Assembly (NCBI GenBank): GCA_019307945.1
Contig: JAFDIS010000030.1
Span: forward strand, 1-36,673
Direction: 5' to 3'
Source: Deltaproteobacteria bacterium
Lineage (GTDB): Bacteria > Desulfobacterota > DSM-4660 > Desulfatiglandales > Desulfatiglandaceae
DNA length: 36,673 nucleotides
Position numbers and translations under genes: made by a program. Below, one piece after another: positions 1 through 36,673 of this stretch (within the stretch, counting starts at the first letter, position 1; every line of letters begins with the position of its first letter). The notes under the pieces were generated by a model. The model ran no database searches. It was given only the letters and a program-made list of their open reading frames with translations, and had not been told where the DNA came from.

Positions 1-6
1 TTGCAT
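1..6 (-). CDS. Start of a gene running off the left edge
   Basis: Only the ATG and one further codon (Met-Gln) lie in the window, so no product can be named. The start is supported by a textbook ribosome binding site: on the minus strand AAGGAGG stands about 8 bases before the ATG. The gene lies downstream of the kinase gene on the same strand but 467 bases away, with a structured and AT-rich stretch between, so it probably has its own promoter and leader. Confidence 0.5.
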
Positions 7-473
7 AAGATTTCCTCCTTCGCTCAGTAGAATGTTTCCTTTGGCGTTATCATGATCATCGTCTACTATTTTTCAGACGAAAATGCAAGCAATATCTTTA
101 CAAAGCCAATTTAGAAAAGGGTTCAATCCTGGTGAAGTTCAAGTCGAAGATCCAGGATGCTTAGGCGGTGCCCATGCCCCGCCAGGGCGGGACTAACCGG
201 CCTACCTGGAACGGCAAGGGGGAGAGGTATCCGTATGTTTAGCACGGTGTTGAAAAACGTAACGAGCAAATTAATATTAAACTATTATAATTTGTTTAGG
301 TTAATAAATTTTAAGCTAAGTATCGCCAAACACAATAGTTTCTCAACCGCCTATTGAGTTCAAGGGTAAAGGAAAGGCTTGAATCGGGCTATCCAAGCTC
401 GCAGGGGCTAAATGCCTAGGGGGTCCACCAAACCCTAGCCGATTATTCTCGCTTGATATCAACTCCACGGCTT
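7..473. other. Intergenic region with AT-rich part and hairpins
   Basis: No convincing gene is seen here. Bases about 240-350 are strongly AT-rich, unlike the surrounding DNA, and hold a near-palindromic ATTATAAT (284-291) that could be a -10 box on either strand, although no good -35 box pairs with it. A short hairpin CTAGGG/CCCTAG (416-421 with 433-438) stands just past the kinase stop codon. It has no U-tract, so it is at best a weak terminator. Bases 120-210 hold the structured leader described separately. Confidence 0.5.
126..209 (-). promoter_or_regulatory. Candidate structured leader with competing hairpins
   Basis: Read on the minus strand, this stretch precedes the left-edge gene. 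Two exclusive pairings are visible. In one, CCTGG (205-209) pairs with CCAGG (152-156) and GCCTA (200-204) with TAGGC (162-166), enclosing CCCGC/GCGGG (178-182 with 187-191). In the other, CCAGGAT (152-158) pairs instead with ATCCTGG (126-132). A switchable leader, riboswitch or attenuator would look like this. I do not recognise it as any known riboswitch class, and the U-rich run after the downstream hairpin is weak. Confidence 0.35.
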
Positions 474-2468
474 TTATCTCCCTGCGCGTGGCAGGTCCAA
501 GACGGTCCTGAACCCTACCTCCTCAAAGGCCTCCCATGGCTTACGGAAAAGAGGTGCGGGCACAATCGACTTCTTTTTCGAGTTCCCTCCGAGACTTCCC
601 ATGATGGCATATTTCATTTTAATTTTTTCCCCAATCCCGGCCTTCAGTGCCCATTCACTGATGTGTTCATTCAGCCCTCGTATCCCAAGGGCGTTGGGCT
701 TTGAATTCAGCACCGGAGAGGGAAAGTGCGACGGCTCGGCAATGGACGGCTCACGCTTTGCGGTTTCCTGTCCGTCTGGATGTATCATTCCCATCATACC
801 AGTCATCTGAGCACGGCCCCAATCTTCTCCCTGTGACGGAGACCAGTATCTGGAGTATTCGGATTGCCGAGTAACCCTCCTCTCGCTTGAGGCCCCCTCT
901 CCCTTGATTAAGCTGTACAACCATTCCCGAACACTGGGCAGACGTTTTCCGTAAAACTCTGCATAAGCAGCGGCCCCATATGCCGTAACGCGAACGACCG
1001 GGCAGGACGCATGGGCCGGCTTGTTTACGTGAAAGCGTCCCCCCCGGTATATGACGGGCTCATATCCTTCCAGTACCTCTCCTAGAAGGAGCCAAATTCG
1101 CCTCTTGCTTTTAACGACATCTTCTTTCACCTGAATCCGGGATATAACCCGGTTCAGAAAATCCACGTATTGATGATTTGTCACAAGGGTCTCATCCATA
1201 TAGAAGGGTTTGAGTGTAATCGAGTTCATTTCTGGAAAGCCGGAGGCATTAGGCAAGCCAACGGTTCCTCCTGGAATCAAGTGCAGATTTACCCCGTCTT
1301 CGGCTACCAGTACCTTTGGTATCGGGCCCTTGACTGCCTCGGCGCGACTGGACGAGCCCCCTCTAACGGACATCAACGTTTCGGCTTCGATCTGCTGAGG
1401 CGCCTCCAGGTTAAATGTCACGCCGTCAGGACCTTTCGGACTCCATAAAACCCACGTTATCCCGAGAGAGATTCCGATGACAGCGACCAGAAAAATACCA
1501 ATGAACCGTTTACTGTCCGCAGGAAAGATCCAGCGGAGGGGTATTGATGGCCTGAATTTCCCCACACCCGGTCCATATCCATTGTCAATTTCTGGATCAA
1601 GGATCACCGCCAACGCACTCCTCAACTCAGCAACTGAGCTGAAACGTCTTTCTTTATCTTCCTCAGTGGCCCTCTGGATCACTGAGTCCAATTTTTCAAG
1701 AAAGGGCGTTCCCGCCTTGCTTAGAGCCGCCCGCCTAAAGGGTATTGTATTACTCTTAATCCGCCCCTCGACGGCCTCATACAGGATTTTGCCCAGTGCG
1801 TATACGTCGGTTCTTTCATCAGTTCTTCGGAAGTCCGAAAACTGTTCGGGAGGCATATATGCCGGAGTTCCCCTCATCTCCGCCGATTGTGTAATAGGCT
1901 GTAAAGCATAGGAATGAGCCAGGCCGAAATCCGTGATCTTTGGAATATTGCGGTCAAGCAGAATATTTTCAGGTTTAATATCCCGATGGACGATTCCCGC
2001 TTCGTGCAATGCCTCAACTCCATTCAGTATTGGAAGGAAATACTTGCGGATCCATTCTTTTACAAGTCCCTCTTCCGGGTAAAATCCATCATCCGACATG
2101 GTGGAGCGCAGAGATCCCCCCGGCACGAATTCCATTGCAATATACTCAAGAACAATTTCGCCCCCAGCTACACCGACCGCGAAAGAACCCTGATCAAACA
2201 CGGGCAGGATGTTAGCGTGCCGGACTTGAGCCATTGAATGCATTTCATTCTTGAATCGTTGGATGCCCGAAACCAGTTCTTCCTCGTCTTCCTGAAGTGA
2301 TTCAATCCACTCCTTGGAAATAACCTTTATGGCTACGTCACGTTTCAGGTTGAGCTGGTGAGCACGATAGACCTCTCCCATACCTCCTCGGCCGATGAAT
2401 TCGAGAATTACCCACTTGTCGTTGAGTATAGTCCCAATCTGAAGATTGTTTTCAACTTCTTTATTCAT
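474..2468 (-). CDS. Membrane Ser/Thr protein kinase with C-terminal FGE/SUMF1-like domain
   Basis: This is a Hanks-type kinase of about 664 residues. Residues about 20-290 hold the kinase: glycine loop GRGGMGEVY, ATP lysine K48 in VAIKV, catalytic D163 in HRDIKPEN, D180 in DFG and the GTPAYMPPEQ activation segment. A single membrane segment lies at about 322-342, so the kinase is cytoplasmic and the rest extracytoplasmic. Residues about 385-660 resemble the formylglycine-generating-enzyme fold (PVVRVTAYGAAAYAEFYGKR, then RLPSVREW). The usual WEW and RGGSW motifs are degenerate near the C-terminus and the catalytic cysteines are missing, so it probably senses or binds rather than oxidises. The ATG at 2468 is chosen over an in-frame TTG at 2483. 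The gene follows the PP2C gene by 41 bases, which suggests a kinase/phosphatase operon. Confidence 0.88.
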   Translation of the reverse strand: MNKEVENNLQIGTILNDKWVILEFIGRGGMGEVYRAHQLNLKRDVAIKVISKEWIESLQEDEEELVSGIQRFKNEMHSMAQVRHANILPVFDQGSFAVGVAGGEIVLEYIAMEFVPGGSLRSTMSDDGFYPEEGLVKEWIRKYFLPILNGVEALHEAGIVHRDIKPENILLDRNIPKITDFGLAHSYALQPITQSAEMRGTPAYMPPEQFSDFRRTDERTDVYALGKILYEAVEGRIKSNTIPFRRAALSKAGTPFLEKLDSVIQRATEEDKERRFSSVAELRSALAVILDPEIDNGYGPGVGKFRPSIPLRWIFPADSKRFIGIFLVAVIGISLGITWVLWSPKGPDGVTFNLEAPQQIEAETLMSVRGGSSSRAEAVKGPIPKVLVAEDGVNLHLIPGGTVGLPNASGFPEMNSITLKPFYMDETLVTNHQYVDFLNRVISRIQVKEDVVKSKRRIWLLLGEVLEGYEPVIYRGGRFHVNKPAHASCPVVRVTAYGAAAYAEFYGKRLPSVREWLYSLIKGEGASSERRVTRQSEYSRYWSPSQGEDWGRAQMTGMMGMIHPDGQETAKREPSIAEPSHFPSPVLNSKPNALGIRGLNEHISEWALKAGIGEKIKMKYAIMGSLGGNSKKKSIVPAPLFRKPWEAFEEVGFRTVLDLPRAGR

Positions 2469-2509
2469 GCTACGGTCTTTCAAGAGCGTTTCATCCCGAA
2501 TTGCCCAAG

Positions 2510-3301
2510 CTACGGAACGTTGACTACGATAACTGTAACGTTGTCTTTTCCTCCATTTTCAAGAGCGGCCTCAATCAAGCTGTCACATGGAGTATTTCCT
2601 TTGGTGTTTGTCTGGAGAATCTCCGTGATCTGCCCCTCTGAAATCATATCATACAGCCCGTCACTGCACAGGAGAAAAACATCGCCCGATTGTATCCCCA
2701 CTTTTTTGGTATACAAATCATCCACTCCCTGCCCAAGTGCCTGAACCAAGGCATGACTCAATGGATGTCCCTGCGCTTCATCAGCCTGCAAGTAGCCCAT
2801 TTCCACTGAAAGCTGGGCTATCGTATCATCACGTGTCAGTTGCTTAAGATGGCAATCCCTGAGCAGGTAGATCCTGCTGTCACCCACATGTGCGATATAG
2901 GCCATATTATCCGTTAGGATGAGAACGGAAAGGGTGGTACCCATGTGTTCATATTTCACCACGCTATGGGCGAGCCTGGATATTTCCTCATGAATAGCGA
3001 AAAAAGCCTTTTCCAAATTGGCCATGATTTCATCCGGTCTCCTGCTCCGTGAGATAGCAAGACGCGCCTCTCTATCCGAGTACCGTTCGCGCAATCCTTC
3101 TATTGCCATCTTGCTCGCGATTCTCCCTCCTGTCTTCCCGCTTATACCGTCGGCAACAGCAAAAAGGGAGCCTGCGTCGGCCACCAGATTATCAGTGTTC
3201 CAAATCCTTGTGAGCACCACATGGGAATCCTCATTCTGCGACCTTTTGAGACCCCTGTGGGATTTAACACAATATCCGATATCTCGCGAACCTGTTTTCA
3301 C
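2510..3301 (-). CDS. PP2C-family Ser/Thr protein phosphatase
   Basis: A 263-residue soluble metal-dependent phosphatase that would remove phosphate from Ser/Thr, most likely on targets of the adjacent kinase. The PPM motifs appear in order: RSQNEDS with metal-binding D25, FAVADGISGKTGG with D51-G52, HVGDSRIYLLRD, LLCSDGLYDMIS and the C-terminal GGKDNVTVIVV. The length is typical of stand-alone bacterial PP2C proteins of the Stp/PrpC type. The start is GTG, with GGGAAAG a few bases upstream. The gene is the first of a two-gene minus-strand unit with the kinase. A weak AT-rich promoter candidate lies about 90-120 bases upstream (roughly 3391-3425). Confidence 0.9.
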   Translation of the reverse strand: MKTGSRDIGYCVKSHRGLKRSQNEDSHVVLTRIWNTDNLVADAGSLFAVADGISGKTGGRIASKMAIEGLRERYSDREARLAISRSRRPDEIMANLEKAFFAIHEEISRLAHSVVKYEHMGTTLSVLILTDNMAYIAHVGDSRIYLLRDCHLKQLTRDDTIAQLSVEMGYLQADEAQGHPLSHALVQALGQGVDDLYTKKVGIQSGDVFLLCSDGLYDMISEGQITEILQTNTKGNTPCDSLIEAALENGGKDNVTVIVVNVP

Positions 3302-3970
3302 GTTGACTTTCCCAACCCCACTTTACAAGTCCCATGTTCCTCGGAATCCTCAGTTCATGAGGCGCGGCCAACTTGATAGTTATGGGGAAAATTGATATAA
3401 AATAAAGACCTTTTAGTGATCCAAACTCGGACGATTGCCTTACTGTACTTTAGGGGTGACCTACCCCCCATCCTGGGGATGAGTCCAGGGGTTTCCTTTA
3501 TCTTGCAAGAAATATCTCGTTTCCATCCATAAATGGCCTTTTTGCGCAATCTCTGCGTCAATCTGCGGGATTCCTTGTGCGGCGTACTTCAAGTACGCCT
3601 CCGCGTAATCCCTTGATTTGTCCTCGCCTGTGGGCTCGGACTCCCCAGTTTCCTTGATCTTGCACAAAAATTCTCATTTCTGAAACCGGGAACCCGCTGC
3701 GACGCAGTGGGACTTGGCGACCGAAGGAAGCCAAGAATTGGAAACTCCTCCGCGCCCTGAATTTATTTGTGGATGGGCACCAGACTAGAAAAGAAACGCG
3801 CCGTTTCCTTCATGTCCGCTACGACACTTGTCACCCCTGTGAACCGTGTGCTGGCACGAGGAATCATCGCAAAGATTGACAAAGGACCGTTGGCATCACG
3901 GAAATACACTCGGCGGCGAGGCGGTGTCTTCTCGCTGCAAGTCTGCTCCGTAAAGAGGCCATGTGGCCTA
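3302..3970. other. Intergenic region, no convincing gene
   Basis: Short open frames exist on both strands but none shows a ribosome binding site, a recognisable domain or consistent codon use. The stretch contains the repeat and palindrome listed separately (3491-3684), and an AT-rich patch at about 3390-3425 that may carry the PP2C promoter. The part from 3690 to 3970 shows nothing I can name. Confidence 0.5.
3491..3684. repeat. Imperfect direct repeat flanking a long palindrome
   Basis: Two related segments of about 37 bases (3491-3527 and 3648-3684) share the core TTTCCTT-ATCTTGCA and later TCTC-TTTC. Between them is a perfect 9-base inverted repeat, GGCGTACTT (3581-3589) and AAGTACGCC (3591-3599) around a single C. 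The stem extends imperfectly to GGGATT (3567-3572) and AATCCC (3607-3612). The arrangement looks like a dispersed intergenic repeat (REP- or MITE-like), but no second genomic copy is in the window. Confidence 0.45.
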
Positions 3971-4327
3971 TTATGCCATAAACCTTCCGGTAATCCACAT
4001 GGCGAGTTTGTTTCCTCCGATAACGAATATGGCAATGATGACTGTTTCGACAGCAACCTTGAGATTGACGGAAGTGAGGACCGCTGCTGCTGCGAGATCG
4101 GTCAAGACCGCGAATCCCAGCCCGGCCGTCAAACCCCACTTTCTGATGAGCCAGGTCATGGTCAGCAGCAAAGGAATGCTGGCGAGGGTTCCAATTATGA
4201 CCAGCCAGTAAATAGGATAGCTCGTGTGCCTTTCCAGTAGGTTTGTCATGGCCCCCATTCTCGGGCATACAATGAAAAATGCAAACGCCGCCATAGTGAT
4301 TGCGAAACCCAACGGGTTATTGTTCAT
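3971..4327 (-). CDS. Small four-helix membrane protein, function unknown
   Basis: A 118-residue hydrophobic protein with four likely membrane helices (about residues 6-27, 37-60, 65-87 and 90-113) separated by short charged loops such as LIRKWG. The start is well supported, because GGGAGG precedes the ATG by about 9 bases. I do not recognise the family and no catalytic motif is visible. It stands alone on the minus strand, 344 bases after the cyclase gene and 669 bases before the next gene. A small transporter subunit or membrane accessory protein is possible, but nothing in the context supports a specific role. Confidence 0.65.
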   Translation of the reverse strand: MNNNPLGFAITMAAFAFFIVCPRMGAMTNLLERHTSYPIYWLVIIGTLASIPLLLTMTWLIRKWGLTAGLGFAVLTDLAAAAVLTSVNLKVAVETVIIAIFVIGGNKLAMWITGRFMA

Positions 4328-4671
4328 CTCCCTTTACCTCCCTTGATCACATATTCCGTCGAATATGGACACCTGCCGGTAGCGCGATACCTGAACCCTG
4401 CCGTTCCGGCATGACCAGCGCTTCTTCATTTCTTCGAGTTCTTTGATTCTGCAATCGATATGTAAAATCCCGTTCGGGCTGCGCCCTTGCCGGTTTGACA
4501 CGGCCTGGATCCTTCCATCGATTTTGCTGCATCCCGGCAATGGCGGCCCCGAAAACAGCATAGCAGTGCGGCTTGCCTGCTTTCATGCGAAGCCCCCTGT
4601 GTCGCCCCAGGCACACCTATTTCAAAGAATCGTCACCGAGATTGAGGTCCGAATGGCTCCCGGGGGCCTGC
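4328..4671. other. Intergenic region, nothing recognised
   Basis: This gap between the diadenylate cyclase stop and the small membrane protein holds several overlapping short frames on the minus strand, none with a domain or credible start. It presumably carries the promoter of the small membrane protein, but I find no clear -35/-10 pair and no obvious terminator for the glycogen operon. Confidence 0.4.
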
Positions 4672-5841
4672 TCAGGGCCGTTCTCTCATGACATAGGTCA
4701 AAACGGGCGGCTGTATCCTGATCACCCTCACCCGGTCGTTGGGTAAAATGACCTGCCCCCGGCCGATCCTCACCTTGTTGCTCCCCACCCTGCTCCCCGA
4801 GAGGTCCACCCGGACCTCCACGTTGCTTTCATCCAGTAGGCCCACGTCCTTTCGCAGACCGCGCACCGTGATACGAACTCTGGGGTTCGGAGGCTCTGTG
4901 ATGCGCAGGATCGCGGGCAGATTGGCCGATTCCACCGGCACTGTGAAAGACGCCTGGAAATCCTGCTGCCCGGCAAACAACAACCATGTCAGGGACACCA
5001 CCAGCAGACTGAGCGCCTTGGTCCGCCAGCGGCGGACCACATATCCGCGGAGCCTTTCCCACCGATTCCCTCCTGCGGGTCGCGGCGGAGCCACGGCCTC
5101 ATGCATGAACCGCATGAATTTCTCCGGCGATTCCATGATCCGCAGATTCCCCCCCATTGCCACCGACACCTCCCCCCGCTCCTCGGAGACCACGATCACC
5201 AGGGCGTCGGCGCGCTTCGACAGTCCCAGTGCAGCCCGGTGCCTCGTACCCCACCGGCGGGGCAGGTCTTTCTCGGAGCTCAAGGGAAGATAGGTGGCCA
5301 CCTGCCGTATCCTGCCGTCCGCCACGATGACCGCTCCGTCGTGGAGCGGGGAGTCCTTCTGAAAGATGCTCAACAAAATCTCCGGGGTGGGAGCCGCTTC
5401 CATGACCTGGCCCGGGGTAATGTGGCCCTGGACCCGCTCGCTGCGCTCCACCACCACGAGGGCCCCGATGCTCCGCCTAGCCAGTTGAAACACACCGTTC
5501 ACGAAATCACTGATCCATGCCTCGGGGGGTGTCATTTTCCGAATACCGAGCAGTTTTACCGGATTGAGCCGTTCCAGGACCTGCCTGATCTCGGACTGGA
5601 AAAGAATGATCAGCAGGATCACCAGGACCTGCCAAAAGACCTGGAAGACCCAGGTGGTGAGAAACAGGCCCCAGGAACGGGCCAGGGTGTATACCGCGCC
5701 CAGGCCAAGGAGCCCCACCATGGCCTTGAGGGCCCGGGTCCCCTGGAACCAGAGATAGAGGTGGTATGCCACCACGGAGAGAAACGCCACGTCCAGGACG
5801 TCCTGGACCCGGAGGTTCTGGATGATGGACAGGGTTTCCAT
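4672..5841 (-). CDS. cdaA: CdaA-type diadenylate cyclase fused to a YbbR domain
   Basis: The protein makes c-di-AMP from two ATP at the inner face of the membrane. The 389 residues comprise three N-terminal membrane helices (about 15-85), a DAC domain with the catalytic motifs D168-G169-A170 (LHDGAVIV) and R200-H201-R202 (GTRHRAALGLS), a fourth membrane segment near 272-290 and a C-terminal domain of about 100 residues resembling a single YbbR repeat. Free CdaA is about 270 residues. In Firmicutes the YbbR partner, CdaR, is a separate membrane protein encoded next to cdaA and binding it. Here both are in one chain. The ATG at 5841 is chosen because a G-rich ribosome binding site precedes it and the glgB stop lies 13 bases upstream. 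The longer open frame is read-through into glgB. It is the last gene of glgC-glgA-glgB-cdaA. Confidence 0.88.
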   Translation of the reverse strand: METLSIIQNLRVQDVLDVAFLSVVAYHLYLWFQGTRALKAMVGLLGLGAVYTLARSWGLFLTTWVFQVFWQVLVILLIILFQSEIRQVLERLNPVKLLGIRKMTPPEAWISDFVNGVFQLARRSIGALVVVERSERVQGHITPGQVMEAAPTPEILLSIFQKDSPLHDGAVIVADGRIRQVATYLPLSSEKDLPRRWGTRHRAALGLSKRADALVIVVSEERGEVSVAMGGNLRIMESPEKFMRFMHEAVAPPRPAGGNRWERLRGYVVRRWRTKALSLLVVSLTWLLFAGQQDFQASFTVPVESANLPAILRITEPPNPRVRITVRGLRKDVGLLDESNVEVRVDLSGSRVGSNKVRIGRGQVILPNDRVRVIRIQPPVLTYVMRERP

Positions 5842-5854
5842 GCTCACGCCCCCC

Positions 5855-7855
5855 TCAGCCGGACGCCCCGGAGGGGACCCGACGGCCGCCCGCTTCACCC
5901 GGTATCGGGGCGGCGGCCGCTGCCCTGCCCTGCCCGGATTCATCCCTCGCGAGGAACAGGATGGCCAGGGGAGGCAGGGTGAGCGGCAGGGAGTAGGGCC
6001 TTCCGTGATGCGGGATTTCCTCGGCCATGACGCCGCCCAGGTTCCCCTGCCCGCTGCCCCCATACAGGGGGGCGTCGCTGTTGAGCAATTCGCGCCACCT
6101 GCCCTTGGCGGGGACCCCGACGCGATAGCCGTGATGCGGCACCGGCGTGAAATTGCACACCACCACCACGGCGTCCTGGGACGCCTCACCCTTGCGCAGG
6201 AAACAGAGGACACTCTGCTGCGAGTCGTTGCAGTCGATCCACTCGAACCCGGCGGGTTCGAAGTCACGCTCGTGGAGCGCGGGTTCTTGGCGCAGGATTC
6301 GATTCAGATCCCGGACCCAGTGCTGCACCCCCTGGTGCATGAGGTCTTCCAGGAGATCCCAGTCCAGGCCGCCTTCGTGGGTCCACTCGTTCCACTGGCC
6401 GAACTCCCCCCCCATGAAGAGGAGTTTTTTCCCGGGCTGGGCGTAAAGGTTTCCCAAGAGGAGCCGCAGGTTGGCAAACTTCTGCCAGGGGTCGCCGGGC
6501 ATCTTCCGCAACAGGGACCCCTTGCCGTAGACCACCTCGTCGTGGGAGAGGGGAAGCACGAAGTTTTCGTGAAAGGCGTAGAGCATCCGGAAGGTGAGCC
6601 GGTCGTGGTGGTACCGGCGGTGGACGGGGTCCCGGGACATGTAGTCCAGGGTGTCGTGCATCCACCCCATGTCCCACTTCATCCCGAATCCCAGGCCTCC
6701 GAGGTATGCGGGCCTTGACACCATGGGCCAGGAAGTGGACTCCTCGGCGATGGTCTGCACGTCCGGAAACACCCGGTAGACTTCCTCGTTCAGCGTGCGA
6801 AGGAAGGCCACGGCCTCCAGGTTTTCCCTCCCCCCGTGCTTGTTGGGGATCCACTCCCCTTCCCTTCGGCCGTAGTCCAGGTAGAGCATGGAGGCCACGG
6901 CGTCCACCCGTAGGCCGTCTGCGTGGTAGCGGTCCAACCAGAAAAAGGCGCTGCTCACGAGAAAGCTTCGGACCTCGTTGCGGCCGTAGTTGAAGATGAG
7001 GCTGTCCCAGTCCGGGTGATGGCCCTGCCTGCGGTCGGCGTGCTCGTAGAGGTGGGTGCCGTCGAAAAAGCCCAGGCCGTGGGCGTCCGCCGGGAAGTGG
7101 GAAGGGACCCAGTCCAGGATCACCCCCACCCCCGCCCGGTGAAACCGATCCACCAGGAACATAAAGTCCTGGGGCGTCCCGTACCGGCTTGTGGGGGCGA
7201 AGTACCCGGTGGTCTGGTACCCCCAGGAGCCATAAAACGGGTGCTCCGTGACGGGGAGGAACTCCACGTGGGTAAACCCCGTGTCCACCACGTAGGGGAC
7301 GAGTTCTTCGGCCAGTTCCCGGTAAGTCAGGGCTCGGTCGTCTTGGGTTCTTTTCCAGGACCCCAGGTGCACCTCGTAGATGGACATGGGGGCGCGGTGG
7401 CCGTTTTTCATCCGCCGTGCCCCAAGCCAGGGGCCGTCGCCCCATTCATAGGCCGTGTCCCAGACGATGGAAGCGGTCTTGGGCGGCACCTCGTGGTAGA
7501 GGCCGAAGGGGTCGGCCTTATCCGCCACGTGGCCGTTGAGCCGGGACCGGACCCGATACTTGTAGCAGGCACCTCTTGAAACGTCCGGGATGAAGCCCTC
7601 CCAGATTCCCGAACTCTCCCGCGGGCGCAGGGGGTGCGCTCCCCCGTCCCAACCGTTGAAGTCCCCGATCACGGAGACAGTCTCCGCATCCGGGGCCCAG
7701 ACGGCGAAGTAGCCCCCCTTTCGTCCACCGGCCTCTACGAGATGACAACCCAGTTTCTCGTAGAGGCGGAAGTGCCTGCCTTCGTTGAAGAGGAAGAGGT
7801 CATCCGCGCTCAGCAGACTGAAATTCGACGCTTTCTTTTCCCCTGTGCTAGCCAT
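5855..7855 (-). CDS. glgB: 1,4-alpha-glucan branching enzyme
   Basis: The enzyme transfers alpha-1,4 chains to make the alpha-1,6 branches of glycogen. The chain has about 666 residues: an N-terminal CBM48 domain ([23 protein letters not shown]), a GH13 barrel and a C-terminal beta domain. The catalytic triad is visible: nucleophile D318 ([12 protein letters not shown]), acid/base E371 (IAEEST) and D439 ([12 protein letters not shown]). It is shorter than the E. coli enzyme because the extra N1 domain is absent, as in many bacteria. The ATG at 7855 is preferred over GTG at 7867. It overlaps the glgA stop in ATGGCTAG, with a GGGGGTG site inside glgA, so the two genes are probably translationally coupled. 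The last 25 or so residues are Ala/Gly/Pro-rich and look like a non-conserved tail. Confidence 0.95.
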
Positions 7856-9398
7856 GTGCCGAAACACCCCCGGCCTTTCGCCCCATCAGGGCCTCGTAGA
7901 GTTCCATGTACAGCGCCGCTGAACGGTCCCAGGAAAAGTCCGCGCTCATGGCATTTCGCACCATCCGGGGCCATTCTTTTTTTCGTGAAAATGCCCTCAC
8001 GGCCCGCTTCACCGCTTCGGCCAGGGCCCCTGCGTCGTAGGGTTCGAACAGGAAACCGTTTTCCCCGTCCCGGATCGTGTCTTTCAGGCCGCCCGTGGCC
8101 CGTGCCACGGGGATCGTGCCGTAGCGCAACGCATAGATCTGGGTCAGGCCGCAGGGCTCGTACAGGGAAGGCACGAGCAGAAAGTCCGCTCCCGCCATGA
8201 TACGGTGAGAAAACCCCTCGTCGAATCCGATCCTCAAGGAGACCCGGCCCGCGTAAGGAGCAGCGGCACGCTCCAGGGCCTCCTGGATCCGCATGTCCCC
8301 GTTGCCCAGGATCACGATACCCGTGTCCAGGGCCACCAGCTCTGGCAGGGCCTGTGCCAGCAGGTCCATGCCCTTCTGGCGGTCCAGGCGGGAGACCACG
8401 CCGAGGATCGGGCGGTCTCCGGGTACCCCGTCCAAGCCCGTCTCCTGCACGAGGGCCTTTCTGCAACGCGACTTTCCTTGCATGTTCCCCGGCCCGTACC
8501 CGGCTGCAATGTGGGGGTCGCGGGCCGGGTCCCAGCGTCCGTAATCCGCGCCGTTCAGAATGCCCTTCAGGGAATCGCCCCGGGCCCGGAAAACCCCTTC
8601 CATGCCCAGGCCCAACTCCGGCGTGCAGATCTCCCGCGCATAGGTGGGGCTCACGGTGGTCAGGGCGTCTGAGTACACCGCCCCGGCCTTCAGGAGGCTC
8701 AGGCTCCCCCAGTACTCCAGACCCTCAGGGTGGTAGCATTCCGCCCTTGAAAGCCCTGTGACCTCGAGCTTTTCGGCGGGAAACAGTCCCTGGTAGCCCG
8801 CGTTGTGGATGGTGAAGACCATCCGGGCGGTCGCCACCGAGGGATCCCCCCTGTAGGGTCCTTTGAGGAGCGGAGCCACGAGACCCGTCTGCCAGTCGTG
8901 GCAGTGGACCACGTCCGGGGTCCAGGACAGGGCCCCGGGAATTCGGAGTGCGGCGTGGCAGAGAAAGGTGAACCGCTCCAGGTTGTCGTAGTAATCACCC
9001 CGCGGGGCGGCATAGAGATTGGGCCGGTCGTAGAGGTCTTCCCGGTCCAGGAGGTAGAGGGGCACCCGCCCCAGGCGTCCTTCCCGCACGGCGCAACGCA
9101 GGTCCTGCCCCCCCAGGGGGACCTCCACCTCCGTCAGGACGGGGGCAGACCCCTCCATCCTTTTCCGAACGCCCCGGTAAAACGGCAGAACCACGCGCAC
9201 GTCGGCACCCAGCCGCAACAGTGCCTGGGGCAGGGCCCCGGCCACGTCCCCCAACCCGCCGGTCATGGCCAGGGGCGAGGCCTCGGGGGAGACGAAGAGG
9301 ACCCTCGGAGACCCGTCTCTCGTCGTTCCCCTTTCGGGCCCCTCCCCGGCCGGCCCCTTGGCCCGCTCCGGGGGGTACGGTTTCTCCTCTCGTGACAT
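7848..9398 (-). CDS. glgA: Glycogen synthase, GT5 family
   Basis: A 516-residue enzyme that would add glucose from ADP-glucose to the growing alpha-1,4 chain. The GT5 features are clear: an N-terminal Rossmann half starting [34 protein letters not shown] and the C-terminal [15 protein letters not shown] signature. The chain has about 30 extra N-terminal residues before the first strand. Oddly, the KTGGL nucleotide-sugar motif reads MTGGL, with Met45 where the family has a lysine. The start ATG is preceded by GGGGCGAGAA. It sits 35 bases after glgC and overlaps glgB by 8 bases. Function is still best assigned as glycogen synthase because the other binding residues are in place. Confidence 0.94.
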
Positions 9399-9433
9399 GC
9401 TTCTCGCCCCATGCCGCTTCGCCGCCCGATTTT

Positions 9434-10711
9434 TCAGGGCTGCTTGAAATACCCCTTGGGCACCACCACGATGCCCCTCCGTGTAACGGTGAACTTCTTG
9501 GCGTCCTCGCGGGGGTCGTGTCCGATCTCCGTACCCGGGGGCAGGACGTTGTCCTTATCGATGATGGCCTTCTTGATCCTGCAGTGCCTGCCCACCAACA
9601 CACCGTCCAGGATCACCGACTCATCCACCGTGGCCCAGCTTCGGACCGTCACGTTGAAGGACAGCACACAGTTTCGCACGATGCCGCTCACGATGCAGCC
9701 CGGCGCCACGAGGGAGTCCAGGGCCTTTCCAACCCGCGGATTTTGCCCCCGCTCGCTGGCGAACACGAACTTGGCGGGAGGCGCATTGGGCTGGTAGGTA
9801 TGGATCGGCCACTTTTCGCCGTAGAGGTTGAAATAGGGGTTCACGCCCGTCAGGTCCATGTTCGCGTTCCAGTAGGCGTCCAGGGTACCCACGTCCCGCC
9901 AGTAACTGGAATCACGGGTCCTGGGCTCCAGGCGGGGCCTGCGTTCCCCGTTGGCCAGGGTCTCGAACACATAGTCCTCGATCCGGTTGAACTTGCGGTA
10001 AGGGTAGGCGAAGACCCGGTGGCTCTGCAGGATCCGGGGGATGATGTCCCTGCCGAAGTCGTCCTCCTTCCCCCCCGCCAGCAGGTCCTTGAGGACCTCG
10101 GTGCGGAACAGGTAGATGCCCATGGAGGCCAGGACGTGGCCCTTGTCCCCCGGCACCGTGGGGGCGTCCTTCTTGGGTTTCTCCTGGAACCGCCTGATCC
10201 GGAAATCCTCCCCCACCTCCGCCACCCCGAACTGGCTCGCAGTTTCCGTCCCCACCTCCAGCAGGGCGACGGTGAGATCGGATTCCTTCTCCAGATGGTA
10301 GCGGTAGAACAGGCTGTAATCCATCTTGTAGATGTGGTCCCCGGAGAGGATCAGCACGTGGGCTGGCTTGTGGTCCCCGATGAGATAGAGGTTCTGGCGG
10401 ATGGAATCCGCCGTGCCCCGGTACCAATCGAGGCCCGTCCTTTGCTGGGGCGGGACATTCTTCAAAAAGTGACCGATCTTTTTACTGAAAATATTCCACC
10501 CGTTCTCCAGATGCTCGGTCAGGGACTGGGACTTGTACTGGGGCAGGACGATGATCTTGTAGATCTGGGAGTTGACGCAGTTGCTCAGGGTGAAATCCAC
10601 GAGACGGTAGATCCCGCCGAAGGGGACCGCCGGCTTGGTCCGGTCCCGGGTCAGGGGCATGAGCCGCTCGCCCCTGCCCCCGGCCATGATGAATGCGAGG
10701 ATTTCTTTCAT
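9434..10711 (-). CDS. glgC: Glucose-1-phosphate adenylyltransferase (ADP-glucose pyrophosphorylase)
   Basis: A 425-residue enzyme catalysing ATP plus glucose-1-phosphate to ADP-glucose and pyrophosphate, the committed and usually allosterically controlled step of bacterial glycogen synthesis. The nucleotidyltransferase domain opens with MAGGRGERLMPLTRDRTKPAV, shown here in pieces: the GGRGERL loop and RTKPAVPFGG. It continues with SGDHIYKMDYS and FQEKPK. The last 120 or so residues form the left-handed beta-helix domain typical of GlgC. Length matches the family. The ATG follows GGGGAG by about 7 bases. It is the first gene of the minus-strand synthesis operon, read from a predicted promoter that overlaps the divergent malQ promoter. 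Confidence 0.96.
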   Translation of the reverse strand: MKEILAFIMAGGRGERLMPLTRDRTKPAVPFGGIYRLVDFTLSNCVNSQIYKIIVLPQYKSQSLTEHLENGWNIFSKKIGHFLKNVPPQQRTGLDWYRGTADSIRQNLYLIGDHKPAHVLILSGDHIYKMDYSLFYRYHLEKESDLTVALLEVGTETASQFGVAEVGEDFRIRRFQEKPKKDAPTVPGDKGHVLASMGIYLFRTEVLKDLLAGGKEDDFGRDIIPRILQSHRVFAYPYRKFNRIEDYVFETLANGERRPRLEPRTRDSSYWRDVGTLDAYWNANMDLTGVNPYFNLYGEKWPIHTYQPNAPPAKFVFASERGQNPRVGKALDSLVAPGCIVSGIVRNCVLSFNVTVRSWATVDESVILDGVLVGRHCRIKKAIIDKDNVLPPGTEIGHDPREDAKKFTVTRRGIVVVPKGYFKQP

Positions 10712-10775
10712 CTTCTTCTCCCCGAAACACCGGCCCCTCTCCTGCCACGGGCCGCCTTCCTCTCATGAATATGTT

Positions 10776-10804
10776 TTGCCTCAACCGCTCCTAAGGAGTA
10801 TAAT
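10776..10804 (+). promoter_or_regulatory. Predicted sigma-70 promoter of the malQ operon
   Basis: A perfect -10 box TATAAT (10799-10804) stands 17 bases after TTGCCT (10776-10781), a four-of-six match to the -35 box. Transcription would begin near 10811, giving a leader of about 45 bases to the upstream ORF and 174 bases to malQ. The -10 box shares bases with the opposing glgC promoter. Confidence 0.6.
10788..10798. promoter_or_regulatory. Palindrome in promoter spacer, operator candidate
   Basis: CTCCT-A-AGGAG is a perfect inverted repeat filling the end of the spacer of the malQ promoter and lying just downstream of the glgC -10 box. A regulator bound here could block or choose between the two promoters. 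It is short, so chance or a weak hairpin remains possible. Confidence 0.35.
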
Positions 10805-10826
10805 CCCTTCGCACCGCATTTACCAA
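10797..10826 (-). promoter_or_regulatory. Predicted sigma-70 promoter of the glgCAB-cdaA operon
   Basis: On the minus strand TTGGTA (10826-10821) is followed after 18 bases by TATACT (10802-10797), a five-of-six -10 box. The leader to glgC would be about 80 bases. Its -10 box overlaps the malQ -10 box on the other strand. Confidence 0.5.
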
Positions 10827-10855
10827 CCCCATTTCTCCAGGAGGACTGATCCCCG

Positions 10856-10978
10856 ATGACTTCCCAAACCAAGCGGCCCACCCCCGGTCCCTGTTGTCGC
10901 GAGAAACAGGAGGGGCCCCGCGGGTCCAGCGGCACACACAGGACCCTGCGCCCGCGCGCCGACCGCCGCGGGCGTTAG
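10856..10978 (+). CDS. Upstream ORF of 40 codons in frame with malQ
   Basis: This short ORF begins with ATG 11 bases after a full AGGAGG (10839-10844) and ends in TAG (10976-10978). The peptide starts MTSQTKRPTPGPCC and ends in an arginine-rich stretch (LRPRADRRGR). It has no domain. It is in the same frame as malQ, and only two codons separate its TAG from the malQ ATG, whose own ribosome binding site is poor. Ribosomes could therefore terminate and restart at malQ, so it may be a leader peptide that couples or regulates malQ translation. Alternatives are a relic N-terminal extension of malQ or a chance ORF in GC-rich DNA. Confidence 0.4.
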   Translation: MTSQTKRPTPGPCCREKQEGPRGSSGTHRTLRPRADRRGR

Positions 10979-10984
10979 GCATCC

Positions 10985-12484
10985 ATGGATCGGCGCGCCA
11001 GCGGTGCCCTGCTTCACGTAACCTCCCTGCCGTCCCCTTACGGGCTGGGCGATTTCGGGCCGGGGGCCACTTGGTTTGCGGATTTTCTGGCCCGAACCCG
11101 TCAGCATTACTGGCAAATCCTGCCCTTGAACCCTACGAGGCCGGAGGCGGGGCACTCTCCTTACCACAGCCCGTCGGCCTTTGCCTTCAACCCGCTGCTC
11201 ATCAGCCCGGAGTTTCTCGCAAGAGACGGGGTCCTGGCAGGGGGTCTTGACAACTTCGCCCCCCTGCCCCCGGGCCGGGTGGACTATGGAGCCGTCTCCG
11301 CCCGCAAGGGGGCGATCCTGGAACGGGCAGCCCGAAATCTGCAGCAGGGACAGGGCCCCTTGGGAGAGGATTACGAGCGATTCCGCCAAGAAAACGCGGG
11401 GTGGCTGGACGATTACGCCCTGTTCACCGCCCTGAAAGCACAATTTGAGGACCGGCCCTGGGCCTCGTGGGACCCTCCCCTCCGGGACCGCGACCCGGGC
11501 GCGCTGCGGGAGGCCGCCCGGTCCCTCTCGGAGGAGATGGAGCGTATCAGGCTCCTCCAGTACATGGCCTTCCGCCAGTGGCGGGACCTGCGGGCCCATT
11601 GCAATGCCAGGGACATCCGGGTGATCGGGGACATGCCCATCTACGTGGTCTACGAGAGTGCGGACACCTGGGTCCACCCGGAAATCTTCCACCTGGACGA
11701 GGCCAAGAGGCCCGTGACCGTTGCCGGGGTTCCACCCGACTATTTCAGTGAGACCGGCCAGTTGTGGGGCAACCCGGTCTACCGCTGGGATGTGCTGAGG
11801 GAGCAGGGGTTTTCGTGGTGGATTGACCGGCTCCGCCACAACCTGGGGCTTTACGACCTGGTTCGGATTGATCACTTCCGTGGTTTCGTGGGATACTGGG
11901 CAATCCCCGCGTCCGAGAAGGACGCCGTGAACGGGCGCTGGGTGTCCGCGCCGGGCTGGGATTTCTTTCGGTGCATCACGGGACATTTCGAACGGTTGCC
12001 TATCATTGCAGAGGATCTGGGGATCATCACGCCGGACGTGGTGGAAGTGATCCGCCACTTCCAGTTCCCGGGGATGAAGGTCCTGCTCTTCGCCTTCGGG
12101 AGCGATCTGCCCACGAACCCCTACGCCCCGCACAACCTGGACCGGCACTGCGTGCTGTACACGGGGACACACGACAACAACACGGCCAGGGGCTGGTTCG
12201 AACAGGAGACCTCGCCGGAAGACCGGGACCGGCTGCAATGGTACCTGGGCAAGGAGGTGCACCCCCACACCGTGGGGATTGACCTGATCCGGCTGGCCAT
12301 GATGTCCGTGGCCGACACGGTGATCTTCCCCGTCCAGGACCTCCTGTGCCTGGGACCCGAGGCGCGCATGAACCGCCCGGCCACCCGCGGCGGCAACTGG
12401 GAGTGGCGCCTGGACCCGGCCATGCTGAATCCGGCCGTGGAGGAGACCTTGCGGCGCATGACGGAAATTTACCGCCGGGCGTGA
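10985..12484 (+). CDS. malQ: 4-alpha-glucanotransferase (amylomaltase)
   Basis: A 499-residue GH77 disproportionating enzyme that moves alpha-1,4-glucan segments between chains, letting short maltodextrins be recycled during glycogen breakdown. The family opening RRASGALLHVTSLPSPYGLGD is present in pieces (RRASGALLH, TSLPSPYG). The catalytic residues are nucleophile D296 (VRIDHFRG), acid/base E343 (IAEDLG) and D397 (TGTHDNN). The signature GMKVLLFAFG lies between the last two. Length is typical of the compact bacterial type without an N-terminal extension. The ribosome binding site is weak, and translation may depend on the upstream ORF. First main gene of the plus-strand operon. Confidence 0.95.
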   Translation: MDRRASGALLHVTSLPSPYGLGDFGPGATWFADFLARTRQHYWQILPLNPTRPEAGHSPYHSPSAFAFNPLLISPEFLARDGVLAGGLDNFAPLPPGRVDYGAVSARKGAILERAARNLQQGQGPLGEDYERFRQENAGWLDDYALFTALKAQFEDRPWASWDPPLRDRDPGALREAARSLSEEMERIRLLQYMAFRQWRDLRAHCNARDIRVIGDMPIYVVYESADTWVHPEIFHLDEAKRPVTVAGVPPDYFSETGQLWGNPVYRWDVLREQGFSWWIDRLRHNLGLYDLVRIDHFRGFVGYWAIPASEKDAVNGRWVSAPGWDFFRCITGHFERLPIIAEDLGIITPDVVEVIRHFQFPGMKVLLFAFGSDLPTNPYAPHNLDRHCVLYTGTHDNNTARGWFEQETSPEDRDRLQWYLGKEVHPHTVGIDLIRLAMMSVADTVIFPVQDLLCLGPEARMNRPATRGGNWEWRLDPAMLNPAVEETLRRMTEIYRRA

Positions 12485-12508
12485 GGGCGCCCGGTCGGCA
12501 AGGAGCTT

Positions 12509-14002
12509 ATGGACCCCCTTCGCAGAAACCCCCACATCTACCAGATCAACCTCATGACCTGGCTCCGGGACCTGTCCTCAGAGCTGGGCCGCAGGGTGAC
12601 CCTGGAAACGATCCCCGGCGACCGGTGGCCGGCGCTCCGGGAACTGGGCATGGACCTGGTCTGGCTCATGGGCATGTGGGAGAGGAGCCCCACTTCGCGG
12701 GAAAAGGCCAGGAGGGAGCCGAACCTCCTGGAGGCAGGCCGCAATGCCCTGCCGGACTTCGAGGTGGAAGACCTGGACGGTTCCCCCTATGCCGTTCATG
12801 ACTACCGCCCCGATCCGCGCTTCGGGTCCGAGGAAGCGCTGCTGGCCGTGAAGGAGGCCTGCGAGGCGGTAGGTTTGCGGCTCATCCTGGATTTCGTCCC
12901 GAACCACACGGCCTGTGACCACCAATGGGTCCTGGAAAAGCCTGAAATCTACGTGCACAAGGAAACGGCGGAAGACCCGGTGGATGGGTTTTTCCGCGTA
13001 CAGGGGCAGCCCTACCTCGTGGCGAACGGCAAGGACCCCTATTTTCCCCCCTGGACGGACACGGCCCAACTGCACTATGGAAGAAAAGAAACCCACCAGG
13101 TCATGGCGCGGGCCTTGCTGGGGCTCACCCGGTTCTGCCACGGGTTTCGTTGCGACATGGCCATGCTGGTTCTCCGGGACATCTTCCGCAACACCTGGGG
13201 CGCCCTGGTCGGTGACCCTGAAACCCAGGAAGAATTCTGGGATCTGGCGCGTCGCGCGTTCAAAGCCGAAGGGGTCTCCCCCCTCATGATCGCCGAGGCC
13301 TACTGGGGCACGGATGCCAGGCTCCGGGACCTGGGCTTCCAGTTCGTCTATGACAAGGAACTCTATGACCTCTTCAGCGCCAGGGACATCGCCCGCCTTC
13401 GGGAACTCCTGGCACGCCCGGCCGCGGAACAGGAACACCAGGTCCGCTTCCTGGAAAACCACGACGAACCACGCGCTATGGCCTTCCTGGGGCCGGGGCA
13501 CATCCGCTGCGCCATGGTCCTCCATGCGACGTTGCCCGGCATGCGGTTCTGGCAGGAGGGGCAGTTCGAGGGATACAGGATCCGCGTGCCCGTGCAACTG
13601 TCCAGGGCCCCGCGGGAGGAAGCCGACCCGGACCTCCTGCGGTTTTCCCACGTGCTGCTTCGGCTCGTGGATCACCCGGTATTCCACGACGGGGCGTGGG
13701 AGCTTTGCGAAACGGCCGGGTGGCACGACAACGATTCCCATCGCCACCTCCTCGCATGGTCCTGGCGCCTCGGACAGGAGAGACGTTGGATCGTGGGAAA
13801 CCTCTCGGACCAGGGCGCCCAGGGCCGCGTGATCCCACCCTCGGGATGGCTCCCCCGAGCCAGGGCCCTGTGGCTTTCCGACCCCCTCAAGGGGGAGCGG
13901 TTCCAGCGTGAACGGGCCAAAACGGAAACGCACGGGCTGTACGTCGGCCTCGGACCCGGTGAATTCCATTTCTTCACGGTGGAGGGAAGGATAGAACGAT
14001 GA
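12509..14002 (+). CDS. GH13 alpha-amylase-family protein
   Basis: A 497-residue cytoplasmic glycoside hydrolase with no signal peptide. All four GH13 regions are readable: DFVPNH (I), GFRCDMA with nucleophile D216 (II), IAEAYWG with acid/base E263 (III) and FLENHDEPR with D319 (IV). A C-terminal beta domain follows. It could cleave or transfer on linear glucan or maltodextrin. The exact specificity (alpha-amylase, debranching or transferase) cannot be read from sequence alone. AAGGAG stands 4-5 bases before the ATG. It lies 24 bases after malQ and overlaps glgP by four bases (ATGA), so it works in the same pathway. Confidence 0.88.
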   Translation: MDPLRRNPHIYQINLMTWLRDLSSELGRRVTLETIPGDRWPALRELGMDLVWLMGMWERSPTSREKARREPNLLEAGRNALPDFEVEDLDGSPYAVHDYRPDPRFGSEEALLAVKEACEAVGLRLILDFVPNHTACDHQWVLEKPEIYVHKETAEDPVDGFFRVQGQPYLVANGKDPYFPPWTDTAQLHYGRKETHQVMARALLGLTRFCHGFRCDMAMLVLRDIFRNTWGALVGDPETQEEFWDLARRAFKAEGVSPLMIAEAYWGTDARLRDLGFQFVYDKELYDLFSARDIARLRELLARPAAEQEHQVRFLENHDEPRAMAFLGPGHIRCAMVLHATLPGMRFWQEGQFEGYRIRVPVQLSRAPREEADPDLLRFSHVLLRLVDHPVFHDGAWELCETAGWHDNDSHRHLLAWSWRLGQERRWIVGNLSDQGAQGRVIPPSGWLPRARALWLSDPLKGERFQRERAKTETHGLYVGLGPGEFHFFTVEGRIER

Positions 14003-16560
14003 CCCATCCCATCAAGACGATCGAGGTAAAACCGAGGGTGCCGGAAAGGCTCGAGCCGCTTTACGCGCTCTCTGGCAATCTTTATTTCGCTTGGCATCAC
14101 GACGCCTCGGAGCTTTTCCGCCGGATCCATCCGGATCTTTGGAAGGCGTCGGACAAGAATCCCGCCGCCTTCCTGGGACGCCTCCAGCAAGAGGAGCTGG
14201 AATCCCTCGTGGCGGACGAAGGGTTTCTCGCGCACATGGAGAGGATGAACGCCGAGTTCAACCGTTATCTGGCTGAGAAACCCAACGAAGACATTTTCTC
14301 GGGGGCCGGGGGGCCCTTCGTGGTAGCTTACTTCACCGCGGAATGCGGTCTGGCCGAATGCCTCCCGATCTACTCCGGCGGCCTGGGAATCCTTTCGGGA
14401 GACCACCTCAAGTCCGCCAGCGACCTGAATCTGCCCATCGTAGGCGTCTCCCTCGCCTACCAGAAAGGCTATTTTCGCCAGTACCTCACCCACGACGGCT
14501 GGCAGATGGAAACCTACCCGGTAAACGACTTTTGCACCCTGCCCATGGAACGGGTGACGAACGCCCAGGGAGAACCTCTGACCGTCTCCGTGGACCTCCG
14601 TGGGGAAACGGTGCAGATCCAGGTCTGGCGCGTCCGGGTGGGCAGGACGGTGCTCTATCTCTTGGACACGAACGTGGAAGGCAATTCCCCGGCAGCTCGG
14701 GAGGTCACCTCGGAACTTTACGGAGGCGACCGGGAGATGCGCATCCGGCAGGAGATCGTGCTGGGGATCGGCGGGGTCCGTGTCTTGGAGGCCCTGGGGC
14801 TGGAGCCCGCGGTCTATCACATGAACGAGGGACACTCGGCCTTCGCGCTCTTCGAGAGAATCCGACACCTACACCAGGACATGGGTTTCAGTTTCAACGA
14901 GGCCGTGGAATTCGTCAAGGCCACCAGCGTGTTTACCACCCACACGCCCGTGCCGGCCGGAAACGACATGTTCCACCCGGACCTCGTTCGGGCCTACTTC
15001 GAGGGCTTTGCCGTCGCCATGGGGATCAACATCGATGTCCTGCTGGGCTTTGGGCGCCAGAACCCCCGGGCCCAGACCGAAGAGTTCTGCATGACCGTCC
15101 TGGCGCTTCGTCTTTCCAGCCGATGCAACGGCGTCAGCCGCCTCCACTCCCAGGTCAGCCGACGCATGTGGCATCAGATTTGGCCCAAGATGCCCGAGCG
15201 GGACCTGCCCATCGGTTACATTACCAACGGGGTCCACATCCCTTCCTGGATCAGCCGGGAGATGGCGGAAAACTACGCGCGGTACCTGGGGCCCCGCTGG
15301 ATCGAGGACCCCGACAACGTGATGGTCTGGGAACGGGTGGAAAAGATCCCGGACACGGAGCTGTGGAGGACCCACGAAAGGGCCAAGGAACGCCTGGTGG
15401 CCTTTGCGCGGGCGAGGTTGCGCGAACAGATGTTCCGGCGCGGGGTGCCGCGCCGGGAACTTGCCCTCGCAGACGACGTGCTCAACGCCGAAGCGCTCAC
15501 CATCGGGTTTGCCCGACGCTTTGCCCCCTACAAACGAGCCTCCCTCATTCTCCGGGACATCCCCAGGCTCGAACGGATTCTCCTGGATGCCCGGCAGCCC
15601 GTCCAACTGATCTTCGCCGGCAAGGCGCACCCCCAGGATCACATGGGCAAGGAACTCATCAAGCAGATCGTCCAGATCGGGTCCCAGGAGAAGTTCAGGC
15701 GCCACGTGGTCTTCCTGGAGGACTACGATATCGAGGTGGCCCGACACCTGGTGCAGGGGGTCGATGTCTGGCTCAACACCCCGCGGCGACCCCTGGAGGC
15801 GTGCGGCACGAGCGGCATGAAGGCCGTGGCCAATGGCGCCCTGCACCTCAGCGTCCTGGACGGGTGGTGGGACGAAGGGTATGACCCGGACCTGGGATGG
15901 GCCATCGGCGGCGGAGAAGACTTCGAGGACCACGAATACCAGGACGAGCTGGAAAGCAGGATCCTTTACGACATCCTGGAAAAGGACGTGGTCCCCCTGT
16001 TCTACGACCGGGGTGCGGACCATCTCCCCAGGGGCTGGGTGGCCATGATGAAGGCCTCCCTTCATCGCCTCTGCCCCATGTTCAACACCCACCGGATGGT
16101 GATCGAGTACTGGGAACAGTTCTACCTGCCGTGTGCCCGCCGCGGTTCGGAACTCAAGGTTCAGGACTGGCAGGGCCTGCAGAGCCTCGCGGCCTGGCGG
16201 GAGAAGATCATGTTCAACTGGGGCGATGTGGCCGTCAGAGAGGTGATGCTGGAAAGGGGGACGCAGGCCCTCGTGAGTCAGCCGTGCAAGGTGCAGGCCG
16301 TGGTGAAGACGGGGAGCCTCGCGCCGGAGGACTTGGTGGTGGAGGCCTATTTTGGGAGGCTCGATCCGGCAGGCGCCTTCACCGAGAGCCACACCGCGGC
16401 CCTCACCCACGTAGATGCGCTCGAGGAAGGGGTCCACCGCTTCCAGGGGGATGTGGTGTTCAAGAGCGTGGGCCAATACGGCCTCAACGTGCGGGTCACC
16501 CCGCGACACCCCGACGCTGCCAGCCGCCTGTCCATGGGACTCGTGGCGTGGGGGGAGTAG
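13999..16560 (+). CDS. glgP: Alpha-glucan phosphorylase
   Basis: An 853-residue PLP enzyme of the GT35 family that releases glucose-1-phosphate from the non-reducing ends of glycogen. It belongs to the variant with an N-terminal DUF3417-like segment (residues about 1-110, starting IEVKPRVPERLEPLYALSGN). The PLP lysine is K608 in GTSGMKAVANGALHLSVLDGWWDEGY, seen here as GTSGMK followed by the DGWWDEGY motif. Its start overlaps the GH13 stop in ATGA and is preceded by GGAAGG. It is the last intact gene of malQ-amylase-glgP. Its stop TAG is followed in frame by a receiver-domain remnant. Confidence 0.94.
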   Translation: MTHPIKTIEVKPRVPERLEPLYALSGNLYFAWHHDASELFRRIHPDLWKASDKNPAAFLGRLQQEELESLVADEGFLAHMERMNAEFNRYLAEKPNEDIFSGAGGPFVVAYFTAECGLAECLPIYSGGLGILSGDHLKSASDLNLPIVGVSLAYQKGYFRQYLTHDGWQMETYPVNDFCTLPMERVTNAQGEPLTVSVDLRGETVQIQVWRVRVGRTVLYLLDTNVEGNSPAAREVTSELYGGDREMRIRQEIVLGIGGVRVLEALGLEPAVYHMNEGHSAFALFERIRHLHQDMGFSFNEAVEFVKATSVFTTHTPVPAGNDMFHPDLVRAYFEGFAVAMGINIDVLLGFGRQNPRAQTEEFCMTVLALRLSSRCNGVSRLHSQVSRRMWHQIWPKMPERDLPIGYITNGVHIPSWISREMAENYARYLGPRWIEDPDNVMVWERVEKIPDTELWRTHERAKERLVAFARARLREQMFRRGVPRRELALADDVLNAEALTIGFARRFAPYKRASLILRDIPRLERILLDARQPVQLIFAGKAHPQDHMGKELIKQIVQIGSQEKFRRHVVFLEDYDIEVARHLVQGVDVWLNTPRRPLEACGTSGMKAVANGALHLSVLDGWWDEGYDPDLGWAIGGGEDFEDHEYQDELESRILYDILEKDVVPLFYDRGADHLPRGWVAMMKASLHRLCPMFNTHRMVIEYWEQFYLPCARRGSELKVQDWQGLQSLAAWREKIMFNWGDVAVREVMLERGTQALVSQPCKVQAVVKTGSLAPEDLVVEAYFGRLDPAGAFTESHTAALTHVDALEEGVHRFQGDVVFKSVGQYGLNVRVTPRHPDAASRLSMGLVAWGE

Positions 16561-16785
16561 GGTCACCCCCGCATAAGCGGCTACGAAGTAGCCAGGGCGG
16601 TGCGCGGGTACACGTCGGAGGATCCCGCTCTCCAGGCCCACGTAAGGGGCGTGAGGCTGCTTGCCCTGTCATCCGTTCTGGATCGCGACGCAAAAGAATG
16701 CGAGGCCGAAGGCTTCGACGCCTTCCTGAGCAAACCCATCAAGCGGGAAAAGGTCTTCCAGGTCATAGAAAAATGGGGCTTTTGA
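16561..16785 (+). pseudogene. Truncated response-regulator receiver domain
   Basis: The translation continuing in the glgP frame after its TAG reads GHPRISGYEVARAVRG, then LLALSS, then GFDAFLSKPIKREKVFQVIEKWGF and a stop. This matches the second half of a two-component receiver domain: the xxGYEVARxIR helix, the Ser/Thr switch position (ALSS) and the conserved Lys of SKP. The N-terminal half with the phosphorylated Asp is absent, and no start or ribosome binding site is convincing, though GTG at 16600 could start a 61-residue peptide. It is most likely the remnant of a response regulator or hybrid kinase left by a deletion. Confidence 0.65.
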
Positions 16786-16816
16786 GATGCCGTAGCCCTT
16801 AATCCCCCCTCACATA

Positions 16817-17485
16817 TCATCCCCGGTGTCCGCTCCTGCCTCCGAAACGGTGTGCCACTTCCCTGGTCAGCCTTAGGGTATGCCGCTCGATCTCCTGGAG
16901 ACTCCTTCCCGGGTATTTGGCATAACTGATCATGATCCCGTTCAGTGCGGAGAACAGGGCGTGGGCGGCGAGCCGGGTGTCGCCCGAAATTCCGGCGCCT
17001 CTCACGGCCTGCTCCACGCGGTCCATCAGGGGACGCATCGTGGTGTCGATCTCGGCGGCCGCCTGCGGCGAAAGGCGACCTCCCAACATGAAATATCCCA
17101 TCATCTGGTAGAAGGTCATGTTCTCATTCAGATACGTCACATAGGTCTCGCAGAAGCGTTCCAGGATGCACGTTCCTCCTGCCTCCTTCATGGCCTCTTC
17201 CACCCGTGCGGTCAACTCCCGGGCTCCTTCGAAGAACACCTCCAGGAACAGCTCGTCGAGGTGAGTGAAGTAGCGATAAATGACACCCGTGCTGAATCCC
17301 GCTCTTTTTGCGATCTGCCTGGCGGTAACACTTCGGAAATCTCTCTCGGAGAAGAGTTCCCTGGCCGTATCTAGAATCAGGCGTCTTCGTGCAAGGCGTT
17401 CTTCCCGCCGAAGTCTTTGAAGGCCGCCGGCTACCGCTTTGTCGGCCGGGCCGGGCCGCGCACCTGCTCCTTTTGCCCCTGACAT
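16817..17485 (-). CDS. TetR-family transcriptional regulator
   Basis: A repressor of about 222 residues. After a basic, flexible N-terminus the TetR helix-turn-helix reads LILDTARELFSERDF, then SVTARQIAKRAGFSTGVIYRYF. The C-terminal part is helical and would bind a ligand, plausibly an acyl-CoA. The ATG at 17485 is chosen because AGGAGG precedes it by 5-6 bases. Upstream in-frame starts lie inside the acyl-CoA dehydrogenase gene. It follows that gene by 23 bases and is probably co-transcribed with it. The two palindromes in the promoter upstream of the operon are the likely binding sites, which would make it autoregulatory. It converges on glgP and the receiver remnant. Confidence 0.9.
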   Translation of the reverse strand: MSGAKGAGARPGPADKAVAGGLQRLRREERLARRRLILDTARELFSERDFRSVTARQIAKRAGFSTGVIYRYFTHLDELFLEVFFEGARELTARVEEAMKEAGGTCILERFCETYVTYLNENMTFYQMMGYFMLGGRLSPQAAAEIDTTMRPLMDRVEQAVRGAGISGDTRLAAHALFSALNGIMISYAKYPGRSLQEIERHTLRLTREVAHRFGGRSGHRG

Positions 17486-17508
17486 ATCCGCCTCCTGAAC
17501 GAACCGCC

Positions 17509-18795
17509 TCATCCTCCCGCCGCTTCGGCCGGCTCCTCCGCATGCACCCGCCACATGTCTTCGTCCGTGAAGCAGCGTTCGCTCTCGTCCGGTGTCATGG
17601 CATCCTTTTCAAGCTTGCGCCGGTCGTATTCCCGGCTCATGACCTCGTCATAGTACTCGTGCTGGATGAGGAGGTTCATGATCTCGGTGGTCCCCGTCCA
17701 GATGAGCGCAAGCCTCGTATCCCGCAAAGCCCGTTCGATCGGATAGACCTTGGTATAACCGATTCCTCCCATGATCTGCATGGCATTGTTTACCACATCC
17801 CAGGCGGCCTCGGTGGCGAACCGCTTGGCCTCGCTCACCACCCGCCGAACGTTGGGAGCGTTTTCGTCCACGGCACGGGCCGCCATGTAGGTCAGGGCCC
17901 TGGCCGCGTCAAGCTGGGTGATGGAATCGGCCACCATGAAATTTACCGCCTGAAACCGCCTGATGGGCCTGCCAAAGGCCTTCCTGCGGTTGGAATAACG
18001 CACCGCCAGGTCAAGCGCCCCCCACACACCGAGACATCCCGCTGCGGAGGTGAGCCTTTCAGGAATCATCATCTGGTTGAAACAAAGGGCTCCCCCGTGA
18101 AGTTCACCCACCAGGTTTTCCCTGGGCACTTTCACGTTCCTGAAAACCAGCCTTCCCGTACCACCCCCGCGACAGCCCAGCAGGTCATAGAGATATTCGG
18201 TCTTGACTCCAGGGCCCCTTTCGATCAGCAGGAGGCTTATGCGGCCGTACTTGTGGGCATCGGGCTCAAAGTTGGTCCTGCAGTAGACGAGAAAAAAATC
18301 GGCTCCTTCCGCGCCCACCACGAACCGCTTCTGGCCGTTCACGACGAAGTGATCCCCCTGCAGGACCGCCTGGGTGGTGGCGCCGAAAAAGTCGGATCCG
18401 CCTCGGGGTTCGGTAAGGGCCTCGGCCGCCACGAGTTTTCCTTCCAGGTACGGCTTGAGGTACTTTTCCTTTTGTTCGTCAGTGCCGAATTTGTCCAGGG
18501 CCTCCCCTACGATGGAGGGCATGACAAAGGCACACCCCAATGCCATGCCGAGGCATCCGATCTCTTCCGTGGCCGCAACATCCGCCACCCAGTTCAGACC
18601 CCGGCCACCCCATTTCTCCGGGAATCGGATCCCCCGGAGGTTGTGCGCCGCAAGCCTTTCCACAAACTCTCGCGGATAAACCACCTCGTCACGGTCCATT
18701 TGCCGCAAGAACGCGCTGGAAACCTCCTCCCTGACAAACCTTTTCGCCTCGTCCCGGACGGCCTTTTCTTCCGCCGTCAACAAAAAATCGTACAT
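17509..18795 (-). CDS. Acyl-CoA dehydrogenase, IVD/LCAD-type catalytic base
   Basis: A flavoenzyme of 428 residues that would introduce the alpha,beta double bond into an acyl-CoA, passing electrons to ETF. Family features include the N-terminal helical domain, the central TEPRGGSD motif and the C-terminal GGIGYTKVYPIERALRD segment. The usual C-terminal catalytic Glu position (E376 in MCAD) is Thr367 (IWTGTTEI). A Glu, E246 in MIPERL, sits where isovaleryl- and long-chain dehydrogenases keep theirs (MCAD T255). The spacing of 121 residues is the same. The chain has an acidic tail beyond the usual end. The ATG at 18795 has GGGAGGT 5 bases upstream, and the longer frame extends into the promoter. 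Substrate unknown, with a branched or long acyl-CoA plausible. Confidence 0.9.
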   Translation of the reverse strand: MYDFLLTAEEKAVRDEAKRFVREEVSSAFLRQMDRDEVVYPREFVERLAAHNLRGIRFPEKWGGRGLNWVADVAATEEIGCLGMALGCAFVMPSIVGEALDKFGTDEQKEKYLKPYLEGKLVAAEALTEPRGGSDFFGATTQAVLQGDHFVVNGQKRFVVGAEGADFFLVYCRTNFEPDAHKYGRISLLLIERGPGVKTEYLYDLLGCRGGGTGRLVFRNVKVPRENLVGELHGGALCFNQMMIPERLTSAAGCLGVWGALDLAVRYSNRRKAFGRPIRRFQAVNFMVADSITQLDAARALTYMAARAVDENAPNVRRVVSEAKRFATEAAWDVVNNAMQIMGGIGYTKVYPIERALRDTRLALIWTGTTEIMNLLIQHEYYDEVMSREYDRRKLEKDAMTPDESERCFTDEDMWRVHAEEPAEAAGG

Positions 18796-18893
18796 GATGA
18801 CCTCCCTGATCCCGCAGCCGGTACGCCGCAAAGTCGCCTGCCCTGACCGGGTAGAGGCCGAACGCCGTGCCCCGGATGCGGGTCTGCAGAATT

Positions 18894-18926
18894 GATAACA
18901 TTGTTCATAATAGATAACATTGTTAT
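18894..18926. promoter_or_regulatory. Two operator-like palindromes, probable TetR sites
   Basis: GATAACATTGTT occurs twice, at 18894-18905 and 18913-18924, offset by 19 bases. The second extends to a perfect palindrome ATAACA-T-TGTTAT (18914-18926). One copy fills the promoter spacer and the other covers the -10 edge and likely start point, a classic arrangement for repression. Confidence 0.65.
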
Positions 18927-18935
18927 TTTTGTCAA
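18907..18935 (-). promoter_or_regulatory. Consensus sigma-70 promoter of the acyl-CoA dehydrogenase operon
   Basis: On the minus strand a perfect TTGACA (18935-18930), a 17-base spacer and TATTAT (18912-18907) give a near-consensus promoter. The leader to the dehydrogenase ATG would be about 100 bases. Such a strong promoter fits a gene held down by a repressor. Confidence 0.75.
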
Positions 18936-19250
18936 TCCGTTTTGTGCCTCCGTGGGGAACCGGCTCCGCCCGACAAAAGACAATTTGAAGAGATCGACTA
19001 AAAGCTTCGGAAACTAAGAAGGAAGCAAGAAAAGTTGACTTTGGCCCATGAATCCAGTAAATAGAAACGTAATGTGTCCCGGTTTCGCAGCGACCGCCGG
19101 GAGGAAGCGGCCTAGAAGGGACACGGGATCGGGCCTTGCGCTGCCGGGGGATTCGCTTACCCGGCCGGGGGCTGAACCCGGGGACGCCCATGCAGGGGTG
19201 CGACGGGTCTTGTGATGACACTTGCAATGACATCCACCGGTTACGTTGGA
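18936..19250. other. Intergenic region upstream of small membrane protein
   Basis: No gene is supported here. On the plus strand TTGACT (19035-19040) with TAAATA (19058-19063) after 17 bases is a possible weak promoter for the following gene. The GC-rich leader after it (about 19080-19205) contains several G/C runs that could fold but match no RNA family I know. Confidence 0.35.
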
Positions 19251-19607
19251 ATGAAGAAAAAATATCAGCTCATTACGATGATCCTGATCACGCTGGTGGT
19301 CGTCGGTTTCTTCTTGAGCATCTATATCACGGTGGAAGAAGTCATGCCTGACAACGCCGTGGTTGTCATCACGGTGGAAGATAAGCTGTATCATTCCATC
19401 CACTTCGACCACGTCTGCGTTGTGGGCAAGACCGCCAAGACCACTACCTTGGCTGAGGCCAAAGCAGCAGGCTACCTGCCGGATCCCCATTGCGAGGAGT
19501 TGGGTTACTTCAGAGGTACCCGTCGATTCCTTTTCCACCACCTGCTTTCCAAGCTGGGGTTTCACGTCAACAGTCGATGGGATAAGGATGGAAACTGGCT
19601 GTGGTAG
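19251..19607 (+). CDS. Small membrane-anchored protein with zinc-type His/Cys motif
   Basis: A protein of about 118 residues with one N-terminal membrane helix (about residues 5-25), followed by an extracytoplasmic domain. The domain contains YHSIHFDHVC and then LAEAKAAGYLPDPHC. The spacing resembles the short YH-x-C ... EA-x-GY-x-C zinc-binding motif found attached to nucleases and in Ada-like modules, although the usual PCxxC is changed to PDPHC. No enzymatic domain is present. The ATG at 19251 places the helix at the N-terminus. Weak starts further upstream (19212-19227) are possible. It stands alone between divergent units, 178 bases before the cyclase gene. Confidence 0.6.
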   Translation: MKKKYQLITMILITLVVVGFFLSIYITVEEVMPDNAVVVITVEDKLYHSIHFDHVCVVGKTAKTTTLAEAKAAGYLPDPHCEELGYFRGTRRFLFHHLLSKLGFHVNSRWDKDGNWLW

Positions 19608-19785
19608 ACTCTTTCATCGATTCCAATCAACACACGACGCCCCTTTTCGCCCCGCCCCAGTCCAGAACAGACCTATTCTTCACCGCAACAGGACGCCCTT
19701 TACGGGCGCGAAGGGAAAAGAGACCGCCTCTCCACCCGACGGGCAACGGTATCCGCGCTGATCTGCACACCAGGGGGGACTCGGA

Positions 19786-21462
19786 ATGCCGAACCTTTAC
19801 GTGGTGACCAATGAGGGGATCATCTTCAATATCCCCATCAACAAGGACAAAATCACGATAGGAAGAAGCAAGGACAACGATTTGACTCTTCAGGACGGGA
19901 CCGTCTCGCGTCATCACGCGGAAATCCTCAAAACCGATAAGGGATACATGCTCGTCGATCTGGGCAGTTACAATGGAACCCGCCTTAACGGGAAGCTGAT
20001 CCAGAGCGCCCTCCTGCGCTATGAGGACAGGATCCAGATCGGTCTCAACAAACTCACCTTTACGGCCCGTGACAAAGGAACGGGCGAGGTGAGCGATTCG
20101 CTGCTTCTCACCACGGACGGGGATTACGAGAAGGGAAAAGAGCGCATCATAGAAAGCATACCCCACAAGGAGCACGGCGATTCCCGGTCGCTGCTGGTGG
20201 ACTTGGAGGAGCAAAGCGGCCTCAGAAAGCGAGAACGAGAGGCGATTCCCGATGCGCTGGATCCCGCCTCCAGATCCCACCTCACCACCCTGGCCAGGGC
20301 CAACAAGGTCCTTTTCGTCCTTTATGAAATCAGCCGACAGTTGAACCAGATCCTGGATTTCAATGAACTCCTCAAGCGGATCATGGATCTCATTTTCATG
20401 GTGATCGACGCGGACTACGGGTTCCTGGTGATCCTGGGGGGAAAGGAACAAGAGGAACTGATCCCGGTGGTGGTCAAATACAAGGGAGGCAACCCTCCCT
20501 CCTCGGGCGATGTGAGGGCCAGCCGCACCCTGATGAACAAGGTGATCCAGGACAAGGTGGCGCTGCTCACGTCCAACGCCATGACCGATTCCCGTCTCGA
20601 CGGCGCCAAGAGCCTCATCCTCCAGCAGATCAAGTCGGCCATGTGCGTGCCGCTGTGGCGAAAGGATAAGATCATAGGAGTGATCGAACTGGACAGCGTG
20701 CGGCTCGACAACCAGTTCACTCAGGAAGACCTGGAACTGCTCAAGGCCATAGGCAGCCAGATGGCAATGGTGATAGAGCAGGCGACGCTGAACGAACAGA
20801 TTCGCGCCGAGGAACGCATGCGGAACCGCCTGGAACGGTTCCACTCTCCCCAGGTGATCGAAATGATCCTCAAGGGCGGGCAGGAAACCAAAGACAATAT
20901 AATGGACCCCAAGGAACTGACCGCCACGATCTTGTTTACCGACATCATCGGCTTCACGCGACTTGCCGAACGTATGCCGCCCCGTCAGATCAACATCATC
21001 CTGAACCGCTTCTTCTCCCGGATGACGGACATCATCTTCGCGCACGACGGGACCCTTGACAAGTACATAGGGGACGGCCTGATGGCCGTGTTCGGTGCGC
21101 CCATGGAAAAGCCCGACGATCCGGAGCGTGCCATAAAAGCGGCACTCAAGATGAGAGAGACCCTCTCGCTGATGATGCGCAACGCCAAAGAAGACCGCCG
21201 CTTCGACATCCGTATCGGCATCAACACAGGCCGGGTCGTGGCGGGAAACATCGGGTCACCGAAACGGCTGGACTACACGGTCATAGGCGACCCGGTCAAC
21301 ACCGCGGCCAGGCTCGAGTCCATAGCCGACCGAAACCAGATCCTCATAGGGGAGGAGACGTTCCGGCGGGTGGAAGGAAAATTCCAGATCCGTCAGGTGG
21401 GTTCGCGGCGAGTGAAGGGCAAGAGCGCAGAAGTCATGGTGTACGAGGTCCTGGGGCCTTGA
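19786..21462 (+). CDS. Adenylate cyclase with FHA and GAF domains
   Basis: A soluble 558-residue class III cyclase. Residues 1-95 form an FHA domain (TIGRSKDNDL, VSRHHAEI, GSYNGTRLNG), which binds phosphothreonine. Residues about 185-340 form a GAF domain. The cyclase domain spans about 375-555. All residues expected of a class III adenylate cyclase are in place: metal ligands D386 and D430, adenine-selecting K426 and T498, and transition-state N505 and R509, with the same spacing as cyanobacterial CyaB1. It should therefore make cAMP, not cGMP. The ATG is preceded by AGGGGGG. The FHA domain suggests control by a Ser/Thr kinase. Two such kinases are encoded in this window. Confidence 0.92.
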   Translation: MPNLYVVTNEGIIFNIPINKDKITIGRSKDNDLTLQDGTVSRHHAEILKTDKGYMLVDLGSYNGTRLNGKLIQSALLRYEDRIQIGLNKLTFTARDKGTGEVSDSLLLTTDGDYEKGKERIIESIPHKEHGDSRSLLVDLEEQSGLRKREREAIPDALDPASRSHLTTLARANKVLFVLYEISRQLNQILDFNELLKRIMDLIFMVIDADYGFLVILGGKEQEELIPVVVKYKGGNPPSSGDVRASRTLMNKVIQDKVALLTSNAMTDSRLDGAKSLILQQIKSAMCVPLWRKDKIIGVIELDSVRLDNQFTQEDLELLKAIGSQMAMVIEQATLNEQIRAEERMRNRLERFHSPQVIEMILKGGQETKDNIMDPKELTATILFTDIIGFTRLAERMPPRQINIILNRFFSRMTDIIFAHDGTLDKYIGDGLMAVFGAPMEKPDDPERAIKAALKMRETLSLMMRNAKEDRRFDIRIGINTGRVVAGNIGSPKRLDYTVIGDPVNTAARLESIADRNQILIGEETFRRVEGKFQIRQVGSRRVKGKSAEVMVYEVLGP

Positions 21463-21486
21463 CCCCGTTCTGGGAGTGATCCCGCA

Positions 21487-23031
21487 TCATTCCTTCTTGC
21501 GAATGAAAGAGGCGATATTGCGCTGAAGAAGATCATATTCCTCCGTGAGTCTGCCGAGCTTTTCCTTGCAGTCCACGGCATATCTCTCCAGTTTCTTGAC
21601 GCGCATCTTGAGATGAGTCACATTCATATTCACCACCGCACAGGCCCGAACCTGCCCCGAAGAGGTGCGTACCGGATAGACATCCGCAACAACGTAGATC
21701 GGATCTCCGTTGGCTGCGTAACATTTCCACTCCTGCCCGGAAAAGGAATCCCCTTGCAAGGCCTTGACCACTGTCTCGCGAAACCCCGGCCGGTATGGCT
21801 TGGAAATGAATTGGAGGGGACTTCCACCCGTCATCCGGGAAGCGGGATACCCGAATAGTCTCTCGCAGGCCGGGTTCCAGGCCGATATCTTTCCCTTCTT
21901 GTCCACCTCAAAAACGGGCAGGGACTCCTGTATCGCCGCGGGAATTCGTCTGTCGTGATGCTGCATGCCCACGGTGTGATCCCCCACGTCTTGAATCGTC
22001 TGGATCACGCCCCGGATCCCCCCCTCGTCGTCCCGGATAGGAGCCGTATTGAGAATGGCCACGGTTCCGCCTTTGAACTTGGGCAGCAAAACCTCCATGG
22101 CAAAGCTGCCGCTGTCGGACTTGGACACAATGGCGCTGCTGTAGGATTCCAGGACACCTTCGGGATCCTCCAGATACTTGTCCACCAGGCTGCCCTCGTC
22201 ATCCACGAAAAATCCGTCCCAAACAGACTTTCCCAGGATCTCTTCGGCCGGCACGCCGGTAATTTCCCGACACGCCCGATTCCACTGGATCACCCGGTGG
22301 TTCCGGTCCACCACGAAGGTGGGAACGGGAGAGCGCTCCAGGAGGTCCTCGGCAAACCTCCGCAGCTCCCGCATGGAGTCGTTTTTCAACTCTTCCCGCT
22401 CGTATGCCTCCTGCCGGTCTCGTTCATACAGGAATGCAAGCATGAGGGTCAACAGGAGCCCCAGGAGATACGCGCCCAAAGAGTGGGCGGGCGCCACGGC
22501 CGCGGGCAGCATGCCGGGCACCTCCCGCCCGGCTTGAAGGAAATAGACCGCCAAGCCGCTCTCCACGAAAACGAGGCATGCCCAAATGCTTCCCCACAGG
22601 TATCCCGTCATGTAGACGGCCAGCAGGATCAGCACGGCATTCCAGACCCAGGGAAGAAAACCCAGGCTTTCGCCGGCCATTGCTCCGGTGTTCCACCGGA
22701 TGAATACAAGAGCCGCCCAGACCACGAACACGCCGAAGTTGCCCATGATGCGGGGGTTCTTTGTGACCCGCAGGAAAATCAAGATCCAGATGTTCAGGAG
22801 CGCCACGGCCATTAGGAGGTGGGTGATGAGAGCCGCGCCGGCGAAGAAATAGAAAAGACCCGCCAACGGGGCCACCACCACGCACGCAAGGCAGAAGGCA
22901 TTCAGAAACCGGATCTTGCGAAGCGTTTCAGGATCCGCCGGATGCGATCCGCAAGTGAGAAAGTTCTGAAGCCCCCGGTCGAGCTTACGCTGGAGATTTC
23001 GAATTTCCAAGGTCGAACGCCCCCCCTGCAC
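21487..23031 (-). CDS. Membrane protein with two PAS domains and no output domain
   Basis: A 514-residue sensor-like protein with about six membrane helices in residues 45-205, two PAS domains (about 235-350, starting ERSPVPTFVVDRNHRVIQWN, and about 365-480, ending VVNMNVTHL) and a C-terminal coiled coil of 30 residues. There is no histidine kinase, GGDEF, EAL or methyl-accepting domain. It may act by dimerisation, as a scaffold, or as the sensory half of a complex. The start is GTG at 23031, with an in-frame TTG about ten codons later as an alternative behind a G-rich site. It begins 7 bases after the pseudopilin stop, so it is probably the last gene of that operon. Confidence 0.8.
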   Translation of the reverse strand: MQGGRSTLEIRNLQRKLDRGLQNFLTCGSHPADPETLRKIRFLNAFCLACVVVAPLAGLFYFFAGAALITHLLMAVALLNIWILIFLRVTKNPRIMGNFGVFVVWAALVFIRWNTGAMAGESLGFLPWVWNAVLILLAVYMTGYLWGSIWACLVFVESGLAVYFLQAGREVPGMLPAAVAPAHSLGAYLLGLLLTLMLAFLYERDRQEAYEREELKNDSMRELRRFAEDLLERSPVPTFVVDRNHRVIQWNRACREITGVPAEEILGKSVWDGFFVDDEGSLVDKYLEDPEGVLESYSSAIVSKSDSGSFAMEVLLPKFKGGTVAILNTAPIRDDEGGIRGVIQTIQDVGDHTVGMQHHDRRIPAAIQESLPVFEVDKKGKISAWNPACERLFGYPASRMTGGSPLQFISKPYRPGFRETVVKALQGDSFSGQEWKCYAANGDPIYVVADVYPVRTSSGQVRACAVVNMNVTHLKMRVKKLERYAVDCKEKLGRLTEEYDLLQRNIASFIRKKE

Positions 23032-23038
23032 ATCGGCC

Positions 23039-23482
23039 CTATAAGATCTCCACCACCCCCTCCTTGTTCACCGTTCCCGTGATCGACGGCGAGCCGTCTC
23101 CGAAGAGGGGGAAGGCATTGAGGGGGGAATTGATGGTGACCATGCATCTGTCGCCGGTGTTCAGAATCGTAAAGCTCAAATTGTGGCCCACGGGGATCAG
23201 GACATTGATCTTCTCCAGCAACTGCTTGATTTCCGCCTTGTCAGGCGGGTCCGAGTTGGCGATGAAAATCGTATCCCCCACGTTGGGCGGATAGAACTCC
23301 TCGTGCTCGAGGTAATACATGATCTCGGCGTCCAGGATTTGTTTCAGCATGACCTGGGCCTCGGATCCGTGGACACGCTGCATGTAGGTATTGTAGAAGG
23401 GGATGGCCGTCAACACAAGAATCATCAGAGTCATGATCACTACGGCCAATTCGATGATGGTAAAACCCTCGGCCCGTCTCAT
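23039..23482 (-). CDS. Type II/IV pseudopilin
   Basis: A 147-residue pilin-like protein. It has the prepilin peptidase signal MRRAEG/FTIIEL with Glu5 of the mature protein, followed by a hydrophobic helix (AVVIMTLMILVLTAIPFY), so it would be cleaved and N-methylated by a PilD-type peptidase. The C-terminal domain is small and lacks the cysteine pair of major pilins. It may be a minor pilin or GspG-like pseudopilin. The ATG directly abuts the TAG of the preceding gene, with GGAGGAAGG upstream. The chain sits between a membrane zinc-finger protein and the PAS sensor, downstream of a GspE/PilB ATPase. Confidence 0.9.
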   Translation of the reverse strand: MRRAEGFTIIELAVVIMTLMILVLTAIPFYNTYMQRVHGSEAQVMLKQILDAEIMYYLEHEEFYPPNVGDTIFIANSDPPDKAEIKQLLEKINVLIPVGHNLSFTILNTGDRCMVTINSPLNAFPLFGDGSPSITGTVNKEGVVEIL

Positions 23483-24079
23483 CTACCCTTCCTCCACCGG
23501 GCCGCCGTCGTAACGTATCCCTTTGCCCGTCAGGACAAGGTTCATCCGCCCCTTTTTCGGTTTGGCCAGGGACAGGCGGTATCCCACCTCATCGTCCCGC
23601 TCGTAGAGGAGCTTGGACAGGTGATGCATCTCCGTTTTTTTCAACGCCAGGTATTTGGGAACCAGTTCCTCGAGGCTCGCCGGGTATCGGGCGCCCTCGT
23701 AACGGGCGTACCGTTTGATGGCGCCGTTCACCATGAAAAGAAGCACGCGCCCTTTCTTGGCGAATTGAGCGGTCCGCTGCGGAGCCGGCTGCCCGCCGAA
23801 GAGGATCACTCCCCACATCACGAGGATGAGGACCGAAGAAACCATCATGAAGTAATGAAAAGGTCCCCACCTTCTCAGTTTGGCCGCCTTTTTCTCGCCG
23901 GCCTTCTCCCGCTTTTCCACCAGGCTGCTGCCCACTTCGGAAAGGGAATGAAGCATGGCGCACTGAAAACAACTGTAGACCCCCGGGCGCACCTCCTCCA
24001 CGCAATCGCCGCACAGCGGGGCGTTGCAACTCGTGCAGAAGTACTCTGCGTTACGATTTTTGTGGTACTTGCATTTCAT
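23483..24079 (-). CDS. Membrane protein with B-box-like zinc finger and pilin-like C-terminal part
   Basis: About 198 residues. The N-terminus is a zinc module of B-box type (CKYH, CTSC, CGDC, CFQC). A basic linker is followed by one membrane helix (about 75-100, FMMVSSVLILVMWGVILF). The C-terminal extracytoplasmic part contains YEGARYPASLEELVPKYL, which resembles the YP-sLeeLv motif of GspG-like pseudopilin domains. The ATG at 24079 begins the zinc motif. An upstream open extension is low complexity and probably not coding. It abuts the pseudopilin gene with no spacing. A role in assembling the same pilin system is inferred from position only. Confidence 0.65.
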   Translation of the reverse strand: MKCKYHKNRNAEYFCTSCNAPLCGDCVEEVRPGVYSCFQCAMLHSLSEVGSSLVEKREKAGEKKAAKLRRWGPFHYFMMVSSVLILVMWGVILFGGQPAPQRTAQFAKKGRVLLFMVNGAIKRYARYEGARYPASLEELVPKYLALKKTEMHHLSKLLYERDDEVGYRLSLAKPKKGRMNLVLTGKGIRYDGGPVEEG

Positions 24080-24113
24080 CGCGGGTCTCACGGAAACTTG
24101 AGCCGGCCGAGCC

Positions 24114-24131
24114 CCACGGGCAGGCCCGTGG
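24114..24131. other. Perfect hairpin in leader of the pseudopilin operon
   Basis: CCACGGGC (24114-24121) and GCCCGTGG (24124-24131) flank two bases. On the minus-strand transcript the hairpin lies about 35 bases before the ATG at 24079 and could affect translation. It is not followed by U residues, so it is not a terminator. Confidence 0.4.
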
Positions 24132-24267
24132 CCCCACTTGGTTCTTCCGAACGGCTTTGCAACCGGCGGGCCCCAAGCGGCTCGACATCCACCCGTAACC
24201 GAGTTCAACCCCGGCTGAAGCCCGGGGCTTTTCGCGGACGGGGTAACCCTGTGAAAGGCCTTAGGAT

Positions 24268-24296
24268 CTGATAAAAGAAAAAGGCATTTTAGTCAA
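24268..24296 (-). promoter_or_regulatory. Predicted promoter of the pseudopilin operon
   Basis: On the minus strand TTGACT (24296-24291) is followed after 17 bases by TATCAG (24273-24268). The leader would be about 180 bases to the zinc-finger gene. This separates expression of that group from the upstream gspE-like gene, although read-through is possible. Confidence 0.5.
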
Positions 24297-24359
24297 GAAG
24301 TAATCGGATTTTGTCCGGATTCGCCGGGATGGAGGCCCCGGGGACCCGGAGCCGTGGCC

Positions 24360-26279
24360 CTATGAGTCCTCCCGGGACCGCAAGTCGTGGGTGCAATAGG
24401 GACAAACGATCCACTCGGGCTGGACGATACGGCCGCAACCCTCGCAATTGGGCACGATCGGTTTTCGGCAAAACGGACAATCTTTGAAATCGAGGCTCAC
24501 GGGCTTGCCGCAGTTTGCACAGATGGTGGTCAATTCCTCCTTCTGGTGCACCGCCTTGAGGACCTCCTCGATGGTGGTGACACCCATGCGGATCTTGCGC
24601 AGGCCGCTGATCCCCAGCGTGGTCATACCCGTGGCCATGGCGGCCTCCCGCAACGTATCCGCAGTCGCCCGGGCCTGGACCAGTTCCCGCAGCTTGTGGC
24701 CCATGATCATGACTTCTTCGATGGCCGTCCTCCCCTTGAACCCAGTACCGTTACAGTTCTCGCAGCCGGCGCCCCGGTAAAATGTAAACGGCAAATCCTG
24801 CTCTCTCATGCTCAAACGGGCAAGCAATTCCGGGTCAGGGACATACTCCTCCTTGCACTCGGGGCAAATCACCCGCACCAGCCGCTGGGCCACGACACCC
24901 ATGACCGACGTGGCGATCAGGAATGGGGGCATCCCGATATCCATCAATCGCGTCACGGCCGTGGGTGCGTCATTGGTGTGGAGGGTGGAAAGGACCAGGT
25001 GGCCGGTGAGGGAAGCCTGGAGGGCGATCTCGGCTGTTTCCTCGTCCCGGATCTCACCCACCATGATGACGTCGGGGTCCTGGCGCAGGATGGACCTCAG
25101 AACAAAGGGGAACGTGAGTCCCACCTTCTCGTTCACCTGGACCTGGTTGATTCCTTCCAGTTCGTATTCAACCGGGTCCTCCACGGTGATTATGTTGGAT
25201 TCCTCGGATACTATTTCCCGCATGCAGGCGTAAAGGGTCGAAGTCTTCCCGCTACCCGTAGGGCCGGTGATCAGGACCATTCCCTGAGGCTGTCGGATGA
25301 AACTCCGAAGAATAGTGTGGTTTTTCTCGCTGAAACCCAGTTCCTCTATGGTAACCGAGGCCTCCTCCCGGTTCAGGATTCGGATCACCGCCTTCTCGCC
25401 GTAAAAAGTGGGCAGGGTGGATACCCGCAGGTCCACCGACACATTGCTGGCCTTGACCTTGATCCGGCCGTCCTGCGGCAATCTGCGTTCGGCGATGTTC
25501 ATCCCGCCCAGCACCTTGATCCGGGAAACAATAATTGGGTGGGTCCATCTGGGCAGACGGATCGAGTCGTGAAGCACCCCGTCCACGCGGTTCCTGACTC
25601 TGACGGCGTTCTCCTGGGCTTCGATATGCACGTCGCTGGCACCCTTCTTGATGGCGTTCTTGATGATCAGATCCACCATCTTGACGAAGGGGGAATCTTT
25701 CAACTTGTCCAGCGATTCTTCCTCTTCCGGCTCTTCGCTGTAAAATTCCAGGAACTCCTCGCCGGCGATCTCATCCGCCACATCCCCCAGAGAGGTTTCG
25801 GGGTGGTAGTGGCGCTGGAGGTGTTCAATGATCTGGCTCGGCGTGGAAATGGCGGGGGTGATATTGAGGCCCGTGACGAACTGCAACTCCTTGATCATAT
25901 TCAGATCCAGGGGATCGGCCATGGTCACCTGGAGCGAATTGCCCTGCCTTTGGATGGGGATGCACAGATAACGGCGGCAGACTTCCTCGGGGACCAGTTC
26001 CAGCACCTGCGGCTCAATGGGATGGTCCTTCATGTCGATGAATGGAATCCTCAACTGCATGGCCAGGGCGAATGCGATCTCCTCCTCGGAGAGAAAGTCC
26101 ATGTCAATGAGGGTCTCGCCCAAGCGCTTGCCGGAATCCCTGTGGCCCTGAAGAGCGCGCTCGAGCTGCCCGCGCTCCAGAAGACCCGTTTCCACCAGGA
26201 GTTCGCCAAGTTTGCGCCTCCCCCCGAAAAGCCTTGATTCCCGGGTGCGCTTCAAAATGCTTTCTTTGGGATAGGCCAT
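24360..26279 (-). CDS. GspE/PilB-type secretion ATPase with C-terminal zinc ribbons
   Basis: A cytoplasmic hexameric motor ATPase of about 639 residues powering assembly of pilin or pseudopilin fibres. The N-terminal T2SSE domain (KLGELLVETGLLERGQ, then LSEEEIAFALA) is followed by the ATPase core: Walker A GPTGSGKTS with K345, DPDVIMVGEIRDEETA and LVLSTLHTNDA. The usual CxxC zinc element of GspE/PilB follows (CPECK, CENCNGTG). After the normal end are about 57 further residues with four CxxC pairs (CANC, CPFC, CEGC, CPYC), forming a double zinc-ribbon tail. The ATG at 26279 gives the usual N-terminus, and a GTG at 26345 is possible. No PilC or PilQ gene is in the window. Confidence 0.93.
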   Translation of the reverse strand: MAYPKESILKRTRESRLFGGRRKLGELLVETGLLERGQLERALQGHRDSGKRLGETLIDMDFLSEEEIAFALAMQLRIPFIDMKDHPIEPQVLELVPEEVCRRYLCIPIQRQGNSLQVTMADPLDLNMIKELQFVTGLNITPAISTPSQIIEHLQRHYHPETSLGDVADEIAGEEFLEFYSEEPEEEESLDKLKDSPFVKMVDLIIKNAIKKGASDVHIEAQENAVRVRNRVDGVLHDSIRLPRWTHPIIVSRIKVLGGMNIAERRLPQDGRIKVKASNVSVDLRVSTLPTFYGEKAVIRILNREEASVTIEELGFSEKNHTILRSFIRQPQGMVLITGPTGSGKTSTLYACMREIVSEESNIITVEDPVEYELEGINQVQVNEKVGLTFPFVLRSILRQDPDVIMVGEIRDEETAEIALQASLTGHLVLSTLHTNDAPTAVTRLMDIGMPPFLIATSVMGVVAQRLVRVICPECKEEYVPDPELLARLSMREQDLPFTFYRGAGCENCNGTGFKGRTAIEEVMIMGHKLRELVQARATADTLREAAMATGMTTLGISGLRKIRMGVTTIEEVLKAVHQKEELTTICANCGKPVSLDFKDCPFCRKPIVPNCEGCGRIVQPEWIVCPYCTHDLRSREDS

Positions 26280-26668
26280 GTTCCGATCCGCCTCAGACCT
26301 CCACCCGTTGATGATTTCATCGGCCGGGAATCCAAACCGTAGCACCCTCCCTGACCACTTTCAAGGGAATAGTGGGCTGGAAACCCTGCCTGAACACACG
26401 GTACTTCACTTGAAGAATCGGCAAGTTCCGAAAAATGACAAGAAATTTCGGCTTTTTCCCCCAAAAAAATGTGCTTTGTGAATCGTAGCGCTCACTGCCT
26501 GTTATAGGTGTTCAGTTGGATTAACAGGCTTTCAATAAATTCTATTTGTTTGCAATGGGTGGTTCGCAATCATTTTTTATTTGAAAAATTTCTCGAAAAA
26601 TCATTATATATAAAATTTAAATTGAAGAGTCGACGCCCCGCCGGGCGGAGGAGGAACAGCGCCGCTCC
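26280..26668. other. Divergent intergenic region, AT-rich to the right
   Basis: This gap separates the gspE-like gene from the CHASE2 kinase. The right half is AT-rich and holds the kinase promoter. On the minus strand I find no clear promoter for the ATPase gene. No RNA gene or coding frame is supported. Confidence 0.45.
26581..26610 (+). promoter_or_regulatory. Predicted promoter of the CHASE2 kinase
   Basis: TTGAAA (26581-26586) and TATATA (26605-26610) stand 18 bases apart in an AT-rich patch. The leader to the ATG would be about 50 bases. GGAGGAGG lies in it, rather far (14 bases) from the ATG. Confidence 0.45.
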
Positions 26669-29197
26669 ATGAAAAGACCTATCCGACAAGTGGATATCCT
26701 GACGGCCGTCCTGGTCTGCGTGCTGTACGTCTTTTTTTCCTTTCAGGCGCCCCCTTTCTTCGAGTCCATGGAAAGGTTCGTCTACGGCGTGGCAATGCGG
26801 CTGGACACCCCTCCCAGTACGGGCGAAAACCGAATCGCCATCGTGAACATCGACGAAAAAAGCCTGGAACAGTTGGGTCCCTGGCCGTGGCCCAGACGCC
26901 TTATCGCTGAAATGGTCCATATCCTGCAGTCCAATGGAGCCGCGCTCATCGGCGTGGATCTCCTGTTCCGCAGCAAGGAACACAACCAGGGCCTCGAAGA
27001 ACTGCGGGATCTGTATGAGCGAATCAATCGTCGAAGAGCGCTGGAGGCCGATCCTGACGCCTATGTCTGGATCCTTGAGCGATTGCAGGAGATCCTGGAG
27101 CACCTGGACAACGACAAGCGGCTCATCCAGGCGGTGAAGGAATCGGGCAACGTGTTCCTGCCGGTGGTGGGAAAATTCGGATCTTATGACACGGAACTGA
27201 TCATCCCGTCCGACTCTTTTCTGAGAAGGAACATCTTCAGGCCGCTCCGCTTCGACAAGGACCTGGAAGAGGTGCTTTCCGTAAACCGGATCGCAACGCC
27301 GTTTCAGGCCCTGGCCGAAAGCAGCCGGGGGCTGGGTCACATCAACCTTTCCGCCAACGAGGTGGTCAGAGGCCAGGTCCACCTTCCGTTCCTTTATTAC
27401 CGCGGGAACTTGATACCCTCCATGTCTTTGCGGTTGGCCCTGGAGTACCGCAAAAAGGCCCCCAGGCAGGTGGTCGTCCTCAACGACCGCATTCAACTGG
27501 ACGGCGAGATCATTCCCGCTTACAACGGGGAGGTCTTCATCAAGTTCAAGGGTGGGAGACGATCCTTCCCTTACTATTCCTTTGTGGACATCTTGCGGGT
27601 CAAGAAGGTGCCGGCCGTTTTCGATGAAAAGATCGTCCTGATCGGACGCACGGCGGGAGGGGAAAACGAAGGGGTCGACACGCCGGTTGATCCCCTCATG
27701 CCCCGTGTGGAGCTGACGGCCAACATCATCGAAGACCTGATGGACGGCCGTTATCTCAAGCGCCCCGAATCCCTGGTGTGGGTGGAGGCGGCCCTGGTGC
27801 TCGTTGCAGGCCTACTGGCCCTTTTGTTTCTTCCCGCCGTGCCCCTGGCCCGGCGGAGCGCACTACTGGGTCTGTTCATCTTCACCCTTTTCATTACGAG
27901 CATGATCCTCTTTATCGGAATGGGCACCTGGTTCAAGATCACCTATATCGGCCTGACGCCGATCACCCTTTACATCATATTCGCGGTTCGAGACTTCGTG
28001 CTCAGGGAACGATTCATGGAGAGGACCTCCAAGGAGACCATCGAAACGAACCGGATGCTGGGGCTGAGCTTTCAGAGCCAGGGATTGCTGGATCTTGCCT
28101 TTGAGAAATTCCGCAAATGCCCCCTGGACGATTCCATGAAGGACGTACTGTACAACCTGGGTCTTGATTTCGAACGGAAGCGGATGCTGAACAAGGCCGT
28201 CTCGGTGTACGAATACATCGGCAAAACCGACGAGAACTTCCGGGATCTGAAGGAGCGCATCCCCAAGCTGAGAAGGATGGCGGGAGAATTTCCCATCGGC
28301 CGGGTTTCCGGCAAGCAGGAAGAAAAGATAGTGGTCTCGGATGACCTGGGCACCAAGCCCACGGTGGGTCGCTACGAAATCCTGGGCGAACTGGGCCAGG
28401 GGGCCATGGGGATGGTGTACAAGGCACGAGATCCCCGCATCAACCGCCTGTTGGCCATCAAGACGATCCGGTTCTCGGACGAGTTCGAAGAAGACAAGAT
28501 CCGCGAGGTCAAGGAACGATTCTTCAAAGAGGCGGAACTGGCGGGAAAACTCTCTCACCCATCCATTATCGCCATATACGACGTGGGAGAGGATTACGAC
28601 CTGACCTACATGGCCATGGAACTTCTGGAGGGCAAGGACCTGGAGCACTTCTGGCAGAAGGACACCATGCTTCCCTTGAGGAAGGTGATTCAAGTAGTGG
28701 CGGAGACGGCCGAGGCCCTGGACTACGCCCACCGCCAAGGTGTGATCCACCGCGACGTGAAACCGGGTAACATCATGCTGCTCAAAAACGGCGGCATCAA
28801 GGTGACCGATTTCGGAATCGCCAAGGCCGTCAGTTCCTCACAGACGCGCACGGGTGTGATACTGGGGACCCCCAACTACATGTCCCCGGAGCAGATCACC
28901 GGGGGGGAAATCGACGGCCGCACCGACATTTTTTCCCTAGGTGTGGTCTTTTTTCAGCTTGTCACCGGAGAACTGCCTTTTCGCGGCAAGAGCCTGACCG
29001 AACTCTTCTATCAAATCACCCAGGGACGGCATCCGGATCCTTCGACCCTCAACCCACGTGTGGTCAAACCCTGTGTCCAGCTCATCGACAAGGCCCTGGC
29101 AAAGGATCCCAACGATCGCTTCCAATCCGCGGGAGAATTCGCCAAGTACTTGAAACGGCTCCTAAGAAAGATGGATCAACTGGCCAGGGGAAGATAA
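26669..29197 (+). CDS. CHASE2-domain Ser/Thr protein kinase
   Basis: An 842-residue membrane receptor kinase. One N-terminal helix (about 9-28) is followed by a large extracytoplasmic CHASE2 domain (about 40-365, ending DLMDGRYLKRP) and three more helices (about 370-450), giving a cytoplasmic C-terminus. A helical segment with a TPR-like look (about 475-540, LLDLAFEKFRKCP and LNKAVSVYEYIGK) leads to a Hanks-type kinase (569-835) with K598, catalytic D696 (HRDVKPGN) and D714 (DFG). Everything needed for activity is present. It ends 11 bases before a convergent epimerase gene and is a single-gene unit. With the FHA cyclase it could form a phospho-signalling pair, but that is inference. Confidence 0.92.
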   Translation: MKRPIRQVDILTAVLVCVLYVFFSFQAPPFFESMERFVYGVAMRLDTPPSTGENRIAIVNIDEKSLEQLGPWPWPRRLIAEMVHILQSNGAALIGVDLLFRSKEHNQGLEELRDLYERINRRRALEADPDAYVWILERLQEILEHLDNDKRLIQAVKESGNVFLPVVGKFGSYDTELIIPSDSFLRRNIFRPLRFDKDLEEVLSVNRIATPFQALAESSRGLGHINLSANEVVRGQVHLPFLYYRGNLIPSMSLRLALEYRKKAPRQVVVLNDRIQLDGEIIPAYNGEVFIKFKGGRRSFPYYSFVDILRVKKVPAVFDEKIVLIGRTAGGENEGVDTPVDPLMPRVELTANIIEDLMDGRYLKRPESLVWVEAALVLVAGLLALLFLPAVPLARRSALLGLFIFTLFITSMILFIGMGTWFKITYIGLTPITLYIIFAVRDFVLRERFMERTSKETIETNRMLGLSFQSQGLLDLAFEKFRKCPLDDSMKDVLYNLGLDFERKRMLNKAVSVYEYIGKTDENFRDLKERIPKLRRMAGEFPIGRVSGKQEEKIVVSDDLGTKPTVGRYEILGELGQGAMGMVYKARDPRINRLLAIKTIRFSDEFEEDKIREVKERFFKEAELAGKLSHPSIIAIYDVGEDYDLTYMAMELLEGKDLEHFWQKDTMLPLRKVIQVVAETAEALDYAHRQGVIHRDVKPGNIMLLKNGGIKVTDFGIAKAVSSSQTRTGVILGTPNYMSPEQITGGEIDGRTDIFSLGVVFFQLVTGELPFRGKSLTELFYQITQGRHPDPSTLNPRVVKPCVQLIDKALAKDPNDRFQSAGEFAKYLKRLLRKMDQLARGR

Positions 29198-29208
29198 GAC
29201 CGGCCCTT

Positions 29209-30177
29209 TCAAACACCGTAATATTCCCGGTACCACGCCACGAATCTTCTGATGCCCTCACGGAGGGGGGTTTTGGGATCGAAGCCAAGCAGTTCGCGGG
29301 ACTTGGCGATATCAGCGTAGGTCTCCGCCACGTCGCCCGGCTGCATGGGCAGCATGTTCTTTTCCGCGCGCATCCCCAGCTCCTCTTCCAGGGCCCCTAT
29401 GAAATCCATGAGGCCCACGGTGTTCGAATTGCCCAGGTTGTAGATCTCGTAGTCCATGGGTCTTCGAATGGCCGCCACCGTACCCGCCACGATATCGTCG
29501 ATGTAGGTGAAATCCCGCTTCATTCGGCCGTGATTGTACACATTTATGGGTCTTCCGTTGAGGATGGCGTCCGTGAAGAGGAACAGGGCCATGTCGGGCC
29601 TTCCCCACGGCCCGTAAACGGTGAAGTAGCGCAGCCCGGAGCAGGGGAACCCGTACAGGTGGTGATAGGCGTGAGCCATTAGTTCGTTGGCCTTCTTCGT
29701 AGCGGCGTATAGGGACACGGGCGTGTCCACGCGGTCCTCCACGCTGAAGGGCACCTTCTTATTGCTGCCGTAAACGGAAGAGGAAGAGGCATAGACGAAG
29801 TTGCGTACGCCGCGGTGCCGGGCCAGTTCCAGGAGATTGAGGAAGCCCTCCAGGTTGCTTTTCTGGTAGGAGAAAGGGTCTTTCAGGGAATGCCTCACTC
29901 CGGCCTGGGCCGCCAGATTGCACACCACGTTCACCCCGTTCTCATCCCATATGCGGCTAAGGGCCCCAAAATCCCGGATGTCCTCCCGGTAAAAGATGAA
30001 ATCTTCGTGCGGCCGGAGTATGTCCAGGCGGGCCTTTTTCAGGTTCACGTCGTAATAGGGGTTAAGGTTGTCCACCCCCACCACACGGCTTCCCTGCTCC
30101 AGGAGCTTCCTGGACAGATGAAACCCGATAAAGCCCGCAGCGCCCGTCACCAGTACCGTTTCCCGTTTCCCTTCCAT
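29209..30177 (-). CDS. UDP-glucuronate 4-epimerase-like sugar-nucleotide epimerase
   Basis: A 322-residue extended SDR protein. It has the NAD-binding TGAAGFIGFHL near the N-terminus, the DNLNPYYDVNLKKARL segment typical of UDP-glucuronate 4-epimerases (CapI/LspL group), catalytic SSSSVYG and YAATK, and RYFTVYGPWGRPDMA. It would supply UDP-galacturonate for surface polysaccharide. The start ATG follows AAGGAGAAGG. It stands alone, convergent with the kinase and downstream of groEL on the same strand, with a strong terminator between, so it is not part of the groESL unit. Confidence 0.88.
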   Translation of the reverse strand: MEGKRETVLVTGAAGFIGFHLSRKLLEQGSRVVGVDNLNPYYDVNLKKARLDILRPHEDFIFYREDIRDFGALSRIWDENGVNVVCNLAAQAGVRHSLKDPFSYQKSNLEGFLNLLELARHRGVRNFVYASSSSVYGSNKKVPFSVEDRVDTPVSLYAATKKANELMAHAYHHLYGFPCSGLRYFTVYGPWGRPDMALFLFTDAILNGRPINVYNHGRMKRDFTYIDDIVAGTVAAIRRPMDYEIYNLGNSNTVGLMDFIGALEEELGMRAEKNMLPMQPGDVAETYADIAKSRELLGFDPKTPLREGIRRFVAWYREYYGV

Positions 30178-30337
30178 GAATGGCCTTCTCCTTGTCTCTT
30201 GGGCAAAGCCCGCGTTCAGGGGCTTTCCATTTCACACCTTTTCATCGGCAGGAGGCTGGAAATCAGAAACAGAATCGCGCCCCTCCCCCCGTGCCCCCGC
30301 GCCCAGAGCTCCACTTTCCACCGGCTCGGCCGCAACG

Positions 30338-30386
30338 AAAAAACCGCACCCGTCGGGGGGAAACTTTCCCCTGCGTCGGATGCGGT
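30338..30386 (-). terminator. Rho-independent terminator of groESL
   Basis: On the minus strand CCGCA (30385-30381) pairs with TGCGG (30348-30344) around an inner perfect stem GGGGAAA-C-TTTCCCC, and is followed directly by TTTTTT (30343-30338). It lies about 60 bases past the groEL stop codon. Confidence 0.8.
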
Positions 30387-30442
30387 CCATGAGGTTGTTT
30401 CAGACCGCCCCCCCTCTCGGGGGTTTCCGGTCTCGGGCCTAC

Positions 30443-32119
<1,677 letters not shown>

Positions 32120-32139
32120 TCAGGTGATGCTGATTTCGG

Positions 32140-32427
32140 CTATTCCACGATGGCGATGACGTCGTCTTCTCTCATGATGAGGTATTCTTCACCCTCGATC
32201 TTGATCTCGGTCCCGGCGTACTTACCAAACAGGATCCGGTCCCCTTCCTTGACTTCCAGGGGCAGTGTCTTTCCATCCTCGAGGACCTTGCCCTTGCCAA
32301 CGGCGATGATTTCCCCCTCCACGGGTTTCTCCTTTGCCGTGTCCGGGATGATGATTCCCCCTTTTGTGGTTTCCTCTTCCTCGATTCTCTTGACGATCAC
32401 TCGGTCATGCAATGGTCTGACTTTCAT
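32140..32427 (-). CDS. groS: Co-chaperonin GroES
   Basis: The 10-kDa lid of the GroEL chamber, 95 residues from the preferred start. The chain has the family opening [13 protein letters not shown], the mobile loop ([13 protein letters not shown]) and the C-terminal strand [16 protein letters not shown]. An ATG three codons earlier (32436) stands too close to GGAGG. The ATG at 32427 is about 9 bases from it and matches the family start. It is the first gene of groES-groEL. Confidence 0.97.
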
Positions 32428-32450
32428 TTCAAACATCTCCTCCAGTTCCT

Positions 32451-32530
32451 CGAATTTAGGTTTTGCCCATCACTTCTCGACGACCAAAAACGAATTTAGG
32501 TTTTGCCCATCACTTCTCGACGACCAAAAA
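32451..32530. repeat. Perfect 40-bp tandem duplication in the groES leader
   Basis: Bases 32451-32490 are repeated exactly at 32491-32530. The pair ends 23 bases before the groES ATG on the minus-strand transcript, so it lies in the leader or promoter-proximal zone. The identity of the two copies indicates a recent duplication. Confidence 0.9.
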
Positions 32531-32674
32531 ATGGGATATGTCAAGCGGCGGGCGCACCATCCGCCCCAGGGATCTGGGGGCCGCCGCTGGTCGGTACACC
32601 TCGAGAAAAGATCATCCCCCGGCCCGCGCCCACGAAAAACATGCCCGTTCGCCGGACTTTCCGCTCGGATTTCC

Positions 32675-32699
32675 AAAAAGGGGCCATGGGGACCCCTTT
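32675..32699 (-). terminator. Terminator downstream of the GalE-like gene
   Basis: AAAGGGG (32677-32683) and CCCCTTT (32693-32699) form a stem with a 9-base loop. On the minus strand it ends in TTTTT (32679-32675). It stands 130 bases past the epimerase stop and may work in both directions, being nearly symmetrical. Confidence 0.5.
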
Positions 32700-32776
32700 A
32701 TCACCAAAATAAGACCCTCCGCTCGCTCACCGGCCTCGGGTGAGGTATGGAGCGGGTTCCGGAGCAAATTCACCCA

Positions 32777-32804
32777 AAGTTAATATCCGCCCCCGGTTTG
32801 TCAA
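32777..32804 (-). promoter_or_regulatory. Candidate groESL promoter
   Basis: On the minus strand a perfect TTGACA (32804-32799), embedded in CCCCTTGACA as in heat-shock sigma-32 -35 sites, is followed by ATATTAAC-type AT bases. TAACTT (32782-32777) lies after 16 bases as a weak -10 box. It is placed just past the epimerase stop but upstream of a terminator-like hairpin, so it may be attenuated or the groESL promoter may lie closer. Confidence 0.3.
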
Positions 32805-32828
32805 GGGGACGCATCAAAATTTTTGGGA

Positions 32829-33785
32829 CTATCTCAGGTCGAGACGCCAGCGGAAGGTTCGCAGGATGCCTTCTTTGAGGTCGATTCGGGGGCGCCATCC
32901 CAGCACCCGGGCGGCCTTTTCCGCCACCAGGCAGCTCTTTTTCAGGTCTCCCGGTCGCGCAGGTTCCCTTTGGGGCACGGCAAGCTCCCGGGGTACGGCT
33001 TTCTCCAGGGTGCGGTACGTATCGAAGATCACTTCGTACAAATCCAGGGTCCTTGTCTCCACCCCGGTGCCGATATTGAAAAAATCCCCGTCTCCACCCT
33101 GGAGGGCCAATAGATTGGCCTGCACCACGTCCCCGACATAGCAGTAATCGCGCGTCATGCCCCGTTCTTCTCCCGGAAAGTGATAGAGCTTGGAGGGTTT
33201 GCCCTCCAGGAGATTGTCCATGAAGATGGCCACCACACCGGCCTCGCCGTGGGGGATCTGGCGGGGGCCGTAAATGTTGGCGTAACGCAGGGTGGTGTAG
33301 CTCAGCCCGTGCTGATGGGCATAGTAGGCAAGATAATGCTCAGATGCGTATTTGGCCACCGCATAGGGCGAAAGGGGCCTGGGCATGTAGTTCTCGGTCG
33401 TGGGGTATTCTTCCGCCTCGCCGTAAACGGCCCCCCCCGATGATATGAAGATCACCTTGCCGACGCCGCATCGCACCGCGGCCTCCAGCAGGTTGAGAAG
33501 CCCCTTGATATTGATGTCCGCATCCAGGAGGGGATCTTCCACCGAGGCGGGCACGCTGATCTGGGCCGCGTGGTGATTGATCGCGTCGGGCCGCTCCGCC
33601 TCCATGATGCGCGCTATTTGCGGACTGCGGATGTCCTCTTCATAAAATCGCGCCAGGGGGTTGACATTGGATCGCCTGCCGCTGGAAAGATCATCCACCA
33701 CGCAAACATCGTGGCCCGCCTCGATGTAGCCGTCCACCACGTTGGAGCCGATGAAACCCGCACCGCCCGTAACCATGATCTTCAT
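32829..33785 (-). CDS. NAD-dependent epimerase, UDP-glucose 4-epimerase-like
   Basis: A 318-residue extended SDR protein with the NAD site TGGAGFIGSNVVD, D-D-LSSG, SSGGAVYG and the catalytic YAVAK motif, followed by RYANIYGPRQ. It resembles the GalE/WbpP group that epimerises UDP-hexoses for surface polysaccharides. The exact substrate is not readable. GGGAGGGG lies about 8 bases before the ATG. It sits on the minus strand with its own terminator and appears to be a single-gene unit, separated from the cysteine-synthase fusion by a divergent region. Confidence 0.86.
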   Translation of the reverse strand: MKIMVTGGAGFIGSNVVDGYIEAGHDVCVVDDLSSGRRSNVNPLARFYEEDIRSPQIARIMEAERPDAINHHAAQISVPASVEDPLLDADINIKGLLNLLEAAVRCGVGKVIFISSGGAVYGEAEEYPTTENYMPRPLSPYAVAKYASEHYLAYYAHQHGLSYTTLRYANIYGPRQIPHGEAGVVAIFMDNLLEGKPSKLYHFPGEERGMTRDYCYVGDVVQANLLALQGGDGDFFNIGTGVETRTLDLYEVIFDTYRTLEKAVPRELAVPQREPARPGDLKKSCLVAEKAARVLGWRPRIDLKEGILRTFRWRLDLR

Positions 33786-34142
33786 AATAAATCCCCTCCC
33801 TGCGCCTTCCCCGTTCCTCCGCCCTCCAGGGAAATCGATGGGAGGCTAACAGGATTAGGCCTCCTGGTCAAGGAGGGGAAGTAGTTTCCGGCGGGGCCTG
33901 AAAAAGCCCGAGGCTTGTGCCTCAGCTTGCCGCAGGGACGGGAACATCTTTTCAACGGGGGTTATGTCGTTGCAAATGGGAGGAAATTGCTATAGAAATA
34001 GGGGCCGTCGCAACACGCCGAGGGCCGCGCCCGCAGGCCCTGCGGACACGATTTTGCGGCGGACAGAGGAATCGAAGGCATGTGACACGGCCCGTTTCCG
34101 TTCTTTGCCTGCGCCCAGTCCCCGGGATCGGAGCAGATCGTC
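33786..34142. other. Divergent intergenic region with attenuator-like hairpin
   Basis: This gap carries the start regions of the epimerase (minus) and the cysteine-synthase fusion (plus). The plus strand has TTGCAA (33970-33975) and TATAGA (33991-33996), but only 15 bases apart, so a promoter there is doubtful. A minus-strand terminator at 33901-33928 is listed separately. The right half is GC-rich with no recognised RNA. Confidence 0.4.
33901..33928 (-). terminator. Terminator hairpin in the leader of the GalE-like gene
   Basis: On the minus strand AAGC-GAGGC and GCCTC-GCTT form a stem around a four-base loop and are followed by TTTTT (33905-33901). It stands 115 bases upstream of the epimerase ATG and no minus-strand gene ends just before it. 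It could be an attenuator of the epimerase or the end of a small or antisense RNA. Confidence 0.5.
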
Positions 34143-36437
34143 ATGATTCACCGTGTGAGGAACATACTCGAGCAGATAGGGAACACCCCCATGGTCCCCG
34201 TGCGGCGCATGAACCCCAACCGGGAGGTGGAAATCCTTGCCAAACTCGAGTACTTCAACCCGGGTGGCTCGGTCAAGGACCGTCCCGCCCTGTACATGAT
34301 CGAGGAGGCGGAAAGGCGTGGGGAATTGACCCCGGATAAGATCATCCTGGAGGCCACCAGTGGAAATACGGGCATAGGCCTCGCACTGGTGGCCGCAGTT
34401 AAAGGATACCGCATCCTGCTCACCATGTCCGAGTCGGTGAGCGAGGAGAGGGTGAAAATCCTCCGGGCCCTGGGCGCGGAGATCCATTTCACTCCGGCAC
34501 ACAAGAGCACGGACGGTGCCATTGAATACGTCTACGAGCTGGTCCGCCGCGAACCGGACCGTTACTGGCTCGCGGACCAGTTCAACAACGAGGCCAACTG
34601 GCTCGCCCACTACCACGGGACCGCCATGGAGATCTGGGAGGCCACCCAAGGCCGGCTCGACGCCGTGGTGGCGACCATGGGCACCACAGGGACCCTCATG
34701 GGGCTTTCGCGTCGCTTCAAGGAACTTGACCCCGGGGTGGACATCGTGGGCGTGGAGCCCTTCCTAGGCCACAAGATCCAGGGTCTCAAGAACATGAAGG
34801 AATCGTACCAGCCGGGTATCTTCGACCGCGACAGGCTCGATCGAATCATCCACATCGATGACGAGGAGGCCTTCCGCACGGCCCGCGAACTGGCCCGGCA
34901 AGAGGGGATCTTCGTGGGGATGAGTTCCGGGGCGGCCATGGCGGCGGCACTTCGCATGGCGGGGGAGATGCCACGGGGACGGATCGTGGTGATCCTGCCA
35001 GACGGCGGGGAGCGGTACCTGAGCACCTCGCTCTTCGTGAGCCGGAAGAAAAGCGGCCTCATGGTGTACAATACGCTGGCGCGCCGCGCCGAAGAGTTCA
35101 TGCCCCTTGAGGAAGACCGCGCCTCCGTGTATTCCACCGGGCCCACCCTTTGCGAATTTCTCGGCCTGGCCCAGGCCAGGCGGTATGTATTCGCGGATCT
35201 GCTCTGCCGATACCTAGCCTTCAGGGGCTTCAGGGTCAACCACGTGATGAACATCACGGACCTGGACGACAGGACCATCGAGGGCGCCGAGAAGGAAGGC
35301 CTGCCCCTCCGTGATTTCACGGACCGCTACCTGGATGCCTTTCTCCAGGACATGGATCGCCTCGGGATCAGGAGGGCCCAGGCCTATCCGCGGGCGAGCG
35401 AACACGTGGAGGAGGCCATTGAACTGGCCCGACGGCTCGTGGATAAAGGGTATGCTTACGAAAAGTTTCGGTCCATCTACTTCGACATCTCCCGTTTCAA
35501 GGACTACGGCCGTCTGTCCAGGATAGATCTGAAAAAGATCAAGGTGGGAAAAACCGTGGACCTGGACCAGTACGAAAAGGAAAACCCCCGCGACTTCACG
35601 CTCCTGAAGCGGGCCACCCTCGGGGAGCTGAAAAGGGGCCTCTTTTTCAAGACCCGCTGGGGCAACGTACGGCCGAGCTGGCATCTGGGATGCGCGGCCA
35701 TGGCCCTGAAGCACCTGGGCGAGTCCTACGACATCCAGACCGGTGGAATGGACCTCATCTTCCCGCACCACGAAAACACCATCGCCATCCTGCAGGCCCT
35801 GACCGGGAAGCCCCCCGCCACGTACTGGCTTCACAACGAGATGGCCGCCGTCAACGGCGAGGAAGCCCGGCTCACCCTGCGCGATGTCTTCTCCCGCGGC
35901 TACACGGGAAGGGAGATTCGATACTGGCTCTTGAGCCGCCACTACCGCAAGCCGATCCGCTTTTCCCGCAACAAACTGGACACAGCCCGCAACACGGTGG
36001 AACGGCTGGACACCTTCGTGCAAAAGATCCACTTCGCCAGGAGCGGAGAACCCGACCCCGAGATCGATCAGGCCGTCTACGACCTCAAGCACCGGTTCAC
36101 GGAGGCCATGGACCAGGATTTCAACATCGCACCGGCCCTGGCGGCACTTTTTCAATTCATCCGCCGCATCAACCACCACATGGACCGGAAAGGGCTCGCT
36201 CCGGGTGACAGGGAAAAGATCGTGAAGATCCTCGAAGAACTGAACACGGTGCTGGGAGTAATGGACCTTACGCCGCCTGCGGTCGACGAGAAAACCGAAG
36301 CCCTCATCCAAGAGCGGGAAGATGCCCGCAAGAACCGGGACTGGGAGCGGGCTGACCGGCTGCGGGATCAACTGAAGGCCATGGGAATCGAAGTGGTGGA
36401 CACGAAGGAAGGGCCCGTGTGGAGGAAGACGGGCTGA
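34143..36437 (+). CDS. Cysteine synthase fused to a degenerate cysteinyl-tRNA synthetase
   Basis: A 764-residue two-part protein. Residues 1-306 form a PLP enzyme of the cysteine synthase/cystathionine beta-synthase group: IGNTPMVPV, the PLP lysine in PGGSVKDRP, TSGNTGIGLA, MGTTGTLMG and GMSSGAAM, ending with PDGGERYLST. All key motifs are intact. Residues 307-764 align along the whole length of CysRS, from NTLARRAEEF through NITDLDDR, SWHLGCAAM, FPHHEN and GHYR-like SRHYR to the C-terminal ADRLRDQLKAMGIEV. HIGH is replaced by GLAQ, the KMSKSLGN loop is deleted (VNGEEARLTLRDVF), and zinc ligands equivalent to E. coli C28 and E238 are both Thr. So it probably cannot make Cys-tRNA. GGAG lies 9 bases before the ATG. 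A single gene; a real cysS should exist elsewhere. Confidence 0.9.
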   Translation: MIHRVRNILEQIGNTPMVPVRRMNPNREVEILAKLEYFNPGGSVKDRPALYMIEEAERRGELTPDKIILEATSGNTGIGLALVAAVKGYRILLTMSESVSEERVKILRALGAEIHFTPAHKSTDGAIEYVYELVRREPDRYWLADQFNNEANWLAHYHGTAMEIWEATQGRLDAVVATMGTTGTLMGLSRRFKELDPGVDIVGVEPFLGHKIQGLKNMKESYQPGIFDRDRLDRIIHIDDEEAFRTARELARQEGIFVGMSSGAAMAAALRMAGEMPRGRIVVILPDGGERYLSTSLFVSRKKSGLMVYNTLARRAEEFMPLEEDRASVYSTGPTLCEFLGLAQARRYVFADLLCRYLAFRGFRVNHVMNITDLDDRTIEGAEKEGLPLRDFTDRYLDAFLQDMDRLGIRRAQAYPRASEHVEEAIELARRLVDKGYAYEKFRSIYFDISRFKDYGRLSRIDLKKIKVGKTVDLDQYEKENPRDFTLLKRATLGELKRGLFFKTRWGNVRPSWHLGCAAMALKHLGESYDIQTGGMDLIFPHHENTIAILQALTGKPPATYWLHNEMAAVNGEEARLTLRDVFSRGYTGREIRYWLLSRHYRKPIRFSRNKLDTARNTVERLDTFVQKIHFARSGEPDPEIDQAVYDLKHRFTEAMDQDFNIAPALAALFQFIRRINHHMDRKGLAPGDREKIVKILEELNTVLGVMDLTPPAVDEKTEALIQEREDARKNRDWERADRLRDQLKAMGIEVVDTKEGPVWRKTG

Positions 36438-36454
36438 ACGGCTCGTGCCGCCCC

Positions 36455-36468
36455 GGGGAGCGCTCCCC
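36455..36468. other. Perfect palindrome past the cysteine-synthase fusion gene
   Basis: GGGGAGCGCTCCCC is a 14-base perfect palindrome about 17 bases beyond the stop of the fusion gene and between two convergent frames. It may be part of a shared transcription end, but it has no T-tract. Confidence 0.35.
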
Positions 36469-36500
36469 TTACCGCCGGACCCGGGATCATCCCCCTGGAA

Positions 36501-36671
36501 TCAGGCCTGCGGTGAAGCCGGTCTCCCCGCCAGAGCGCGTAAAAGGGTTTGGCCGGGCCTGGCGCGGGGAATCATGAGGCCCAGTATCACCCGAAGGGTT
36601 TCCCTGTCCGGCGGATGAAATGCCGCCCGGTACGCAGCCACGGCCGCACACCCGCATCTTGAACAGTCCGC
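36501..36671 (-). CDS. C-terminal end of a gene running off the right edge
   Basis: One minus-strand frame stays open from the window edge to a TGA at 36501-36503. It gives 56 residues beginning ADCSRCGCAAVAAYRAAF and ending LLRALAGRPASPQA. The Cys-x2-Cys-x-Cys cluster suggests metal or iron-sulphur binding. I do not recognise the family. A second frame is also open for nearly the same length, so the assignment is uncertain. Confidence 0.35.
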   Translation of the reverse strand, partial: ADCSRCGCAAVAAYRAAFHPPDRETLRVILGLMIPRARPGQTLLRALAGRPASPQA

Positions 36672-36673
36672 CT

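Follow-up and report, generated by a model that had tools for sequence, protein, structure and literature searches.

The analysed stretch of DNA (the window; 36,673 nucleotides) carries a gene confirmed to encode a CdaA-type diadenylate cyclase with a fused YbbR domain, which is the fourth gene of a glycogen synthesis operon. The fusion as such is ordinary in the phylum; the novelty is the gene neighbourhood. The genetic link to carbon storage suggested by a previous sequence-only reading did not hold at the level of the order glgB-cdaA, but it holds at the level of the pathway, for about half of the window's cyclase clade and in two classes. The evidence inclines us, if only slightly, to the view that the cyclase is expressed together with the glycogen enzymes and that, through it, a signal from the envelope or from turgor acts on the balance between glycogen and small sugar solutes.

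The operon is located on the reverse strand and consists of glgC (glucose-1-phosphate adenylyltransferase, 9434..10711), glgA (ADP-glucose glycogen synthase, 7848..9398), glgB (glycogen branching enzyme, 5855..7855, with ATG at 7855 and an alternative GTG at 7867) and the cdaA-ybbR fusion (4672..5841, ATG at 5841). The gaps are 35, -8 (using the ATG at 7855) and 13 bp; this order and these spacings had been read from the letters before and were confirmed, the identities of the genes being given by Pfam and NCBIfam. A sigma-70-like promoter, which is a consensus match only, lies upstream of glgC (10797..10826, reverse strand), and a second promoter-like consensus match points toward malQ. From the intergenic region shared with the glgC operon, malQ (4-alpha-glucanotransferase, 10985..12484; Pfam, NCBIfam), a gene for a GH13 alpha-amylase family protein (12509..14002) and glgP (alpha-glucan phosphorylase of the DUF3417 type, 13999..16560, overlapping the GH13 gene by 4 bases) diverge on the forward strand; therefore, with six glucan genes around it, cdaA belongs to an alpha-glucan region. 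It is presumably co-transcribed with the glycogen genes. Downstream of the operon, a serine/threonine protein kinase-like gene (474-3301, reverse strand) and, beside it, a PP2C-like phosphatase gene were named by eye.

For the survey of relatives, 120 cyclase neighbourhoods were retrieved; a scan of named genomes yielded just six loci. The first queries were the window's GlgA, GlgB, GlgC and MalQ; the later ones (GlgP, GpgS-like and CBM48 proteins) had been found beside cdaA and were thus chosen after seeing the data. A cyclase gene was regarded as linked if its own strand carries a glycogen, alpha-glucan, GpgS-type or CBM48 gene no more than 700 bp away, and as background for the enrichment the other cyclases of the family were used in place of a gene-shuffling null. 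Clades were labelled at first by identity to the window protein; the tree then placed one locus labelled B (L121) with A. In this tree, the window's clade of fused cyclases (clade A) has an SH-aLRT value of 99 and contains members from two classes. Linkage was found for 19 of about 40 clade A members and for 12 of about 27 genera, counts which are not independent, as the members share ancestry; on the tree, linkage requires at least seven state changes. In the comparison set, only one of about 79 other cyclases (L155) is linked on the same strand. At the level of genera, Fisher's test of clade A versus the other cyclases gave a p-value of about 1e-6, the number of genera in the comparison set being approximate. 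Within 1 kb, there are 0.34 matches per kb in clade A versus 0.03 in longer fusions and other types. With the pre-chosen queries GlgA, GlgB, GlgC and MalQ alone, eight genera are linked.

The kind of neighbour varies. Among the neighbourhoods compared, the order glgB-cdaA was found nowhere but in the window, and the expectation that it is conserved in relatives had to be given up, a result which by the sequence-only reading's own criterion weakens its claim. The pathway-level link is real nevertheless, because other genes take the neighbour place: glgA (L045, L048, L119), malQ before and glgP after cdaA (L064, L067, L077, L078, L096), glgP (L069, L084), a gpgS-type gene on one or both sides (L047, L049-L051, L057), or a gene for a small AMPK-type CBM48 protein just downstream of cdaA (L044, L052, L054). 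About half of clade A is without a glucan-type neighbour, which speaks against the coupling proposed above. In four members (L039, L055, L056 and, on a short contig, L040), cdaA-ybbR lies between a small conserved gene and a division-like cluster, named by eye as mraZ-mraW-ftsL-ftsI. The region of the CBM48 gene in L044, L052 and L054 is also near MscS and CorA-like genes, neighbours which fit the osmotic theme. One further clade A frame (L006, 8001-9164) ends after 210 residues, yet similarity runs to its end; the early stop is probably a frameshift or an assembly error.

Two loci are especially telling. In a genome of another class (G141, L119), the order is glgC-glgP-gpgS-glgA-cdaA; in L096 (genome G080) it is gpgS-glgA-GH57-malQ-cdaA-glgP, where cdaA has overlapping stop and start codons with each of its two neighbours. 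Moreover, G141 and two other genomes of this sister class (G104, G176) possess an additional, unfused cdaA-ybbR directly before glmM, flanked by ftsH, folP, pdxJ and acpS as judged by eye. As these genomes also keep the unfused locus, clade A is a separate paralogue. In the window's genome, the clade A cyclase is the only intact cdaA. A functional link of c-di-AMP to glycogen may exist in this lineage. A more far-reaching proposal is that clade A is a lineage-specific CdaA paralogue which carries its own YbbR sensor, is devoted to the metabolism of alpha-glucan and glucosylglycerate, and makes c-di-AMP a glycogen/solute switch of anaerobic Desulfobacterota-like bacteria; we give it rather less than an even chance.

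Alternatively, the cyclase could serve housekeeping only, that is, the standard potassium, turgor and envelope roles of a genome's single intact DAC, with the glycogen operon as a handy promoter. The window's genome (a 4.16 Mb assembly, 98.5% complete) lends some weight to this explanation: cdaA is its only full-length DAC gene, and a second, CdaS-like one (genome G000, contig C101; L079, 8866-9213) is truncated at the 5' end. In this fragment the domain lacks its first 22 positions; in intact relatives the open frames span 227-248 residues. The fragment lies directly after the inverted repeat aacgttaaagattgtaa...ttacaatctttaacgtt. The same explanation is favoured by the half of clade A which has no glucan neighbours, by the members adjoining division genes, and by the MscS and CorA-like genes beside cdaA in some relatives. 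On the other hand, neighbours of this type turn up repeatedly, in several lineages and in two classes, at a rate far over background, and the sister-class genomes already own a housekeeping cdaA-ybbR-glmM locus. We judge a purely housekeeping role to be unlikely, though not remotely so.

Less probable still is the reverse direction, in which a glycogen enzyme made from the operon binds the DAC and tunes it, such that glucan flux would set c-di-AMP for osmotic control. The model for this is the regulation of CdaA by the operon-encoded GlmM in Firmicutes (PMC8573169). In the window's genome, no glmM follows cdaA; its homologues are on contigs C16 and C140, away from cdaA, and glucan enzymes occupy the operon place. 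A changing glucan neighbour would even suit a general metabolic read-out. However, the neighbours vary among GlgB, GlgA, MalQ, GlgP and GpgS without one conserved partner, and the equivalent of the GlmM-contacting R126 is an arginine in the window protein but R, Q, K or E in relatives.

The preferred reading, co-expression with signal coupling, is supported in part by the architecture of the protein, which comprises 389 amino acids. Its domains, all encoded on the reverse strand, are three N-terminal transmembrane helices (5569..5808, residues 12-91; CdaA_N, PF19293), the DAC catalytic domain (5146..5499, residues 115-232, with DGA at 168-170 and RHR at 200-202), a fourth membrane helix (4972..5064, residues 260-290, from the model) and one YbbR domain (4678..4962, residues 294-388), which is predicted to be extracytoplasmic. 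Pfam assigns CdaA_N to residues 8-85 (24.0 bits, cut-off 23.8) and DAC to residues 115-232 (128 bits). The NCBIfam model TIGR00159 (CdaA) is the best one by far, although its 184.7 bits are slightly below the cut-off of 188.8. The motifs DGA and RHR, from which an active synthase had been deduced earlier, are indeed present and are unchanged in an alignment of 34 relatives; the protein is predicted to be a membrane-bound c-di-AMP synthase. In an AlphaFold2 model (mean pLDDT 77.7), the three N-terminal helices are followed by the DAC domain, the helix 260-290 and, at 294-388, a beta domain. Compared with crystal structures of CdaA/DacA, the DAC part reaches Z-scores of 23-25, and the beta domain superimposes on the YbbR structure 3lyw with Z 11.2 and an rmsd of 1.9 over 86 residues; Z-scores for 5hqh, 2kpu and 4qdy are 10.7, 10.5 and 10.1. 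According to the model, the DAC domain would be cytoplasmic and the YbbR domain outside. A profile-profile comparison (hhalign) of the C-termini with canonical YbbR proteins gave a probability of 99.3% and E 1.6e-20. These data, together with the Pfam hits, bear out the proposed one-chain CdaA-YbbR with a fourth helix; membrane anchor and YbbR fold, the features of CdaR/YbbR, are both present, in the form of a single fused domain and not of a separate multi-repeat protein as in CdaR. The view that the C-terminus is an unrelated beta domain and "fused CdaR" a misnomer could appeal to the missing PF07949 match in the Pfam search of the window protein and to its single repeat, CdaR proteins mostly having more than one, but it is already contradicted by the structural and profile matches, by YbbR chains ranking first in a PDB search with the C-termini profile, and by PF07949 recognising 21 of 30 homologous C-termini, and we consider it exceedingly improbable.

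A profile of separate YbbR proteins detected a sole YbbR locus in the window's genome, which is the C-terminus of cdaA itself (E 2.9e-14); a second YbbR partner, which would have spoken against a CdaR-like domain, was not found with this profile. Searching the genome with PF07949 gave 0 matches, a misleading result; PF07949 was replaced by the YbbR profile because it misses the fused domain, too. The genome also encodes a PgpH-type phosphodiesterase, which counts in favour of the preferred reading. The DarA receptor was not found in it, and no c-di-AMP riboswitch was detected in 85 genomes when scored with stricter filters; thus, neither of these supplies the c-di-AMP effector, which counts against the preferred reading.

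That the fused domain takes the place of a separate CdaR partner is correct for the one chain of the window gene, but this arrangement is not peculiar to it. DAC is present in 71 of 85 genomes of the class, many with open frames of 390-500 residues, and among 395 genomes of the phylum, which to judge by named relatives is probably Desulfobacterota, fused CdaA-YbbR is frequent; in other genomes among these, a single in-frame stop separates cdaA from an adjacent ybbR. Longer fusions of the same phylum (about 480 residues) likewise combine DAC and YbbR in one chain. They differ in that they often have two YbbR stretches recognised by PF07949 and often a DUF2914 gene in front, and in that glucan neighbours are uncommon, with one same-strand case in about 70. 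The DUF2914 gene directly precedes a 480-residue fusion in L080-L083, L085, L088, L091 and L092 at a distance of 0 to 6 bases, and its product is a possible partner.

With the CdaA (DacA)/CdaR/GlmM system of Firmicutes, the window protein shares the CdaA_N helices, the DAC domain with DGA and RHR, and the YbbR fold of the partner; in contrast, it is one chain instead of two with one YbbR repeat, and glycogen genes are in the place of glmM in its operon. In cyanobacteria, c-di-AMP affects glycogen synthesis through SbtB and GlgB (PMC10117731), a precedent which the sequence-only reading had given correctly. There, c-di-AMP is connected to glycogen synthesis as proposed here, but by way of a carrier protein that binds GlgB and not through an operon. 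In Chlamydia, dacA overexpression increases the transcripts of glgA, malQ and glgP, and knock-down decreases them (PMC12422730); dacA and ybbR are separate genes there, regulation is developmental, and the passages concerned mention no shared operon. As far as these accounts extend, the cyanobacterial and chlamydial links are reported without shared gene clusters.

Taken as a mechanism, the preferred reading would comprise the following steps. A single YbbR domain, attached to the cyclase after a fourth helix, would be what is left of CdaR, and clade A would have arisen in or beside clusters of alpha-glucan and glucosylglycerate genes. The cyclase would be co-expressed with the glycogen enzymes, and its YbbR domain outside the cell would read an envelope or turgor signal, which would pass to the cytoplasmic DAC domain and be converted into c-di-AMP; the latter would adjust the glycogen store relative to the pool of small sugar solutes. 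Both the signal read by YbbR and the target of c-di-AMP are presumptive; the neighbourhoods point to GlgA, GlgB, GlgC, GlgP, GpgS and the small CBM48 protein as candidate targets.

c-di-AMP is known chiefly for the control of potassium, osmolytes and the cell wall in Gram-positive bacteria, osmolyte control being established. If the more far-reaching proposal is true, c-di-AMP would act as a switch between glycogen, which is osmotically inert, and sugar solutes, which are osmotically active. Cyclases recurring in operons for glucans and compatible solutes provide a genetic handle on the coupling of turgor signals to carbon storage.
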